A DNA stretch of 64,000 bases from Rhodovulum adriaticum (GTDB taxonomy: Bacteria > Pseudomonadota > Alphaproteobacteria > Rhodobacterales > Rhodobacteraceae): NCBI RefSeq assembly GCF_004345735.1, contig NZ_SLXL01000002.1:310001-374000 (forward strand), read 5' to 3'. Made by a program: the position numbers and the translations under genes. The notes beneath the pieces were generated by a model. The model worked only from the letters and a program-made list of their open reading frames with translations. It was not told where the DNA came from and made no database searches. Position 1 is the stretch's first letter. The number at the start of each line of letters is the position of its first letter. Below, piece after piece: positions 1-64,000 of this stretch.

Positions 1-13
1 AAGACAGGCCGCC

Positions 14-745
14 ATGGGAATTGATCTTGCCGCTTTCGACTTCTTGCTGCGGATCGTCCCGGCGCTGGAACGCAAGGACAGGATGGTCATGCTGGGCCGG
101 CAAAGCCTGCATGTCGCCATCCCGCGCCTGCGCAACCGCGCGGACCGCCTGCTGGATGCCTATTGCCCCGGCCTGACCCTGGAAGCGCTGGAAAACGCCA
201 ATGGCGGCTATGCCGAACCCTTTTTCCAGCGGCTGGGGTTCGATCAGGTGGACAGCCTGGATTATTCCGATTTCGAGGGCGCGACGCTGGTCCACGACCT
301 GAACACGCCGCTGCCCAAGAAACTGCACCGCAAATACGATCTGGTGTTCGATGGCGGCACGCTGGAGCATGTGTTCGACGTGAAGACGGCCCTGACCAAC
401 GCCTATGACTTGCTTGCACCGGGGGGCAGTTTCATCGGCATTTCACCGGGCAACAATTTCTTTGCCCACGGGTTCTACCAATTCTCGCCGGACCTGGTGT
501 TTTCCTTCTGGAAACGCGGCATGGGCTGCGAGGTGCCGGAATGCTGGGTGCTGCCCGAACGGCCGCGCGACAAGCCGTGGCAGATATTCGATCCGCACGA
601 AACCGGCCACCGTGTGCGCGTCGCAGGCAAGATGCCCGCGCAGCGCACCTATCTGGCCTATGTCGTCCACCGCCCCAAGCGCGCCAAGGCCCGCAGCGGC
701 GTGCAACAAAGCGACTACACCCACCGCTGGGCCGAGGACGGCTAG
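14..745 (+). CDS. Methyltransferase-like protein (class I SAM-dependent fold, degenerate)
   Basis: Predicted 243-residue soluble protein. The middle holds DLVFDGGTLEHVFD (about residues 110-123) followed by a DLLAPGGSFIGISPG segment. That is the usual post-motif I pattern of class I SAM-dependent methyltransferases, where an acidic and aromatic loop is followed by LxPGG. A clear glycine-rich motif I (GxGxG) is not visible upstream, so either the protein is divergent or its N-terminus lies outside the window. The ATG used is only 13 bases from the window edge, and no upstream context is available to test it. It ends shortly before the convergent ychF gene. The substrate cannot be inferred. The fold assignment is moderately secure and activity is unproven. 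Confidence 0.6.
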   Translation: MGIDLAAFDFLLRIVPALERKDRMVMLGRQSLHVAIPRLRNRADRLLDAYCPGLTLEALENANGGYAEPFFQRLGFDQVDSLDYSDFEGATLVHDLNTPLPKKLHRKYDLVFDGGTLEHVFDVKTALTNAYDLLAPGGSFIGISPGNNFFAHGFYQFSPDLVFSFWKRGMGCEVPECWVLPERPRDKPWQIFDPHETGHRVRVAGKMPAQRTYLAYVVHRPKRAKARSGVQQSDYTHRWAEDG

Positions 746-753
746 ACGCCCGA

Positions 754-1851
754 TCAGGTGTTGAACAGGAAGTGCATCACGTCGCCGTCCTGCACAACGT
801 ATCCCTTGCCCTCGGCCCGCATCTTGCCGGCATCCTTGGCCCCCTGCTCGCCCCCGCAAGCGATGAAATCGTCATAGGCGATGGTTTCGGCCCGAATAAA
901 GCCGCGTTCGAAATCGCCGTGGATGACGCCGGCGGCCTTGGGCGCTGAGGTGCCCTCGGGGATGGTCCAGGCGCGGGCCTCTTTCGGGCCGACGGTGAAA
1001 TAGGTCTGCAGCCCCAACAGCTTGTGCCCCGCCTTGATAAGGCGATCCAGCCCCGCCTCTTCCAGGCCCAGTTCGGACAGGAACATCTCGGCCTCTTCGG
1101 CGTCCAGCTGGCTGATCTCTTCCTCGATCTTGGCGGAAATCACAACGCTGGCGGCGCCCTGTTCGGCGGCCATCGCGGCCACGGCGGCGGAATGCGCGTT
1201 GCCCTGCGCCGCCTCGTCCTCGGACACGTTGCATACGTATAGGACCGGCTTGGCGGTCAGCAGTTGCAGCATGTCCCAGGCCTTGGCGTCATCCTCGGCC
1301 ACCTCGACGGTGCGGGCGGGTTGGCCGTTTTCCAGGGCGGCCAGCGCCTCTTTCAGCAGGCGTTCCTGCTGGACGGCCTCCTTGTCGCCGCCGCGCACCT
1401 TGCGGACCAGCCCCTGCAGGCGCTTTTCGATGCTTTCCATGTCGGCCAGCATCAACTCGGTCTCGATCACCTCTGCATCGGCCACGGGGTTCACCCGCCC
1501 CTCGACATGGGTAACATCGCCATCCTCGAAACAGCGCAGGACATGGGCGATGGCGTCGCATTCGCGGATATTGGCCAGGAACTGGTTGCCCAGCCCCTCG
1601 CCCTTGGAGGCGCCCTTCACCAGCCCCGCGATGTCGACAAAGGTCATCCGGGTGGGGATGATCTGTTTGGAACCAGCAATCTCGGCCAGCTTGTCCAGGC
1701 GCGGGTCGGGCACGGCCACCTCGCCCACGTTGGGTTCGATGGTGCAGAAGGGGAAATTCGCCGCCTGCGCCGCCGCGGTGCGGGTCAGCGCGTTGAAAAG
1801 CGTCGATTTGCCCACGTTCGGCAGGCCGACGATGCCGGTCTTGAAGCCCAT
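754..1851 (-). CDS. ychF: Redox-regulated ATPase YchF (OLA1 family)
   Basis: A 365-residue P-loop protein of the Obg/TRAFAC class, normal length for the family. The N-terminal G domain begins with [15 protein letters not shown] (residues 9-23), followed by the effector segment [10 protein letters not shown] and a G3 motif in [12 protein letters not shown] helical insertion with a coiled coil follows, and the C-terminus is a TGS domain ([17 protein letters not shown]) ending in [10 protein letters not shown]. YchF/OLA1 prefers ATP to GTP, binds ribosomes and is tied to oxidative stress and translation control. That is family knowledge; nothing here adds specifics. It is transcribed divergently from trpA across about 140 bases. 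Confidence 0.95.
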
Positions 1852-1988
1852 GTCCCTCTCCTTGGCTGGTCCGCGCGCATGTAGGGGGCGGGCGGGCGCG
1901 GCGTCAAGGCGGGGCAGCGCGCAAACCGCCCATTGATTTTCCCCGCGCCCTGCCGCAAACCGCCATGGACCACAGCCGGGAGGACACC

Positions 1989-2780
1989 ATGACGCGCATC
2001 GACGCCAAGTTCGCAGAACTGCAAGCCGCAGGCCGCAAGGCCTTCGTCGCCTATGTCATGGCGGGCGACCCCGATTACGACACCTCGCTGCAGATCGTGA
2101 AGGGTCTGCCCGGCGCGGGCGTGGACATCATCGAACTGGGCATTCCGTTCACCGACCCGATGGCCGACGGCCCGACCATCCAGCTGGCCGGGCAGCGCGC
2201 GCTGGAGGGGGGCCAGACCCTGGAAAAGACCCTGGCCATGGCGCGGGCGTTTCGCGAAACCGATGACACCACGCCGATCGTGATGATGGGCTATTACAAC
2301 CCGATCTATAACCGGGGTGTGGACACCTTCCTGGCCGATACCAAGGCCGCCGGGGTGGATGGTCTGATCGTCGTGGACCTGCCCCCCGAAGAGGATGACG
2401 AACTGTGCATCCCCGCGCAAAAGGCGGGGCTGAACTTTATCCGGCTGGCCACGCCCACGACCGACGACAAGCGCCTGCCGCGTGTGCTGCAGAATACCAG
2501 CGGGTTCGTCTACTATGTCTCGATCACCGGGATCACCGGCGCGGCCGAGGCGCAGGCCACCGATGTCGCCCCCGAGGTGGCGCGGATCAAGGGCCAGACC
2601 GACCTACCGGTGATCGTGGGCTTTGGCATCAAGACCCCCGAAACCGCCCAGGCGATTGCCAGCGTGGCCGATGGCGCGGTGGTCGGCTCTGCCATCGTCA
2701 AGCAGATCGAAGAGGGCCGCCCGGTGCCGGAAATTCTGGATTACGTCGCGGGCCTGGCCGCGGGTGCGCACCGGGGCTGA
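1989..2780 (+). CDS. trpA: Tryptophan synthase alpha subunit
   Basis: A 263-residue TIM-barrel enzyme that cleaves indole-3-glycerol phosphate to indole and glyceraldehyde-3-phosphate, passing indole to TrpB. The catalytic Glu and Asp lie in [30 protein letters not shown], the flexible-loop segment [10 protein letters not shown] and the phosphate-binding GFGIKTPE are all present. An upstream in-frame ATG (1965) exists, but the start at 1989 follows a good ribosome-binding site (GGGAGGACACC) and gives the normal family length, so I prefer it. No trpB is adjacent, and the downstream neighbour is on the opposite strand, so trpA is a monocistronic unit here. Confidence 0.96.
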
Positions 2781-2793
2781 TCGCCCCGGCGGA

Positions 2794-3609
2794 TCACGCC
2801 TTCATCCGATAGCCCGATTTCAGCCAGCGCCAGCACAGCGCCATCACGACCCCGGTGCTGATCGTGCAGACGACCAGCCCCAGCCAGGGCGAGCTGTCGG
2901 ATTTCCCGATCATCCCGTATCGCACCCCGTCGATCAGGTAGAAAACAGGGTTCACATGGGTGATGACCTGCATCGCCAACGGCAGCCGCTCGATGGAATA
3001 AAAGGTGCCGGACAGAAAGCTCAGCGGCGTGACGATGAAATTCGTGATCGCCGCCATCTGGTCGAACTTGTTCGCCAGGATCGCCGCCACGATCCCCAGC
3101 CCCGCCAGGAAGGTCGACCCGAGCAGCACGAACACCGCCGCCCAGACCGGATGCGCCACCCCGGTACCCAGAACCAGCGTCATCAGCGCGCCGATGGCAA
3201 CCGCCACCAGCACACCGCGCGCCACCCCGCCGATCGTGTAGCCGACCAGCAGTTCCGCCGCCGACAGGGGCGGCATCAGGGTGTCGACGATATTGCCCTG
3301 GATCTTGGAAATCAGGATCGAGGACGAGGTATTGGCAAAGGCGTTCTGGATCACCGTCATCATCAGGATGCCCGGCGCCAGGAACTGGATGAAGGGCACG
3401 CCCATCACCTCGCCCCGCGTGGGGCCGATGGCCAGCGAAAAGACCCCCAGGAACAGCCCCGCCGTGACCAGCGGCGCGGCCAGGGTCTGGGTCCAGACCG
3501 CCATGAAGCGCTGGATTTCCCGCCTGCTCAGCGTGGCGAGCCCCAGCCAGTTCACGCGCCCGAAACGGCGCACGCCCATCGCACTTGCCTTCATCGGTCC
3601 TGTCCCCAT
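2794..3609 (-). CDS. ABC-2 type transporter permease
   Basis: A 271-residue inner-membrane protein with about six hydrophobic segments and the ABC-2 signature region around LSFLSGTFYSIERLPLAMQ, which precedes a PVFYLIDGVRYG stretch. This is the permease type of drug, polysaccharide and lipid exporters (DrrB/NodJ/YadH-like). No ATP-binding partner lies beside it; trpA is convergent downstream and gcrA divergent upstream. The cognate ATPase must be elsewhere, or beyond what can be seen here. In-frame ATGs also occur at 3594 and 3579, so the exact start is uncertain. The substrate is unknown. Confidence 0.85.
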   Translation of the reverse strand: MGTGPMKASAMGVRRFGRVNWLGLATLSRREIQRFMAVWTQTLAAPLVTAGLFLGVFSLAIGPTRGEVMGVPFIQFLAPGILMMTVIQNAFANTSSSILISKIQGNIVDTLMPPLSAAELLVGYTIGGVARGVLVAVAIGALMTLVLGTGVAHPVWAAVFVLLGSTFLAGLGIVAAILANKFDQMAAITNFIVTPLSFLSGTFYSIERLPLAMQVITHVNPVFYLIDGVRYGMIGKSDSSPWLGLVVCTISTGVVMALCWRWLKSGYRMKA

Positions 3610-3624
3610 CTTCCAGTCCGTGGC

Positions 3625-3654
3625 TTGTATCCCGGTTTATGCCCGGATTAAAAT
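3625..3654 (+). promoter_or_regulatory. Candidate sigma-70 promoter of gcrA
   Basis: TTGTAT (3625-3630) and TAAAAT (3649-3654) are separated by 18 bases and lie about 80 bases upstream of the gcrA start. The local A/T-richness contrasts with the surrounding DNA. In Caulobacter, gcrA transcription is controlled by DnaA and CtrA. I see no unambiguous CtrA full site here. The call is made from sequence pattern only. Confidence 0.35.
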
Positions 3655-3732
3655 AGCCGCTCACCGGAATTCTCAAGCCGGCGGGACCGGACGATCATCG
3701 CCACCTGCCCGCCGTCAGCCAAGGAAACACGA

Positions 3733-4347
3733 ATGTCCTGGACCGAAGAGCGCGTCGAAACACTGAAACGCATGTGGGCCGAGGGCCAGTCTGCCAGCCA
3801 GATCGCGAAAGAGCTGGGCGGCGTGACCCGCAACGCAGTGATCGGCAAGGTGCACCGGCTGGGGCTGTCGAACCGCGCGGGCACCGCCGCGGCCAAGTCC
3901 CAGTCCGCCCCGGCCAAGGAAAAGACCGCCCCCAAGGCCGAAGCCGCGCCCAAACCCGCAGCAGAGGCCCCCAAGCCCGCCCCGCAAGAGCCGCCCGCCA
4001 CGGCCCCGGCCACCGAGGCCGAGCCGCCCAAGCCCGCCGCCGCACCGGCCCCGGTGCCCGCCACGCGCAAGCCGGTCACCCCCGCCGGGCAACCCCTGCC
4101 GCCGCAACCTTCGGCCAACGAGATCAGCCCCGAGTCGCTGGCCTCGGCCCGCGAGGTGGAAAAGAACGCCAAGAAGCTGACGCTGATGGAGCTGACCGAG
4201 CGGACCTGCAAATGGCCCGTGGGTGACCCGGCAACGGATGATTTCTGGTTCTGCGGCCTGCCCGTGCAGCCCGGCAAACCCTATTGCGAGGCGCATGTCG
4301 GCGTCGCCTTCCAACCGATGAGCGCGCGCCGCGACCGCAAGCGCTAG
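3733..4347 (+). CDS. gcrA: GcrA cell cycle regulator
   Basis: A 204-residue protein. The N-terminal helix-turn-helix (MSWTEERVETLKRMWAEG through VIGKVHRLGLSNR, residues 1-47) is the GcrA DNA-binding domain that recognises GANTC sites methylated by CcrM. A Pro/Ala/Lys/Glu-rich low-complexity linker runs from about 50 to 125. The C-terminal domain, which binds sigma-70 in Caulobacter, carries CKWPVGDP, FWFCGLPV and PYCEAHV, conserved Cys/His residues. The linker is longer than in Caulobacter (which is about 173 aa). The SD AAGGA lies 8 bases before the ATG. GcrA homologues activate cell-division and polarity genes; GANTC-containing promoter candidates occur elsewhere in this window. Confidence 0.95.
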   Translation: MSWTEERVETLKRMWAEGQSASQIAKELGGVTRNAVIGKVHRLGLSNRAGTAAAKSQSAPAKEKTAPKAEAAPKPAAEAPKPAPQEPPATAPATEAEPPKPAAAPAPVPATRKPVTPAGQPLPPQPSANEISPESLASAREVEKNAKKLTLMELTERTCKWPVGDPATDDFWFCGLPVQPGKPYCEAHVGVAFQPMSARRDRKR

Positions 4348-4623
4348 ATGGCCGCCCGATGTTCGAGGGCCTGCTTATGCTGACCCTCGGCGGCTGGGGC
4401 TGGCAAGCCTTGCTGTGGATGCACTGGGGCGGCTGACCCGCCAGCCCCGCATCACCCCGCTGGTGCGGGTGGGCCTGCGGGTCTGGACATCCTGTCAATC
4501 CACACGGTGTGCTGGCGTCGGATCACCGCTGGCGCTGACCATGGTCGCCTTCCTGTTGGGGGTCAGGCTGACGGCCACCGCGGCTACGCTTGTCGTGATC
4601 GCGGGCGGGCGGGGCGCCCCCGC
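4348..4623. other. Intergenic region between gcrA and the AsmA gene
   Basis: This is 276 bases between two gene 3' ends. It contains a 25-codon open frame (4359-4436) encoding a Trp/Leu/Gly-rich peptide, but without a ribosome-binding site, so I do not call it a gene. A GC-rich hairpin (arms about 4608-4614 and 4618-4624) abuts the AsmA stop and could act as a terminator, although no T-run follows. No other structure was seen. Confidence 0.4.
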
Positions 4624-6618
4624 CTACTTGATCCCGAAGAGGCCCCTCAGCCCCTTCTCGGCCTCTTCGCGCAGTTTGCGCCGGGCGGCATCTTCCAGGC
4701 TTTCACCCTCGTCCGAGGAGACCCCCAATTCCTCGGCTGCGCGGGTGCGCAGATCCTCACGCGCCTTCTCCGCCACTGCCTCGGCCTGCTCTTTCAGCGC
4801 CTCGCGCTGTCCCTCCAGATCCAGTTCTTCTTCGGCCAGCGCCTCCAGGTCCAGCTGGAATTTCGGGTCGGACCACGACCCCCGGATCAGCAGCGGCACC
4901 TTCAGCCCGCCCTTTCCATCCGTTCCCGACAGCGCGGTGGGCACCAGCCGGTATTTCACCGTCTGCCCACCCAGGCCCACGCGCCCCTCGCCCACCGCGC
5001 GCAGAAGGGGCGCGACGAAGGACAGGTCATCGTTGCGCAGCACGCCGTCCTCGATGGTAAAACTGGCCGTGATCGCGTCAAAGATCGTCTTGGACCCCTT
5101 GCCGACATAAGAGGTGTCCAGCGTGCGCAGCATCCCGGTGATATCCAGACCCAGGATTTCCCCCTTGCCAAAGCTGACCGCGCCAGTGCCATCCAGGCTG
5201 TCCATGATCGCGGCCAGCGACGCGCCCGAGCCCAGCACCGACAGCGTGACATCCCCTTGACCGATCAGCCGCTCGAACCCGGCCAGATCGCCCAGCAGCG
5301 GCTGCATCTGCATGCCCGCCACGGCCAGATCGCCCCGCACCGACAGCCCCCCGCGGCCATTGACCACCACCGCGCCGGTGACGGTGCCGCCATAACCCTG
5401 CACCCGTTGCAGGTCGATCACCAGCCGCCGGTCGGTCAGCGTGGCCCGGATCTGCGTCGGACCAAGCTGTCCCTTGCCCAGGTTCACACTGTCTGCGGTC
5501 AGCGCCAGTTCGGCGTCCAGCGCACCCAATGCGCCCACGTCGATGGGCGCGGTGGACCAGCCCCGCGCCGTGTCACCGCCCGCCGCGCCGTTGGCCTGCG
5601 GCTCTTCCAGGGTAAAGGCGGACAGATCCAGCGCCCCGGCCCGGAACTGCCCGGTCAGGCGCGGCTTTTCCTGCAAGAACAGGTCGGCGGCCCCGCTCAG
5701 GACATTGTCGTCCTGTCGTAAGGTCGCCTCTCGCAGGTGAACGGACCCTTCGGGCGCGTAGGTCAGTTGCCCGCTCACGCCCAGACGCTGGCCCACGCCC
5801 GGCGGCAGGTCCGGCGCGGGCTGCCCCAGGGCCGCGAACAGGGCGGGCAGGTCCGTGGCCTCGGCCTGCACCGTGCCTTCGGCGGCCAGCGGGCGCAGAC
5901 CGGCGCGCCCCTCGAACCCGGCCTTCGCCCCCGCCAGCGCGGCCTGCACCGCGACGGTGGAAACCCGGCCCTCCATCATCGCGGCAACCTGGCCGATGGT
6001 GACATCGGCGCTCAGGGGGGCACCGTTCAGCGTAGCCGACAAGGCCAGCGTGGCCGCCCCCGCATAGTCCGGCAGGGCCAGCGTTGCATCCAGCCCGGAC
6101 AGATCGGTCCGCTGGCCGGTGGCGTGGTCGATATAGGTCACCCGCGCCCCGGTGATCCGCCCCGTATCCAGGGTAAAGGCACGCGGCGCACCGCCCCCGC
6201 CATCCCCCGGCGCGGCCCCGCCAGTGGCCTCCTCTCCGCCCAACGCCCAGTTCACCCGGCCGTCGGCGGCCCGCTCTAGCACGATCTGGGGCGCCTCGGC
6301 GGTGATCTGGCGGATCACGATGTCGCCCCCGATCAGCGCGCGCAGATCCAACCCGACCGACAGCCCCTTGGCCTGCAACAGCGGCCCCTGATCGGACCAG
6401 TCGGCATTGGACAGCGCCACCGGCCCGGTCGAAATCCCGATATCGGGCCAGATCGCCGGGCGCAGGCGCCCGGTCATCGTCAACTCGCGCCCGGTCGCGG
6501 CACGGATCTGGTCGGCTGCCAGCCCGGCGATGCGGTCGGCGGGCAGCAGGAACAGCGCCCCCACGGCCAGAACCACGAACACCCCAAGGGTCAGGACCAG
6601 ACGAATCAACCAGCGCAT
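4624..6618 (-). CDS. AsmA family protein
   Basis: About 664 residues when started at the ATG at 6618, which begins directly with [20 protein letters not shown], a single N-terminal membrane anchor. An upstream in-frame start would add 30 Arg/Gly-rich residues and looks spurious. The rest is periplasmic and rich in beta-strand patterns typical of AsmA/TamB/YhdP-like proteins, with a DLALTADS-like repeat region and [15 protein letters not shown]. The C-terminus is charged and helical ([19 protein letters not shown]). AsmA-like proteins are implicated in lipid traffic to the outer membrane; that role is inferred from the family. Transcribed divergently from rimO with about 110 bases between them. 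Confidence 0.88.
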
Positions 6619-6727
6619 CGCGCCCCCCGCGTTCACCTTCGACAGGCCCAAGCGTAAGGCCCCGCCGCGCCCCCGCCAAGCGCGGCTTTCGCTTCCGCCG
6701 GGGCGCAACCCGCCCTATATGGCGGGG

Positions 6728-8104
6728 ATGAGCACCAACCCGCCCGACCTGCGCCCCGACCTCGCCCCGCGTGCCCGCATCGCGGACACCGCCCGCCCCG
6801 GCCAGCCGACCATCGGCATGGTCAGCCTTGGCTGCCCCAAGGCGCTGGTGGACAGCGAACGCATCCTGACGCGCCTGCGGGCCGAGGGCTATGCGATCAG
6901 CCCCGATTACGCAGGCGCCAACGCGGTGATCGTGAACACCTGCGGGTTCCTGGACAGCGCCAAGGCCGAAAGCTTGCAGGCCATCGGCGAGGCGTTGGCC
7001 GAAAACGGACGGGTGATCGTGACCGGCTGCCTGGGGGCAGAGCCGGACTATATCATCGGCGCGCATCCATCGGTTCTGGCCGTCACCGGCCCGCATCAAT
7101 ACGAACAGGTGCTGGACGCGGTGCATGGGGTCGTGCCCCCCGATCCCGACCCGTTCGTGGACCTGTTGCCCGCCTCTGGCGTGAAACTGACCCCGCGCCA
7201 TTACAGCTATCTGAAGATTTCAGAGGGCTGTAACCACAAGTGCCGCTTTTGCATCATTCCCGACATGCGGGGGCGCCTGGCCAGCCGACCCGCGCACGCG
7301 GTGGTGCGAGAGGCCGAAAAGCTGGTCGAGGCCGGGGTGCGCGAACTGCTGGTCATCAGCCAGGACACCTCGGCCTATGGGGTGGACCTGAAACATGCCA
7401 CCGACCGCGGCCACCGCGCCCATATCACCGACCTGGCGCGCGACCTGGGGCAGTTGGGCGCATGGGTGCGGCTGCATTACGTCTATCCCTACCCCCATGT
7501 GCGCGAGCTGATCCCCCTGATGGCAGAGGGGCTGGTGCTGCCCTATCTGGATATCCCGTTCCAGCACGCCCACCCCGACACCCTGCGGCGCATGGCCCGC
7601 CCGGCGGCGGCGGCCAAAACACTGGACGAGATCGCCGCCTGGCGGCGCGACTGCCCGGATATCGCGCTGCGCTCGACCTTCATCGTGGGGTATCCGGGCG
7701 AAACGGAAGCGGAATTCCAGACCCTGCTGGATTGGCTGGACGCGGCGCAACTGGATCGCGTGGGATGCTTTCAATACGAAAACGTCGCCGGCGCCCGGTC
7801 GAACGCCCTGCCCGACCATGTGCCGGAGGAGGTCAAGCAAGACCGCTGGACCCGCTTCATGGAAAAGGCGCAGGCGATATCAGAGGCGAAACTGGCCGCC
7901 AAGGTCGGCCAGCGCCTGCTGGTGATCGTCGACGAGGTAGACGAAGACGGCATCGCCACCTGCCGCACCCAGGCCGACGCGCCCGAAATCGACGGCTGCC
8001 TGTTCATCGACGACGGCGCCGAAGGACTGGCGCCGGGGGACATCGTGACCGTGACCGTGGACGAGGCCGGGGCGTATGATCTGTGGGGCCGGTTGGGCGA
8101 CTAG
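6728..8104 (+). CDS. rimO: Ribosomal protein S12 methylthiotransferase RimO
   Basis: A 458-residue radical-SAM methylthiotransferase that modifies a conserved Asp of ribosomal protein S12. The N-terminal UPF0004 domain has its three cluster cysteines in [22 protein letters not shown] and VTGCLGA. The radical-SAM CxxxCxxC is in [11 protein letters not shown], and a TRAM domain closes the C-terminus. S12-type specificity (RimO rather than MiaB) is supported by the SLGCPK motif and overall similarity. The start at 6728 has only a poor ribosome-binding site; an ATG nine bases earlier (6719) is the alternative. A TATAT motif directly upstream could indicate a short or absent leader. Confidence 0.95.
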
Positions 8105-8231
8105 CGGGATGGTGGGTGGCGTGTACCCAGTGGGTGCCTGAGGAGTCGCCTATGAGGTTTAGACCGCCCGGCCGGTCGCGGCCCTGTGGTGGTGTTCGGT
8201 TTCCAGGATGGGTGGTGGGTTGGCACCCACC
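8105..8231. repeat. Short GC-skewed repeat-like spacer with a GGTGGGT/ACCCACC hairpin
   Basis: The spacer between rimO and the low-GC gene holds two related G/T-rich stretches (near 8108 and 8207, both containing TGGTGGGT). The second forms a perfect 7-bp hairpin, GGTGGGT-TGGC-ACCCACC, at 8214-8231, ending exactly at the stop codon of the minus-strand gene. No T-run follows, so it is an imperfect terminator candidate. It resembles a dispersed intergenic repeat, but copy number cannot be judged from one window. Confidence 0.4.
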
Positions 8232-9041
8232 CTACGGTTGCTGCTGGGGACCAAGATAGGTTTCATACATATTCATTAAAAGATTTTCCTCTTGGAATGA
8301 CCCTTCGTATGTCACCGAAGATATGAACAGTTCGTCAGCCCCGCCGACTAGCAGTTCATTTCCATCAAGAATGTCAAAATCTGAACTGTTCAAGTGGCAA
8401 TGTGCAACAAGGCCATCCATGAATAGTCTTACAATCGGCATTACACGCTCAGGCATTCCGGAGATTGGAGGTCGCACTTTCACATCAAGTATTGGTGACA
8501 TGTTGTGTGGCTGTTGCCTTGAGGAAAGCTGCGTAAGCGTAACTGGCATAAAATTTACGCTCAATTCTCTTTCTCCCAAAATGATTTCTCTCAGGTGAGC
8601 GAGAACACCATCATTCAGTGCCACTTCTGACATGTCCGGAAGGGAAGATGCAGCGGCTCTCCAGACAATACTCAAGAAGAAACGATGCAAATCTTGCGCA
8701 CCTTCGATTTTCACTCGCCGGCATCCCCACACTGGTTCAACGCGAGTCAAGATTTCGAAGTGCGGCTTAAAAGCAATCCAGCTCGACCAAATTAAAAGAT
8801 GTTTTCGCAGAATCTTTATTGCTTTGTCATCTATTGCGGAGAGTATATCTTCTCCTTCGCGAATAACGAGTTTGGGGTCATACCAGCTTGTCCAGCGTCG
8901 CTTTGGACCATTTCCCTTCGATGTTTGGAATAGCGGAGAGCCCCTTTCGCGTGGTCGGGTTAGTGACTCGGGAATAATGTGGCACTTTACAAACTTGCCG
9001 TTTTTTCGCGTTAGAGCGCATTGTCCAATAGTTCGACTCAT
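8232..9041 (-). CDS. Uncharacterised low-GC protein with an N-terminal C...HIIP motif
   Basis: A 269-residue protein of unknown function. Its base composition (roughly 45-48% GC by eye) is far below that of its neighbours, a sign of recent transfer. The N-terminus reads QCALTRKNGKFVKCHIIPE, a pattern I recognise from hypothetical proteins with a degenerate HNH-nuclease-like or zinc-ribbon head (C...FVKxHIIPxxLT). The remainder is mixed alpha/beta with no recognised catalytic motif and no membrane segment. It lies 18 bases after the parE stop on the same strand and may be read from parE transcription. A defence or mobile-element cargo role is possible but is inference from composition and motif only. 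The start has a weak ribosome-binding site. Confidence 0.6.
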   Translation of the reverse strand: MSRTIGQCALTRKNGKFVKCHIIPESLTRPRERGSPLFQTSKGNGPKRRWTSWYDPKLVIREGEDILSAIDDKAIKILRKHLLIWSSWIAFKPHFEILTRVEPVWGCRRVKIEGAQDLHRFFLSIVWRAAASSLPDMSEVALNDGVLAHLREIILGERELSVNFMPVTLTQLSSRQQPHNMSPILDVKVRPPISGMPERVMPIVRLFMDGLVAHCHLNSSDFDILDGNELLVGGADELFISSVTYEGSFQEENLLMNMYETYLGPQQQP

Positions 9042-9059
9042 CTTTAAGCATTGGATGCC

Positions 9060-11024
9060 CTAAACATCCACCTCCTCCACAAACCTCGCGTTCTCCTGAA
9101 TATACTGGAACCGCAACTCCGGTTTCTTACCCATCAGCCGTTCCACCAGGTCCGCCGTTTCGCCCGGTTCGTCCTCGTCGATGGACACGCGGATCAGTTT
9201 GCGCGATGCCGGGTCCATCGTGGTTTCCTTCAGATCCTTGGCGTCCATTTCGCCCAGGCCCTTGAACCGGCTGACATCGATCTTGCCCTTGCCGCCCAGT
9301 CCCTTTTCCAGCCACATCGCCTTTTCCGCCTCGTCCAGCGCATAGACGCGTTTGGCACCTTGGGTCAGGCGGAACAGCGGCGGGCAGGCCAGGTACAGAT
9401 GCCCCTGATCGATCAGTGGCCGCATCTGGGTGAAAAAGAACGTCATCAGCAGGCTGGCGATATGCGCCCCGTCCACATCCGCGTCGGTCATGATGATGAC
9501 CTTGTCATAGCGCAGATCGTCGATGCGGAACTTGGTGCCCAGCCCGGTGCCCAGGGCCTGGGTCAGGTCGTTGATCTCGGCATTGCTGCCCAGTTTCGAC
9601 GAGGCCGCCCCCAGCACGTTCAGGATCTTGCCCCGCAGCGGCAGCAGCGCCTGTGTCTTGCGGTCGCGCGCCATTTTCGCGGACCCGCCCGCGCTGTCGC
9701 CCTCGACGATGAACAGTTCCGTCCCCTCGCGCGCGGTGGTGGCGCAATCGACCAGCTTGCCCGGCAGGCGCAGGCGTTTCGTGGCCGATTTCCGGGCGGT
9801 TTCCTTTTCGGCGCGGCGTTTCAGCCGTTCCTCGGCCCGCAGGACCAGGAAATCCAGGATCGCACCCGCCGATTTCGGGTCTGACGCCAGCCAATGGTCG
9901 AAATGGTCGCGCACCGCGCCCTCGACCATTCTTTGCGCCTCGGTCGTGGCCAGGCGGTCCTTGGTCTGGCCCACGAATTCGGGTTCGCGGATAAAGGTGG
10001 ACACCATCGCGCAGGCCCCGCCCATCAGGTCGTCGCGGGTGATCTGCGCGGCCTTGCGGTTGTTCGCCAGCTCGCCATAGGCGCGGATGCCCTTCAGGAT
10101 CGCGGCCCAGAACCCGGCCTCATGGGTGCCGCCCTCGGGCGTCGGCACCGTGTTGCAGTAGGAATTGATGAACCCGTCGCGCGCGGGCGTCCAGTTCACC
10201 GCCCATTCCACGCTGCCCGGCTGGCCGAACTTTTCCTGGAAACTGACCTTGCCCGCAAAGGGCCGGTCGGCATAGGTGGCAGCCGCGCCCAGCGTCTCGC
10301 TCAGGTAGTCCGACAGGCCCCCGGGGAAGTGGAACACGGCCTCTTGCGGGGTGTCGCCATCGGCCAACGCCGATTTCCAGCGGATTTCAACGCCGGAAAA
10401 CAGATAGGCCTTGGAGCGGGCCATCTTCAGCAGGCGCGCGGGTTTGAAGCGGTGGCTGCCAAATATCTGTTCATCCGCATGAAAGGTGACAGTCGTGCCG
10501 CGCCGGTTGGGGGCGCTGCCGATCCGCTCCAGCTTGCCCTGGGGGATGCCGCGGGAAAACTCCTGCGCAAAGAGTTCGCGGTTGCGGGCGACCTCGACCC
10601 GCAGACGGTCGGACAGGGCGTTGACCACGGACACGCCCACCCCGTGCAACCCGCCCGATGTCTGGTACGCCTTGCCCGAGAACTTGCCGCCCGCGTGCAG
10701 GGTACACAGGATCACCTCCAGCGCGGATTTGTCGGGAAACTTGGGGTGCGGGTCCACGGGGATGCCGCGGCCGTTGTCGCGGATCGTGACGGAATGATCC
10801 TCGTGCAACTCCACCTCGATCCGGGTGGCGTGTCCGGCCACGGCCTCGTCCATGGCGTTGTCCAGCACCTCGGCGACCAGGTGGTGCAGTGCACGTTCGT
10901 CGGTGCCGCCGATATACATGCCGGGGCGCTTGCGGACGGGTTCCAGCCCCTCCAGCACCTCGATAGAGGACGCATCGTAGCTGTCGGACGGGGCGGCGCC
11001 TGAAAGAAGGTCGTCGGCGGGCAT
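9060..11024 (-). CDS. parE: DNA topoisomerase IV subunit B
   Basis: A 654-residue type IIA topoisomerase ATPase subunit that pairs with ParC to decatenate daughter chromosomes. The GHKL ATPase has VLDNAMDEA (Mg-binding Asn), RDNGRGIPVD and GLHGVGVSVVNAL. The TOPRIM domain has FIVEGDSAGGSAK and ITDADVDGAHI. The C-terminal tail ends in YIQENARFVEEVDV. Length favours ParE over GyrB, which in proteobacteria is about 800 residues and carries an insertion in the TOPRIM region. parC is not in the window. The low-GC gene follows immediately on the same strand. Confidence 0.94.
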   Translation of the reverse strand: MPADDLLSGAAPSDSYDASSIEVLEGLEPVRKRPGMYIGGTDERALHHLVAEVLDNAMDEAVAGHATRIEVELHEDHSVTIRDNGRGIPVDPHPKFPDKSALEVILCTLHAGGKFSGKAYQTSGGLHGVGVSVVNALSDRLRVEVARNRELFAQEFSRGIPQGKLERIGSAPNRRGTTVTFHADEQIFGSHRFKPARLLKMARSKAYLFSGVEIRWKSALADGDTPQEAVFHFPGGLSDYLSETLGAAATYADRPFAGKVSFQEKFGQPGSVEWAVNWTPARDGFINSYCNTVPTPEGGTHEAGFWAAILKGIRAYGELANNRKAAQITRDDLMGGACAMVSTFIREPEFVGQTKDRLATTEAQRMVEGAVRDHFDHWLASDPKSAGAILDFLVLRAEERLKRRAEKETARKSATKRLRLPGKLVDCATTAREGTELFIVEGDSAGGSAKMARDRKTQALLPLRGKILNVLGAASSKLGSNAEINDLTQALGTGLGTKFRIDDLRYDKVIIMTDADVDGAHIASLLMTFFFTQMRPLIDQGHLYLACPPLFRLTQGAKRVYALDEAEKAMWLEKGLGGKGKIDVSRFKGLGEMDAKDLKETTMDPASRKLIRVSIDEDEPGETADLVERLMGKKPELRFQYIQENARFVEEVDV

Positions 11025-11213
11025 TGGCGGCTCATGTCTTGTGGGTGGTTTCCGGTATTAGAGCAGGTTTTGGGGGGCAACCGCAATGGGCCGCAAGGTC
11101 TGGGGCCAGCCTGCGGCGCGGCCAGCACGCTTTGTGACGGTTTATTGACATCCCTCAAGGCACCTTGCGCGGGAATGGCTTAGACTGGTTCCAGAAAACA
11201 GAAGGACTTTTGC

Positions 11214-12158
11214 ATGGCCGATCCCCAGCCCGCGGCGGACGCCGCCGCGCCCACCGCCTCGCAGCCCAAACCGAACGGCAAGGGCCGCGCGCCGCTGGCG
11301 TCGCCCGCCAATATCGCCCATGCCTTCGAGTCGGGCGAATACCCCTATGACACCAAGATGTCCCGCCGCTCTTACGAGGCGCAAAAGGCCAAGTTGCAGG
11401 CTGAACTGCTGAAGGTGCAGTTGTGGGCGCAGGAAACCGACCAGAAATTCGTGATCCTGTTCGAGGGGCGCGACGCGGCGGGCAAGGGCGGCACGATCAA
11501 GCGGTTCATGGAACACCTGAACCCGCGCTTGGCCCGCGTCGTCGCGCTGAACAAGCCCACATGGGAAGAAAAGGGCCAGTGGTTTTTCCAACGCTATATC
11601 AATGAGCTGCCCACGGTCGGCGAGATGGTTTTCTACGACCGCTCCTGGTACAACCGCGCGGGCGTGGAACGGGTGATGGGGTTCTGCACGCCGAACGAAT
11701 ACCTGGAATTCATGCGCCAGACACCAGAGCTGGAGCGTATGTTGGTGAACTCGGGCATCCGGCTGTACAAATACTGGTTCTCGGTCACGCAAGAGGAACA
11801 GAAACGCCGGTTCAAGGCGCGGGAAACCGACCCGCTGAAGCGGTGGAAACTGTCGCCCATCGACAAGGCCAGCTTGGACAAGTGGGACGACTACACCGAG
11901 GCCAAGGAGGCCATGTTCTTCTATACCGACACAGCCGATGCGCCCTGGACGATCATCAAGTCGGACGACAAGAAACGCGCGCGGCTGAACTGCATGCGGC
12001 ACTTCCTGCATTCACTGGACTATCCGGGCAAGAACCCCAGGATCGCGTGTGACCCCGATCCCCTGATCGTGGGCCGGGCAGAACACGTGATCCACAAAAC
12101 CGACCACATCCTGGGCACCTCGCTGCACCCCGACCTGCGCAAGGGCCGCGAAGGCTGA
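11214..12158 (+). CDS. ppk2: Polyphosphate kinase 2
   Basis: A 314-residue PPK2-family phosphotransferase that uses polyphosphate to phosphorylate nucleotides (ADP or GDP in single-domain class I enzymes). The Walker A is FEGRDAAGKGGTIKRF (about residues 83-98), the Walker B region is MVFYDRSWYNRAGVE, and the lid contains QEEQKRRFKARETDPLKRW. The first 45 residues are Ala/Pro/Lys-rich and probably disordered. An AAGGA ribosome-binding site precedes the ATG by 7 bases. The cell also has a PPK1/PPX pair about 30 kb away in this window, so both PPK families coexist here. Confidence 0.94.
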   Translation: MADPQPAADAAAPTASQPKPNGKGRAPLASPANIAHAFESGEYPYDTKMSRRSYEAQKAKLQAELLKVQLWAQETDQKFVILFEGRDAAGKGGTIKRFMEHLNPRLARVVALNKPTWEEKGQWFFQRYINELPTVGEMVFYDRSWYNRAGVERVMGFCTPNEYLEFMRQTPELERMLVNSGIRLYKYWFSVTQEEQKRRFKARETDPLKRWKLSPIDKASLDKWDDYTEAKEAMFFYTDTADAPWTIIKSDDKKRARLNCMRHFLHSLDYPGKNPRIACDPDPLIVGRAEHVIHKTDHILGTSLHPDLRKGREG

Positions 12159-12172
12159 ACCCCGCTGACCCG

Positions 12173-12205
12173 GCCCGCCCCTCTGCGTGGGGCGGGCAAA
12201 ATTTC
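12173..12205 (+). terminator. Candidate terminator between ppk2 and the convergent dehydrogenase gene
   Basis: There is a hairpin with 9-bp perfect arms, GCCCGCCCC (12173-12181) and GGGGCGGGC (12189-12197), and a 7-base loop. It is followed by AAAATTT rather than a pure T-run. It lies in the 49-base gap between two gene 3' ends. Confidence 0.5.
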
Positions 12206-12207
12206 CG

Positions 12208-13158
12208 CTACAGCAGGTTGGGCGGCGTCTGCCCCGCCAGATGGGCGCGGATGTTGTCCACCGCCATCATGCCCATCGCCTCGCGCACCTCCAGCGCCGC
12301 GGTGCCCAGATGGGGCAGCAGCGCCACGTTTTCCATCGCGCGCAGGGCGGCGGGCACCTTCGGCTCGAACTCATAGACATCCAGCCCGGCGCCCGCGATC
12401 CGTCCGGCCTTCAGCGCGGCGATCAGGGCGGCCTCGTCCACCACATCGCCGCGCGAGATGTTGACGAAATGGGCATGCGGGCGCATCGCGGCGAAAACCC
12501 CCGCCCCCACCAGGTGATGCGTTTCCGCCCCGCCCGGCACGCAGCACACCAGCACATCAACGGCGGCGGCCAGGTCCGTCAGGCCGTTTAGCGCCTGCGC
12601 GGGGAAATCCAGATCACGGGGCGTGCGGGTGACATAGGACACCTGCATCCCGAACCCGAAATGGCAGCGCCGCGCGATGGCCTGCCCGATATTGCCCATG
12701 CCGATGATGCCCACGCGCTTGCCGCTCATGTGCAGGCCCAGCATCTGGGTCGGGTGCCAGCCGGTCCACTGGCCCGCGCGCAGCAACCGCTCGCCCTCGC
12801 CCGCGCGGCGGCAGGTCATCAGCATCAGTGTCAGGGCAATATCGGCGGTGGCATCGGTCACGGCGCCCGGCGTGTTCGTCACCGCCACGCCCGCCGCACG
12901 GGCCGCATCCACGTCGATATGGTTGTAGCCCACCCCGAAATTGGCCAGCAGCCGCGCGCGCGGCGCGGGCACATCGGCAAACACATCCGCCGTGAAGCGA
13001 TCCCCCAGCGTGGGCAGCAGCAGGTCGAATTCGGCCAGGGCACGGCGCAATTCCGCATCGTCCAGCGGCGCGGTGCTGGTGCGCAGCTCGACCTGGGCCA
13101 GATCCCCGGCGGCGGCAACCACGCGCTCGGGCAGCGGGCGGGTGATCAGCAGGCGCAT
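12208..13158 (-). CDS. 2-hydroxyacid dehydrogenase (glyoxylate/hydroxypyruvate reductase-like)
   Basis: A 316-residue D-isomer-specific 2-hydroxyacid dehydrogenase. The NAD-binding Rossmann motif is GIIGMGNIGQAIARR. The catalytic Arg is in NISRGDVVDE, the Glu in DVYEFEPKVP and the His in LLPHLGTAALEV. Family members reduce glyoxylate or hydroxypyruvate or oxidise D-glycerate; the exact substrate is not readable. The start at 13158 shares the base pattern TGATG with the csaA stop, indicating translational coupling in a proC-csaA-dehydrogenase operon. A longer in-frame extension upstream runs through csaA in another frame and is rejected. Confidence 0.93.
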   Translation of the reverse strand: MRLLITRPLPERVVAAAGDLAQVELRTSTAPLDDAELRRALAEFDLLLPTLGDRFTADVFADVPAPRARLLANFGVGYNHIDVDAARAAGVAVTNTPGAVTDATADIALTLMLMTCRRAGEGERLLRAGQWTGWHPTQMLGLHMSGKRVGIIGMGNIGQAIARRCHFGFGMQVSYVTRTPRDLDFPAQALNGLTDLAAAVDVLVCCVPGGAETHHLVGAGVFAAMRPHAHFVNISRGDVVDEAALIAALKAGRIAGAGLDVYEFEPKVPAALRAMENVALLPHLGTAALEVREAMGMMAVDNIRAHLAGQTPPNLL

Positions 13159-13496
13159 CAGAACATTCGCCCGCCCAGGGGCACATCCTTGTCCGGGGTA
13201 ATCAGCACGACCTCGCCGTTTTCGTCCGGCAGACCCAGCACCAGCACCTCGGACATAAACTTGCCGATCTGGCGCGGGGGGAAATTGACGACCCCCAGCA
13301 CCCGCTTGCCCGGAAGTTCCTCTGGCGCATAATGGGCCGTGATCTGGGCCGAGCTTTTCCGCTCGCCGATCTCGGGGCCGAAATCCACCCACAGCTTGAT
13401 CGCGGGCTTGCGTGCCTCGGGGTAGGGTTCCGCGCGGGTGATCTGACCCACGCGAATATCCACCTTCAGGAACTCGTCAAAGCTGATCTCGCTCAT
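13158..13496 (-). CDS. csaA: tRNA-binding protein CsaA
   Basis: A 112-residue OB-fold protein of the EMAP-II/Arc1p-like tRNA-binding domain family. KVDIRVGQITRAEPYPEARKP and the GKRVLGVVNFPPRQIGKFMSE segment are diagnostic, as is the C-terminal PLGGRMF. CsaA homologues bind tRNA and have been described as a secretion-related chaperone in Bacillus; the physiological role in proteobacteria is unclear. It overlaps proC upstream by 4 bases (ATGA) and the dehydrogenase downstream by 1 base. Confidence 0.92.
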   Translation of the reverse strand: MSEISFDEFLKVDIRVGQITRAEPYPEARKPAIKLWVDFGPEIGERKSSAQITAHYAPEELPGKRVLGVVNFPPRQIGKFMSEVLVLGLPDENGEVVLITPDKDVPLGGRMF

Positions 13497-14314
13497 TTCC
13501 CCAACTCCCGCGAACGTTCGGCGGCGGCGGTGACGGCCCGGTCCAGCAAGGTCGGAAAGCCGGTTTCCGCATCCATCAACACCGCCAGCGCGGCGGCCGT
13601 CGTGCCACCCGGCGAGGTGACATTGACCCGCAACTGCGCGGGATCCTCATCCGCCTGTTCGGCCAGTTGCCCGGCCCCCCCAACGGTGGCCTTGGCCAGT
13701 TTCATCGCCATCTCGGGCGGCAGGCCCTGCGCCTGCCCGGCGGCGGCCAGCGTTTCGATCAGATGGAACACATAGGCCGGGCCAGAGCCGGAAACGGCGG
13801 TGACCGCGTCCATCTGGCCCTCGTGCTGCAACCGGACGGTCTGGCCCACGGCGGAAAGCAATTGTTCGGCCAGGGCCAGTGCGGCATCGTCCACATGGGC
13901 GTTGCCGATCAACGCGGTGATGCCCCGCCCCACGGCGGCGGGTGTGTTGGGCATGGCGCGGATAACCGGGGCATCCACCCCCAGCCGTTCGGCGAAATAG
14001 GCCAGCGTCTTGCCCGCCGCGACGGACAGGAACACCGTGCGCCCGTCCGCGTAGCCCGCCACCTGCGGCAAGGCCTGGTCCATCATCTGCGGCTTGACCG
14101 CCAACAGCACCGCGGCCGGCGCCTCTGGCAGTTCTTCGTTCAGATGCAGGCCCTCTGCCGCGCGGGCGGCCAGCCAGTTCGATGCGCCCGGGTCGATCAC
14201 CCAGACCGAGGCGGGCGGCAAGCCCCCCTCCAGCCAGCCCTCCAGCATGGCGGAACCCATCTTGCCACAGCCCAGCAGAACCAGCCCGCGGGCCGCCAGA
14301 TCATCCATGTTCAT
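13493..14314 (-). CDS. proC: Pyrroline-5-carboxylate reductase
   Basis: A 273-residue enzyme of the last step of proline synthesis (pyrroline-5-carboxylate + NAD(P)H to proline). The N-terminal Rossmann motif is VLLGCGKMGSAMLEGW (residues 13-28). RAMPNTPAAVGRG and the C-terminal dimerisation signature VTSPGGTTAAAL are family hallmarks. Length matches the family. A GGGGGA ribosome-binding site lies 6 bases before the ATG at 14314. It is the first gene of the csaA/dehydrogenase operon. Confidence 0.96.
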   Translation of the reverse strand: MNMDDLAARGLVLLGCGKMGSAMLEGWLEGGLPPASVWVIDPGASNWLAARAAEGLHLNEELPEAPAAVLLAVKPQMMDQALPQVAGYADGRTVFLSVAAGKTLAYFAERLGVDAPVIRAMPNTPAAVGRGITALIGNAHVDDAALALAEQLLSAVGQTVRLQHEGQMDAVTAVSGSGPAYVFHLIETLAAAGQAQGLPPEMAMKLAKATVGGAGQLAEQADEDPAQLRVNVTSPGGTTAAALAVLMDAETGFPTLLDRAVTAAAERSRELGK

Positions 14315-14344
14315 TATATGTCCCCCTGTCGGATCGGGGGCAGG

Positions 14345-14848
14345 TTAGGCGCGGCCGTAGGCCTCTGCAATGGCGACATCCATTGCCGTTTCCGGCGCAT
14401 GGTCCCCCCAGGACACCAGTTGGAACGCCGGGTAGAACCGTTCCGCCGTCAGGACAGCCGTGGAAATCAGCCGCTCGATCTGCTCGGGCGCGACCATCTG
14501 CCCCCCCGACAGCATCAGCCCATAGCGCCAGACCATCAGCCGCTGTTCGTGCCAATAGGTGAACGCGCCGCCCCAGCACATGTCGTTGGTGCGGTTCAGC
14601 GTTTCATAAAGCGCGGGCAGCTTGTCCTCGGGCGGCTCCATCTCGAAGGTACAGATCAGGCGCAGCATCTCGTCATAGCCCGACCACGCCAGGGTGATGG
14701 AGTAGGTGCGCCACTGCCCCTCGACCGCCATGGCGATCTGGTCGTCGGCGACCCGGTCGAATTCCCATTCCCGATGCTCGGCCAGATGCTCGACGATGTC
14801 GATCGGGTGCAGTTCCTCGGTCTGAAGGAAATCTTCGGAAAGTGACAT
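14345..14848 (-). CDS. YbjN domain-containing protein
   Basis: A 167-residue soluble protein of the YbjN/DUF1790 family, which shares a fold with type III secretion chaperones. Recognisable parts are EFDRVADDQIAMAVEGQW, LICTFEMEPPEDK and the FTYWHEQRLMVWRYGL segment. The ATG at 14848 has a GAGG ribosome-binding site six bases upstream; the in-frame ATG at 14860 has none. It is located 30 bases upstream of proC on the same strand, so probably co-transcribed. Its function is not established. Confidence 0.85.
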   Translation of the reverse strand: MSLSEDFLQTEELHPIDIVEHLAEHREWEFDRVADDQIAMAVEGQWRTYSITLAWSGYDEMLRLICTFEMEPPEDKLPALYETLNRTNDMCWGGAFTYWHEQRLMVWRYGLMLSGGQMVAPEQIERLISTAVLTAERFYPAFQLVSWGDHAPETAMDVAIAEAYGRA

Positions 14849-15065
14849 GCCCGGCCTCATGAGTTGTAGCCTGAAATGGGTGGCAGCCCACTAGGCTTTG
14901 GTGCCTGCTCTAGGACCGGGGCGCCCCCCCTTTGGCCCTCACAACATATCGTGCTGGCAAAGACACCAGCTGTAAAGCAGAATTTTTGTGACGCCGTGCG
15001 GGCCGTACACGAGATGTTGTGGATAGATCGAAATATGGGCTGGCGCGCCTGCGGCCGGTTCCGCC

Positions 15066-15740
15066 CTACCCGCGGGGCGGCGCAGCCATCAGCCCGGCGA
15101 TGGCCGCATCCAGCTGCTGTTGCGGCAGGATCACCAGCATACCCGCCCGCGCCATTCGCAACCGCACCGGCCCCGCAACCCGGTTCGAGGTGCCGACCCG
15201 CCCGTCAGGCGCGAAATCCAGCCCCTCGATCGGCCAGTGCAGCCCGGTGCTGTGCCCCTGCAGCCCAGCCATCGGAAACAGCGACAACCGCGTGCCCACC
15301 GGCAGGTCCAGCGCCAGGTCAGGCGGACAGGCGAAACACAAATCCTCGTCCCCCAGCAGAATGCAACGCCGGTCGGGGAAACGGACCAGCGTATTCAGCG
15401 CTGCCAGTTGATGGTCGATCCGTGGCCCCAGGAACCCCAGGCCCAGCACCAGCGGCGCGGTAATCGCGCGCAGGCATTTCTCGAAATCGGTGCTTTCCTG
15501 CTCGGCCACCACATGCTGCCGATCTGGCGGAATTGCCGCGCGCGCAGCCGACGAGATCGAGTCGAAATCGCCGATCACCGCTTGCGGTACGTGACCGCGC
15601 GCAAGGGCAGAATCGGCCCCCCCGTCCGCCGCCGCCACAACGGGCGCATGGGCCAGGGCCCGCGCCAACTGGGCGTCGGACACCTCGCCGCCGCCCAGAA
15701 GGGTGACGCTGGCGGAACTTTGCAAAATCTGTGTCGGCAT
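15066..15740 (-). CDS. thiN: Thiamine pyrophosphokinase
   Basis: A 224-residue thiamine diphosphokinase that transfers pyrophosphate from ATP to thiamine, giving the cofactor thiamine diphosphate. AADGGADSAL, the metal-binding GDFDSIS, QESTDFEKCL and GPRIDHQLAAL are the catalytic-domain signatures. The C-terminal beta domain includes a TSNRVAG-type segment. The ATG at 15740 is preceded by GAGGAACACG and is preferred to in-frame starts at 15752 and 15800. It is divergent from the acidic protein gene at 15880. No thiamine riboswitch was recognised upstream. Confidence 0.92.
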   Translation of the reverse strand: MPTQILQSSASVTLLGGGEVSDAQLARALAHAPVVAAADGGADSALARGHVPQAVIGDFDSISSAARAAIPPDRQHVVAEQESTDFEKCLRAITAPLVLGLGFLGPRIDHQLAALNTLVRFPDRRCILLGDEDLCFACPPDLALDLPVGTRLSLFPMAGLQGHSTGLHWPIEGLDFAPDGRVGTSNRVAGPVRLRMARAGMLVILPQQQLDAAIAGLMAAPPRG

Positions 15741-15879
15741 CGTGTTCCTCATGCGGCATTCTGGGGTTAACCACAATCTCTCGCCTGAAAAATCCCTCAA
15801 AAGGCCCGTTTCTGTTCATTTTGGCGCCTCCCCCTATGGTAAAGATGGTGGAAAGGTGCGGGCAGAAAGCGAGGAACAC

Positions 15880-17949
15880 ATGGTTGGTACGAGTAAGATC
15901 CTGACCGTGTCCTATGGGACCTTTTCCTGTACCCTGGAAGGGTTCGAGGATTCCTTTGGCACGATGAAGGCCATCGCGGAGTATTTCCGCGACCTCGCTG
16001 CGGATGACCGCTATTTCGGGGCCGAACCGCCGACGCCTGACGCCGAGATGCTGCAGCGCATCGCCGAACGTGAGATCCGCAAGCGCGTGGATGCCCATGT
16101 CGGCGCAGAGGGCATCGTGCTGCGCCCGGCTGAACTGGACGTGCCGCAAGACCGCCCCGAACCCGAACAACGCCAGGCTGAACCGGCCCGCAGCAACACT
16201 GCCCCCGCACCGCGCGCGGAGTCCGTCGCCGCCAAGCTGGCGCGCATCCGTGCGGTCGTGGAAACCGCGCGCGACACCGCCCCTGCGGCATGGGCCCCGG
16301 GCGCCATCGGCCAAACGGTCCAACAATCCGCCGCCGAACCGGACGACGCCGACATCATCGACGCGGACAGCGCCGAGGGGCCGGCCCAGGACGACGCAGC
16401 GCACAGCGACGACGCGGATGCGGCCCCCGCACTGGACGAGGCGCCCGCCGTTTCGGCCGATGAACCGATGGCAGAAGAGGTGGCACCGGAAACCGCTGAC
16501 ACGCCTGAAGTGCCGGTGTCGGAGACCCCCGACACACCGCCCGCGCAGGCGGATATGCCCGAAACTGCCCCCGAGACCGGCGAAGACGCTGAAATCGAAG
16601 AGGCGGCGCACCCCGAGGACACCGCAGAGGACGAACCCGAAGCACCGCAAGAGGAAACGCCGACCGAAACCGCAGAGGCCGCGCAAGCTGAGGCTGAGGA
16701 CACTCCCGAGCCCGTGGAAGAGCCCGAGGCCCCGCAGCAGGCGGATCAGGACACCCCCACCGGCCAGCAGGAGCAGGACGACCGCCCCAACACCGAAGAG
16801 GCCGAGCGGGGCGCCTTGATCCTCGAAGAGGCGAACGAGACCGCCGATGCCATCCGTGCCCGCGTGTTGAGGATCAAGCGCGATGACCTGGTGCAACCGG
16901 ACGCGGCAGAGGCGCAGCCGGAAGCTCTGGACGCGCAGCCCGAAGCGCAGGAAGAACAACCGGAAACGCCGGACGAACAGCCCGAACCGCAGGACGCGCA
17001 CCCCGCGCCCGCCGCCACAGAAGAACCTGCCGCCGAAGACGAACCCGCCGCGGACAGCACGCTGCCCGAGGACGAGGCCGCGCGCCTGCCCGACGATCTG
17101 GAAGCGGAGCTGCAGGCCGAACTGGCGGCCGCCACGCAAGAGGTGCCGAAGCGCCCGACCGAGGCCGCGCATTCTACCGGTGCGGTGCGCCCGCCCAAAA
17201 CACCCGAAGAGCGCGAAGCCCAGGAAAACGTCCTGCGGCGCCTGGTCGACGAAACCAATACCAAGCTGGAAGGGCCGGAACAGAAACGCAGGCTGGCCGC
17301 GATCTCGCACCTCAAGGCGGCCGTTGCGGCGACCGTCGCCGATCGCCAGATCGCCCCCGACAGCAACGACGCCGGGACCGAGGCCGAGCGCCAGACCCAC
17401 CCCTATCGCGAAGTGCTGGCCAAGGTGGTGCGCGGCGGCGCGTCCGGCGCGCGCACCCCGCGGCCGGGCAAGTCCGACCGGCTGGCCCCGCTCATGCTAG
17501 TCTCGGAACAGCGCGTGGACACCCCGGCGCACGCGCCCGGCGATGAACCGCGCGCGGTACGCCCGCGCCGGGTGATGCGCGGCGATGCCGAACGCCAGGA
17601 CACCGGGCAAAGGGACGAACCGGCGAAAGCGGACAACAACATCTTTGTCGAGTCCGCCAGCGCGGACAGCTTTGCCAGCTTTGCCGAGGCGCGCGGCGCC
17701 TACGATGCCGACACCGTGGTCGCGGCGGCCTGTGCCTACCTGACGGAGGTCGAGGACGAGGGCGACTTTTCGCGTCCGCAGGTGATGCGCCTGGCCATGG
17801 ACCATCTGGGCGATGCGGCCACCCGCGAAGAGCTGTTGCTGTCAATCGGCAAGATGCTCCGCTCGGGCGCGCTGCAAAAGATCGCGCGCGGACGCTTCCG
17901 GCTGGCCGAGGATGGCGGCGACGATTCCGCGGAACGCCGCCAGGCCTGA
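15880..17949 (+). CDS. Large acidic, mostly disordered protein with conserved ends
   Basis: A 689-residue protein; the ATG at 15880 follows a GAGGA site. Residues 1-60 (TVSYGTFSCTLEGFEDSFG and a following helical part) look like a small conserved domain. Residues about 110-340 are a Glu/Ala/Pro/Asp-rich region with many EAPE/TPE-like short units. They are interrupted by helical islands (KLARIRAVVETARD, then EEANETADAIRARVLRIKRDD). Another Gln/Glu/Pro-rich block follows. A basic and helical region begins at about 440 (PEEREAQENVLRRLVDETN), and the last 90 residues form a compact domain (YDADTVVAAACAYLTEVEDEG to GALQKIARGRFRLAE). No signal peptide is visible. I recognise it as a type of conserved Rhodobacterales hypothetical, sometimes mislabelled as a chemotaxis protein, but know of no function. 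Confidence 0.8.
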   Translation: MVGTSKILTVSYGTFSCTLEGFEDSFGTMKAIAEYFRDLAADDRYFGAEPPTPDAEMLQRIAEREIRKRVDAHVGAEGIVLRPAELDVPQDRPEPEQRQAEPARSNTAPAPRAESVAAKLARIRAVVETARDTAPAAWAPGAIGQTVQQSAAEPDDADIIDADSAEGPAQDDAAHSDDADAAPALDEAPAVSADEPMAEEVAPETADTPEVPVSETPDTPPAQADMPETAPETGEDAEIEEAAHPEDTAEDEPEAPQEETPTETAEAAQAEAEDTPEPVEEPEAPQQADQDTPTGQQEQDDRPNTEEAERGALILEEANETADAIRARVLRIKRDDLVQPDAAEAQPEALDAQPEAQEEQPETPDEQPEPQDAHPAPAATEEPAAEDEPAADSTLPEDEAARLPDDLEAELQAELAAATQEVPKRPTEAAHSTGAVRPPKTPEEREAQENVLRRLVDETNTKLEGPEQKRRLAAISHLKAAVAATVADRQIAPDSNDAGTEAERQTHPYREVLAKVVRGGASGARTPRPGKSDRLAPLMLVSEQRVDTPAHAPGDEPRAVRPRRVMRGDAERQDTGQRDEPAKADNNIFVESASADSFASFAEARGAYDADTVVAAACAYLTEVEDEGDFSRPQVMRLAMDHLGDAATREELLLSIGKMLRSGALQKIARGRFRLAEDGGDDSAERRQA

Positions 17950-17953
17950 ACGC

Positions 17954-18190
17954 CTACTCCCCGCCGTCGCGCGGCGTTGCGTCCGGATCGGCCTTGCCGA
18001 TGCCGCGAAAGATGAATTTGAACGGCAGCGCCCAGACGATCCCCAGCGCCACATAGACCAGCAGTTCCACCCAGAAGGGGGGACGCTCGAACAGATTCAT
18101 GATCGTCACCGCGATGACGATATAGGCGGGCAGCCCGATCAGAAGGATGACCAGGGACCAGCGGCGGCGGGCTTTGTAGGACAGGGGCAT
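17954..18190 (-). CDS. DUF2842-like small membrane protein
   Basis: A 78-residue protein with a basic N-terminus ([11 protein letters not shown]) and two hydrophobic segments (LVILLIGLPAYIVIAVTIM and VELLVYVALGIVWALPF). It ends in KFIFRGIGKADPDA, the arrangement of the alphaproteobacterial DUF2842 family. Its ATG overlaps the purA stop (TGATG), so it is translationally coupled to purA. Function unknown. It ends 4 bases before the convergent acidic-protein gene. Confidence 0.85.
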   Translation of the reverse strand: MPLSYKARRRWSLVILLIGLPAYIVIAVTIMNLFERPPFWVELLVYVALGIVWALPFKFIFRGIGKADPDATPRDGGE

Positions 18191-19482
18191 CAGTCTGCGA
18201 ACGGGTCCGTGACAAGGATTGTATCTTCCCTTTCGGGAGAGGTGGACAGTAGCGCAACCGGGCACTGGATCAACTCTTCCACCCGGCGGACATACTTGAT
18301 CGCGCCGGCCGGCAGGTCGGCCCAGCTGCGCGCGCCCTCGGTCGATTCCGTCCAGCCCGGCATTTCCTCGTAAACCGGGGTGCAGCGCGCCTGCTGATCG
18401 GCGGCGGTGGGCAGGTGGTCCAGCACCTTGCCGTCCAGTTCGTAGCCGACGCAGATCTTCAGCGTTTCGAACCCGTCCAGCACGTCCAGCTTGGTCAGCG
18501 CAATGCCCGACACGCCGCTGGTCGCGCAGGTCTGGCGCACCAGCACCGCGTCGAACCACCCACAGCGGCGCTTGCGGCCGGTGGTGGTGCCGAATTCATG
18601 GCCGCGCGTGCCCAGGCGTTCGCCGTCAGCGTCGTCCAGTTCGGTGGGGAACGGCCCCTCGCCCACGCGGGTCGTGTAGGCCTTGACGATGCCCAGCACG
18701 AAATCCACCGCGTCCGGGCCCAGCCCGGTACCCGTGGCCGCCTGCCCCGCGATCACGTTCGACGACGTGACAAAGGGATAGGTGCCGAAATCAATATCCA
18801 GCAGCGCCCCTTGCGCGCCTTCGAACAGGATACGCTTGCCCGATTTCTGCTTTTCGTTCAGCACCTTCCAGACGGGGGCGGCGTATTGCAGGATCTCGGG
18901 GGCGATCTTTTCCAGTTCTGCGATCAGCGCGTCGCGGTCCACCGGCTCCAGTCCCAGGCCCGCGCGCAACGCGTTGTGGTGGATCAGCGCGCGATCGACG
19001 CGCAGTTCCAGGGTGGCGCGGTCGCCCAGATCGGCCACGCGGATCACCCGTCGGCCGACCTTGTCCTCGTAACACGGGCCGATGCCGCGCCCGGTGGTGC
19101 CGATCTTGGCCACCGTCGTCTGGCCTTCGCGGGCGCGGTCCAATTCGCCGTGGAAGGGCAGGATCAGCGGCGTGTTTTCCGCGATCATCAGGGTTTCGGG
19201 TGTGATTTCGACCCCCTGCCCGCGCAGGGTCTCGATCTCTTTCAGGACGTGCCAGGGGTCCAGCACCATGCCGTTGCCGATGACCGACAGCTTGCCGCCG
19301 CGCACCACACCCGAGGGCAGCGCGTGCAGCTTGTAGACCTTGCCGTCGATGACCAGCGTGTGCCCGGCATTGTGACCGCCCTGAAAGCGCGCGACCACAT
19401 CGGCGCGTTCCGACAGCCAATCGACGATCTTGCCTTTTCCTTCGTCGCCCCACTGGGCGCCGACGACGACGACGTTGGCCAT
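18190..19482 (-). CDS. purA: Adenylosuccinate synthetase
   Basis: A 430-residue GTP-dependent enzyme that joins IMP and aspartate in AMP synthesis. The N-terminal P-loop-like [16 protein letters not shown], the IMP-binding [15 protein letters not shown] and FVTSSN are all in place. Length is standard. The ribosome-binding site GAGGAAGGGCC directly precedes the ATG. It forms a two-gene unit with the DUF2842-like protein. Confidence 0.97.
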
Positions 19483-19574
19483 GGCCCTTCCTCACTTCAA
19501 TCTGCAAACGCTCGTCTTCATAGTCACGTGCGACGACGAGGCAAGGCAAAACTGGCCGCGCGTCGGCCCCTGCG

Positions 19575-19597
19575 GCGTTACACTCGGGCGCGACTCA
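19575..19597 (+). promoter_or_regulatory. Conserved upstream element, copy 1 (contains GACTC)
   Basis: This is a 23-base element of the form GCGTTACACT-N4-CGCGACTCA, ending 24 bases before the ATG of the first tandem membrane gene. It is identical at 19 of 23 positions to the element in front of the second paralogue (20128-20150), the four differences all being in the N4 core. GACTC (19592-19596) matches the CcrM/GcrA recognition sequence GANTC. A regulatory role is inferred from conservation between the paralogues. Confidence 0.5.
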
Positions 19598-19621
19598 GAC
19601 CTAGATGACACGGAGGGAAAC

Positions 19622-20020
19622 ATGTCCGGCTTCCTGCTGCGCTGGCTGGGGGCATTCGCCCTGCTGGCCCTGACCTTCAACCCGACCCAGTGGAATTATA
19701 CCCATTGGCTGATGACCGCCTGGGCCGACCAGACACCGCTGATCGTTCTGTGCGGGCTGGTTCTGCTGACCGTCTACGTGATCTACCTGCGGGCCACGCT
19801 GCGCTCGATCGGGACGTTCGGGATGCTGCTGGTGACCGCGCTGGTGGCGGCGCTGCTGTGGGTGCTGATGGATTACCGCATCCTGCGGCTGGACGATCCG
19901 GGGCTGAATACCTGGATCGGGCTGTTCGCCCTGTCCCTGGTTCTGGGCACCGGCCTGTCCTGGAGCCGGGTGCGCCGCCGCCTGACAGGCCAGACCGACG
20001 TTGACGACGTGGACGAGTGA
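19622..20020 (+). CDS. Small inner-membrane protein, tandem paralogue 1
   Basis: A 132-residue membrane protein with about four hydrophobic helices and a short acidic tail (TDVDDVDE). It begins MSGFLLRWLGAFALLALTFNPT and contains a conserved FN-type and WxxW-rich first half. It is clearly homologous to the next gene: both start MSGF(L/I)(L/F)RWL and share a PLI(V/I)G(L)-like second helix, a GTxGxxG loop and the tail pattern VLGxxxSW(R/S). The ribosome-binding site GGAGGG precedes the ATG. It may correspond to a DUF6524-type family; function unknown. Confidence 0.8.
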   Translation: MSGFLLRWLGAFALLALTFNPTQWNYTHWLMTAWADQTPLIVLCGLVLLTVYVIYLRATLRSIGTFGMLLVTALVAALLWVLMDYRILRLDDPGLNTWIGLFALSLVLGTGLSWSRVRRRLTGQTDVDDVDE

Positions 20021-20042
20021 ACCGCGCCGCGGTTGCGGCGCG

Positions 20043-20076
20043 TTGCCGCCCCCCGTCCGCCGGGCGGGGGCGGCAA
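20043..20076 (+). terminator. Hairpin between the tandem membrane genes
   Basis: Perfect 11-bp arms, TTGCCGCCCCC (20043-20053) and GGGGGCGGCAA (20066-20076), follow the first paralogue by 23 bases. No T-run follows. It is a likely terminator or attenuator that separates the two paralogues, each of which then has its own upstream element. Confidence 0.5.
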
Positions 20077-20127
20077 TGGCCCTGCGACGATGAGGCCAGC
20101 CATTTTTGCAGGCATGAGCCGCTGAGG

Positions 20128-20150
20128 GCGTTACACTTTCCCGCGACTCA
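20128..20150 (+). promoter_or_regulatory. Conserved upstream element, copy 2 (contains GACTC)
   Basis: Second copy of the GCGTTACACT-N4-CGCGACTCA element, ending 28 bases before the ATG of the second paralogue. GACTC lies at 20145-20149. The sequence between element and start codon is not conserved between the copies, which argues that the element itself is selected. Confidence 0.5.
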
Positions 20151-20178
20151 TCATTGAAACCGTAACGGAGGAGCCGAT

Positions 20179-20607
20179 ATGTCCGGGTTTATCTTTCGCT
20201 GGCTGATCGCCTTCATCATCCTCGCCGCGACCTACAACACTACCGACTACAACTTCGTCACCTGGGCACAGGAAAACTACGATGCGCAAAAGCCACTGGT
20301 CATTGGCCTGGGCGTGCTTGTGGCCATCGTCTACCTGCTGCTGCTGGGGGTTCTGTTCGGCACCCTGGGCAAACTGGGCGTGCTGCTGCTGATCATCATC
20401 TTCGCACTTGCCGGCTATATCCTGGTGGATAACGGCCTGCTGATCATGGAGATGAGCGACTTCAACATCTACGCCGGTCTGGTGCTGGTGTCCTTCGTGC
20501 TGGGCGCGGCGATGAGCTGGCGCAAGTCGGCCAAGGCCAGCCGCAAGGCCGCGCAAGAGGAAACCCGCGCCAAGGCTGCCAAGGCCGGCAAGACCGCGAA
20601 CGCCTGA
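20179..20607 (+). CDS. Small inner-membrane protein, tandem paralogue 2
   Basis: A 142-residue membrane protein homologous to the preceding gene. It has about four hydrophobic helices (IAFIILAATYNTT, VIGLGVLVAIVYLLLLGVL, GVLLLIIIFALAGYILV, GLVLVSFVLGAAMSW) and a basic, Ala/Lys-rich cytoplasmic tail (KASRKAAQEETRAKAAKAG) in place of the acidic tail of its partner. The ribosome-binding site is GGAGGA. The opposite tail charges suggest diverged or complementary roles, which is inference only. Function unknown. Confidence 0.82.
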   Translation: MSGFIFRWLIAFIILAATYNTTDYNFVTWAQENYDAQKPLVIGLGVLVAIVYLLLLGVLFGTLGKLGVLLLIIIFALAGYILVDNGLLIMEMSDFNIYAGLVLVSFVLGAAMSWRKSAKASRKAAQEETRAKAAKAGKTANA

Positions 20608-20672
20608 CGGGGGTTGCGGGGGCGGTCCGTTGGGCTTAGGTAGGCCCCGAAACGCAGATTGGGCCGCTCCCT

Positions 20673-21050
20673 ATGGAAAACGTCATCCTCATCGTTCATC
20701 TGATCCTTGCCCTTTGCCTTATCGGCATTGTGCTGTTGCAGCGGAACGAGGGGGGTGGCCTTGGCATGGGTGGCGGCGGTGCCGCCGCCGGCCGTGCACC
20801 GACAACGCCGCTGGGTAAACTGACCTGGGTCTTTGCCGCGGCCTTCATCGCCACGTCGATCACCCTGACCATCCTGGCCGCCAAGAATTCCGCCGGCACC
20901 TCGGTCGTGGATCGCATCCGCAGCGCGCCCGAACCTGTCGCCGAGGAACCCGCCGATCCCCAGCCCGCCGAGCAGGACCCCATGGGCCTGTTGCCGCCGG
21001 CGCCGGTTGCGCCCAGCGATGCGCCGCTGCCGCCGCCGCGTGCGGAATGA
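20673..21050 (+). CDS. secG: Protein translocase subunit SecG
   Basis: A 125-residue membrane component of the SecYEG translocon. It has two transmembrane helices (VILIVHLILALCLIGIVLL and WVFAAAFIATSITLTILA) joined by the conserved Gly-rich loop NEGGGLGMGGG. The C-terminal tail from about residue 85 is a Pro/Ala/Glu extension typical of alphaproteobacterial SecG. There is only a weak ribosome-binding site. It stands in front of pyrG with a 170-base gap. Confidence 0.94.
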   Translation: MENVILIVHLILALCLIGIVLLQRNEGGGLGMGGGGAAAGRAPTTPLGKLTWVFAAAFIATSITLTILAAKNSAGTSVVDRIRSAPEPVAEEPADPQPAEQDPMGLLPPAPVAPSDAPLPPPRAE

Positions 21051-21119
21051 TCGGCCCAATCACCACAAGAATTTGATTCCGGTTGCCTGACGGCCTCAGC
21101 ATCTTGCGGCGATATTGCG

Positions 21120-21137
21120 GCGGATTGGCGAATCCGC
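21120..21137 (+). promoter_or_regulatory. Small dyad between secG and pyrG
   Basis: A perfect 7-bp inverted repeat, GCGGATT-GGCG-AATCCGC, flanked by GATAT and ATATC at a little distance, lies about 85 bases before pyrG and 70 after secG. There is no T-run, so a DNA-binding site is as likely as a terminator. The right arm contains GAATC, a GANTC sequence. Confidence 0.3.
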
Positions 21138-21220
21138 TATATCTCTAATCCCGTGATGCTGCGGTCTTTCCCGCACCGGATCGACCTGAGACCACGCATA
21201 ATCACGGGGGCGTCTGCCAC

Positions 21221-22864
21221 ATGGCACGGTTCATTTTCATCACGGGTGGGGTTGTTTCGTCCCTGGGCAAGGGGCTGGCCTCGGCCGCGTTGGGCGCGTT
21301 GTTGCAGGCCCGCGGGTTCACCGTGCGGCTGCGCAAGCTGGACCCTTACCTGAACGTCGATCCCGGCACGATGAGCCCCTTTGAACATGGCGAGGTTTTC
21401 GTCACCGATGACGGCGCCGAGACCGACCTGGATCTGGGCCATTACGAACGCTTTACCGGGGTTGCCGCACGCCAGACCGACTCGGTCAGTTCGGGGCGCA
21501 TCTATTCCACCGTGCTGGAAAAGGAACGCCGCGGCGACTATCTGGGCAAGACGATCCAGGTGATCCCCCACGTCACCAATGAAATCAAAGACTTCATCGC
21601 CATTGGCGAAGATGAGGTCGATTTCATGCTGTGCGAGATCGGCGGCACCGTCGGCGATATCGAGGGCCTGCCCTTCTTCGAGGCGATCCGCCAGTTTTCT
21701 CAGGACAAGCCGCGCGGTCAGTGCATCTTCATGCACCTGACCCTGCTGCCCTATATCCGCGCCAGCGGCGAGCTGAAGACCAAGCCGACCCAGCACTCGG
21801 TCAAGGAATTGCGCTCCATCGGCATTGCCCCCGACGTGCTGGTCTGCCGCTCCGAGGGGCCGATCCCCGAGAAGGAGCGCGAAAAGCTGGCGCTCTTCTG
21901 CAACGTGCGTCCCGACAGCGTGATCGCCGCGCAGGATCTGAAATCCATCTACGAGGTGCCGCTGGCCTATCACCGCGAGGGGCTGGACCAGGCGGTGCTG
22001 GACGCGTTCCAGATCAGCCCCGCGCCCAAGCCCGACCTCGGCCGCTGGGAGGACGTGTCAGACCGCATCTTCAACGCCGAGGGCGAGGTGCGCGTCGCCA
22101 TCGTAGGCAAGTACACCCAGCTGGAAGACGCCTATAAATCCATCGCCGAGGCGCTGACCCATGGCGGCATGGCCAACCGCGTCCGCGTCAAATCCGAATG
22201 GATCGACGCCGAAATCTTTGAACGCGAAGATCCCGCCCCCTGGCTGGAGGGGTTCCACGCGATCCTTGTGCCCGGCGGTTTCGGCGAACGCGGAACCGAA
22301 GGCAAGATCAAGGCCGCCAAATTCGCCCGCGAACGCGACGTGCCCTACCTGGGCATCTGCCTGGGCATGCAGATGGCCGTGATCGAGGCCGCGCGCAACG
22401 TTGCCGAACTATCCGATGCCGGGTCCGAGGAGTTCGACCACGAGGCCGGGCAGAAACGCTTTACCCCCGTTGTTTACCACCTGAAGGAATGGGTGCAGGG
22501 CAATGCCACCGTCCGCCGCAAGGTCGAGGACGACAAGGGCGGCACGATGCGCCTGGGCAGCTACACCGCCCATCTGAAAGAGGGGTCCAAGGTGGCGCAG
22601 ATCTACGGCACCACCACGATCGAGGAACGCCACCGCCACCGCTATGAGGTGGACACGAAATACCGCGACGCGCTTGAGGAAAAGGGCCTGGTCTTTTCCG
22701 GTATGTCCCCGGACGGGCGCCTGCCCGAAATCGTGGAATGGAAGGATCACCGCTGGTTCATCGGCGTCCAGTTCCACCCCGAGCTGAAATCCAAACCCTT
22801 CGCGCCGCATCCGCTGTTCGCCGATTTCGTGCGCGCGGCGGTGGATACCTCGCGGTTGGTGTGA
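21221..22864 (+). CDS. pyrG: CTP synthase
   Basis: A 547-residue glutamine-dependent enzyme that converts UTP to CTP. The synthase domain begins [19 protein letters not shown], with [20 protein letters not shown] and the [12 protein letters not shown] motif. The C-terminal class I glutamine amidotransferase has its nucleophile in [11 protein letters not shown] and the His/Glu pair in GVQFHPE. Length is normal. The last four bases overlap the following exported protein gene (GTGA). Confidence 0.97.
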
Positions 22865-23568
22865 GGGGCGCGGGCGCGCTGATCGCCTGGCTTGCGCTGG
22901 CCGTCCCGGTCGGGGCGCAGGCGGTGCAGACGCTGCCCTACGACGCGCTGGCCCCACTGCTAAGCGGCCGGGCCGATTTCGACGACCTGCCCGCCCTGCC
23001 CGAACCGGGCCACAACCTGGACCACGGCTATGCAACGGCGGGCGCCCGGCTGGGCGAACGGTTTGCCGGGCAGGCGCTGCGCATGGCGCCCGGCCCCGAA
23101 AACGGCCTGCATGACGGCGTGACAGGGCGGCCCACCGCGCCGCTGACCCTGGAAACCGGCGCCCCGGATGCGGGGCTGAGCGTGTCCTTTCACCGGGCCT
23201 TTCGATCCAACGCCGTCTATCCGCTGGGCCCCCGCCGCTGGCCCGTGCCCGAGGGCCGGGGCGAGGGCGCGCTGGCGATCTGGCTGGCCCGCGATGCCTG
23301 CGCCGTGGCCCTGCGGTTGCACACGGAATATGTCGACGCCCTGGGCCGCAACGCCGATCATGTGGGTGATGTCACCGTCACGTTTTACGCCCGCGACGGG
23401 CGCAAACTGGCCCGCCTGCGCCATGCCCCGGGCGGCGGGATTACCGGCTATGGCTATCTGCGCGCCGGACAGACCGCCGATATTGCAGGGATCACCGTCA
23501 CCAACCTGGACAAGGGCGGGATCGCGCTGGACGACATCCGGTTCGGCTGCGTACCGCTGACGGGCTAG
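22861..23568 (+). CDS. Exported hypothetical protein
   Basis: A 235-residue protein read from a GTG that overlaps the pyrG stop (GTGA). From that start the N-terminus is a signal peptide ([21 protein letters not shown]). The mature part contains beta-rich stretches such as [16 protein letters not shown] and ends [10 protein letters not shown], a jelly-roll-like pattern often seen in PEP-CTERM-type or carbohydrate-related exported proteins; no sorting signal is seen. Longer forms starting inside pyrG are rejected because they would lose the signal peptide. Function unknown. Confidence 0.72.
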
Positions 23569-23641
23569 CCTCTCGCAATCGTGGCCGCAGGCCGGGCAAC
23601 AGCCGCTTTTCATGGCTTTGACGCGGCGCTATATCCATCAC

Positions 23642-24088
23642 ATGTTTGCCGATTTCCTGAACCGGCTGATCCAGCCGCAGCCCGAGACATTGCCCGACGC
23701 CGATGCGCGGCTTGCGCTCGGGGCGCTGCTGGTGCGCATCGCGCGCACCGACGGCGAATACGCCCACGAAGAGGCCGAGCGCATCGCCCGTATCCTGGCC
23801 GCCCGCTATGGCCTGGACGCAGATGCCGCGCTGGACCTGCGCCACCGCGCCGAGGCGCTGGAGGCCGAGGCCCCCGACACCGTCCGCTTTACCCGCGCGA
23901 TCAAGGACGCGGTGCCCTACGAGGACCGCGCCGCCGTGATGGAGGCCTTGTGGGAGGTCGTTCTGGCCGATGGCATCCGCGACCACGAAGAGGATGCGCT
24001 GATGCGCCTGACCGCCAGCCTGCTGGGAATCAACGACCGCGACAGCGCGCTGGCCCGCCAGCGGGCCGAGGCACGGATGGCCGGCTGA
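23642..24088 (+). CDS. TerB-like helical protein
   Basis: A 148-residue all-helical protein of the TerB/DUF533-like family, starting MFADFLNRLIQPQPE. The two halves carry the acidic metal-binding repeats of the fold (RIARTDGEYAHEEAERIARI and VVLADGIRDHEEDALM). The family name comes from tellurite-resistance clusters, but stand-alone TerB proteins of this size are common housekeeping genes of unknown role, and no ter genes are nearby. An in-frame ATG at 23612 is possible but less consistent with the domain. Confidence 0.85.
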   Translation: MFADFLNRLIQPQPETLPDADARLALGALLVRIARTDGEYAHEEAERIARILAARYGLDADAALDLRHRAEALEAEAPDTVRFTRAIKDAVPYEDRAAVMEALWEVVLADGIRDHEEDALMRLTASLLGINDRDSALARQRAEARMAG

Positions 24089-24091
24089 CCC

Positions 24092-26380
24092 CTAGCCCGC
24101 CGCGCGCAGCATCTCCCACACCCGGTTCGGCGTGAACGGCATGTCCGCGACCCGCACGCCCCGGTCCCACAGCGCATCCTGCACCGCGTTCGCGACCGCA
24201 GCGATCGCGCCCACGGTGCCGGCCTCGCCACAGCCCTTCATCCCCAGCGGATTGGCGGTCGAGGGCACGGGTTCCGTGGTGAAGGTGACAAACGGCATGT
24301 CATCGGCCCGTGGCATGGCATAGTCCATGAAGCTGGCCGACAGCAGCTGGCCGTATTCGTCATAACCCACATGTTCACACAGCGCCTGGCCCAGCCCCTG
24401 GGCCACGCCGCCATGCACCTGCCCCTCGGCCAATTGCGGGTGCATCAGGTTGCCGAAATCGTCGGTGACGGCGTAGCCGACCACGCGCACCTGCCCGGTT
24501 TCTGGGTCAACCTCGACCTCTGCCACATGGGCGCCGTTGGGAAACGACCGCGCGGGCAGCTTGTATTCCGCGTGATGGCGCAGCAGATCGCTGCACCCCT
24601 CTGCCCGGGCCAGTTCCGCAGCCTCGATCAAGGTCGGGGTCAGGTTCGACCCCGGTGCGCGAAACGCCCCCTCGTCAAAGGCGACAGCAGACGGGTCCAC
24701 CCCCATCTGGGCGGCCAGGAAGGGGGTGAAGGCGGCAACCATCTTGTCTACCGTGGCCAGCGTCGCGCTGGATTGCACCGTGACAGAGCGCGACCCGCCC
24801 GTGCCGCCCCCCTTGGCGATGCGGTCGCTGTCGCCCTGCACCACGCGGATCTGGCCGAAGGGAATGCCGGTCTGGTCCGACAGGAATTGCGCATAGACCG
24901 TTTCATGCCCCTGCCCGTTCGACTGCGTCCCGACATACAGGTTCACCGTGCCATCCGCGCAGAATTCGACCTCTGCGCCCTCGGTCGGGTCGCCCAGGAT
25001 CGACTCGATGTAACAGCACAGGCCCAGCCCCCGCAGCCGCCCCTGCGCGGCACTGGCCGCCTTGCGCGCGGCAAAGCCGCCCACATCGGCAACCCGGTGC
25101 ACCCGGTCCAGCACGCGGGCAAAATCGCCCACGTCATAGGTTTGCCCCGTGGGTGTGGTATAGGGGAACGCATCGGCCGAAATGAAATTGCGCCGCCGCA
25201 GTTCCCAAGGATCGACCCCCAGCACGCGGGCGGCGTGATCCATCGTGCGTTCCAGCGCAAAGATCGCCTCGGGCCGACCGGCGCCGCGATAGGCATCCAC
25301 GGGCGTTGTGTTGGTGTAGATACCCCGCACCTGCAACAGCGCGGCCGGGATGTCATAGACCCCCGTCAGCACCTTGGAAAACAGGTCCGACTGGATCGGC
25401 TGGGCGTATTGCGAATTATAGGCACCCAGGTTGGACAGCGTCGTGACGCGGTAGCCGGTGACGCGGTAATCGCCGTCAAATGCCAGTTCCACGGCCGAGG
25501 TCAGGTCGCGCCCGGCATTGTCCGATTGCATCCCCTCGCCCCGCTCGGACATCCAGCGCACGGGCCGGGTCAGCACGCGCGCCGCGTGGGAGATCACGTA
25601 ATACTCGGGGTAGGTCATCCCCTTCATGCCAAAGCCGCCGCCCACATCGGGCGTGCTCACGCGCACATCCTCTGGCGCCAGGCCCAGCATTTTCGACAGC
25701 CGCGTCTTGTCACCCCAGACGCCCTGACCGCTGACGCACAGGTGCAGGCGCTGGCCGTCCCATTCGGCATAGGCGCCGCGGGGTTCCATCGAATTGGCCA
25801 TCACGCGGTGGTCGGGCACCTGCAACGCCACGACATGCGCGGCAGCATCGAACGCCGCCTGCACCGCGTCGGCCTGCCCCAGGGCATAGTCATAGGCGAC
25901 GTTTTCCGGCGCCTCGGCGTGCAGGTCCGGGCCGCCGGGGGCCAGGTCCAGGTGCGGGTCAAGCTCGTCGAAGTCGAACTCGATCAACTCGGCCGCGTCA
26001 CGCGCCTGGTCCAGCGTCTCGGCCACCACCATGGCGACGGCCTCGCCCACATGGCGCACGCGCCCGCGCGCCAGCAGCGGGCGTTCGGGCCCTGCGCCCC
26101 GGCTGCCATCGCGGTTTTTTACCCGCGTACCCTTCAGGTCCAGATCCACGCCCGCATCCAGCAGATCCTGCGCGGTCAGCACCAGATGCACCCCCGGCGC
26201 GGCCCGTGCCGCCGCCACATCCAGTGCGGCGATATCAGCATGGGCCACGGGCGAGCGCAGGAACAACGCGAACAGCGCCCCCTGGGGCGCGATATCGTCC
26301 ACGTACCGCCCCTGCCCCGTCAAAAGGCGCAGATCCTCCACCCGCTTGACCGTCTGGCCCTGTCCGAATTTCGTTTCCAT
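24092..26380 (-). CDS. Molybdopterin-dependent oxidase large subunit, CoxL form II type
   Basis: A 762-residue large subunit of the xanthine dehydrogenase/CO dehydrogenase family. The active-site loop reads AYRGAGR, the signature of form II CoxL-like proteins, not the AYxCSFR of true CO dehydrogenases. The catalytic Glu is in GCGEAGTVGA. Start at 26380, preceded by GGGAGGGCGCG. The medium (FAD) and small (2Fe-2S) subunits are not adjacent, so it must pair with proteins encoded elsewhere or be an orphan. The substrate is unknown; CO oxidation should not be assumed. Confidence 0.9.
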   Translation of the reverse strand: METKFGQGQTVKRVEDLRLLTGQGRYVDDIAPQGALFALFLRSPVAHADIAALDVAAARAAPGVHLVLTAQDLLDAGVDLDLKGTRVKNRDGSRGAGPERPLLARGRVRHVGEAVAMVVAETLDQARDAAELIEFDFDELDPHLDLAPGGPDLHAEAPENVAYDYALGQADAVQAAFDAAAHVVALQVPDHRVMANSMEPRGAYAEWDGQRLHLCVSGQGVWGDKTRLSKMLGLAPEDVRVSTPDVGGGFGMKGMTYPEYYVISHAARVLTRPVRWMSERGEGMQSDNAGRDLTSAVELAFDGDYRVTGYRVTTLSNLGAYNSQYAQPIQSDLFSKVLTGVYDIPAALLQVRGIYTNTTPVDAYRGAGRPEAIFALERTMDHAARVLGVDPWELRRRNFISADAFPYTTPTGQTYDVGDFARVLDRVHRVADVGGFAARKAASAAQGRLRGLGLCCYIESILGDPTEGAEVEFCADGTVNLYVGTQSNGQGHETVYAQFLSDQTGIPFGQIRVVQGDSDRIAKGGGTGGSRSVTVQSSATLATVDKMVAAFTPFLAAQMGVDPSAVAFDEGAFRAPGSNLTPTLIEAAELARAEGCSDLLRHHAEYKLPARSFPNGAHVAEVEVDPETGQVRVVGYAVTDDFGNLMHPQLAEGQVHGGVAQGLGQALCEHVGYDEYGQLLSASFMDYAMPRADDMPFVTFTTEPVPSTANPLGMKGCGEAGTVGAIAAVANAVQDALWDRGVRVADMPFTPNRVWEMLRAAG

Positions 26381-26511
26381 CGCGCCCTCCCTAACCGACG
26401 CGGCGCAGGGTAGCGGGCTTGGCCGCCCTGTCCAGCCCCGCCGGGGGTTGGCCTTGGCCCGGGCTTTCGCTAAGTCAGCGGCCAAGCCCATCCCACGCGA
26501 GGATCCCGCGC

Positions 26512-29500
26512 ATGCCCATGGAAAAGACCTTCAACGCCGCCGAGGCCGAACAGCGCCTTTACGACGCCTGGGAAAGCGCCGGCTGCTTTACCGCCGGTGC
26601 CAACGCGAAACCCGGCGCCGATACGTTCTGCATCATGATCCCGCCGCCCAACGTGACGGGGTCGCTGCACATGGGGCACGCCTTCAACAACACGCTGCAG
26701 GATATTCTGGTGCGCTGGCACCGGATGCGGGGCTTTGACACGCTGTGGCAGCCGGGGCAGGACCACGCGGGCATCGCCACGCAGATGGTCGTGGAACGGG
26801 AACTGGCCAAGGACAAATCCAACGCCACCCGCCGCGAGATGGGGCGCGAGAAATTCCTGGAAAAGGTGTGGGAGTGGAAGCAGCAGTCCGGCGGGACGAT
26901 CATCAACCAGCTGAAACGGCTGGGCGCGTCCTGCGACTGGTCGCGCAACGCCTTTACCATGTCTGGCGCCCCCGGCGCGCCCGCGGGCGAGGACGGCAAT
27001 TTCCACGACGCGGTGATCCGCGTCTTTGTCGAGATGTACAACAAGGGCCTGATCTATCGCGGCAAGCGGCTGGTCAACTGGGACCCGCATTTCGAAACCG
27101 CGATTTCCGACCTGGAGGTCGAGAATATCGAGGTCGCGGGCCACATGTGGCATTTCAAGTACCCGCTGGCGGGGGGGGAAACCTACACCTACGTCGAGAA
27201 GGACGAGGACGGAAACGTCATCCTCGAAGAGGAACGCGATTACATTTCCATCGCCACGACGCGGCCCGAAACCATGCTGGGCGACGGCGCGGTCGCGGTG
27301 CATCCCAGTGACGAACGTTACGCGCCCATTGTGGGCAAGCTGTGTGAAATCCCGGTGGGCCCCAAGGAACACCGCCGCCTGATCCCGATCATCACCGATG
27401 AATACCCCGACCCGAATTTCGGCTCCGGCGCGGTCAAGATCACCGGCGCGCATGATTTCAACGACTACGGCGTCGCGCTGCGCAACCAGATCCCGCTTTA
27501 CGTGCTGATGGACACCAAGGGCCACATGCGCGCCGACGGCAAACCCTATGCCGAAGAGGCCGCCCTTGCCCGCGCCATCGCCGAGGGGCATCAAAACGCG
27601 TCCTCCATCGACACGACCGCCGTGAACCTGGTGCCCGAGAAATACCGCGGCCTTGACCGCTTCGAGGCGCGCAAGCAGGTGGTCGCCGATATCACCGCCG
27701 AAGGGCTGGCCGTGATGGTGCCCAACCCCAAGGCGGGCGAAGAGGGCGAACCGGGCCTGATCCCCTTCGTGGAAAACAAACCGATCATGCAGCCCTTTGG
27801 CGATCGGTCCAAGGTCGTGATCGAGCCGATGCTGACCGACCAGTGGTTCGTGGATGCCGCGGCCATCGTCGGCCCCGCGCTGGACGCCGTGCGCGACGGG
27901 CGCACCCAGATCCTGCCCGAACGCGACCGCAAGGTCTATTTCCACTGGCTGGAAAATATCGAGCCCTGGTGCATCAGCCGCCAGCTGTGGTGGGGGCATC
28001 AGATCCCGGTTTGGTATGATCAAGAAGGAAACGAGTATTGTGCGGCTTCTGAAAGCGAAGCGGTCAAAATGGCGCATTCACGCTACGCCGCGAAGCGACC
28101 CGACCAAGAGATTCAAGTAGCGGTTGAAAACGGCGGGAATATCAGCGTTCGAGATCATGCTGGGCGTGAAATCGAGCTCGTTTCGAATGTCGAGGCTGGT
28201 TGGGTAGCCGATTATAAGTCGGGGAAACCTGGCACGCTTTTTGTTGAACTGCGTCGCGACCCCGACGTCCTCGACACCTGGTTCTCCTCCGGCCTCTGGC
28301 CCATCGGCACGCTGGGCTGGCCTGAAAAGACGCCAGAGCTGGAAAAATACTTCCCCACGGATGTCCTGATTACCGGGTTCGACATCATCTTCTTCTGGGT
28401 TGCCCGGATGATGATGATGCAACTGGCCGTGGTCGATCAGATCCCGTTCCACACGGTCTATGTTCACGCTCTTGTCCGCGACGAGAAGGGCAAGAAGATG
28501 TCCAAATCCCTGGGCAATGTGCTGGACCCGCTGGAACTGATCGACGAATACGGCGCAGATGCGGTTCGTTTTACTTTGACAGCCATGGCCGCGATGGGCC
28601 GCGACCTGAAGTTGTCCACGCAACGCATTGCCGGGTATCGCAATTTCGGCACCAAGCTGTGGAATGCCGCGCGCTTTGCCGAAATGAATGGCGTGTTCGA
28701 AAACGACAAGTCTGATGGCACCGTTCCGACGCCGTCCGAGACTGTGAACACCTGGATCATCGGCGAAACCGCCCGTGTCCGCGCCGAGGTGGACGAGGCG
28801 CTGGCCGCCTACCGCTTCAATGACGCGGCGAACGCGCTTTATGCCTTTGTCTGGGGCAAGGTCTGCGACTGGTACGTGGAATTCTCGAAACCCCTGCTGA
28901 TGGACGGCACGCCCGAACAACAGGCCGAAACCCGCGCCACCATGGCCTGGGTCATCGACCAGTGCCTGATCCTGCTGCACCCGATCATGCCCTACATCAC
29001 CGAGGAATTGTGGGGCACGCTGGGCCAGCGGTCCAAGATGCTGGTGCACGCCGACTGGCCCACCTATGGCGCGGAACTGATCGATGCCGACGCCGACCGC
29101 GAAATGAACTGGGTAATCTCGCTGATCGAGGAGGTCCGCTCGGCCCGCGCGCAGATGCGCGTGCCCGCCGGCGCGCAGGTGCCCATGCTATATACCGAAC
29201 TGGACACCCATGGCCGCGCCGCATGGGACCGCAACGAGGCGCTGATAAAACGCCTGGCCCGGATCGAAAGCCTGGACGCGGCGGACGCCCTGCCCAAGGG
29301 CTGCATCACAATCGCGGTAGAGGGCGGCACCCTGGGCCTGCCGCTGGCGGGCATCATCGACGTGGCCGCCGAAAAGGCGCGGCTGGAAAAATCTCTGGCC
29401 AAGCTGGAAAAGGAACTGGGCGGGCTGCAAGGGCGGCTGAAGAACCCCAAATTCGTCGAAAGCGCCCCCGAGGACGTTGTCGAGGAAACCCGCGACCTGG

Positions 29501-29568
29501 CCGCCGCCAAGAGCGAAGAGGCCGACAAGCTGCGCGCCGCCCTGGCCCGGCTGGCCGAACTGGCGTAA
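26512..29568 (+). CDS. valS: Valyl-tRNA synthetase
   Basis: A 1018-residue class Ia aminoacyl-tRNA synthetase. The HIGH-type motif is in [13 protein letters not shown] and the KMSKS in [14 protein letters not shown]. The CP1 editing domain includes [21 protein letters not shown] and [11 protein letters not shown]. The C-terminal arm is a coiled coil ([21 protein letters not shown]). An AGGA lies 8 bases before the ATG at 26512. About residues 504-585 (28020-28265) have markedly lower GC (about 53%) than the rest and encode an unusually long linker between [12 protein letters not shown] and [15 protein letters not shown]; see findings. Confidence 0.96.
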
Positions 29569-29575
29569 TGCTGCG

Positions 29576-29595
29576 GTGCGGCGCTTGCGCCGCAC
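29576..29595 (+). terminator. Hairpin following valS
   Basis: A perfect 8-bp stem, GTGCGGCG (29576-29583) and CGCCGCAC (29588-29595), with a CTTG tetraloop lies 8 bases after the valS stop. No T-run follows, so its termination efficiency is uncertain. Confidence 0.5.
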
Positions 29596-29605
29596 CTGCA
29601 AATGC

Positions 29606-29634
29606 TTGACACCCCCGGCGCCGGGGTTCACCTA
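29606..29634 (+). promoter_or_regulatory. Candidate thrS promoter with an internal palindrome
   Basis: A consensus TTGACA (-35, 29606-29611) is followed after 17 bases by CACCTA (29629-29634), a poor -10. The spacer contains a perfect 14-base palindrome, CCCCGGCGCCGGGG (29613-29626). A palindrome between -35 and -10 could be an operator. It lies about 63 bases upstream of the thrS ATG. Confidence 0.35.
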
Positions 29635-29696
29635 GGCGTCAGACATAACCCGCAACCGGGCGTTCCGTGGGCGCCAAACCGACGAGGAGTCCAGCT

Positions 29697-31628
29697 ATGG
29701 GCCAGATCGACATCACCTTCCCCGATGGTAACGTCAAAGCGTTCGAGGCCGGGATCACCCCCGCCGAGATCGCCGCAGGCATTTCCAACTCTCTGGCGAA
29801 AAAGGCGATTTCCGCCAATGTGAACGGCGCCCACTGGGATCTGCAATGGCCGATCACCGAAAATGCCGCCGTCGCCATCAACACGATGAAGGATGACGAA
29901 CCGGCGCTGGAACTGATCCGGCACGACCTGGCCCACATCATGGCCCGCGCGGTTCAGGAAATCTGGCCCGACGTAAAGGTCACCATCGGCCCCGTGATCG
30001 ACAACGGCTGGTATTACGATTTCGACCGGGAAGAGCCCTTCACGCCCGAGGATCTTGGCCAGATCGAGGCCAAGATGAAAGAGATCATCAACCGCCGCGA
30101 TCCCGTTACCACCGAAATATGGGACCGCGACCGGGCGGTCGCCTATTACGAGGCGAACGGCGAACCCTACAAGGTGGAACTGGTCGGCATGATCCCCGAG
30201 GACCAGCCGATCCGCATGTATTGGCACGGCCACTGGCAGGATCTGTGCCGCGGCCCGCATCTGCAACACACGGGCCAGGTGCCCGCCGATGCGTTCAAGC
30301 TGATGAAAGTGGCCGGCGCCTACTGGCGCGGCGACAGCGACCGGCCGATGCTGCAACGGATCTATGGCGTGGCCTTCAAGACCCGGCAAGAGCTGAAGGA
30401 TTACCTGACCTTCCTGGAAGAGGCCGAAAAGCGCGACCATCGCCGCCTGGGCCGCGAGATGGGGCTGTTCCATTTCGAGGAGGTGGCGCCCGGCTCCGTC
30501 TTCTGGCACCCGCATGGCTGGCAGTTGTTCCAGACCCTGATCGGCTACATGCGCCGCCGCCAGGAAGCCGCCGGTTATGTCGAGGTGAACTCACCCGACA
30601 TCATGGAGCGCGCGCTTTGGGAAAAGTCCGGCCACTGGGAGAACTACCGCGCCAACATGTTCCTCGCGCAGACCCAGGATGATCGCGACTATGCGCTCAA
30701 GCCGATGAACTGTCCGGGGCACATGCTGATCTATGGCCAGGGCGTCAAAAGCTACCGCGATCTACCGTTGAAGATCGCGGAATTCGGCAAGGTCCACCGC
30801 TATGAACCGTCCGGCGCCCTGCACGGCCTGTTGCGCGTGCGCAGCTTTACCCAGGACGACGCGCATATCTACTGCACGCCCGATCAGCTGACCGAGGAAT
30901 GCCTGAAGATCAACGACCTGATTCTGTCGATCTACAGCGATTTCGGGTTCGAGGACGTGCGTATCAAGCTCTCGACCCGGCCCGAAAACCGCATCGGAAG
31001 CGATGAAAGCTGGGACCGGGCCGAAGACTCGCTCCGCACCGCGCTGGACAGCGCTGGCCATGATTACACGATCTTCGAAGGGGAAGGCGCGTTCTACGGC
31101 CCCAAGCTTGAATACGTGCTGCGCGACGCGATCGGCCGGGATTGGCAATGCGGCACCTTGCAGGTCGATTTCAACCTGCCCGAGCGGTTCGGAACGACCT
31201 ACGTGACACAGGCAGGCGCGCGCGAATACCCGGTCATGTTGCACCGGGCGCTCTTCGGGTCGCTTGAGCGTTTCATCGGCATCCTGATCGAGAACTTTGC
31301 AGGCAAGCTGCCGTTCTGGCTGGCCCCGCGCCAGGTGGTCGTGGCCTCTATCGTGTCGGATGCCGACGATTACGTGTACGAGGTGGTCAACGCGCTGCGC
31401 GAACGCGGGATCCGGGCCGAGGCCGACATCCGCAACGAAAAGATCAACTACAAGGTGCGCGAGCATTCCGTCGGCAAGGTGCCGGTGATCCTGGCCATCG
31501 GCCAACGCGAGGTCGAAGAGCGCACCGTGACCGTGCGCAGGCTGGGCGAGAAGCAGACCAAAACTGTAACATTGGACGAAATCGTCGCCGACCTGGCAGT
31601 CGAGGCGACCCCGCCCGACCTGGCCTGA
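29697..31628 (+). CDS. thrS: Threonyl-tRNA synthetase
   Basis: A 643-residue class IIa aminoacyl-tRNA synthetase. It starts with a TGS domain ([19 protein letters not shown]), then the editing domain with its HxxxH in [12 protein letters not shown]. The catalytic core has [11 protein letters not shown] (zinc Cys) and motif 2 [12 protein letters not shown], and the C-terminal anticodon-binding domain follows. The ATG at 29697 follows GAGGAG; an in-frame start 30 bases earlier lacks support. A clear terminator follows, so thrS is separate from the bufferin operon downstream. Confidence 0.97.
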
Positions 31629-31650
31629 TCGCAATCCCCCACCCTATTGA

Positions 31651-31685
31651 GAAGGCGTCGGTTTTCCGGCGCCTTCTGCATTTTT
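31651..31685 (+). terminator. Rho-independent terminator of thrS
   Basis: An 11-bp stem with one G-U pair, GAAGGCGTCGG (31651-31661) and CCGGCGCCTTC (31666-31676), has a TTTT loop and is followed by TGCA and TTTTT (31681-31685). It lies 22 bases after the thrS stop and isolates thrS from the bufferin operon. Confidence 0.85.
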
Positions 31686-31789
31686 GCAGACCTCCTGTGC
31701 GCGCACGCGAAAGGTCACGCCCCGTCACGGCGGCGTGCTGCACCGGCCTGTGACTGGCAGTTGAACGACGCTCCGCGCTCACTTGGCCC

Positions 31790-31808
31790 TGTCGCAAGGG
31801 ATGCGACA
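31790..31808 (+). promoter_or_regulatory. Inverted repeat upstream of bufA (candidate operator or leader hairpin)
   Basis: A perfect dyad, TGTCGCA-N5-TGCGACA, lies 26 bases before the bufA start codon; outside the arms a further CC/GG pair matches after one mismatch. Its position just ahead of the ribosome-binding site suits either a repressor site or an mRNA hairpin. No convincing sigma-70 promoter is visible upstream, which leaves room for an alternative (ECF) sigma factor as known for related operons. Confidence 0.45.
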
Positions 31809-31834
31809 TGGGAAACCCCAAGGGAGAGTAAGAC

Positions 31835-32125
31835 ATGAGCAACACCAAGACCACGCTGGCGCTGGCCGGCGCCCTGACTGCGGCGATCGCCGCGCACACC
31901 GCCACCCCCGCCGCCGCGCAGGCGAACGAAAAATGCTACGGCGTTTCGCTGGCGGGCGAAAACGACTGTGCCGCCGGCCCCGGCACCACCTGCGCGGGCA
32001 CCTCCAGCGTCGATTACCAGGGCAACGCCTGGTCGCTGGTCCCCGCTGGCACCTGCGAAACGATGGACCTGCCGGGCGATCGTATGGGCTCGCTTGAGCC
32101 GCTGATGCGCGACTTGCCGTCCTGA
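31835..32125 (+). CDS. bufA1: Bufferin precursor peptide, DUF2282 type
   Basis: A 96-residue exported peptide of the DUF2282 (BufA1/GigA) family. Residues 1-30 are a signal peptide with cleavage expected after AAAQA. The mature part carries exactly four Cys (34, 45, 53, 74) in the family contexts [24 protein letters not shown] and VPAGTCE. In characterised bufferins such Cys are converted to 5-thiooxazoles by the neighbouring DUF692 oxidase, and the product binds copper in the periplasm. That is literature knowledge; modification here is inferred. The 22 residues after the last Cys ([15 protein letters not shown]...) make a longer tail than I remember for the family. GGGAG precedes the ATG. 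First gene of a four-gene operon. Confidence 0.88.
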
Positions 32126-32134
32126 TCGGATATC

Positions 32135-32160
32135 CGGCCCCGGGCACAGCCCCGGGGCCG
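32135..32160 (+). terminator. Strong intra-operon hairpin between bufA and bufB
   Basis: A perfect 10-bp stem, CGGCCCCGGG (32135-32144) and CCCGGGGCCG (32151-32160), with a 6-base loop sits in the 57-base gap after the precursor gene and 22 bases before the bufB start. It lacks a T-run, so it is more likely an mRNA-stabilising or attenuating structure that raises precursor expression above the enzyme genes than a full terminator. Confidence 0.5.
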
Positions 32161-32182
32161 CCATCATTCAACGGAGGACGCC

Positions 32183-33034
32183 ATGCTCGACACGACACAC
32201 CCCAGCCTGCCGCCGCGGCCCGGCGTCGGTTTCAAGGCACAGCATTTCAGCGACATTCAGGCCGATCCCGGCCCGGTCGCCTGGCTGGAAATCCACGCCG
32301 AGAATTACATGGGCGACGGCGGCCGCCCGCTGGCCCAACTGCGCGCGCTGGCCGAACGGTTCCCGATTTCGGTTCATGGGGTGGGCCTGTCAATCGGGGG
32401 GGAGGGGCCGTTGGATACCGACCACCTGGCGCGGCTGAAACATCTGGTGGACTGGCTGAACCCCGCCAGTTTTTCCGAACACCTGGCCTGGTCCACCCAC
32501 GAGGGCGCCTATCTGAACGACCTGCTGCCCCTGCCCTATATGCAGGACACGCTGGCCCGCGTCTGCGATCACATCGACCGGGTGCAGCATACGCTTGGCC
32601 GGCGGATGCTGCTGGAAAACCCCGCGACCTATCTGGAATTCGCGGAAACCGAGATGACCGAAACCGACTTTCTGGCCGCGATCGTGCGGCGCACGGGCTG
32701 CGGGCTGTTGCTGGACGTGAACAACGTCCACGTTGCCTGCACCAATCGCGGCGCCGACCCGGTGGCCTATCTCGACGCCCTTCCGCTGGATCAGGTTGGC
32801 GAAATTCATTTGGGCGGGCACGATGCCCAGCAGGATGAACATGGTAATCCCCTGCTGATCGACAGCCATGGCGCACAAGTGGCCGATCCTGTCTGGGCGC
32901 TGTACGCCCATACAATCGCGCGGGGCGGCATCCGCCCCACCCTGATCGAGTGGGACACCGACGTGCCCGACTGGCCGGTGCTGGCCGCCGAGGCCGCGCG
33001 CGCCGCCACCCTTGCCGCCGAGGTTGCGGCATGA
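32183..33034 (+). CDS. bufB: Multinuclear non-heme iron oxidase BufB (DUF692/MNIO)
   Basis: A 283-residue TIM-barrel of the DUF692 family, which holds two or three iron ions and oxidises peptide Cys residues. Likely metal ligands sit in [76 protein letters not shown] and LIEWDTDVP, so all the usual clusters are present. The ribosome-binding site is GGAGGACGCC. The stop overlaps the next start (ATGA), coupling it to bufC. Characterised relatives modify DUF2282 precursors together with the BufC partner; the assignment to this substrate rests on operon context. Confidence 0.92.
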
Positions 33035-33786
33035 GCGGTCAGCACGCCTTTGCCGCGGCCCTGCTGGCGCCGCGGCTGGACCCGCCTGCGGGGCTGCACG
33101 GGCGGGGCGGGCGCGGGGCCGGACGCCGGTTCGACATCTACCGAAACAACGTGGTGGCCAGCCTGATCGCCGCGATGGAAACCGGGTTTCCCGTGGTTCG
33201 GGCCCTGGTCGGGGCAGAGTTCTTTACCGCGATGGCCGGGGAATTCGTGCGTGCCCACCCGCCGAGCTCGCCGCGGCTGATGCTCTATGGCACGGCCTTT
33301 CCCGTGTTTTTGGCCGCGTTCGCGCCGGTTGCGCATCTGGGCTACCTGGCCGATGTTGCGCGCCTGGAACTGGCCTTGCGCGAAAGCTATCACGCCGCCG
33401 ATGCCACACCGCTGGACCCGCGGATACTGACCACATACACCGCCGAGGATCTGGCACGCATGCGGTTGCGCCTGGCCCCCGCGTTGCGGCTGATCCGGTC
33501 CGACTGGCCGGTCCTGGGGATCTGGCAGGCCCATCACGGCGGACGCCCGCCGCAGCCGGGCCCGCAGGACGTGTTGATCGCGCGGCCCGGTTTCGATCCC
33601 GTGCCCCTGCTGCTGCCACAGGGAGGCGGGGCCGTGATCGCCGCGCTGAAAGAGGGCAAATCGCTGGGCTCGGCACTGGAATGCGCGGATTCAGAATTTC
33701 AGGATTCCGATATTCTAGAGCTTTTGAACATTCTTCTGAAACATGGCGCGATCTGCGGCTTTCAGGGTGAGGGACACAATGCATAG
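33031..33786 (+). CDS. bufC: MNIO partner protein BufC (DUF2063-type N-terminal domain)
   Basis: A 251-residue protein. The N-terminal DUF2063-type DNA-binding-like domain contains [34 protein letters not shown] and a [13 protein letters not shown] segment. In MNIO systems this domain recognises the precursor; the name is historical. The C-terminal half has [14 protein letters not shown] and ends in a helical [13 protein letters not shown]...[11 protein letters not shown] module. Start at 33031, overlapping bufB. Its last bases are A/T-rich, in contrast to the rest of the gene, and overlap the DoxX gene by 8 bases. Confidence 0.87.
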
Positions 33787-34354
33787 CACTATAAAAAAAT
33801 ATGAAAATTTCATACCGTCTATCGAAGAGAGAAGCGCAAAGCCGATCTTGACGACACTCGTGCGTTTCACTTTTGCTGCATCTTTACTGATCTACTTCTG
33901 GGCCTCCGCCCTGACCAAGCATGGCGACGGCCCGTTGGGCCTGATCCAACCCGCCCTAGGGGCGTATGCGCAGATCTTCCCCCGCGCGATGGCGGCGGCG
34001 GGGTTTGATGTGGGTGCGCTTGCCCCCTGGCAGCACGCGGTCGTCATCGCCGGCACCTGGGCCGAATTCCTGCTACCCGCACTGCTGCTGATCGGGCTTG
34101 CAACGCGACTGGCCGCGCTTGGCATGATCGGGTTCGTGTTGGTGCAGACCGCGACCGACCTGATCGGGCACGGCGCGCTGTCCGACCCGGTGACCTTGGG
34201 CGCGTGGTTCGATCGGATGCCGGATGCGGCGATTCTGGACCAGCGGTTGATCTGGGTCACGCTGCTGGCCGTGCCCGCGCTGCTGGGGGGCGGGCCGCTG
34301 TCGGTGGATGGCTGGCTGCAACGCCGCCGCGCCGCTTACAGCAGGGCGGCCTGA
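33779..34354 (+). CDS. bufD: DoxX-like membrane protein of the bufferin operon
   Basis: A 191-residue inner-membrane protein of the DoxX family with four hydrophobic helices. These include FTFAASLLIYFWASALT, AVVIAGTWAEFLLPALLLIG and LGMIGFVLVQTATDLIG. The first 25 residues ([16 protein letters not shown]) are hydrophilic and encoded by unusually A/T-rich DNA. The start at 33779 overlaps bufC by 8 bases. DoxX proteins often accompany bufferin operons (GigD/BufD) and are thought to be part of redox or electron-transfer membrane complexes; its exact role is unknown. The 3' end overlaps the convergent reductase gene by 19 bases. Confidence 0.85.
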   Translation: MHSTIKKYENFIPSIEERSAKPILTTLVRFTFAASLLIYFWASALTKHGDGPLGLIQPALGAYAQIFPRAMAAAGFDVGALAPWQHAVVIAGTWAEFLLPALLLIGLATRLAALGMIGFVLVQTATDLIGHGALSDPVTLGAWFDRMPDAAILDQRLIWVTLLAVPALLGGGPLSVDGWLQRRRAAYSRAA

Positions 34355-34662
34355 ACCTCCGGCCCCCAGCCCAGATACAGATCGCCGCCCGCATCGATGA
34401 CCGGCCGTTTCATCAGCGCGGGGTGGGCGGCCAACAGATCGGCGGGCGGGGCGGCACGCTCATCTTCGGACAGGCCCCGCCAGGTGGTGGAACGGCGGTT
34501 TATCAACGCCTCCTCACCAAAGGCGCCAAGGAAACGGCTCAGGTCTTCGCCGCTCATCGGTTCTGCGCGCACATCGCGGAACGTGACTGGGTGACCAGTG
34601 GCCTCCAGTGCGCGGCGGGCCTTTCGGCAGGTGTCACAGTTTTTCAGGCCAAAGAGGATCAT
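34336..34662 (-). CDS. ArsC/Spx-family thioredoxin-fold reductase
   Basis: A 108-residue thioredoxin-fold protein of the ArsC/Spx superfamily, YffB-like. The redox motif is MILFGLKNCDTCRKARRAL (CxxC at about 9-12), and the RxPV-like loop is KRPVIDAGG. The family includes glutaredoxin-linked arsenate reductases and redox regulators; with no ars genes nearby, arsenate reduction should not be assumed. A strong AAAGGAGG ribosome-binding site lies 6 bases before the ATG at 34662. It is convergent with, and overlaps, bufD by 19 bases. Confidence 0.88.
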   Translation of the reverse strand: MILFGLKNCDTCRKARRALEATGHPVTFRDVRAEPMSGEDLSRFLGAFGEEALINRRSTTWRGLSEDERAAPPADLLAAHPALMKRPVIDAGGDLYLGWGPEVQAALL

Positions 34663-34873
34663 CCTTGCCTCCTTTGTCATCACACGGTGGCTGCGACGGC
34701 GGCGCGACCGCTCGGCGCTTGCTTTTGCCCCGATTCGCCCCCCATCCTCAATGTGTGACGGCAGACGACTGGACGACCGCTCCTCCTTCAGGGGCAGCCG
34801 GAAGACTGGAAGACCTGGCTGTGACCTACCGTGCCGCAATCCCGCGGGCGCGGAACGACGATAGGAGTGGAAG

Positions 34874-35080
34874 ATGCCTACCGGCACCGTGAAATGGTTC
34901 AACACCACCAAGGGCTATGGCTTTATCGCCCCCGATGATGGCGGCAAGGACGTTTTTGTGCATATCTCGGCGGTGGAACGCGCCGGCATGACCGGCCTCG
35001 CCGACAACCAGAAGATCGGCTACGAACTGATCGAGGGCCGCGACGGCCGTCAATCTGCGGGCGACCTGAAAGCGCTGTAA
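34874..35080 (+). CDS. Cold-shock domain protein
   Basis: A 68-residue single CSD protein (CspA family). RNP1 is KGYGFIAP and RNP2 VFVHISAV, both RNA/ssDNA-binding. AGGAG precedes the ATG by 7 bases. The 211-base gap upstream, shared with the divergent reductase gene, is long enough for the structured 5' leader typical of csp genes, but I cannot identify it by eye. A clear hairpin follows. Confidence 0.95.
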   Translation: MPTGTVKWFNTTKGYGFIAPDDGGKDVFVHISAVERAGMTGLADNQKIGYELIEGRDGRQSAGDLKAL

Positions 35081-35106
35081 GCGCAGCCCATGCACGCGCC
35101 CCATGC

Positions 35107-35132
35107 GGGGGCGGTATGCGTCCGCCCCCGTT
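35107..35132 (+). terminator. Terminator after the cold-shock gene
   Basis: An 8-bp GC stem, GGGGGCGG (35107-35114) and CCGCCCCC (35122-35129), has a 7-base loop and is followed by GTTC. It lies between two convergent gene ends and may serve both. Confidence 0.6.
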
Positions 35133-35145
35133 CAAACCCGCTGCG

Positions 35146-35448
35146 TTATTGCAGTTCCTGCCGGCCCGGGTTGCCGTGGCGCAGGTGATATACGCGACCG
35201 GCATAATCGGCCGGTACATCCTCAAGGCTATCAACGACGATATAGCGCGGCTGGTAGGTTCCGCCGCAGCTGATCATCCCGTTGAACTTGACCGGCTGCA
35301 GGCCGTCGGGGCAGTAATTCACCTTGTGCGGCACAGGCTGCGGGGCCGGGGTATTCGGATCGTGCGGGCGGGTCATGTCCTGCCACGCCGCAGCAGGTCC
35401 GGCGACCAGTGCGAAGGAGAGGGCCAACAGGCCGGATTTGGTCAACAT
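35146..35448 (-). CDS. Small exported protein with two Cys
   Basis: A 100-residue protein with a signal peptide (MLTKSGLLALSFALVAGPAAA) and a hydrophilic mature part containing NYCPDGLQPVKFNG and ISCGGTYQPRY; the two Cys could form a disulphide. The start at 35448 has AGGGGA six bases upstream; an ATG two codons earlier is too close to that site. Upstream lies a TGTAACAC dyad (35469-35508). No family recognised. Confidence 0.72.
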   Translation of the reverse strand: MLTKSGLLALSFALVAGPAAAWQDMTRPHDPNTPAPQPVPHKVNYCPDGLQPVKFNGMISCGGTYQPRYIVVDSLEDVPADYAGRVYHLRHGNPGRQELQ

Positions 35449-35468
35449 TTCCATTCCCCTAGACAAAT

Positions 35469-35508
35469 TGTAACACCGCTCGAAAATATTTGTTCTCAAA
35501 GTGTTACA
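35469..35508. promoter_or_regulatory. TGTAACAC...GTGTTACA dyad in a divergent intergenic region
   Basis: Perfect 8-base inverted repeats at 35469-35476 and 35501-35508 are separated by 24 A/T-rich bases. They lie between an exported-protein gene (minus strand, start 35448) and a kinase-like gene (plus strand, start 35601). TGTAAC resembles the -35 of some ECF sigma promoters, so each arm could serve one strand. Alternatively it is a widely spaced operator. Confidence 0.45.
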
Positions 35509-35600
35509 GCTTTGCCCCAGCCTGTCAAAGGATGATTGGCCCGCCCCCGCCCGCACGCAACGCCCTTGACCGGTGCCGCCATCGCCTCGACAGTCCCGGC

Positions 35601-36563
35601 ATGGTACGCGAATTGGAAGAACTGGAAACCCTGCTGGCTGCGGCGGAAACGCTGCAAGAGATCCAGTCGCGCCGCAAGGCCATCGCCCGGTTCGCGGTCG
35701 AGGATCTGGCAAAGACCGGCCCCGGCTCGTCCGTCTTCGAGGGCCGGTATGCCGACAGCCCCGCGATACTGAAGCTGTTCCACGGACCAGAGCGGACCGA
35801 ACGCGCCCGCGCGCAGAAACGCGAATTGACCCGACTGGGCGCCTTTATGGCCACCGGGCGGTTTCGCGTGGCCCCGCTGCTGAATGCCTGGCCGGGCGAA
35901 GGGATCACCGTCACCGCGCGGATCGAGGGCACGCCCATGGACGCGATGCTGGCCGATGCGCCCCCCACGGATCGGGATGCCTTGCTTGGCGGGGCGGGCC
36001 AATGGCTGGCCCACCTGGTTTCCAGGGCGACCCGGCAACACAGTTTCGGCGGGCGGTACTGGGTGCGGGTGCGCACCGCCGATCTGAGCGATATCACCGA
36101 TGGCCCGGATGGCGCGCTGGCCGCCGCCCTGGCCCAGCGGTTGGCCCAACGCCTGCCTGCGGTTGCCGGTGCCACCGTCACGCAGGCCCGCTGCCACAGC
36201 GATTTCGCCCCCGCAAACCTGATCGTGACGCCAGCGGCGCTTTATGGCGTGGATATCCAGAACGCCAACTGGCTGCCGCTGGTCAAGGATCTGGCCCGGT
36301 TCCTGGTCTATCTGGAAACCCGCCATCCCCGCAGCAGGGCAGAACGCCCCCTCGGCATCGCGCAGCCGGATATCGACGCGCTTTGCGCGCCCTTGCAGCG
36401 GTATTTCACCCCGATCGACCGCAGCCGCCTGCTGCCCTTCTTCATCGGGGTGGAACTGGCTGACAAGTTCGCAACGATCGACCGCGCCGCGCCGCGCGCC
36501 GACAATCTGCGCCGGGCGATCACGGCCTATCTGCGGGCACCGACCACCGCCCTGCCCGGCTAA
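35601..36563 (+). CDS. Aminoglycoside phosphotransferase-fold kinase, probably not a resistance gene
   Basis: A 320-residue protein with a protein-kinase-like fold. The catalytic loop is CHSDFAPANLIV (HxDxxxxN) and the metal-binding segment is YGVDIQNANWLPLVKDLARF, with Gln after the Asp. N-terminal ATP-binding elements are SSVFEGRYADSPAILKLFHG. Chosen start 35601 gives MVRELEELETLLAAAETLQ; an earlier ATG at 35532 lacks a ribosome-binding site. Related proteins in this order phosphorylate small molecules or sugars; the substrate is unknown. It is convergent with lolD. Confidence 0.78.
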   Translation: MVRELEELETLLAAAETLQEIQSRRKAIARFAVEDLAKTGPGSSVFEGRYADSPAILKLFHGPERTERARAQKRELTRLGAFMATGRFRVAPLLNAWPGEGITVTARIEGTPMDAMLADAPPTDRDALLGGAGQWLAHLVSRATRQHSFGGRYWVRVRTADLSDITDGPDGALAAALAQRLAQRLPAVAGATVTQARCHSDFAPANLIVTPAALYGVDIQNANWLPLVKDLARFLVYLETRHPRSRAERPLGIAQPDIDALCAPLQRYFTPIDRSRLLPFFIGVELADKFATIDRAAPRADNLRRAITAYLRAPTTALPG

Positions 36564-36580
36564 GGGGTGGCCCTGAAAGA

Positions 36581-37258
36581 TCAGGCCAGGCGCCCGTCCT
36601 CCAGGTGCAGGATGCGATCCATGCGCGCGGCCAGCTCCAGATTATGGGTGGCGATCAGGGCGGCCAGGCCGGTCTCGCGCACCAGCCCCATCAACGCGCC
36701 AAAGACCGTGTCGGATGTTGCCGGGTCCAAGTTGCCGGTGGGTTCATCCGCCAGCAACAGCCGCGGCCCGTTGGCCAACGCCCGGCAAAAGGCGACGCGC
36801 TGCTGTTCCCCGCCGGACAGGGCCGAGGGCCGGTGATCCGCCCGCGCCCCCACCCCGACCGAGACCAGCAAGTCACGCGCCCGCGCCTCGGCCACCCGGG
36901 CCCGCACGCCCGCGGCCAGTTGCGGCAGCACGATGTTTTCCAACGCGCTGAACTCCGGCAGCAGGTGGTGGAACTGGTAGACGAAACCGATATCGGCCCG
37001 CCGCGCCATGGTCCGCCGCCGGTCGCTGGCGCCGGTCATTTCCTGCCCGCCGATCCGCACGCTGCCCCGATCGGCGGTGTCCAGCAGCCCGGCGATATGC
37101 AACAGCGTGGATTTCCCCGCCCCCGAGGGCGCGACCAGCGCGACCACCTCGCCCGGCGCGATGGCCAGCGAGGCCCCGCGCAGCACCTGCACCTCTGAGG
37201 GCAGGTCGCGGTTATAGACCTTTTCCACGCGCTCCAGCGCCAGCACAGGCTCACTCAT
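36581..37258 (-). CDS. lolD: Lipoprotein-releasing ABC transporter ATPase LolD
   Basis: A 225-residue ABC ATPase that powers extraction of mature lipoproteins from the inner membrane. Walker A VAPSGAGKSTLLH, Q-loop region FVYQFHHLLPEFSALEN, signature ALSGGEQQRVAFCRAL, Walker B LLLADEPTGNLD and the His switch ATHNLEL are complete. FHHLLPEF and the overlap with a LolC/E permease support LolD over other MacB-like ATPases. Its start overlaps lolC by 8 bases. Confidence 0.95.
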   Translation of the reverse strand: MSEPVLALERVEKVYNRDLPSEVQVLRGASLAIAPGEVVALVAPSGAGKSTLLHIAGLLDTADRGSVRIGGQEMTGASDRRRTMARRADIGFVYQFHHLLPEFSALENIVLPQLAAGVRARVAEARARDLLVSVGVGARADHRPSALSGGEQQRVAFCRALANGPRLLLADEPTGNLDPATSDTVFGALMGLVRETGLAALIATHNLELAARMDRILHLEDGRLA

Positions 37259-38537
37259 AGCGCAGGGCCTCCACCGGGTTCATGCGTGCCGCGCGCCGGG
37301 CCGGGAAGATCGTGACGACAAAGGACAGGCCCAGCGACAGCATCACCGCCGAGGCCACGTCGCGCCCCTGCAGCTTGGCCGGCAGGTCATAGATGCCCCG
37401 GATCGACGGATCCCACACCCCGCCCCCGGCGACATAGTTCACAGCGGAAAAGATCGGGTCGATATAGATCGCGAACAGGCAGCCCAGCACCACCCCGGCC
37501 CCGGTGCCGATCAGCCCCACCGACGCCCCGCAGATGAAAAAGACGCGCAGCACCGCACCCTCTGTCAGGCCCATCGTACGCAGGATGCCGATGTCGCGGC
37601 CCTTGTTCTTGACCAGCATGATCAAGCCGGACACGATATTCATCGCCGCGATCAGCACCAGGATCGACAGGATGATAAACATCACGTTGTCCTCGACATC
37701 CAGCGCGCGCAGGAACGACCCCGACGCATCGCGCCAGGTCCACAGCAGCACCCGTTCGCCGCCCGCGCGGATCAGGGCGGGGGCCATGTCGTCCACCCGC
37801 TCGGGGTTTTCGACCATCACTTCCAGTTCGTCCGCCGCCCCTTCGGAGTTGAAGAAGCTCTGCGCCTCGGCGAAGGGCAGGTAGGCGCGGGTGCGGTCGA
37901 TGTCGTAGCGCCCGGCGGTAAAGATATAGACCACCTCATAGGCGTTCACCCGCGGACTGGTGCCAAAGGGGGTCTTGACGCCGTCGGGCGAAATCAGCCG
38001 GATGCGGTCGCCCACGCCAACCCCCAACTCGCGCGCCACGCCAGAGCCGATGGCGATGCCCTGGGGAAAATCGGCGATGTCGCCGGACGATTCCTGCGCG
38101 TCGGCAACGCGGGGAATGGTGGCCAGGTCCGCGGGCGAAATGCCGTAAACCTCGACCCCCGCGTTGCGACCGCGCCCGGCGGCCATCACCTGCCCGCGCA
38201 CCAGGGGGGCAACGCGCGTCACGCCGGGCACTGCGCGCAGGCGCTCGGCCATCTCGCGGTAATCGGTGATCGCGCGGCTGGTCTGCCCGTCCTCGGTCAC
38301 ATGGACGGTGGAATAGACCGTTACATGGGCATTGGCGCCCAGAATCGTATCGACGAATTCCGCGCGAAACCCGGCGCGCACCGCCAGCGTGGCGATCAGC
38401 GCGAACACGGCCAGCGTGATGCCGATCAGCGAAATCCAGGTCATCACGCTGACCCCGCCCTCGGCCCGGCGGGCACGCAGATAGCGCCAGGCAATCATCC
38501 ATTCGAAGGGCGCAAAGGGAGCGGTGCGATTGGCCAA
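37251..38537 (-). CDS. lolC: Lipoprotein-releasing permease LolC/LolE
   Basis: A 428-residue MacB/FtsX-type permease with one N-terminal helix (ISLIGITLAVFALIATLAV), a periplasmic domain and three C-terminal helices. Only one permease gene is present, so the complex is probably a homodimer or a LolF-type arrangement, as in many alphaproteobacteria. The start is a TTG at 38537 with AGGA seven bases upstream; the next ATG, at 38498, would remove the conserved FEWMIAWRYLRARR start, so the TTG is preferred. Confidence 0.92.
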   Translation of the reverse strand: MANRTAPFAPFEWMIAWRYLRARRAEGGVSVMTWISLIGITLAVFALIATLAVRAGFRAEFVDTILGANAHVTVYSTVHVTEDGQTSRAITDYREMAERLRAVPGVTRVAPLVRGQVMAAGRGRNAGVEVYGISPADLATIPRVADAQESSGDIADFPQGIAIGSGVARELGVGVGDRIRLISPDGVKTPFGTSPRVNAYEVVYIFTAGRYDIDRTRAYLPFAEAQSFFNSEGAADELEVMVENPERVDDMAPALIRAGGERVLLWTWRDASGSFLRALDVEDNVMFIILSILVLIAAMNIVSGLIMLVKNKGRDIGILRTMGLTEGAVLRVFFICGASVGLIGTGAGVVLGCLFAIYIDPIFSAVNYVAGGGVWDPSIRGIYDLPAKLQGRDVASAVMLSLGLSFVVTIFPARRAARMNPVEALRYE

Positions 38538-38623
38538 GGCGATGTCCTGTCGGGTCCGGTCGGCCGGACAGTGGGGGCACCGACGGGCGGCGTCAAGCGG
38601 CTAGGGGCGGCGCGGTGCCAGGC

Positions 38624-39019
38624 TCACGCGAACCGGCCACCGCGCTCGATCACCTCGATCTGATAGCCATCCGGGTCGGCCACGAAGAAGAAGCGCGCGA
38701 CCCGTTCCCCCGCCGGGGCGAAATCGACGATCTTGCGGGGGGCCAGCCCCTCGGCCCGAAAGCGGGCGTGTTCGCCCTCCAGATCCTCGACCGTGACCGC
38801 CAGGTGGCCATAGCCGTCGCCCAGGTCATAGGGCGCGGTGCGGCCCTTGTTCACGGTCAACTCGACCTCGAACGCGGTTTCGGGATTGCTAAGGTAAATC
38901 AGCGTGAACTCTGGAAAATCCAGCCGCGCGGCCACCTCCAGCCCAAAGGCACGGCGGTAGAAATCGACCGAGCGGGCCTCGTCCAGGACGCGGATCATGC
39001 TGTGTACGGCTTTGGCCAT
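38624..39019 (-). CDS. VOC-family protein, lactoylglutathione lyase-like
   Basis: A 131-residue glyoxalase-I-type protein of two beta-alpha-beta-beta-beta repeats (HSMIRVLDEARSVDFYRRAF and GHLAVTVEDLEGEHARFRA). Candidate metal ligands are His near the N-terminus, Glu in AFEVELTV, His in GHLAV and Glu in YQIEVIE. That matches the H/E/H/E set of glyoxalase I, so detoxification of methylglyoxal is plausible. The start at 39019 has AAGGAG six bases upstream. It sits between proS and lolC on the same strand. Confidence 0.87.
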   Translation of the reverse strand: MAKAVHSMIRVLDEARSVDFYRRAFGLEVAARLDFPEFTLIYLSNPETAFEVELTVNKGRTAPYDLGDGYGHLAVTVEDLEGEHARFRAEGLAPRKIVDFAPAGERVARFFFVADPDGYQIEVIERGGRFA

Positions 39020-39049
39020 CGGCAATCTCCTTGTTCCCCGCCTCTCAGC

Positions 39050-40441
39050 TCACAACCAGGTGTGGAAACTGGATTTCGCCATCGGTTCCCAATGCCCGGC
39101 GGTGTGATGGGACGCATAGATCTCGGCCACCTTCGCAACCGCCGCCTCGGGCGTCATTTCCTCGCTTTCGCCGGTGCGGCGGCAGGTCAGCTCAACAACG
39201 CCGTTCTTCAGGCCGCGCGGGCCCACGGTGATCCGCCAGGGCAGGCCGATCAGGTCCATCGTGGCGAACTTGGCGCCGGCGCGTTCCTCGCGGTCGTCAT
39301 AAAGCGGTTCCAACCCCTTTTCGACCAGCGCCTTGTAAAGACCGGCACAGGCGGCGTCGGCTGCGGTATCGCCCTGTTTCAGGTTCACGATCCCGCAATG
39401 GAAGGGGGTCACGCCCTCGGGCCAGATGATGCCGTTTTCATCATGGCTGGCCTCGATGATCGCGCCGACCAGGCGCGACACGCCGATGCCGTGGCTGCCC
39501 ATGTGGACCGGAACACGCTCGCCCTTGTCGTTGGTCACCACCGCGCCCATCGGTTCGGAATACTTGGTCCCGAAATAGAAGATCTGCCCCACCTCGATCC
39601 CGCGCGAGGTCTTGCGCCGATCCTCGGGGATCTGAGCGAACAGCGCCTCGTCATGGGTTTCATCGGTGCGCGCATAGGGCGTGGTCCATTCCTTGACGAT
39701 GGCGGTGCATTCCGCGCGATCGTCGAAATTCACCTGCCGATCGCCAAAGGTCAGATCCAGGATCGCGCTGTCATAGAACACTTCCGACTCGCCGGTATCG
39801 GCCAGCACCAAGAATTCGTGGGTATCGTCGCCGCCGATGGGCCCGCTGTCCGCGCGCATCGGGATCGCCTTCAGGCCCATCCGTTCATAGGTGCGCAGAT
39901 AACTGACCATGTGGCGGTTATAGGCGTGGATGGCGCTGTTGTAGTCGGTGTCGAAATTATAGCCATCCTTCATGTAGAACTCGCGCCCCCGCATCACGCC
40001 AAAGCGCGGACGGATCTCGTCGCGGAACTTCCACTGGATATGGTACAGCGTCAGCGGCAGATCCTTGTAGCTGCCGACATGAGAGCGGAAGATGTCGGTA
40101 ATCAGCTCTTCGTTGGTCGGCCCATACAGCATGTCGCGCCCGTGCCGGTCGGTGATGCGCAGCATTTCCTCGCCGTAATCGTCGTAACGGCCGGATTCGC
40201 GCCACAGGTCTGCCGATTGCAGCGTAGGCATCAGCATCGGGATATGGCCCGCGCGGATCTGTTCCTCGTGCACGATGGCCTCGATCTTTTTCAGAACCTT
40301 GAAGCCCATGGGCAGCCAGGAATAGATCCCGGCGCTGGCCTGTTTGATCATGCCGGCGCGCAGCATCAGCCGGTGGCTGGCGATCTGGGCCTCGGACGGG
40401 GTTTCCTTAAGGACGGGCAGGAAGTAGCGGGACAGGCGCAT
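39050..40441 (-). CDS. proS: Prolyl-tRNA synthetase (short alphaproteobacterial form)
   Basis: A 463-residue class II aminoacyl-tRNA synthetase. It begins [19 protein letters not shown], with the motif 2 region [21 protein letters not shown] and motif 3 [13 protein letters not shown]. The roughly 180-residue editing insertion found in E. coli ProS is absent, consistent with the short form common in alphaproteobacteria. Start at 40441; a longer in-frame extension upstream looks non-coding. First of a proS-VOC-lolC-lolD run on one strand. Confidence 0.95.
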
Positions 40442-40570
40442 TTTCGTCTCTTGCCTCAGCGGTGGACATTGCGCCCCGTCTATGCCATCGCGCCCGGCCA
40501 GACAAGCGGCGGGCTTGCACGCGCGGCGCGACTGGGCAAAGACTGAGGGGAACAACAACAGGGGGCCGCC

Positions 40571-41671
40571 ATGGCCTTGCCGGTACGCGAACAGGTCACA
40601 TACTGGGGCGCCGCATCGGCGGTGTTCTTTGCGCTGCTGTGGTTCCTGGGGGACGTGATGACGCCGTTCCTGATCGGGATGGCGGTGGCCTACTTCCTGG
40701 ACCCGGTCGCGGACCGGCTGGAAAGGATCGGCTTTTCCCGCGTCCTGGCCACGGTGACGATCACGCTGGCCGCCGTCATCGTGTTCGCCATCGCGGCACT
40801 GGTGCTGGTGCCCAAGCTGATCGATCAGGCCGTTTCCCTGATCAACATAGCCCCCGAGATGGCGCGCCAGTTCCAGGCCTTCGTGACCGAGCGTTTTCCC
40901 GCGCTGGACGACAACGGATCGACCGTGCGGCGCACGCTGGTGGCCGTCGGCGACGCGATCAAGTCGCGCGGGGACGAATTGCTAAACGGGGCGCTGGCCT
41001 CGTTGGCCGGCGTGGTGAACCTGTTGCTGCTGGTCGTTTTGGTGCCGGTCATCACCTTTTACCTGCTGATGGACTGGGACCGCATGGTCGCCCAGGTGGA
41101 CAAGCTGTTGCCGCTGGACCACGCCCCCGTCATCCGCCGCCTGGCCGCCGAGATCGACGCCAGCCTGGCTGGCTTTATCCGCGGACAGGTCACAGTCTGC
41201 CTGATCCTGGGGGCGTTTTATGCTGCCGCGCTCAGCCTGCTGGGGCTGAATTACGGGCTGATCGTGGGGTTCATCGCCGGGCTGATCTCCTTCATCCCGT
41301 TCGTGGGCTCGGTCGTGGGCGGGGTTTTGGCCATTGGCCTGGCGCTGTTCCAGTTCTGGGGGGCGCCGTGGATGATCGGGGCGGCGGGCGCGATCTTCGT
41401 TGCCGGGCAGTTCCTGGAGGGCAATATCCTGACGCCGAAGCTGGTGGGCGGCTCTGTCGGGCTGCACCCGGTCTGGCTGATCTTCGCCCTGTCCGCGCTT
41501 GGCGCCGTGTTCGGCTTTGTCGGGTTGCTGACGGCGGTGCCGATCGCGGCCGTTCTGGGGGTGCTGATCCGCTTTGCCATCGCGCAATACCGCGATAGCC
41601 GCCTTTACAAGGGGCTGACCTGGCACCACGTCGCGCTGGAGGACGAGGCGCGCGAGGGGGACGATACCTGA
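40571..41671 (+). CDS. AI-2E family transporter (UPF0118)
   Basis: A 366-residue integral membrane protein with seven to eight helices. Recognisable family parts are [19 protein letters not shown], the long helical region [18 protein letters not shown] and the [19 protein letters not shown] helix. Proteins of this family include the AI-2 exporter TqsA and Na/H antiporters; the substrate cannot be told. Its stop is one base before the hda start, indicating co-transcription. Confidence 0.92.
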
Positions 41672-41672
41672 C

Positions 41673-42359
41673 ATGGCCCGGCAATTGATCCTGGACCTGC
41701 CCGTGCGCCCGGCGCGGGGGCGCGACGATTTCTTCGTTTCGCCGGCCAACGCGCTGGTGGTCACCCAGGTCGAGGCCTGGCGCGACTGGCCGCAGGGCAA
41801 ACTGCTGCTGATCGGTCCCGAGGGGGCGGGCAAGACGCACCTGGTCCATGTCTGGGCCGCCCTGACCGGGGCAGAGGTGATCGACGCCCTGGACCTGGCC
41901 GCTGCCGATCTGCCCGGATTGGCGGCCACCGGCGCCGTGGCCGTGGATGGCGCCGACCGGATCGCGGGCACCCGCCCGGACGAAGAGGCGCTGTTTCACC
42001 TGCACAACCTGCTGCTGGCAGAGGGCGGCGCGCTGTTGCTGACCGCGCGCACCCCGCCGCGGGACTGGCCGCTGCTCCTGCCGGACCTGGCCAGCCGGAT
42101 GCAGGGCACCGCGACGGCGCATCTGGACGCGCCCGACGATGCCTTGCTGGCTGCGGTGCTGGTCAAGCTGTTCGCCGACCGCCAGTTGACCGTTCAGCCC
42201 GACCTGATCCTGTACCTGCTGGGCCGGATGGAACGTTCGATGGCCGCCGCCGCGCACATCGTGGCCCAGATCGACCGCGAGGCGCTGGCGACCGGGCGCC
42301 GCCCCGGCCCCCGCCTGGCGCGCGACCTGCTGGACAAGCCCCCGCCCGGGGGCCGATAA
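41673..42359 (+). CDS. hdaA: Hda-like DnaA regulatory AAA+ protein
   Basis: A 228-residue protein similar to DnaA domain III only. Walker A is LIGPEGAGKTHLVHVWA, the Walker B region is AVAVDGADRI with Asp followed by Gly-Ala-Asp rather than DD/DE, and sensor-like parts include LTARTPPRDW. An N-terminal clamp-binding motif is likely in RQLILDLPV (compare QL(S/D)LPL). Hda promotes hydrolysis of DnaA-ATP after replication starts. Direct overlap-style linkage to the AI-2E transporter and to ppk1 downstream is a known arrangement in alphaproteobacteria, by my recollection. Confidence 0.88.
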   Translation: MARQLILDLPVRPARGRDDFFVSPANALVVTQVEAWRDWPQGKLLLIGPEGAGKTHLVHVWAALTGAEVIDALDLAAADLPGLAATGAVAVDGADRIAGTRPDEEALFHLHNLLLAEGGALLLTARTPPRDWPLLLPDLASRMQGTATAHLDAPDDALLAAVLVKLFADRQLTVQPDLILYLLGRMERSMAAAAHIVAQIDREALATGRRPGPRLARDLLDKPPPGGR

Positions 42360-42400
42360 CTGTCATCTAGATTTCACACGGACCACAGATAAGCGCGCGC

Positions 42401-44569
42401 ATGACACAGGCAGATTTCCTCACCGCCCCCCGCCCCGAGCCGATCGAAATCCCCGAAGCACAGCGCACGGGGCCCAAGCGCTTCTTCAACCGCGAACTGT
42501 CCTGGCTGGGCTTCAACTGGCGCGTGCTGGAGGAGGCGTCAAACCCGCGCGTCCCCCTGCTGGAGCGGGTGCGCTTCGTGTCGATCTCTGCCACCAACCT
42601 GGACGAATTCTATACCGTTCGCGTGGCGGGCCTGCGCGAACTGGCAAAGAAGGGCAACACCACGCCCGCCGCCGACGGGCTGACCCCGGCCGAACAACTG
42701 GTCCTGATCGACCGCGACGCGCGCAAGCTGTTGCAGGCCCAGCAGGCCGCCTGGAACAAGCTGAAGCGCGAGATCGAGGATCAGGGCATCCACATCCTGA
42801 CCCGCTCGCGCCTGACCAAGGGCGACCGCGAAACGCTGGCCGATCATTTCCTGCACAAGGTCTTTCCGGTGCTCTCGCCCCTGGCGATCGATCCGGCGCA
42901 CCCCTTCCCGTTCATCCCCAACACCGGCTTCTGCCTGGCGCTGCAGCTGGAACGGGAACGCGACGGCAAGGCGTTGCAGGCGCTGCTGCCGATCCCCCAC
43001 CAGGTGCAGCGGTTCATTCCCCTGCCCGCCCCCGAGGGGCAGAACCGTTTCCTGCCGCTGGAGGAATTGCTGCTGATCCATCTCGGCTCGCTCTTCCCGG
43101 GCTACCGGATGGTGGGACACTGCACCTTCCGCGTGCTGCGCGACAGCGACCTGGAACTGGAGGAAGAGGCCGAAGACCTGGTCCGCGAATTCGAGGTCGC
43201 GCTGAAGCGACGCCGCCGCGGCGAAGTGGTGCGCATGAAAATGTCCGCCGGCGCCCCCGAGGAACTGCGCTCTGTCATCATGGAAGAGTTGCATATCGGC
43301 GAGGAAGAGGTGATCGAGATCCGCGGCCTGATCGGCCTGGCGGACCTGTCCGAACTGGTGCTGGACGACCACCCCGAACTGCTGTGGAAAAGCTTTACCC
43401 CCCGCGTGCCGGAACGGGTGCAGGACCACGAGGGCGACATGTTCGCCGCCATCCGGCAAAAGGACATGCTGCTGCACCACCCCTATGAAACCTTCGACAT
43501 GGTGGTGCGGTTCCTGCAACAGGCCGCCCGTGATCCCGACGTGGTGGCGATCAAGCAGACGCTGTACCGCACGTCCAAGAACTCTCCCATCGTCGAGGCC
43601 CTGTGCGAGGCCGCCGAGGACGGCAAGTCGGTCAGCGCGCTGGTCGAACTCAAGGCCCGCTTCGACGAGGCGGCCAATATCCGCCAGTCCCGCCGGCTGG
43701 AACGGGCGGGCGCGCATGTGATCTATGGGTTCATGAACTACAAGACCCACGCCAAGATCAGCACCGTCGTCCGGCGCGAGGGCGACCAGCTGGTGACCTA
43801 TACCCATTACGGCACCGGCAACTACCACCCGATCACCGCGCGGATCTATACCGACCTGTCGCTGTTCACCTGCGACCCGGCCCTGGGGCGCGACGCGACC
43901 AAGGTGTTCAACTATGTCGGCGGCTATGCCGAACCCGAGGGGATGGAAAACCTGGCCATCTCTCCGCTGACGCTGAAATCCACCCTGATCGAACGCATCG
44001 GCCAGGAGGCCGAGCATGCCCGCAACGGGCGCCCCGCCCATATCTGGGGCAAGATGAACTCGCTGATCGAGGCCGACGTAATCGACGCGCTTTACGCGGC
44101 CTCCAACGCCGGGGTGAAGATCGACCTGGTGGTGCGCGGCATCTGCGGGCTGCGGCCGGGCATCAAGGGCCTGTCGGAAAACATCCGGGTGAAATCCATT
44201 ATCGGCCGCTTCCTGGAACATTCCCGCATTGTCTGTTTCGGCAACGGGCATGGACTGCCCTCGCCGCAGGCGCGCGTCTACATCTCGTCCGCGGACTGGA
44301 TGGGGCGCAACCTGAACCGCCGGGTGGAAACCCTGGTCGAGTGCATGAACCCCACGGTCAAGGCGCAGATCGTCGATCAGGTCATGGCCGCCAACATGGC
44401 CGATGAGGCGCAAAGCTGGGTGATGCAGCCCGACGGCCATTTCGTCCGCGCCCCCGCGGGCAAGGACGCGTTCAACTGCCACCGCTTCTTCATGGAAAAC
44501 CCCTCGCTCTCGGGTCGTGGCACGGCCGGGGCGGGCGATGTCCCGATCCTGGCCAAGGCAGGCGATTGA
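42401..44569 (+). CDS. ppk1: Polyphosphate kinase 1
   Basis: A 722-residue PPK1 that polymerises ATP gamma-phosphate into polyphosphate. The N domain is typical ([20 protein letters not shown]). The autophosphorylated His is in [13 protein letters not shown], followed by [18 protein letters not shown]; the second catalytic His is in [14 protein letters not shown]-adjacent sequence. It is in one transcription direction with hda and ppx, with 53 bases before ppx, so synthesis and degradation of polyphosphate are co-encoded. Confidence 0.96.
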
Positions 44570-44623
44570 CGGCCCCTTACAGGGTTTGGCACAGTCGCAT
44601 TTCGGGCCACGGGGGAGTAGAAT

Positions 44624-46171
44624 ATGGACGCCAGCGCCGAGGAAAGGGCCGAGGCTTGGGATCCGTTTGGCCGCCCGTTGTTCGGCGGCCCCGAGGCGCG
44701 GGCGCTGTCCCGCGTCGGTGTGGTCGATATCGGATCAAACTCTGTCCGTATGGTGGTGTTCGACGGGGCGGCGCGCAGCCCGGCCTATTTCTTCAATGAA
44801 AAGGTGATGTGCGGCCTGGGCGCGGGCCTGGGTGAAACCGGGCACCTGTCGCCCAAGGGGCGCGAACGGGCGCTTGGCGCGCTGAAACGTTTTGCCCTGC
44901 TGGCCCAGGGCATGGGCGCAACGCCGCTGACCGTGGTCGCCACCGCCGCGATGCGCGACGCCGAGGACGGGCCAGAGTTTCGCGCCCTGATCGAAAAGGA
45001 AACCGGCCTGAAACCGTGGGTCATCGACGGCACCGAAGAGGCCCGGCTGTCGGCCCAGGGCGTGCTGCTGGGCTGGCCGGGGGCCGAGGGCGTGGTCTGC
45101 GATATCGGCGGCTCGTCCATGGAACTGGCCGAGTTGCGCGGCGGCATGGTCGGCGCGCGGGGCACCTCGCCGCTGGGACCGCTGAAGCTGCGCGATGTGC
45201 CCGGCGGCAAGAAGGGGCTGGCCGCCTACATCGCCGAAGAGGTCGAGAAACTGGCCGCGCTGATGCCCCCTGCCCCCAGCCGGCTGTATCTGGTGGGCGG
45301 CTCGTGGCGGGCCATCGCACGGCTGGACATGGAGCGGCGGGGCTATCCGCTGACCGTGCTGCACGAATACCGGATGACGCGCAAATCGCTGCTGGCCACC
45401 CTTGACTGGATCGCCGAGAACGACCCCGACGAGTTGCGCGCACGCACCGGCACCTCGTCGGATCGGATGGCGCTGGTGCCCTTGGCGGGCCAGGTGCTGC
45501 GCAAGCTGGTGGCCGTGCTGAAACCCCATGAAATCGCCGTGTCCAGCTACGGCATCCGCGAGGGGCTGCTGTACGAACAGATGCCCGCCGAACTGCGCGC
45601 CCGCGATCCCCTGACAGAGGCCTGCCGCTTTGCCGAGGCGGCCTCGGCCCGGCTGCCGGGGTTCGGCAAGCGGCTGTACAATTTCGTGCTGCCCATCTTT
45701 GGCGCAGCCAGCCCGGCCAAGCGGCGCATCATCAAGGCCGCCTGTCTGCTGCACGATACCGCCTGGCGCGCCCATCCCGATTACCGCCACGAGGTGTGCT
45801 TCGATTCCGCGACCCAGGCCAACCTGGGCGGGCTGGAACACTGGGAACGGGTCTATATGGGCGTGGCGCTGCTGCACCGCTACAAGAACAACCGATCGGG
45901 CAGCCGGTTCGAACACCTGTTCGAGATGCTGACCCCCGACCAGTTGCGCGAGGCCGAGGTACTGGGCAAGGCGATGCGCTTTGGCGCGATGTTTTCCACC
46001 GAGGGGCCCGACCGCCTGGCAGAGTTGCGCCATTTCCCCAAGAAACGGGTTCTGGAACTGGTGCTGTCACCCGGTGCCGAGCCCCTGTTCGGCGAGGTGG
46101 CGCGGGCGCGCTTTGCCTCGCTTGCGAAATCGCTGGGGGTGGAAACGACGGTGCGGCTGCGCAAGCGCTGA
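44624..46171 (+). CDS. ppx: Exopolyphosphatase (Ppx/GppA family)
   Basis: A 515-residue Ppx/GppA phosphatase. The two actin-fold phosphate loops are VVDIGSNSVRMVVFDG and VCDIGGSSMELAEL. The C-terminal half has an HD-like helical domain (KAACLLHDTAWRAHPDYRHE). It starts with a short non-conserved extension of about 30 residues. GGGGGAG lies before the ATG. Pairing with ppk1 suggests true exopolyphosphatase activity; a (p)ppGpp-hydrolysing GppA role cannot be excluded. Confidence 0.93.
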   Translation: MDASAEERAEAWDPFGRPLFGGPEARALSRVGVVDIGSNSVRMVVFDGAARSPAYFFNEKVMCGLGAGLGETGHLSPKGRERALGALKRFALLAQGMGATPLTVVATAAMRDAEDGPEFRALIEKETGLKPWVIDGTEEARLSAQGVLLGWPGAEGVVCDIGGSSMELAELRGGMVGARGTSPLGPLKLRDVPGGKKGLAAYIAEEVEKLAALMPPAPSRLYLVGGSWRAIARLDMERRGYPLTVLHEYRMTRKSLLATLDWIAENDPDELRARTGTSSDRMALVPLAGQVLRKLVAVLKPHEIAVSSYGIREGLLYEQMPAELRARDPLTEACRFAEAASARLPGFGKRLYNFVLPIFGAASPAKRRIIKAACLLHDTAWRAHPDYRHEVCFDSATQANLGGLEHWERVYMGVALLHRYKNNRSGSRFEHLFEMLTPDQLREAEVLGKAMRFGAMFSTEGPDRLAELRHFPKKRVLELVLSPGAEPLFGEVARARFASLAKSLGVETTVRLRKR

Positions 46172-46176
46172 GCGCG

Positions 46177-46521
46177 CTACAGCTCGACCTCGCCATCCGG
46201 GCCGACCGGCGGCAGATCGCCACCTTCGCCCTGTTGCTTGCGGCGGATGATGATGTCGCCGTTGGGCAGTTTTTCAGGCAGGTGATAGGCGTCGATGTCG
46301 TCGATCAACTCCATCAGCCGGGTCATCGCCGGCTCCATCTCCTCGACCAGCGCGCGCATCCGCGGCTCCAACTCGTCGCCCAGCCCCCGCAGGAACAGGC
46401 GCATACCCTCGTTCAGCAGGTCCATCCCCTCGCGCAGGTCGCCGGGTTCCTCCGCCTCTTGGGCGGCGGCGGGCGAAAGCGTGACAAGCGCGGCAAGCGT
46501 GAGGGCAGCGATGCGTTTCAT
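46177..46521 (-). CDS. Small exported conserved protein
   Basis: A 114-residue protein with a signal peptide (MKRIAALTLAALVTLSPAAA) and a helical acidic mature part (LREGMDLLNEGMRLFLRGLGD, then MRALVEEMEPAMTRLMELID). It ends with YHLPEKLPNGDIIIRRK and an acidic tail. Similar Rhodobacterales proteins are sometimes labelled AAA+ ATPase in databases, but no P-loop exists here. It is convergent with ppx, five bases away. Function unknown. Confidence 0.78.
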   Translation of the reverse strand: MKRIAALTLAALVTLSPAAAQEAEEPGDLREGMDLLNEGMRLFLRGLGDELEPRMRALVEEMEPAMTRLMELIDDIDAYHLPEKLPNGDIIIRRKQQGEGGDLPPVGPDGEVEL

Positions 46522-46556
46522 GGCCCCAATATAAGCAGGCCCGCCCGCAATGGAAG

Positions 46557-47588
46557 CTAGAGCGCGATATCCAGCGTCACCGGGAAATGGTCCGAGGCGG
46601 TCAGCAGCGCCTCGCGCAGCTCGGGCACGCGATACAGCGCGGGGTCGTCGAACGGGTGCCAGATCCGCCAGTCGGGCGCATGGCCGCGCAGGTCGGGTGA
46701 AACCATGATATAATCCAGCAGCGCCGACAGATAGCGCCCCTCGGCACCGATGTAGAAGCGCGCGGTGCTGGGCTGCGCGGCCAGCCGCCCCTGCAAGGCC
46801 TGCCGGGCATGCGGATCGAAAAGCCGCCGCTCCGCCGGGCCGTCCTGTCCCAGCACGATTTCCACGCCCGAGCGGCCAAAGAGCTTTTCGTATTCGTCCA
46901 GGCCGGGACCGTCGTTGAAATCGCCCAGCACGATCAGGCTGTCCCCGGCGTCCAGATGCGCCTCTACCCGTTGGCGCAGCCAGATGCACTGCGCCAGTTG
47001 CTTGCGCCGGTTCTGAATGGAAATGCGCATCACCTCGTCGGGGGTGGACGCGCCGTGCGGGGCCTTGGATTTCACATGCACCCCGATCAGGCGCAGCCGC
47101 GTCCCGGCCTCGGTCTGCATGTCCAGTTCCAGGGGAGGCTTGGAAAACCGGATCAGGTCCGGGGCGGTGTCCACGTCCACGTCCCAGCGGAACACCCCGT
47201 CAAAGCGCGGCGCGTCGCCCGACCCCTTCTTGCCGGTGGGATCGCCGCGCGGATCGTGGCGCACGGTCAGCCGGTCGGGATCGTAAAGCAGCGCGATTTC
47301 CTGCTGCGTGTCGTTCTGAAACCCCACGATGGCCCGACGGGCACGCAGATGCATGACGCGGGCAAAGTTTTCCAGCGCAGGCACGGTGGCGCGGCGGCCG
47401 TTATGGTCGGGCGCCTCGACTATCAGCACCGCATCGGCATCCAACGCGGTGAACACGATCCCCAGCGCCGCGATCTGATCGGCGCGGCGCACATTCTGCC
47501 GGCCCGACCATCCGTCATCGTCCCGCAGGTTGCCCTCGTCGTCGAACAGGCTGTCGAACCATTCGACGTTATAGGTGGCCAGCCTCAT
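46557..47588 (-). CDS. Endonuclease/exonuclease/phosphatase family protein
   Basis: A 343-residue DNase I-like (EEP) fold protein. ATYNVEWFDSL carries the metal-binding Asn, VLIVEAPD replaces the usual E-rich motif, VLGDFNDGP has the catalytic Asp/Asn pair, and TASDHFPV has the closing Asp-His. There is no signal peptide, so it is probably cytoplasmic. Substrates in this fold range from DNA to phospholipids. The ATG at 47588 overlaps the upstream DnaJ gene (ATGA). Confidence 0.88.
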   Translation of the reverse strand: MRLATYNVEWFDSLFDDEGNLRDDDGWSGRQNVRRADQIAALGIVFTALDADAVLIVEAPDHNGRRATVPALENFARVMHLRARRAIVGFQNDTQQEIALLYDPDRLTVRHDPRGDPTGKKGSGDAPRFDGVFRWDVDVDTAPDLIRFSKPPLELDMQTEAGTRLRLIGVHVKSKAPHGASTPDEVMRISIQNRRKQLAQCIWLRQRVEAHLDAGDSLIVLGDFNDGPGLDEYEKLFGRSGVEIVLGQDGPAERRLFDPHARQALQGRLAAQPSTARFYIGAEGRYLSALLDYIMVSPDLRGHAPDWRIWHPFDDPALYRVPELREALLTASDHFPVTLDIAL

Positions 47589-48268
47589 GCGGCGCGGTCT
47601 GCCAGGATCCGCTCCCACGCGGCGTTGATGGCGATCAGGCGTTTTTCGGCCAGTTTCACCGCCTCTTCGGGCACGCCGCGGGCCTGCATGCGGTCCGGGT
47701 GGCATTCGCGCACCTCGTTGCGCCAGACCTTGCGGATACGATCCAGATCGTCGTCGGGATCGACGCCCAGCACCGTATAGGGGTCGGGCGCCGCATCGGG
47801 CACGAAACGGGCGCGCAGGGTGGTGAACTGGCGCGGGCTGAGGCCGAAGATTTCCGCCACGCGCGACAGGAACGCATCCTCACCGGGGTGATAGGCGCCA
47901 TCGGCCATGGCGATGAAGAACAGCCCCTCCATCAGGTCACAGATCGCCTGCCGGTCGTTTCGGAACATGCGCGCGATGCGGGCCGCGTATTCCTCGAACC
48001 CGGCCACATCCTGCCGCGCCAGGTTGAAGACCCGCGCGGCGTTGCCCTCTTCGGCGGGGGGGATGGTAAAGACCTCTCGAAAGGCGGCGACCTCGTCGCG
48101 GGTGACATGCCCGTCCGCCTTGGCCATCTTGGCCCCCAGCGCGATCACCGCGATGGTGAACCCCACCGAGCGTTCGGGCGGGGTGCGCAGCCGGTCGAAC
48201 ACCGTCGCAAGGCTTTCACCCTGCGCCAGCGCGGAAACGGCATCGGCGATACGGGACCAAAGAGACAT
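47585..48268 (-). CDS. TerB-DnaJ domain protein (DjlA-like)
   Basis: A 227-residue protein with an N-terminal TerB-like helical domain (AKADGHVTRDEVAAFREVF and IAMADGAYHPGEDAFLSRV). A C-terminal J domain follows (PYTVLGVDPDDDLDRIRKVW) whose HPD is in VRECHPDRM. This is the DjlA arrangement without the N-terminal membrane anchor. It presumably stimulates DnaK. It is translationally coupled to the downstream EEP-family gene. Confidence 0.92.
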   Translation of the reverse strand: MSLWSRIADAVSALAQGESLATVFDRLRTPPERSVGFTIAVIALGAKMAKADGHVTRDEVAAFREVFTIPPAEEGNAARVFNLARQDVAGFEEYAARIARMFRNDRQAICDLMEGLFFIAMADGAYHPGEDAFLSRVAEIFGLSPRQFTTLRARFVPDAAPDPYTVLGVDPDDDLDRIRKVWRNEVRECHPDRMQARGVPEEAVKLAEKRLIAINAAWERILADRAA

Positions 48269-48304
48269 GGCCGCACACTACCCCTGCCCGGCGGGAAAGT
48301 CAGG

Positions 48305-48799
48305 TCAGGCGTGAAGGAATTTCTGCATCAGGACAAGGTCCAGCCAAAGGCCCTGCTTGTGGCCGACCTCGCGCAGGCGGGCGACCTCGGCATAGCCCAT
48401 CGCGGCGTGGAACGCGACGCCATCGGCATTGGCCGCACTGACACCGGCAAAGATAGAATGCGCCCCGCCTGCGCGCGCGTGATCCTCGACCGCGGCCATC
48501 AGCGCGCGGCCATGCCCCCCGCCCCTGGCCAAAGGGTCCAGCAGGATCGTGTGTTCCATCGTCCGGGCATAACCGACGCCGCCGCGAAACTGACCGTAGG
48601 TGGCAAATCCCATAACGCGGCCTGCATCCTCGGCCACGAAGAAGCCATGCCCGGCCGCCTGCCGTTCGGCGATCAGGGCTGCGACCTCGGCCGCAGTCTT
48701 TTCAGCGGCGTTGAAGGTGACAAGGGTCTCGCGGATGTAATGACCCCAGATCGCGGCAATCTGCGGGGCATCCGCGGCGCGGGCGGGCCGAACGCTCAT
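48305..48799 (-). CDS. GNAT-family N-acetyltransferase
   Basis: A 164-residue GNAT protein close to the phosphinothricin-acetyltransferase (Pat) group. The acetyl-CoA loop is DPLARGGGHGRALMAAV, with FVAEDAGRVMGFATY and GFHAAMGYAE-type C-terminal beta-bulge sequence (FHAAMGYAEVARL). Group members often acetylate amino-acid analogues. A resistance phenotype is not implied. Its ATG overlaps the preceding VOC gene by 4 bases. Confidence 0.9.
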   Translation of the reverse strand: MSVRPARAADAPQIAAIWGHYIRETLVTFNAAEKTAAEVAALIAERQAAGHGFFVAEDAGRVMGFATYGQFRGGVGYARTMEHTILLDPLARGGGHGRALMAAVEDHARAGGAHSIFAGVSAANADGVAFHAAMGYAEVARLREVGHKQGLWLDLVLMQKFLHA

Positions 48800-49413
48800 T
48801 CCAGTACCCGCCGCCCTGCGGGGGTGTCGATCAGCGCGCGCAATTCAGGCCGGTCGCCGGGATGTACCGCAACCAACGGGTCGTTCAGCCGCCCCTGCAA
48901 CGCCGCGCGCAGGGCCTCGGCCTGTGGGTGATACAATTCCAACCCGACCAGCCGGCACCCGGTTTCGGGCAGCAGCGCCGCCGGGTGCAGCGTGCCCTGC
49001 CAGGCCATCAGCGCCGGGAACAGGCCATCGAACGGCAGGCGCCCATCCGCAGGCACCGCCATCTGCCAGCGCAGATCGGCACGCGCCAGGGACATCGGCT
49101 GGCCACAGCCTGCGGGCGCATCGGCCAGCGCGGCCGACAGATCGTCGCAACGGGCGATCCAGTTGGTCAGGCGCGGCGGTCCTGCAAAGCGGTCCAGGTC
49201 GAACCAGCGCGGCCTGCCCGGCGGGGCCGCGTCCGGGTCGATGGCGATCACCTCCAGATACAGGCCGGGCGCCAGCGCCATCAGCCGGTTATGGGTGCCC
49301 ATCGCCGGGTGCTGCCCACCGGGGGCCAGCCGCACGCCCAGGCGATCCTCGACCATTGCGACGCCATCCTCCAGCGTCGCGGCCGACACCGCCAGATGAT
49401 CCAGTGTCAGCAT
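48796..49413 (-). CDS. VOC-family glyoxalase-like protein
   Basis: A 205-residue protein of the glyoxalase-like (PF13468-type) group. It has TLDHLAVSAATLEDGVAMVEDRLG, then GGQHPAMGTHNRLMALAPGLYLEVIAIDP, the usual metal/His pattern of the first half. The second half resembles the SLARADLRWQMA region of the family. GGGGGG precedes the ATG. It is translationally coupled to the GNAT gene. No known substrate. Confidence 0.87.
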   Translation of the reverse strand: MLTLDHLAVSAATLEDGVAMVEDRLGVRLAPGGQHPAMGTHNRLMALAPGLYLEVIAIDPDAAPPGRPRWFDLDRFAGPPRLTNWIARCDDLSAALADAPAGCGQPMSLARADLRWQMAVPADGRLPFDGLFPALMAWQGTLHPAALLPETGCRLVGLELYHPQAEALRAALQGRLNDPLVAVHPGDRPELRALIDTPAGRRVLE

Positions 49414-49479
49414 TGTACCCCCCTGCCCCCTTGACCCCGTCGCAGCCGGAATAGCGCGCGATTGCCCTGCGGTGCAAAC

Positions 49480-49509
49480 GAAACGGGGCGGCCCGATCCG
49501 GGCCGCCCC
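49480..49509 (-). terminator. Terminator of efp
   Basis: Read on the minus strand, an 11-bp perfect GC stem (GGGGCGGCCCG and its complement, 49485-49509, loop of 3) is followed by GTTTCGTTT. It starts 23 bases after the efp stop. Confidence 0.7.
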
Positions 49510-49532
49510 GCCTGTCTGGCCGCGATGCGCGC

Positions 49533-50096
49533 TCAGGCGCGCTCGGCGTATTCCATGGTTTCGGTGTTCACGACGATATCCTCGTCCTGCCCGACAAAGG
49601 GCGGCACCATCACCCGCACGCCGTTGTCCAGCAACGCAGGCTTGAAGCTGTTGGCCGCGGTCTGGCCTTTCACCACCGGCTCGGTCTCGACGATCTTGCA
49701 GGTGACCTTTTGCGGCAGCGTCGCGTTCAGCGCCTCGGACTCGTAGTATTCGATGACCACGGTCATGCCGTCCTGCAGGAACGGGCGGCGTTCGCCCAGG
49801 ATATCGGCAGGCAGTTCGATCTGCTCGAAGGTCTCCATATCCATGAAGACGAGCTGACCGTCGGTTTCATACAGGAACTGCTGGTCCTTCTGTTCCAGCC
49901 GGACGCGTTCCACCTTGTCGGCGCTGCGAAAGCGCTCGTTCAGCTTGGACCCGTTGCGCAGGTTGCGCAATTCGACCTGGGCAAAGGCGCCGCCCTTGCC
50001 CGGTTTGACGTGATCCACCTTCACGGCGGCCCACAGGCCGCCATTATGTTCCAGCACGTTGCCGGGGCGGATTTCGTTTCCATTGATCTTGGGCAT
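49533..50096 (-). CDS. efp: Elongation factor P
   Basis: A 187-residue EF-P that relieves ribosome stalling at polyproline stretches. The three-domain structure begins [19 protein letters not shown]. The tip loop has [10 protein letters not shown], where Lys is the residue that can be modified by EpmA-type enzymes, so lysylation of this protein is possible but not shown. Domain III ends [12 protein letters not shown]. Length is standard. Confidence 0.96.
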
Positions 50097-50311
50097 GACT
50101 GGACCCTTGACGATAGGTTGAACGGAACTTCCGCGCCCCTATATCTGGTTGGTGACAGCCTGGCAAGGCAACCATATAAACGGTCCCGGGCAACCGACCC
50201 ATGCATCTGGCGCATAGGTGGCATTCCAAAAGGGAAATACCGAATCGCCACGAAACCGTCATATTCGGCGGCACGCCCGAAATGCAAGAGCAAGAATAAA
50301 AGGACGACGAC
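50097..50311. other. Intergenic region upstream of efp and the DUF6280-like gene
   Basis: A 215-base divergent region. It is slightly less GC-rich than its surroundings. I see no clear promoter hexamer pair, repeat or RNA gene; the two divergent promoters presumably lie here. Confidence 0.4.
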
Positions 50312-50632
50312 ATGGTCGATTTCGTTGATGGCTCCGCTTTCAACCACGAACAAGGCAACCGTGCACGCAAACTGTTCGCCGCTGTTGTGCTGGCCGCGCT
50401 GGATGATGCGATTGCCGACGACAAGAAATATGGGAACGGGCCGGATCAGATCGCCCGTTGGGCGCGCTCGCGGGATGGGCGCGAAGTGTTGTCCTGTGCC
50501 GGGATCGACCCGAACGAACGTGTGGTGAAGGGCCTGATGGAATTCGTAGAGCGCGGCGTGCGGACCTCTGTCGCGCTGTCGCGCGAGGAAAGCGAACGGC
50601 GCCAGGTGCAGGAGCGCGCCGAGGCCGCCTGA
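50312..50632 (+). CDS. Small conserved protein (DUF6280-like)
   Basis: A 106-residue soluble, helical protein (MVDFVDGSAFNHEQGNRAR..., with RKLFAAVVLAALDDAIADD). It ends in a charged helix (SREESERRQVQERAEAA). AAAGGA precedes the ATG by 7 bases, and a perfect rho-independent terminator follows. I believe it belongs to a Rhodobacterales family (DUF6280 or similar), but I am not certain of the identifier. No function is known. Confidence 0.78.
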   Translation: MVDFVDGSAFNHEQGNRARKLFAAVVLAALDDAIADDKKYGNGPDQIARWARSRDGREVLSCAGIDPNERVVKGLMEFVERGVRTSVALSREESERRQVQERAEAA

Positions 50633-50657
50633 TCGCAGATCAGAAACCGACCCAAAG

Positions 50658-50685
50658 GCGCGCCCCGGTGGCGCGCTTTTCTTTT
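50658..50685 (+). terminator. Rho-independent terminator
   Basis: A 7-bp stem, GCGCGCC (50658-50664) and GGCGCGC (50670-50676), is followed by TTTTCTTTT. It is a textbook terminator for the small conserved gene. Confidence 0.88.
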
Positions 50686-50709
50686 GCCGGGGTCTTGTTC
50701 GGTGAACGG

Positions 50710-51378
50710 TCAGCCGATGTTGCGGGCAGCCAGCGCGCGGTTGATCTCGCGGCGGACCAGCTTGCGCACATTCCGGGTGATCCGCTCGCCCAACGCGCCC
50801 TGCAATTCTTGCCGCACGATCTCGCCGACGATCTCGCGCAGCATATCCTCGTCCAGCAGCGCGGTTTCCTCGATCGCACCGGAAACCCCAGGATAGTCCG
50901 GCCATTCCGAGCCGAGCTCATCCGCATCGGACTCGTCTACATCCGGCTCTGCGGCTCCGTCCTCAGGCGCGGCGTCCTTTTCCGCGCCGACGGCCACCCG
51001 GATACTATGGAAATCAAAGGGGGAATCCCCCGCCTGGTCGCGCGCCGCCTCGGCCCCGGACATGTCTTCGTCAACCGCATCAAGGGCAGCGTCCTCGGCC
51101 GGGGCCTTCGGCGCGTCCGTGGCGTCGTCCGCATCGGCGTCGGAGGGGGGGCAATCCTGATCCTCTTTCGCCTCATCAGGGGTATCGGGCGCATCCGCGC
51201 TGTCCGCCTGTGCCGGTTGCGGCGGCGCAACCCGCAGCGCGGGCGTCAGCACCAGACGGTCGGGGGCGCGCACGGGCGCAGTCTCGGGCACTACAGCGGC
51301 ATCCACCTCTTCGGCGACAAGCCTGCGGATCGAGGCCAGAACGTCCTCCAGATCGCGGGGTTCGGCGGACTCGGACAT
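50710..51378 (-). CDS. PopZ-like (DUF2497-like) acidic protein
   Basis: A 222-residue protein. The N-terminus EPRDLEDVLASIRRLVAEE matches the (S)MEEILASIRRII helix of the PopZ/DUF2497 family. The middle (about 45-150) is Ala/Asp/Glu/Pro-rich and strongly acidic. The C-terminus is a helical block (DEDMLREIVGEIVRQELQG then GERITRNVRKLVRREI), the position of the PopZ oligomerisation region. In Caulobacter PopZ forms a polar network that anchors chromosome origins. The homology is at the level of pattern and layout, so equivalence is uncertain. It is followed on the same strand by nothing nearby; tolC lies upstream. Confidence 0.65.
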   Translation of the reverse strand: MSESAEPRDLEDVLASIRRLVAEEVDAAVVPETAPVRAPDRLVLTPALRVAPPQPAQADSADAPDTPDEAKEDQDCPPSDADADDATDAPKAPAEDAALDAVDEDMSGAEAARDQAGDSPFDFHSIRVAVGAEKDAAPEDGAAEPDVDESDADELGSEWPDYPGVSGAIEETALLDEDMLREIVGEIVRQELQGALGERITRNVRKLVRREINRALAARNIG

Positions 51379-51447
51379 GCACTCTCCCTCTGCGCCTCTA
51401 CCCGATAGGGTAGCGCGACGCCCCTTTCGACACAACACCAAGCCGGC

Positions 51448-52827
51448 TCAGGGCCGGCCAAGCGCCTCCAGCACCCGATCCAGCCGCGCGCCCTGAATGC
51501 TCTTGGCCGGGGCGTTACGCACGGCATTGTAGTATTGCAGCGGATCATAGGTCGGGATGCCCAGGTCCAGATGCTCCACCGTCAACAGGCCCATGGACGC
51601 CAGCAGCGCGTAGACCGCGACATACTGGTTCGCTTCGGCCTGAACCCGCGCAGTGCGCGCGTCCAGCAATTCCTGCTCGGCGTCCAGCACATCCAGCGTG
51701 GTGCGGGCGCCAAAGCGGGCCTCTTCCTTGGTCCCTTCAAAGGCCAGTTGCGCGGCGCGGATCTGGCGGTCGGTCGCCTCGATCTGGGCGCGGGCCACGG
51801 ACAGATTCGCCCAGGCGCTGCCGACTTGTTCCTCGATCAGGCGAACGCTTTGCAGCAGGGCGGCACGGGCGCGTTCGGCGTTGGCGCGGGCCTGCCGTTC
51901 CGCCGCATAAAGACCGCCCCCGGCATAGATCGTCTGGCTCAGCGAGAGCCCAACAAAACCGTATTCGCCGCCGTCATCCTCGGCCGTCAGGCCCGCATTG
52001 GCCGACAGCGACGGCCCTTGCGCCGCCTTGGCACGGGCCACGTTCAGCTCTGCGGCCGTCACGTTATGCTGCGCCTGCAGGATGTCGGGATGGCTGCGCA
52101 CGGCGATGTCGCGGGCGGAACTGGTGCTCTTGGGCAGCGACGGCAGGCTGGGAATGCCGCTCAGCCCCGCGGGGTACTTGCCGACCGCGCGGCGGTAGGC
52201 CTCGCGCGCATTGGCCAGCGCGCCCTGCGCCGCCACCAGGTTGGAGCGCGCCGCCGCCAGCCGCGACTGCGCCAGCGAAACATCCGTGCGCGTGACCTCG
52301 CCCACTTCGAAGCGGTCCTCGGTCGCGCGCAGCTGCTGGGTCAGCACCCGCACGTTGTTTTCCGCCAACGAGGCGTTCTGGATCGCGGCAAAGACATCCA
52401 TGTAGGCCTGGACCGCCGCCAGCAGCACGTTCTGTTCCACCCCGATCAGCGCGGCGCGGGTGGCCATCACGTTTTCCTTGGCCGCGTCGATCGCCAGCCG
52501 GTTGCTGCCCCCATCGTACAGCGTCAGGCTCGCCGTCACGTCGGCCGAGGCGCTGGTAACCGTCGTACCGACCGTCGGCCCCTTGCGGTTGCCGTCGGTA
52601 TAGGTCGCATCCATAGAGAACTGGATGACCGGGCGCAGGGCCGCGACGGCCTGGGCGACATCCTCGTCCGCGGCGCGCAGCACGGCGCGGTTCTGTTCCA
52701 GCAAGTGGGAATTCTTGTAGGCCGCGATCAACGCGTCGGTCAGCGTTTCCGCGCGGGCGGCAGCGCCGCCGGCCAACATCGACGCCGCCAGCGCCGCGCC
52801 CGTGACCATTCGAAAGATACCGCTCAT
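51448..52827 (-). CDS. tolC: TolC-family outer-membrane channel protein
   Basis: A 459-residue outer-membrane efflux protein with a signal peptide (MVTGAALAASMLAGGAAARAE within the first 28 residues). The two repeated TolC modules are visible in EQNRAVLRAADEDVAQAV, VDVFAAIQNASLAENNVRVL and the second-half FEVGEVTRTDVSLAQSRLAA and RFGARTTLDVLDAEQELLDAR. It serves type I secretion or multidrug efflux as the outer-membrane duct. A Pcm-like gene lies 56 bases upstream, a common alphaproteobacterial arrangement. Start 52827 with GGAAAGG upstream. Confidence 0.94.
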   Translation of the reverse strand: MSGIFRMVTGAALAASMLAGGAAARAETLTDALIAAYKNSHLLEQNRAVLRAADEDVAQAVAALRPVIQFSMDATYTDGNRKGPTVGTTVTSASADVTASLTLYDGGSNRLAIDAAKENVMATRAALIGVEQNVLLAAVQAYMDVFAAIQNASLAENNVRVLTQQLRATEDRFEVGEVTRTDVSLAQSRLAAARSNLVAAQGALANAREAYRRAVGKYPAGLSGIPSLPSLPKSTSSARDIAVRSHPDILQAQHNVTAAELNVARAKAAQGPSLSANAGLTAEDDGGEYGFVGLSLSQTIYAGGGLYAAERQARANAERARAALLQSVRLIEEQVGSAWANLSVARAQIEATDRQIRAAQLAFEGTKEEARFGARTTLDVLDAEQELLDARTARVQAEANQYVAVYALLASMGLLTVEHLDLGIPTYDPLQYYNAVRNAPAKSIQGARLDRVLEALGRP

Positions 52828-52883
52828 GTTCCGTGCCTTTCCGGGGCCGCGCATCCGATCGCGCGGCAAGATTAATGCCTCAG

Positions 52884-53537
52884 TCAGAATTCGAAGGCGG
52901 GCGCACGGGCAAAGCCCGGCAGAACAGGCGCGCCCGCATTGAACAGAAAGCGCCAGCTGACCGCGCCCTCGACCTTGTGGCCCAGCCGAACCTCGCCCCC
53001 GCCGGGCACGGCGAACAGCGCCACGATGCGCCCTTCCTCGGCCAGTTGATCGGTCAGCGCGGCGGGGATCTCTTCGACCGCACCCTCGACGACGATGGCG
53101 TCATAGGGGCCGTGCCGCGGCGCGCCCTCGGCCAGGGCGGCGTGTTCCACCGCCACGTTGTCGACCCCATGTTCGGCCAGCGTCGCCTGTGCCTCGCGCG
53201 CCATGGCGGCGTCTTCCTCGACCGCCACGACCGCATCGGCCATACGCGCCATCACCGCCGCCGAGTACCCCAGCCCGCACCCCAGATCCAGAACCAGGTC
53301 GCCGGGCGCCGGATCGATCGCCTCCAGCATCTTGGCAAAGGTCCGCGGTTCCAGCACGGTGCGCCCCTCGGCCAGGGGCAGGTTCTCGCCCAGATAGGCG
53401 GCCTCGCGCAGGGCGGCGGGGACGTACTCTTCACGCGGGACGGCAAGCATCGCCTCGATGATCGGCAGGCGGGTCACGTCCGACGGCCGGACCTGGGTAT
53501 CCACCATGATCACGCGGCGGGCGTCGAAATCGGGCAT
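52884..53537 (-). CDS. Protein-L-isoaspartate O-methyltransferase-like protein
   Basis: A 217-residue SAM-dependent methyltransferase of the PCMT type. Motif I is [17 protein letters not shown]; the upstream region [18 protein letters not shown] and the [13 protein letters not shown] segment are typical. True Pcm repairs isoaspartyl residues in damaged proteins. In the tolC-linked alphaproteobacterial version the substrate has not, to my knowledge, been confirmed. Start at 53537. Confidence 0.87.
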
Positions 53538-53693
53538 GGGGCTGAACTCTCCGGTTCGGAACTGTTGGCCGTGTGATGCCACAGAAGCGCCATCACGGCA
53601 ATATTGCAGCCCGCACGAAGACGCGATCCGACCTTTGCGCAACATCCACCGCTTGCGCCCCCCCAACCCTTGGGCTATGAGAGGCTCCGCGCT

Positions 53694-53767
53694 GGCGAGT
53701 TGGCGGAGTGGTTACGCAGCGGATTGCAAATCCGTGTACACCGGTTCGATTCCGGTACTCGCCTCCA
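53694..53767 (+). tRNA. tRNA-Cys (anticodon GCA)
   Basis: A 74-base gene with encoded CCA. The acceptor stem pairs GGCGAGT with ACTCGCC, the discriminator is T, and the anticodon stem encloses TTGCAAA, giving anticodon GCA. The T-arm has the GGTTCGATTCC pattern. It replaces any protein reading of this stretch. Confidence 0.95.
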
Positions 53768-53873
53768 CCATCATTCCTATGGCACGGATGAGACCGGGTT
53801 GGCTGTAGGTCGGACCGTCTGAAAGCGCGTTGCAAACCGCCGCCCCTGCCGACCCCGCCGTTACGGCGTCGCC

Positions 53874-54185
53874 TCAGAACCGTTCGGCGCGCAGCACTTG
53901 TGCGTCGGTCACGCAGACCACGCCGATATGCCGCTCAACCACCTTGAAGGCGGCGTCGAGCAGCGCGTCCAGCTTGTCGGGGCGGATCAGGCAGACCACT
54001 TGCACCATGCCCGTTCCGCGGCTGATCTGGCCGTCCCGGCTCCAGTTGCCCGACCGGCCCGATCCGCCCAGCACCGGCAAGACCGACCACCCCGTCACAT
54101 CGGCCGTTTCCAGCGCCTCCGTCAGGCGGCGCAGCATCACCTGTTCAATCGTGATCTCGACCCGCTTGGCATCATGAGTTTGCAT
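53874..54185 (-). CDS. sbtB: PII-like regulator SbtB
   Basis: A 103-residue PII-superfamily protein. It pairs with sbtA downstream of it by one intervening base (TGA-T-ATG), so the two are co-translated. SbtB proteins bind cAMP or adenine nucleotides and inhibit the SbtA bicarbonate transporter in cyanobacteria. The C-terminus ends RAERF and lacks the CGPEGC redox loop of cyanobacterial SbtB. A glycine/serine-rich T-loop-like stretch (VLGGSGRSGNWSRDGQ) is present. Function is inferred from the pair. Confidence 0.85.
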   Translation of the reverse strand: MQTHDAKRVEITIEQVMLRRLTEALETADVTGWSVLPVLGGSGRSGNWSRDGQISRGTGMVQVVCLIRPDKLDALLDAAFKVVERHIGVVCVTDAQVLRAERF

Positions 54186-54186
54186 A

Positions 54187-55152
54187 TCAGGATCCTATCA
54201 CGGTCTTTGCCACCGTCAGGTAGATCGGCAGCCCCAGAACCAGGTTGAACGGAAACGTCACCGCCAGCGACAGCGTCAGGTAGATGGAGGGGTTGGCCTG
54301 CGGCACCGCCACACGCATCGCCGCGGGCACCGCGATATAGGACGCAGAGGCCGACAGGGTCATCAACAGCATCGTACCACCCGCCGAAAGCCCCACGACA
54401 AGCGACGCCAACAACCCCGCCCCCGCCCCCAGCAGGGGCATCAGCACCCCGAACCCTATGGCGCCGCGATCCAGCACATCGGCCTTGCGCAGACCCCGCC
54501 CGGCGATCAGCCCCATATCCAGCAGGAACAGGCACAAGACGCCCTGGAACGGGGAAACGATAAAGGATTCTATCCGGCTCAACCCCTCGGCCCCCGTCGC
54601 GATGCCGATGACGAACGCCCCCAGCAGCAGCACGATCGATCCGTTCAGCAGGATCTCGCGCCACAGGTCCGCGCTCATCTCTGTCTGGTCCGACCCGCGC
54701 GAGATCAGCCAAAGCGCGGACAGAATCGCCGGGGCCTCCATCGCGGCGGCCACGGCGACCATGTACCCCTCGGACGAGAGGCCCGCATCGGCCAGGACGG
54801 TCGTTGCGGCAACGAATGTCACGATGGAAATCGACCCGTAATGCCCGGCAACGGCCGCGGCGTCGGTCCGGGACATCCCCGACAGGAGGCGCAACAGCGC
54901 AAAACCCAGAAGCGGCAGGCTGAACGATAGGACGACGCCCATCAACAAGGTCAGACCCAGCTTCAGGTCGATCCCATGCTCTGCCAGGCTGGCGCCACCC
55001 TTGAACCCGATCGCGAACAGCAGATAGATCGAAATCCCCTTGGCCACCGCCTCGGGCACCGCAAGGTCCGAGCGCGCCAGCGCCGCGCCCAGCCCGAGAA
55101 CGAACGACAAGACGATGGGCGACAGCAGGTTCGCAAGTGCGAGGTCGAGCAT
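54187..55152 (-). CDS. sbtA: Sodium-dependent bicarbonate transporter SbtA-like protein
   Basis: A 321-residue membrane protein of the SbtA (DUF897) family with about ten helices. It begins MLDLALANLLSPIVLSFVLG. Typical segments are GISIYLLFAIGFKGGASL, GHYGSISIVTFVAA, LLDMGLIAGRGLRK and ASASYIAVPAAMRVAVP. The family imports bicarbonate with Na+. It is paired with SbtB. In a heterotroph or mixotroph it may supply bicarbonate for anaplerotic carboxylation; carbon-concentrating use cannot be judged here. Confidence 0.9.
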   Translation of the reverse strand: MLDLALANLLSPIVLSFVLGLGAALARSDLAVPEAVAKGISIYLLFAIGFKGGASLAEHGIDLKLGLTLLMGVVLSFSLPLLGFALLRLLSGMSRTDAAAVAGHYGSISIVTFVAATTVLADAGLSSEGYMVAVAAAMEAPAILSALWLISRGSDQTEMSADLWREILLNGSIVLLLGAFVIGIATGAEGLSRIESFIVSPFQGVLCLFLLDMGLIAGRGLRKADVLDRGAIGFGVLMPLLGAGAGLLASLVVGLSAGGTMLLMTLSASASYIAVPAAMRVAVPQANPSIYLTLSLAVTFPFNLVLGLPIYLTVAKTVIGS

Positions 55153-55366
55153 CCGGGTTGTCCTTGTTCCTGCGCGGCGGGTGGGAATTTCGGGATCGTT
55201 CCCCAATGGGACAATGCCACGTTACCGCCGTCAAGGCCATCAGGGGCGCCGCGCGACCGGGGTCTTGCGCGCGGGGTTCGTGACGGCCAGACGCCTGACA
55301 ATGCGGGCGTGATTGGCCGGCACGGCCATCTGGCCGGGGCATCTCTGTCTTGCCCGCCCGACACGG

Positions 55367-55399
55367 AAAAGGGGCGCGCCCCGCGGCACGCCCCGTTTT
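55367..55399 (-). terminator. Candidate terminator of ubiK
   Basis: A GC-rich stem (GGGGCG/CGCCCC arms) lies within 55371-55394; on the minus strand it is followed by TTTT (55367-55370). It sits 22 bases past the ubiK stop. Confidence 0.5.
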
Positions 55400-55420
55400 C
55401 AGCCGGGCAAGCGGTCCGAC

Positions 55421-55660
55421 TTACTTGCCTTCCAGCGCGTCCAGCCGGGCCTTCAGCGCCTCGTTTTCTTCGCGGGCTTTCTGGGCCATGGCGCGCACGG
55501 CCTCGAATTCCTCGCGGGTCACGAAATCGCGGTCGGCCAGCCAGCGGTCCAGCATGCTGCGCATCGCGGTTTCGGCCTCTTCCTTGGCGCCCTGGGCCAC
55601 GCCCATCGCGTTGGTCATCAGCTTCGACATGTCGTCGAGAAATTTGTTCCGGGTCTGCAT
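55421..55660 (-). CDS. ubiK: UbiK/YqiC-type ubiquinone accessory factor (BMFP)
   Basis: A 79-residue protein of the BMFP (YqiC/UbiK) family. It has an amphipathic helix N-terminus ([21 protein letters not shown]) and a coiled coil C-terminus ([21 protein letters not shown] to [11 protein letters not shown]). In E. coli UbiK assists aerobic ubiquinone synthesis by binding UbiJ and lipids. Here it is divergent from lgt. The family match is good by pattern and length. Confidence 0.88.
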
Positions 55661-55759
55661 CGTGAGCCTCTGGCGTTACATTCGCCCCCTATATGGGCCG
55701 CATCGGGCATAACCTCAAGCTTGACTTCGACCGCGCGCAGCACTGACAAGGGTCCCGAC

Positions 55760-56653
55760 ATGCAGGCCGTCCTTCACTTCCCCGACATCAGCCCCGAGAT
55801 CTTTTCGATCTCGATCCTTGGCATCGAGTTTGCGCTGCGCTGGTACGCGCTGGCCTATATTGCCGGTATTTTGTTGGGGTGGCGGCTGATCGTGTCGCTG
55901 GTCCGCACCCCGCGGCTGTGGCCCGCCGAACGCGCCCCGATGACGCCCGCCCAGGTGGAAGGGTTACTAACCTGGATCATCCTTGGGGTGATTCTCGGCG
56001 GGCGCTTGGGCTTCGTGTTCTTTTACAAACCCATGCACTACCTGTCCCACCCTTGGGAAATCCCGATGATCTGGCAGGGCGGCATGGCGTTTCACGGCGG
56101 GCTGCTGGGGGTGATGCTGGCGTTGGTGCTGTTCACCCGCAAGCACAGCATCCCGCTGCTGTCGGCCTCGGACGCGCTGGCGGTGGCAACGCCTGCGGGC
56201 CTGCTCTTTGGCCGGATCGCCAATTTCATCAATGCCGAGCTGTGGGGCCGCCCCTCGGATGTGCCCTGGGCCGTCGTGTTTCCGGGGGAGCTGGCGCAAT
56301 ATTGCCCCGGCTGGGATCAGATGCCCTGCGCGCGCCACCCCTCGCAACTGTATGAGGCGGCGCTGGAGGGGCTGGTGCTGGGCGTGCTGGTTCTGTGGCT
56401 GGCCTGGCGGCGCGGCGCACTGAAACGGCCGGGTCTGATCGCCGGGGTCTTCTTTACCGGCTACGGGCTGGCCCGGATGTTCGTCGAGCTGTTCCGGCAG
56501 GCGGATTTCCAGTTCATCACCCCGGATAACCCGATGGGCCATGTCGTGCAGTGGCACGGGCTGGGCCTGAGCATGGGGCAGGTGCTGTCGCTGCCGATGG
56601 TCATCCTGGGCCTGGCCCTGTTGGCCATCGCGGCCCTGCGGCGCCCGGCATGA
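55760..56653 (+). CDS. lgt: Prolipoprotein diacylglyceryl transferase
   Basis: A 297-residue inner-membrane enzyme with seven helices that attaches diacylglycerol to the lipobox Cys of prolipoproteins. Hallmarks are MAFHGGLLG, the Lgt signature [15 protein letters not shown] and HPSQLYEA. The ATG at 55760 lacks a strong ribosome-binding site; longer in-frame forms add non-conserved sequence. It overlaps the next gene by ATGA. Together with lolCD it completes a lipoprotein-biogenesis theme in this window. Confidence 0.96.
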
Positions 56654-57711
56654 CCCCGCTGGCCGACCTCCTGGCCCGGCGGATCGCGGCCACCGGGCCG
56701 ATCACGGTGGCCGATTACATGGCCGAATGCCTGTTGCATCCCGAGCATGGCTATTACACCCGGGCCGAGCCCTTTGGCGCGGCGGGCGATTTCACCACGG
56801 CGCCGGAAATCAGCCAGATGTTCGGCGAATTGATCGGGCTGTGGCTGGCGCAGGTCTGGCTGGACCAGGGCGCCCCTGTCCCCTTTACCCTGGCAGAGCT
56901 GGGGCCGGGCCGGGGCACATTGATGGCCGACGCACTGCGTGCCACCCAGGGCGTGCCCGGCTTTCACCAGGCCGCGCAGATACACCTGGTCGAGGCCGCA
57001 CCGCGCCTGCGCGCCGCCCAGAAAGACGCGCTGGAGGGCTATGCCGTCACCTGGCACGACACGGTGGATGGCCTGCCCGACGCCCCCCTGTTCGTGATCG
57101 CGAACGAGTTTTTCGATGCCCTGCCGATCCGCCAGTTTCAGCGCGACGCGCAGGGGTGGCGCGAACGGCAGGTCGGGCTGGTGGACGGTGCGCTGACCCT
57201 GGGCCTGTCGGCCCCCGCGCCCCTGGCCGAACTGGATCATCGCCTTGCCGATACCCGACCGGGCGAGATCGTGGAAACCTGCCCGGCCGCAGCGCCCACG
57301 GTCGCCGCATTGGCCACGCGCATCGCCGCCCATGGCGGGGCGGCGCTGATCGTCGATTACGGCGACTGGCACGCGCGCGGGGATACGCTGCAGGCGCTCT
57401 ACCGTCACGCCTACGACCCGCCGCTGGCCCACCCCGGGCAGGCCGACCTGACCGCCCATGTCGATTTTGCGGCCCTGGCCCGCGCAGCCACCGGCCTTAG
57501 GGTCAGTGCGATGACGCCCCAGGGCGTGTTCCTGGAACGGCTGGGTATCACCGCCCGGGCGCAGGCGCTGGCGCGCGGTCTGACCGGGGCGGCGCTGGAA
57601 AGTCATATTGCCGCACATCGCCGCTTGACCCATCCGCAGGAAATGGGAACCCTCTTCAAGACACTCGCGCTGACCCCGGCGGACGCGCCCGCCCCCCCAG
57701 GACTGGACTGA
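56650..57711 (+). CDS. NDUFAF7/MidA-type SAM-dependent methyltransferase
   Basis: A 353-residue methyltransferase of the NDUFAF7/MidA (DUF185) family. The N-terminal signature is [19 protein letters not shown], motif I is [13 protein letters not shown], and [15 protein letters not shown] is the family-specific active region. The mitochondrial homologue methylates an Arg of complex I subunit NDUFS2, so a role in respiratory complex I assembly is plausible. Start 56650 overlaps the lgt stop, and its stop overlaps the pgeF start. Confidence 0.9.
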
Positions 57712-58466
57712 TGACGCTGGAAATCCTGACCTCTGACGCCTTGGCCCCGCTGCGCCACGGGTTCTTTACCCGCCGGGGGGGGGCGTCCTCGGGCATCTTC
57801 TCGGGTCTGAACTGCGGCGGCGGATCCTCGGACCAGTCCGAGGTGGTGGCCATCAACCGCGGCCGGGTGGCCGGTGCGATGGGGGTGGAGCCCGAACATC
57901 TGGTCACCGCGCACCAGGTGCATTCCGCCGATGTCGCAGCGCTGGATGCCCCCCCGACGGACCGGCCGCAGGTGGACGGGCTGGTCACCGACCGCCCCGG
58001 CCTGGCGCTGGCGGTGCTTACCGCCGATTGCCAGCCGGTGCTGTTCGCCGACCGCGCGGCCGGCGTGATCGGCGCGGTTCACGCAGGCTGGCGCGGCGCG
58101 CTGAACGGCATCCTGGAGGCCACACTGGACGCGATGGAGGGGCTGGGCGCGGCCCGCGCCGACATTGTGGCCGCCATCGGCCCGACGATCAGCCAAAGCG
58201 CTTACGAGGTCGGGCCGGAATTCCTGGCAACCTTCGTCGCCGACGACACGGACAACACCCGCTTCTTTGCCAACGGCCAGGGCGACCGGATGCTGTTCGA
58301 CCTGCCCGGCTATTCGCTTGCCCGCCTGCGCGCCGCCGGGATCGGGCAGGCGCTGTGGACCCGGCACTGCACCTATTCCGATCCGGCGCGCTTCTTTTCC
58401 TTTCGCCGCAGCGTGCACGCGAAAGAGGCCGATTACGGCCGCCTGATCTCTGCCATCCGGCTGTAA
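57711..58466 (+). CDS. pgeF: Peptidoglycan editing factor PgeF (laccase domain)
   Basis: A 251-residue YfiH/LACC1-family protein. The zinc-binding residues lie in HQVHSADV (His), LTADCQPVLFAD (Cys) and GAVHAGWRGALNGI (His). PgeF hydrolyses misincorporated L-Ser from UDP-MurNAc peptides in E. coli; the human homologue LACC1 is a purine metabolism enzyme, so an additional role cannot be excluded. The start uses TGATG overlap with the preceding gene. Confidence 0.9.
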   Translation: MTLEILTSDALAPLRHGFFTRRGGASSGIFSGLNCGGGSSDQSEVVAINRGRVAGAMGVEPEHLVTAHQVHSADVAALDAPPTDRPQVDGLVTDRPGLALAVLTADCQPVLFADRAAGVIGAVHAGWRGALNGILEATLDAMEGLGAARADIVAAIGPTISQSAYEVGPEFLATFVADDTDNTRFFANGQGDRMLFDLPGYSLARLRAAGIGQALWTRHCTYSDPARFFSFRRSVHAKEADYGRLISAIRL

Positions 58467-58599
58467 GGCCGGACCCGAAAACGCCCCATTCTATGCCCTG
58501 CTCTGCCCAAGACCTGCCCCAAAGCCGGGGCAGGATAAGGTCAATGGGGCTGGTCGAGCAGCAAAGGCCGCCCGGAACGCCTGGAAAAGGAGCGACGCC

Positions 58600-58719
58600 A
58601 TGAAAAAGAACAACCGCTGGATGGCCTGGATCATCGCCGAAAGCGCCAAGCCGATGCATGCCCTGCCCTGGGAACGCAGCGCGCGCCACATGCCCGCAGC
58701 AACCCGCGAAGCAGTCTGA
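58600..58719 (+). CDS. 39-residue small protein
   Basis: A short ORF beginning MKKNNRWMAWIIAESAK and ending AATREAV, 39 residues in all. The ribosome-binding site is excellent (AAGGAG, seven bases before the ATG), codon use matches its neighbours, and a strong hairpin follows about 45 bases later. Basic, with Trp/Pro residues around MHALPWERSARHM. The gene is too short for standard gene finders and probably goes unannotated; similar small basic proteins occur in Rhodobacterales by my recollection. Function unknown. Confidence 0.7.
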   Translation: MKKNNRWMAWIIAESAKPMHALPWERSARHMPAATREAV

Positions 58720-58764
58720 GAATACGACACGCCCGACGCCGGGGCAGATCCCCGGTCCGGCAAG

Positions 58765-58793
58765 ACGGCCCCGCCCCGGCGGGGCCGTTTGCA
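58765..58793 (+). terminator. Terminator after the 39-residue gene
   Basis: An 11-base GC arm pair, ACGGCCCCGCC (58765-58775) and GGCGGGGCCGT (58778-58788), is followed by TTTGCATTT. Confidence 0.7.
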
Positions 58794-59007
58794 TTTCGCG
58801 CGGGGACGAATCACCCGGCGGGCCGAATATGGCGGGATTGGACCCGGCGCCAGAAACAATCCGCGCCCTGCCCCGATCATTCCCCCGGGGATCGGGGCGA
58901 AACCAAGGCAAGTTTTGACAAGAGCCCCCCAATTGGACAAGTTGCCGACAGTCTCTCTGCATCCGGTGGGGGCGCCGCAGATGTGACAGACCGAAAGGAC
59001 TGATCGC

Positions 59008-59796
59008 ATGGGAAGCCACGACCGGAGGGCTGCCGAACTGGCGGCGCAACGCCTGGACCATACGGGCAAGAAGACTGGAAACGCTCGCCTGGACCGGCGG
59101 CCTCAGCGCAGCATGCCTCTGATGCGCAGATATGAGGCCGCCGGACTGGTCTCTGCCGACAAGGTGGCCGAACGCGTCCGCATCCTGCCCGCCGATCCGC
59201 ACCTGGACGAGGCTTTTTGCGCCTTTACCCATGGCACGCTGATCGCCACCCCCGATGGCCCCGTCGCGGTCGAGGATCTGGTGCCGGGCATGCTGGTGCG
59301 CACGGCCGATGCTGGTTTGCGTCCTCTGGTCTGGATCGGCTCTACCCTGCTGCCCCCCGCGCCCGAAAGCGGGCCGCAGATGACCCGTTTCATCGCCGAG
59401 GGTCTGGGGATCGACCGGCCGATGGCCGATCTGGTCCTGGGGCCGCGCGCCCGCGTGGTCAGCCAGCATCACGGGTGCCACGCCCTGTGCGGCGGCCCCT
59501 CTGCCCTGGTGCCAGCAGCGACGCTGACCGATGGCCATGCCGTGATTTCACTGCGCGTGGTCCGCCCGATGCGCGTCTATCACCTGGGGCTGTTGCGCCA
59601 CCACATCCTGGTGGCAAACGGGGTCGAGGTCGAAAGCTATCACCCCGGCGAAAACGCGATGGCGCGCCTGGACCCGTCCCTGCAAGAGGCGTTCCTGGAG
59701 CTTTTCCCGCACCTTCATGGCACCGGCGATTTCGGACCGTTGGTCATGCCCCGGCTCAGCACCCACGAGGCCGAGAGCCTGCGCGGCGCGGCCTGA
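59008..59796 (+). CDS. Stand-alone Hint-domain protein
   Basis: A 262-residue protein of the Hint_2 (hedgehog/intein) type common in Rhodobacterales. The first catalytic Cys region is FCAFTHGTLIATPDGPVAVEDL (Cys 71), followed by VPGMLVRTADAGLRPLVWIG and the later histidine-rich VYHLGLLRHHILVANGVEVES. About 70 N-terminal residues are basic and hydrophilic, not a recognised adhesin or repeat region. Typical family proteins carry an N-terminal secreted domain that is released by self-cleavage; none is present here, so the role is unknown. Confidence 0.82.
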   Translation: MGSHDRRAAELAAQRLDHTGKKTGNARLDRRPQRSMPLMRRYEAAGLVSADKVAERVRILPADPHLDEAFCAFTHGTLIATPDGPVAVEDLVPGMLVRTADAGLRPLVWIGSTLLPPAPESGPQMTRFIAEGLGIDRPMADLVLGPRARVVSQHHGCHALCGGPSALVPAATLTDGHAVISLRVVRPMRVYHLGLLRHHILVANGVEVESYHPGENAMARLDPSLQEAFLELFPHLHGTGDFGPLVMPRLSTHEAESLRGAA

Positions 59797-59799
59797 CCC

Positions 59800-60300
59800 T
59801 CAGGCCGACCGGCCCAGCCGTTCCTCCAGCACGTCGAAGGGCACGCCGGGCGCGTCCTTGGCGCAGCGGATCACCAGCGAGGTCTTGACGCTGGCCACAT
59901 TGTCGGCGGCGGTCAACTCCTCGGTCAGAAAGCTCTGAAAGGTCGACAGGTCCGGCGCCACGCATTTGAGGATGAAATCGACCTCGCCATTCAGCATGTG
60001 GCATTCGCGAACCAGCGGCCAGTCGCGGCAGCGCGCCTCGAACGCCTTCAGATCGGCCTCGGCCTGGCTTTGCAGGCCGACCATGGCAAAGACCTGCACC
60101 TCAAAGCCCAGCTCGCGGATATCGACATCGGCATGGTAGCCGCGGATGAAACCCGCCTCCTCCAGCGTGCGCACGCGGCGCAGGCAAGGCGGCGCCGAGA
60201 TACCGACGCGACGGGCCAGTTCCACATTGGTCATGCGTCCATCGGCCTGCAATTCCGACAGGATCTTGCGGTCGATGGCATCGAGTCTACTGCCCGACAT
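59800..60300 (-). CDS. Lrp/AsnC-family transcriptional regulator
   Basis: A 166-residue regulator. The N-terminal winged helix-turn-helix spans [19 protein letters not shown] to [19 protein letters not shown]. The C-terminal RAM domain includes [17 protein letters not shown] and the [14 protein letters not shown] effector-binding strand. Such regulators sense amino acids. It is divergent from trxB across 186 bases containing a GCGCAA(N)ATATT direct repeat, a possible autoregulatory site. Target genes unknown. Confidence 0.93.
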
Positions 60301-60347
60301 CCCTGCTCCTCTTGGCTTTTGCAGATCATATGCGCATGGGTTTTGGT

Positions 60348-60380
60348 GCGCAATATTGTTTCACGCACGCGCAAGATATT
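60348..60380. promoter_or_regulatory. Direct repeat in the Lrp-trxB intergenic region
   Basis: GCGCAATATT (60348-60357) and GCGCAAGATATT (60369-60380) are separated by 11 bases and lie roughly one helical turn-and-a-half apart in an A/T-richer region. They are about 50-80 bases upstream of the Lrp start and more than 100 upstream of trxB. It is a candidate Lrp-family binding site. Confidence 0.35.
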
Positions 60381-60486
60381 TAAACGCTCCGGCGCGCGGC
60401 GACCTGCGGCGAATGGGCACGCAAGGGCTTTCGCGTCAGGTCCGCCGGGACTATATCGGGCGCGACCGATACTCAAGGAGGCAGAG

Positions 60487-61431
60487 ATGGGCGAGACGAA
60501 GCATTGCAAGGTTCTGATTATCGGCTCTGGCCCGGCGGGTTACACCGCAGCGGTCTATGCCTCGCGCGCGATGCTGGACCCCGTCCTGATCCAGGGCCTG
60601 CAGCCCGGCGGTCAGCTGACCATCACCACCGAGGTTGAGAACTGGCCCGGCGAGTCGGAAATCCAGGGCCCCGACCTGATGCAGAAGATGGAAGCCCACG
60701 CCCGCGCCATGGGGGCGGAAATCGTGTCCGACTATATCTCCAGCCTCGACCTGTCCGCCCGCCCCTTTACCGCCCAGGCCGATAGCGGCACCACCTATAC
60801 CTGCGACGCACTGATCCTGGCGACGGGGGCCCAGGCGAAATGGCTGGGCCTGCCCTCGGAAGAGAAATTCAAGGGCTTTGGGGTTTCCGCCTGCGCGACC
60901 TGCGACGGCTTTTTCTACCGTGGACAAGAGGTCGTGGTCGTGGGGGGCGGCAACGCGGCCGTGGAAGAGGCCCTGTTCCTGACCAATTTCGCCTCCAAGG
61001 TGACGCTGATCCATCGCCGGGACGAACTGCGCGCCGAAAAGGTGCTGCAACAACGCCTGTTCAAGAACCCCAAGATCGAATGCCTGTGGCATCACACGGT
61101 GGACGAAATCCTGGGCACCGAGAACCCGCTGGGCGTAGAGGCCGTCCGCGTCAAGCATGTGGATAGCGGCGAAACCCAAGAAATCCCCTGCAAGGGCTTC
61201 TTTGTCGCCATCGGCCATGCGCCGGCCTCGGAACTGGTGGCAGACCAGCTGGAAACCCATATGGGCGGCTATGTCGTCACCCAGCCCGACAGCACGGCCA
61301 CCTCGATCCCCGGCGTGTTCGCGGCTGGCGACCTGACCGATCACAAGTACCGCCAGGCGGTCACCTCGGCCGGGATGGGCTGCATGGCCGCGCTGGAGGC
61401 CGAACGCTTCCTCGCCGAGCAAGAGGACTGA
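60487..61431 (+). CDS. trxB: Thioredoxin reductase
   Basis: A 314-residue FAD/NADPH enzyme. FAD-binding [18 protein letters not shown], active-site [13 protein letters not shown] (CATC), NADPH-binding [16 protein letters not shown] and the FAD-pyrophosphate [16 protein letters not shown] are all present. AAGGAGG lies before the ATG at 60487. It is divergent from the Lrp-type regulator and followed by sat/cysC in the same direction after 142 bases. Confidence 0.96.
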
Positions 61432-61453
61432 CACGCTACGCCGGTTGTGCGTC

Positions 61454-61476
61454 CTTTTCGCCGCAGCTGCGAAAAG
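61454..61476 (+). promoter_or_regulatory. CTTTTCGC...GCGAAAAG dyad between trxB and sat-cysC
   Basis: A perfect 8-bp inverted repeat, CTTTTCGC (61454-61461) and GCGAAAAG (61469-61476), with a 7-base spacer lies 98 bases before the sulfate-assimilation gene and 22 after trxB. Without a T-run it is more likely an operator or leader hairpin than a terminator. Confidence 0.45.
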
Positions 61477-61573
61477 AGATCGGCGCCGTCTTGAAACCGT
61501 CCGCATTTCAGCGCTAGGCCGCGCGCAAATCGCGGCCCGCCATCCGGCTTTCCGTCAAGAAAGAGTTGAAGCA

Positions 61574-63289
61574 ATGTCCACATCCCTTTCCAACCTCGCC
61601 CCCATCCCCGAGTTGTATGTTTCCGCCGAAAGCGCCCAGAAACTGAAGGTCGAGGCTGGCGACCTGCCCAGCTGGGATCTGAACCCGCGCCAGATCTGCG
61701 ATCTGGAACTGCTGATGAACGGCGGCTTCTACCCGCTCAAGGGCTTCCTGGGCGAGGAGGATTATAACGGCGTCGTGGAAGACATGCGCCTGGCCGACGG
61801 GACGCTGTGGCCGATCCCGATCACGCTGGACGTGACCGAGGATTTTGCCGAAAAGCTGGAACTGGGACAGGACATCGCCCTGCGCGACCAGGAAGGGGTG
61901 ATCCTTGCGATTCTCAGCGTCACCGATCGCTGGGTGCCCAACAAGGTGCGCGAGGCCGAAAAGGTATTCGGCGCCGACGATCTGGCCCACCCGGCGGTGA
62001 ACTACCTGCACCACACCGCCGGCAAGGTCTATCTGGGCGGCCCGATCACCGGCATTCAGCCGCCCACCCATTACGATTTCCGCTCGCGCCGCGACACGCC
62101 CAATGAACTGCGCGCCTATTTCCGCAAGCTGGGCTGGCGCCGCATCGTGGCCTTCCAGACCCGCAACCCGCTGCACCGTGCGCACCAGGAACTGACCTTC
62201 CGCGCCGCGAAAGAGGCGCAGGCCAACCTGTTGATCCACCCGGTCGTCGGCATGACGAAACCGGGCGACGTGGACCATTTCACCCGCGTGCGCTGCTACG
62301 AGGCGGTGCTGGACAAATACCCCCAGTCCACCACCACGATGAGCCTGCTGAACCTGGCCATGCGCATGGCCGGCCCGCGCGAGGCAGTGTGGCACGGCCT
62401 GATCCGCCGCAACCACGGCTGCACCCATTTCATCGTCGGCCGCGACCATGCCGGCCCGGGCAAGAACAGCGCGGGCGAGGATTTCTACGGCCCCTATGAC
62501 GCGCAGGAACTGTTCCGCCAGCACCAAGACGAAATCGGCCTGGAAATGGTCGACTTCAAGCACATGGTCTACGTGCAGGAACGCGCGCAATACGAACCCG
62601 CCGACGAGATCGAAGAGGGCGTGACGGTCCTGAACATCTCGGGCACCGAACTGCGCCGCCGCCTGGCCGAGGGTCTGGAAATCCCCGAATGGTTCTCCTT
62701 CCCCGAGGTGGTCAGCGAACTGCGCAAGACCAAGCCGCCGCGCTCGCAGCAGGGCTTCACCGTCTTCTTCACCGGCCTCAGCGGTTCGGGCAAATCCACT
62801 ATCGCCAACGCGCTGATGGTCAAGCTGATGGAAATGGGCGGCCGCCCTGTCACGCTGCTGGACGGCGACGTGGTGCGCAAGCACCTGTCCTCGGAACTGG
62901 GTTTCTCCAAGGAACACCGCGACATCAACATCCGCCGGATCGGCTATGTCGCCAGTGAGATCACCAAGAACGGCGGCATCGCGATCTGTGCGCCCATCGC
63001 GCCCTACACCGCCACCCGCCGCGCCGTGCGCGAGATGATCGAACAATACGGCGCCTTCTGCGAGGTGCATGTCGCCACGCCCCTTGAGGAATGCGAGCGC
63101 CGCGACCGCAAGGGCCTGTACAAGCTGGCCCGCGAAGGCAAGATCAAAGAGTTCACCGGCATCTCCGACCCCTACGAGGCGCCCGAGACCCCCGAACTAT
63201 GCGTCGACACAACCGGCGTGGACGTGGACAATTGCGCCCACCAGGTGATCCTCAAGCTGGAAAGCATGGGGCTGATCGCGGGCAACTGA
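61574..63289 (+). CDS. Bifunctional sulfate adenylyltransferase/adenylylsulfate kinase
   Basis: A 571-residue fusion. The N-terminal ATP sulfurylase (about 1-390) has the HxxH region QTRNPLHRAHQEL, then VGRDHAGPGKN. The C-terminal APS kinase (about 395-571) has the P-loop FTGLSGSGKSTIANAL and the GDVVRKHLSSELGFS lid. It converts sulfate to PAPS in two steps. This sat-cysC order is typical of many alphaproteobacteria. No upstream ribosome-binding site of strength is seen. A perfect hairpin terminator follows. Confidence 0.95.
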   Translation: MSTSLSNLAPIPELYVSAESAQKLKVEAGDLPSWDLNPRQICDLELLMNGGFYPLKGFLGEEDYNGVVEDMRLADGTLWPIPITLDVTEDFAEKLELGQDIALRDQEGVILAILSVTDRWVPNKVREAEKVFGADDLAHPAVNYLHHTAGKVYLGGPITGIQPPTHYDFRSRRDTPNELRAYFRKLGWRRIVAFQTRNPLHRAHQELTFRAAKEAQANLLIHPVVGMTKPGDVDHFTRVRCYEAVLDKYPQSTTTMSLLNLAMRMAGPREAVWHGLIRRNHGCTHFIVGRDHAGPGKNSAGEDFYGPYDAQELFRQHQDEIGLEMVDFKHMVYVQERAQYEPADEIEEGVTVLNISGTELRRRLAEGLEIPEWFSFPEVVSELRKTKPPRSQQGFTVFFTGLSGSGKSTIANALMVKLMEMGGRPVTLLDGDVVRKHLSSELGFSKEHRDINIRRIGYVASEITKNGGIAICAPIAPYTATRRAVREMIEQYGAFCEVHVATPLEECERRDRKGLYKLAREGKIKEFTGISDPYEAPETPELCVDTTGVDVDNCAHQVILKLESMGLIAGN

Positions 63290-63315
63290 GCCACGGCGCG
63301 CATCGCCTGACAACT

Positions 63316-63347
63316 GGCCGCCCGGGGATAACCCCGGGCGGCCGTTT
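63316..63347 (+). terminator. Terminator of sat-cysC
   Basis: A perfect 12-bp stem, GGCCGCCCGGGG (63316-63327) and CCCCGGGCGGCC (63332-63343), with an ATAA loop is followed by GTTTCGT. It is the strongest hairpin seen in the window. Confidence 0.8.
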
Positions 63348-63364
63348 CGTATCGGAGATGCCGG

Positions 63365-64000
63365 ATGCTGGTGGTCTCGCTCACCTCGATCCCGCCCCGC
63401 TTTGCCACGCTCCGCCCGGTGCTGGCCTCGATCCTGAACCAGCGCCCACGGCCCGACCGGGTAATCCTCGCCCTGCCCCGCCAGTACCGCCGCTTTCCCG
63501 GCACGTTCCCCCGACCGGCACTGCCCGACGGGGTGGTCCTGCTCAGGCTGGACACCGATCCCGGCCCCGCGGCCAAGGTGCTGCCCGCCGCCCGTGCCCT
63601 GGCCGGGACGGGCGCAAGGCTGGTCTATTGCGATGACGATTGCCTGTACGGCCCGGGCTGGCTGGCCGCGCTCTGCGCCGCACAGGACGGCCCCGATACC
63701 GTGGTCGCCGCGTCGGGCTTTGCGGTCACGGCGCTGCGCCGCCGCTCCACCCCGGCGGGCGATACCGATATCGCGCAGGGGTTCTCGGGCGTGCTGATCC
63801 GCCCCGACATGATCCCGTCAGACGCGTATGACATCCCGCCCGCGGCCTGGGCCGTCGATGATATCTGGCTGTCGGGCCATTACGCGCGCCAGGACCTGCC
63901 GATCCGCCTAGCACCGGCCGCCCGTGCCGCCTGCACCCCGCTGAACCGCCCCGGCGCCTTGCAGGACGCAAAGATCGACGGCCAGACCCGCGCCGGGGCG
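63365..64000 (+). CDS. Glycosyltransferase-like protein, truncated at the window edge
   Basis: An open frame of 212 codons running past the window end, beginning MLVVSLTSIPPRFATLRPVL. Key features are VILALPRQYRRFPG, a metal-binding-type triad in LVYCDDDCLYGPGWLA (DDD), an active-site-like QGFSGVLIR segment and WAVDDIWLSGHYAR. This is the pattern of a GT2-like family A glycosyltransferase with a DxD-type motif. Acceptor and donor cannot be told. A GGAG lies shortly upstream (63354-63357). Confidence 0.7.
   Translation, partial: MLVVSLTSIPPRFATLRPVLASILNQRPRPDRVILALPRQYRRFPGTFPRPALPDGVVLLRLDTDPGPAAKVLPAARALAGTGARLVYCDDDCLYGPGWLAALCAAQDGPDTVVAASGFAVTALRRRSTPAGDTDIAQGFSGVLIRPDMIPSDAYDIPPAAWAVDDIWLSGHYARQDLPIRLAPAARAACTPLNRPGALQDAKIDGQTRAGA

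Follow-up and report, generated by a model that had tools for sequence, protein, structure and literature searches.

A bufferin-type operon of Rhodovulum adriaticum and a palindromic bufA promoter element that may mark sigma-F-independent control in Rhodobacterales

In Caulobacter vibrioides, the buf1 operon (CC3254-CC3257) encodes, in this order, a DUF2282 peptide, a DUF692 protein, a DUF2063 protein and a DoxX protein (PMC3511200). Its product, bufferin 1, is assigned with 5-thiooxazole (PMC13097082, section 10; thiooxazole is also stated in PMC12452194, sections 4 and 14), and in Buf1 the central cysteines are described as modified while the first and last ones form a disulphide (PMC12452194, section 14). 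Sigma-F drives the operon from a GTAACC-N16-CGAA promoter and is itself restrained by the DUF1109 protein CC3252 (PMC3511200). The GIG operon of Cupriavidus metallidurans and Legionella pneumophila combines DUF2282, DUF692 and a regulator-annotated partner, as does the locus described below, and the available passages on it report that the Legionella promoter is induced by Au and Cu, with no product shown (PMC5413113). An earlier note on the DNA analyzed here had stated that both the Caulobacter and the Legionella operons make thiooxazole-containing peptides; the sources above state this for the Caulobacter product, whereas for Legionella those passages of PMC5413113 give promoter induction by the two metals only.

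The window, by which we mean the whole stretch of 64,000 nucleotides that was analyzed (Rhodovulum adriaticum, assembly GCF_004345735.1, contig NZ_SLXL01000002.1, positions 310,001 to 374,000), carries four packed plus-strand genes at 31835-34354, bufA, bufB, bufC and bufD, in the order of Caulobacter buf1 (Table 1). The reading frames lie where the earlier note had placed them, with overlaps of ATGA between bufB and bufC and of 8 bases between bufC and bufD; its start of the operon, 31790, falls in the leader 45 bases 5' of bufA, where the left arm of an inverted repeat (31790-31808) lies. The genome (99.93% complete) holds a single match each for PF05114, PF10048 and PF09836. Since at least 579 of the at least 594 genome-contig stretches that matched a search pattern encode a BufB relative, the operon is more than a chance arrangement.

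Table 1. Features of the bufferin-type locus and its surroundings in the window (positions are those of the window).
Feature	Position	Strand	Remarks
Palindrome of six half-sites	31715-31764	+	About 50 bp, centre 31739, 5' of bufA; outside the span of the earlier note
Half-sites of the palindrome	TCACG 31715-31719, TCACG 31725-31729, CGTG 31734-31737, CACC 31741-31744, TGTGA 31749-31753, TTGA 31761-31764	+	Window letters
TGGC within the palindrome	31755-31758	+	Window letters
Putative -10-like box	31779-31784	+	TCACTT, a poor match to the TAnnnT of relatives; position suggested by a profile of 53 promoters
Inverted repeat TGTCGCA-N5-TGCGACA in the leader	31790-31808	+	3' of the -10-like position; second operator or 5' hairpin
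bufA, bufferin precursor (DUF2282)	31835-32125	+	96 aa; PF10048, 86.8 bits (cut-off 22.4)
bufA-bufB gap	32126-32182	+	10-pair hairpin at about 32135-32160
bufB, multinuclear non-haem iron oxidase (MNIO, DUF692)	32183-33034	+	283 aa; NF050167, 383 bits (cut-off 310)
bufC, DUF2063-RRE partner of MNIO	33031-33786	+	251 aa; PF09836, 94 bits (cut-off 27.2)
bufD, DoxX/HvfX-like membrane protein	33779-34354	+	191 aa; DoxX, 22.4 bits (cut-off 23.6)
arsC-like reading frame	34336-34911	-	Adjoins the operon
Cold-shock gene	34874-35080	+	Adjoins the operon

BufA exceeded the cut-off of Pfam DUF2282 (PF10048), and its cysteines 34, 45, 53 and 74 were kept in 114 of 114 aligned copies, which upholds the earlier reading of this gene as a Cys-containing DUF2282 peptide. 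Inspected by eye, the N-terminal part ahead of the first Cys has a Lys, a run of hydrophobic residues and an end rich in Ala, and resembles a Sec signal peptide. The BufA2 family (Bufferin 2, with 6 or 12 Cys) was not matched (NF050166, 19.1 bits versus a cut-off of 60), BufA having four Cys only, and comparison with PDB sequences gave no match up to E 1. By analogy with Caulobacter bufferin 1, the BufA of the window would be modified and would bind copper. At some other loci (L034, L035, L090 and L025, the last on the same contig as L036), tandem bufA copies lie 5' of a single bufB; some clusters with tandem bufA copies are described in section 14 of PMC12452194.

BufB scored above the cut-offs of the NCBIfam equivalog NF050167 (MNIO_BufB; Table 1) and of Pfam PF05114 (MbnB_TglH_ChrH; 353 bits, cut-off 25). 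Its best PDB match was 3bww (E 3.8e-43), followed by the DUF692 chain of 8hci and by MbnB chains, with 8 distinct sequences up to 0.001. Residues H65, H100, E145, D178, N181, H209, D227, H229, E256 and D258 were each at least 98% conserved across 110 sequences; matched by motif and spacing, they correspond to the iron ligands reported for VcMbnB (His55, His91, Glu135, Asp165, Asn168, His194, Asp209 and Glu238, with His211) and to its base Asp240 (PMC8888699), in line with the DUF692 oxidase with all ligand clusters that had been proposed.

BufC matched Pfam DUF2063 (PF09836; Table 1) above the cut-off and NCBIfam HvfC below it (41.8 bits, cut-off 142), and phmmer found no match to it in the PDB, the best E value of a BufC profile being 0.22. 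An AlphaFold2 model of BufC (15 sequences, mean pLDDT 87.8) was matched by Foldseek to the TglHI structures 8hci (E 5.5e-06) and 8hi7 (9.1e-06) and to 3dee (NGO1945; 3.4e-04), the sole three matches up to E 0.001, with TM values of 0.52-0.59 against TglI, for which chain A of 8hci and 8hi7 was taken by length, and NGO1945. TglI and NGO1945 are both named as MNIO partners (PMC12452194, section 18). BufC is thus, by its predicted fold, a PME-type-1 partner made of DUF2063 and an RRE-type domain, with a length typical of that type (about 250-260 residues), and the DUF2063-type partner of the earlier note is supported by family match and model alike. On two MAG contigs (L094:6632-7569 and L108:6641-7604), bufC is apparently split into two frames, by assembly error or decay.

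The fourth gene had been called a DoxX membrane protein. Its position is conserved: among 113 sources scanned (the window and 112 loci, the latter including the window's own locus in three overlapping copies), all four genes were found in 79, bufD alone was absent in 31, two had bufA and bufB only and one had no bufA, many incomplete sources being loci of about 3 kb that end inside the operon. The family name is less secure, since BufD falls just below the cut-off of Pfam DoxX (PF07681; Table 1) and reaches 23 bits for NCBIfam HvfX (NF050144, cut-off 80). With a DUF2282 peptide that has four Cys, a BufB above its equivalog cut-off, a partner of DUF2063-RRE type by predicted fold, and the gene order and overlaps, the bufferin-type assignment holds, and the locus is very probably, judged from its sequence, a bufferin-1 (Buf1) operon, that is, a further member of an already described type.

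Compared by families, this locus and Caulobacter buf1 share the same four families, the same order and the same type of Cys pattern. HvfABC/HvfX and fontiphorin (EGKCG-type captophorins) likewise pair an MNIO with a DUF2063 partner and an HvfX-type protein, and BufB matches PRK05409 HvfB at 239 bits, but their precursors carry EGKCG repeats where the precursor of the window is a DUF2282 peptide with four Cys, and the proteins of the window stay below the cut-offs of HvfB, HvfC and HvfX. MbnB/MbnC (methanobactin) and TglH/TglI (3-thiaglutamate) include enzymes of BufB's superfamily with equivalent iron ligands, and the BufC model matches TglI, but precursor and product differ and BufB reaches 59 bits for MbnB (cut-off 325). 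It is in its promoter that this copy departs from the studied Caulobacter one: the latter has a sigma-F promoter and a DUF1109 anti-sigma protein, whereas the genome of the window has no NrsF match and its bufA promoter is palindromic.

Among the best 80 of the at least 579 BufB relatives, the top identity was 78% and the titles, inspected by eye, were Rhodobacterales genera or wider labels; DUF2282 was present in 56 of 101 genomes, own genome included. Within flanks of up to 6 kb, thrS lay upstream in 70 of the 80 named loci, and an arsC-like gene and a cold-shock gene lay downstream in 66 and 64 of them, respectively. By these sequence comparisons, the operon occurs commonly among Rhodobacterales, sits as a rule between thrS and arsC-like/csp genes, and looks like an ordinary, stably placed chromosomal operon. 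The neighbours were surveyed in 81 sources (the 80 named loci and the window), where 75 families occurred in at least 5 sources; among the 45 of these 75 that were viewed by eye, no regulator recurred next to the buf operon in most loci. An ArsR-like family turned up in 14 sources and a MarR-like one in 8, and the window has neither.

The 220-base upstream region of the window lacks the GTAACC-N16-CGAA pattern. To compare bufA promoters, the upstream regions of the 113 sources were used, minus the three copies of the window's own locus, L055 (no bufA) and L071 (no start), which left 108. In 54 of these 108 regions, a match to the motif TGTGANTGGC missed at most one of its 9 fixed positions, with about 2 such regions expected from mononucleotide shuffles. 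The conserved columns around it read TnACR, TnACG, CGTG, CAC, TGTGAnTGGC and GTGA, followed by TAnnnT at the place expected for a -10 box. The best centre of symmetry lies 10 bases 5' of the anchor (3.53, the next being 2.40), and 26 sites, each taken on both strands, can be aligned gap-free. The six half-sites pair around 31739.

A matrix was then built from 50 of the 53 anchored sites, pairwise less than 80% identical and with the window excluded. The site of the window scored 54.9, and no other place on either strand of the 64 kb reached 5. The sites had first been picked by the anchor, which makes the matrix partly circular where the relatives are concerned, although these were given leave-one-out scores; the score of the window and the scans of whole genomes suffer less from this circularity. 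Scores were at least 12 in 76 and at least 28 in 65 of 105 upstream regions (three pairs identical in their last 100 bases were merged). Among the named promoters (78 of the 80 loci, the other two having no bufA or no start), 64 scored at least 12 and 14 scored lower, only some of these 14 being of sigma-F type. Outside the bufA upstream regions of the other loci, a single place scored at least 14. It is an extra copy of the palindrome between bufA and bufB of Actibacterium sp. 188UL27-1 (L050:5902-5974), which scored 33.5, the copy ahead of bufA scoring 22.9.

Whole genomes were scanned with models derived from these sites, R1 from the 46 of the 50 matrix sites that scored at least 28 and R2 from 26 of those 46, each on both strands. 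With R1, the bufA site of the own genome had an E value of 1.5e-13 and the next distinct place one of 0.0127. Among 16 genomes scanned with this model, 14 had a match at E up to 0.001 and the best one lay just upstream of bufA in all 14; of the other two, G009 has no match to DUF2282 and G025 has a promoter of sigma-F type. R2, a symmetric model of 51 positions, gave matches below 0.005 in 13 of 20 genomes, all at bufA; weaker matches, from 0.02 upwards, were at bufA of G022 and G050 and at other places of G057, G030 and G049. The second place in the own genome (G000:C8:52836-52864, L114; E 0.0127, or 0.0275 with the symmetric model) matches the core of the palindrome weakly, lies by eye between a flavodiiron protein gene and rnfA and is the sole other match below E 0.1; it is only a candidate second target. 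Thirteen other weak places were viewed by eye, those that could be placed being mostly inside likely coding sequence and one (L143) upstream of a gene, and none was accepted as a target.

The sigma-F pattern in a relaxed form (GTAAC-N-N14..17-CGAA) was found in 13 of the 108 upstream regions, 12 of which scored below 0 for the palindrome; the remaining one, L067, scored 37.7, and its sigma-F pattern was read as chance because of its 15-base spacing and its closeness to the gene. The DUF1109 family, which we take to be the present-day NrsF (PF06532), in agreement with the Caulobacter control, was absent from the genome of the window at E 0.001, and the control was detected. Thirty genomes were classed by promoter, in classes written down after the NrsF scan, as 7 of sigma-F type (6 exact and G049 by eye with one mismatch), 16 of palindrome type and 7 of neither. 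NrsF was found in 7/7, 0/16 and 0/7 of them, respectively (Fisher test of sigma-F versus palindrome class, 4e-06, kinship of the genomes ignored), a contrast that is not a set of independent events since the genomes are related. Moving G049 and G030 to the class of neither changed these counts to 6/6, 0/15 and 1/9; G030, classed as palindrome type, had the lowest score (2.2) and its bufA site was missed by model R2. In 6 of the 7 sigma-F-type genomes, the exception being G098, an NrsF match lay at most 1 kb from a DUF2282 match. Two loci from the genus of the window (L008 and L013, in G008 and G007) have a bufA promoter that lacks both the palindrome and the exact sigma-F pattern, and their genomes gave no NrsF match; they are perhaps a third type of control.

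These sequence patterns suggest a regulatory swap, in which sigma-F/NrsF would have been replaced by another regulator at those bufA genes that bear the palindrome. Because the palindrome has six half-sites and no good -35 box is present, this would be an oligomerising regulator. It would most likely be an activator, which would agree with the poor -35 region; a repressor is the less likely alternative. Our reading, which we hold to be somewhat probable, is that most Rhodobacterales have taken the bufferin operon out of sigma-F/NrsF control and placed it under a dedicated, undescribed stress regulator. This regulator would bind the palindrome of about 50 bp, whose six half-sites read about TnACR-N5-TnACG-N4-CGTG-N3-CACG-N4-YGTGA-N7-GTnA and of which each genome has a single strong copy, at bufA. 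Among the open-licence literature matches listed, none dealt with bufferin promoters or with the function of bufferins in Rhodobacterales. This lineage-specific control element is the new part, with no description found among those same matches.

Two further elements lie near bufA. With up to 2 mismatches allowed, the leader repeat is the window's only match to its pattern, and one or more matches turned up in 25 of 100 shuffles; its exact spaced form occurred, among the 112 loci, only in L001-L003, which are the window's own locus. At the same place in 41 promoters, the best arms averaged 4.8, compared with 3.8 in shuffles, whose 100 means did not exceed 4.15. The hairpin in the bufA-bufB gap (-25.2 kcal/mol, z -1.36) is not significant alone, 20 of 200 shuffles being as stable. 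Its credibility comes only from the relatives, since the gaps of 73 out of 96, unlike in sequence, had z below -2 (60 shuffles each), the gap of the window, at -1.69, not being among them. It may set the peptide-to-enzyme ratio by leaving more bufA than bufB message. No known RNA element was found in 31600-34500 at the gathering threshold.

As a working model, BufA would be synthesised with a Sec-type signal peptide and presented by BufC, through its RRE-like domain, to BufB, the multi-iron oxidase, which would turn the two central cysteines (C45 and C53) into 5-thiooxazoles. The peptide would then be exported, its outer cysteines C34 and C74 would form a disulphide, and the mature form would hold surplus copper in the periplasm, with BufD aiding a membrane step. 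An oligomerising regulator, likely an activator, would act at the palindrome in place of sigma-F/NrsF. Of this model, the present analysis shows the genes, their order, their families, the conserved residues and the predicted fold of BufC; modification, export, disulphide and copper binding are carried over from Caulobacter.

Concerning function, the operon could be a bufferin operon by descent that serves another stress (Au, Cr, Zn, sulphur or oxidative), copper binding being secondary. The Caulobacter operon was indeed studied through the sigma-F response to chromate (PMC3511200), the doxX genes are discussed as suggesting protection from other stresses (PMC12452194, discussion), and a promoter unlike that of Caulobacter may imply that the signal differs too. 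We nevertheless consider this unlikely, as bufferins are reported to enhance growth under copper stress by chelation (PMC12452194) and the GIG promoter of Legionella answers Cu as well as Au (PMC5413113).

Concerning the palindrome, we give slightly less credence again to the idea that it is no operator but a structural DNA or RNA element, or a remnant of common descent without function. It is strongly self-complementary, its carriers are all related bacteria and no known regulator goes with it. However, half-site columns reach up to 2.0 bits in the profile of 53 promoters against at most 0.12 in the flank (-45 to -37), among 50 sites pairwise less than 80% identical; the palindrome sits upstream of the -10-like position; L050 has a further copy between bufA and bufB; and promoters of sigma-F type do without it, as the negative scores of 12 of the 13 pattern carriers indicate.

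In many Rhodobacterales, which are common in the sea, bufferin operons appear as a standard chromosomal trait with a stable place. If the proposed regulatory swap is true, this locus exposes a second, independent way to sense the stress that bufferins answer, and a 50-bp site with one strong match per genome would be a handle on the regulator and, through it, on what naturally induces bufferins in lineages other than the sigma-F ones.
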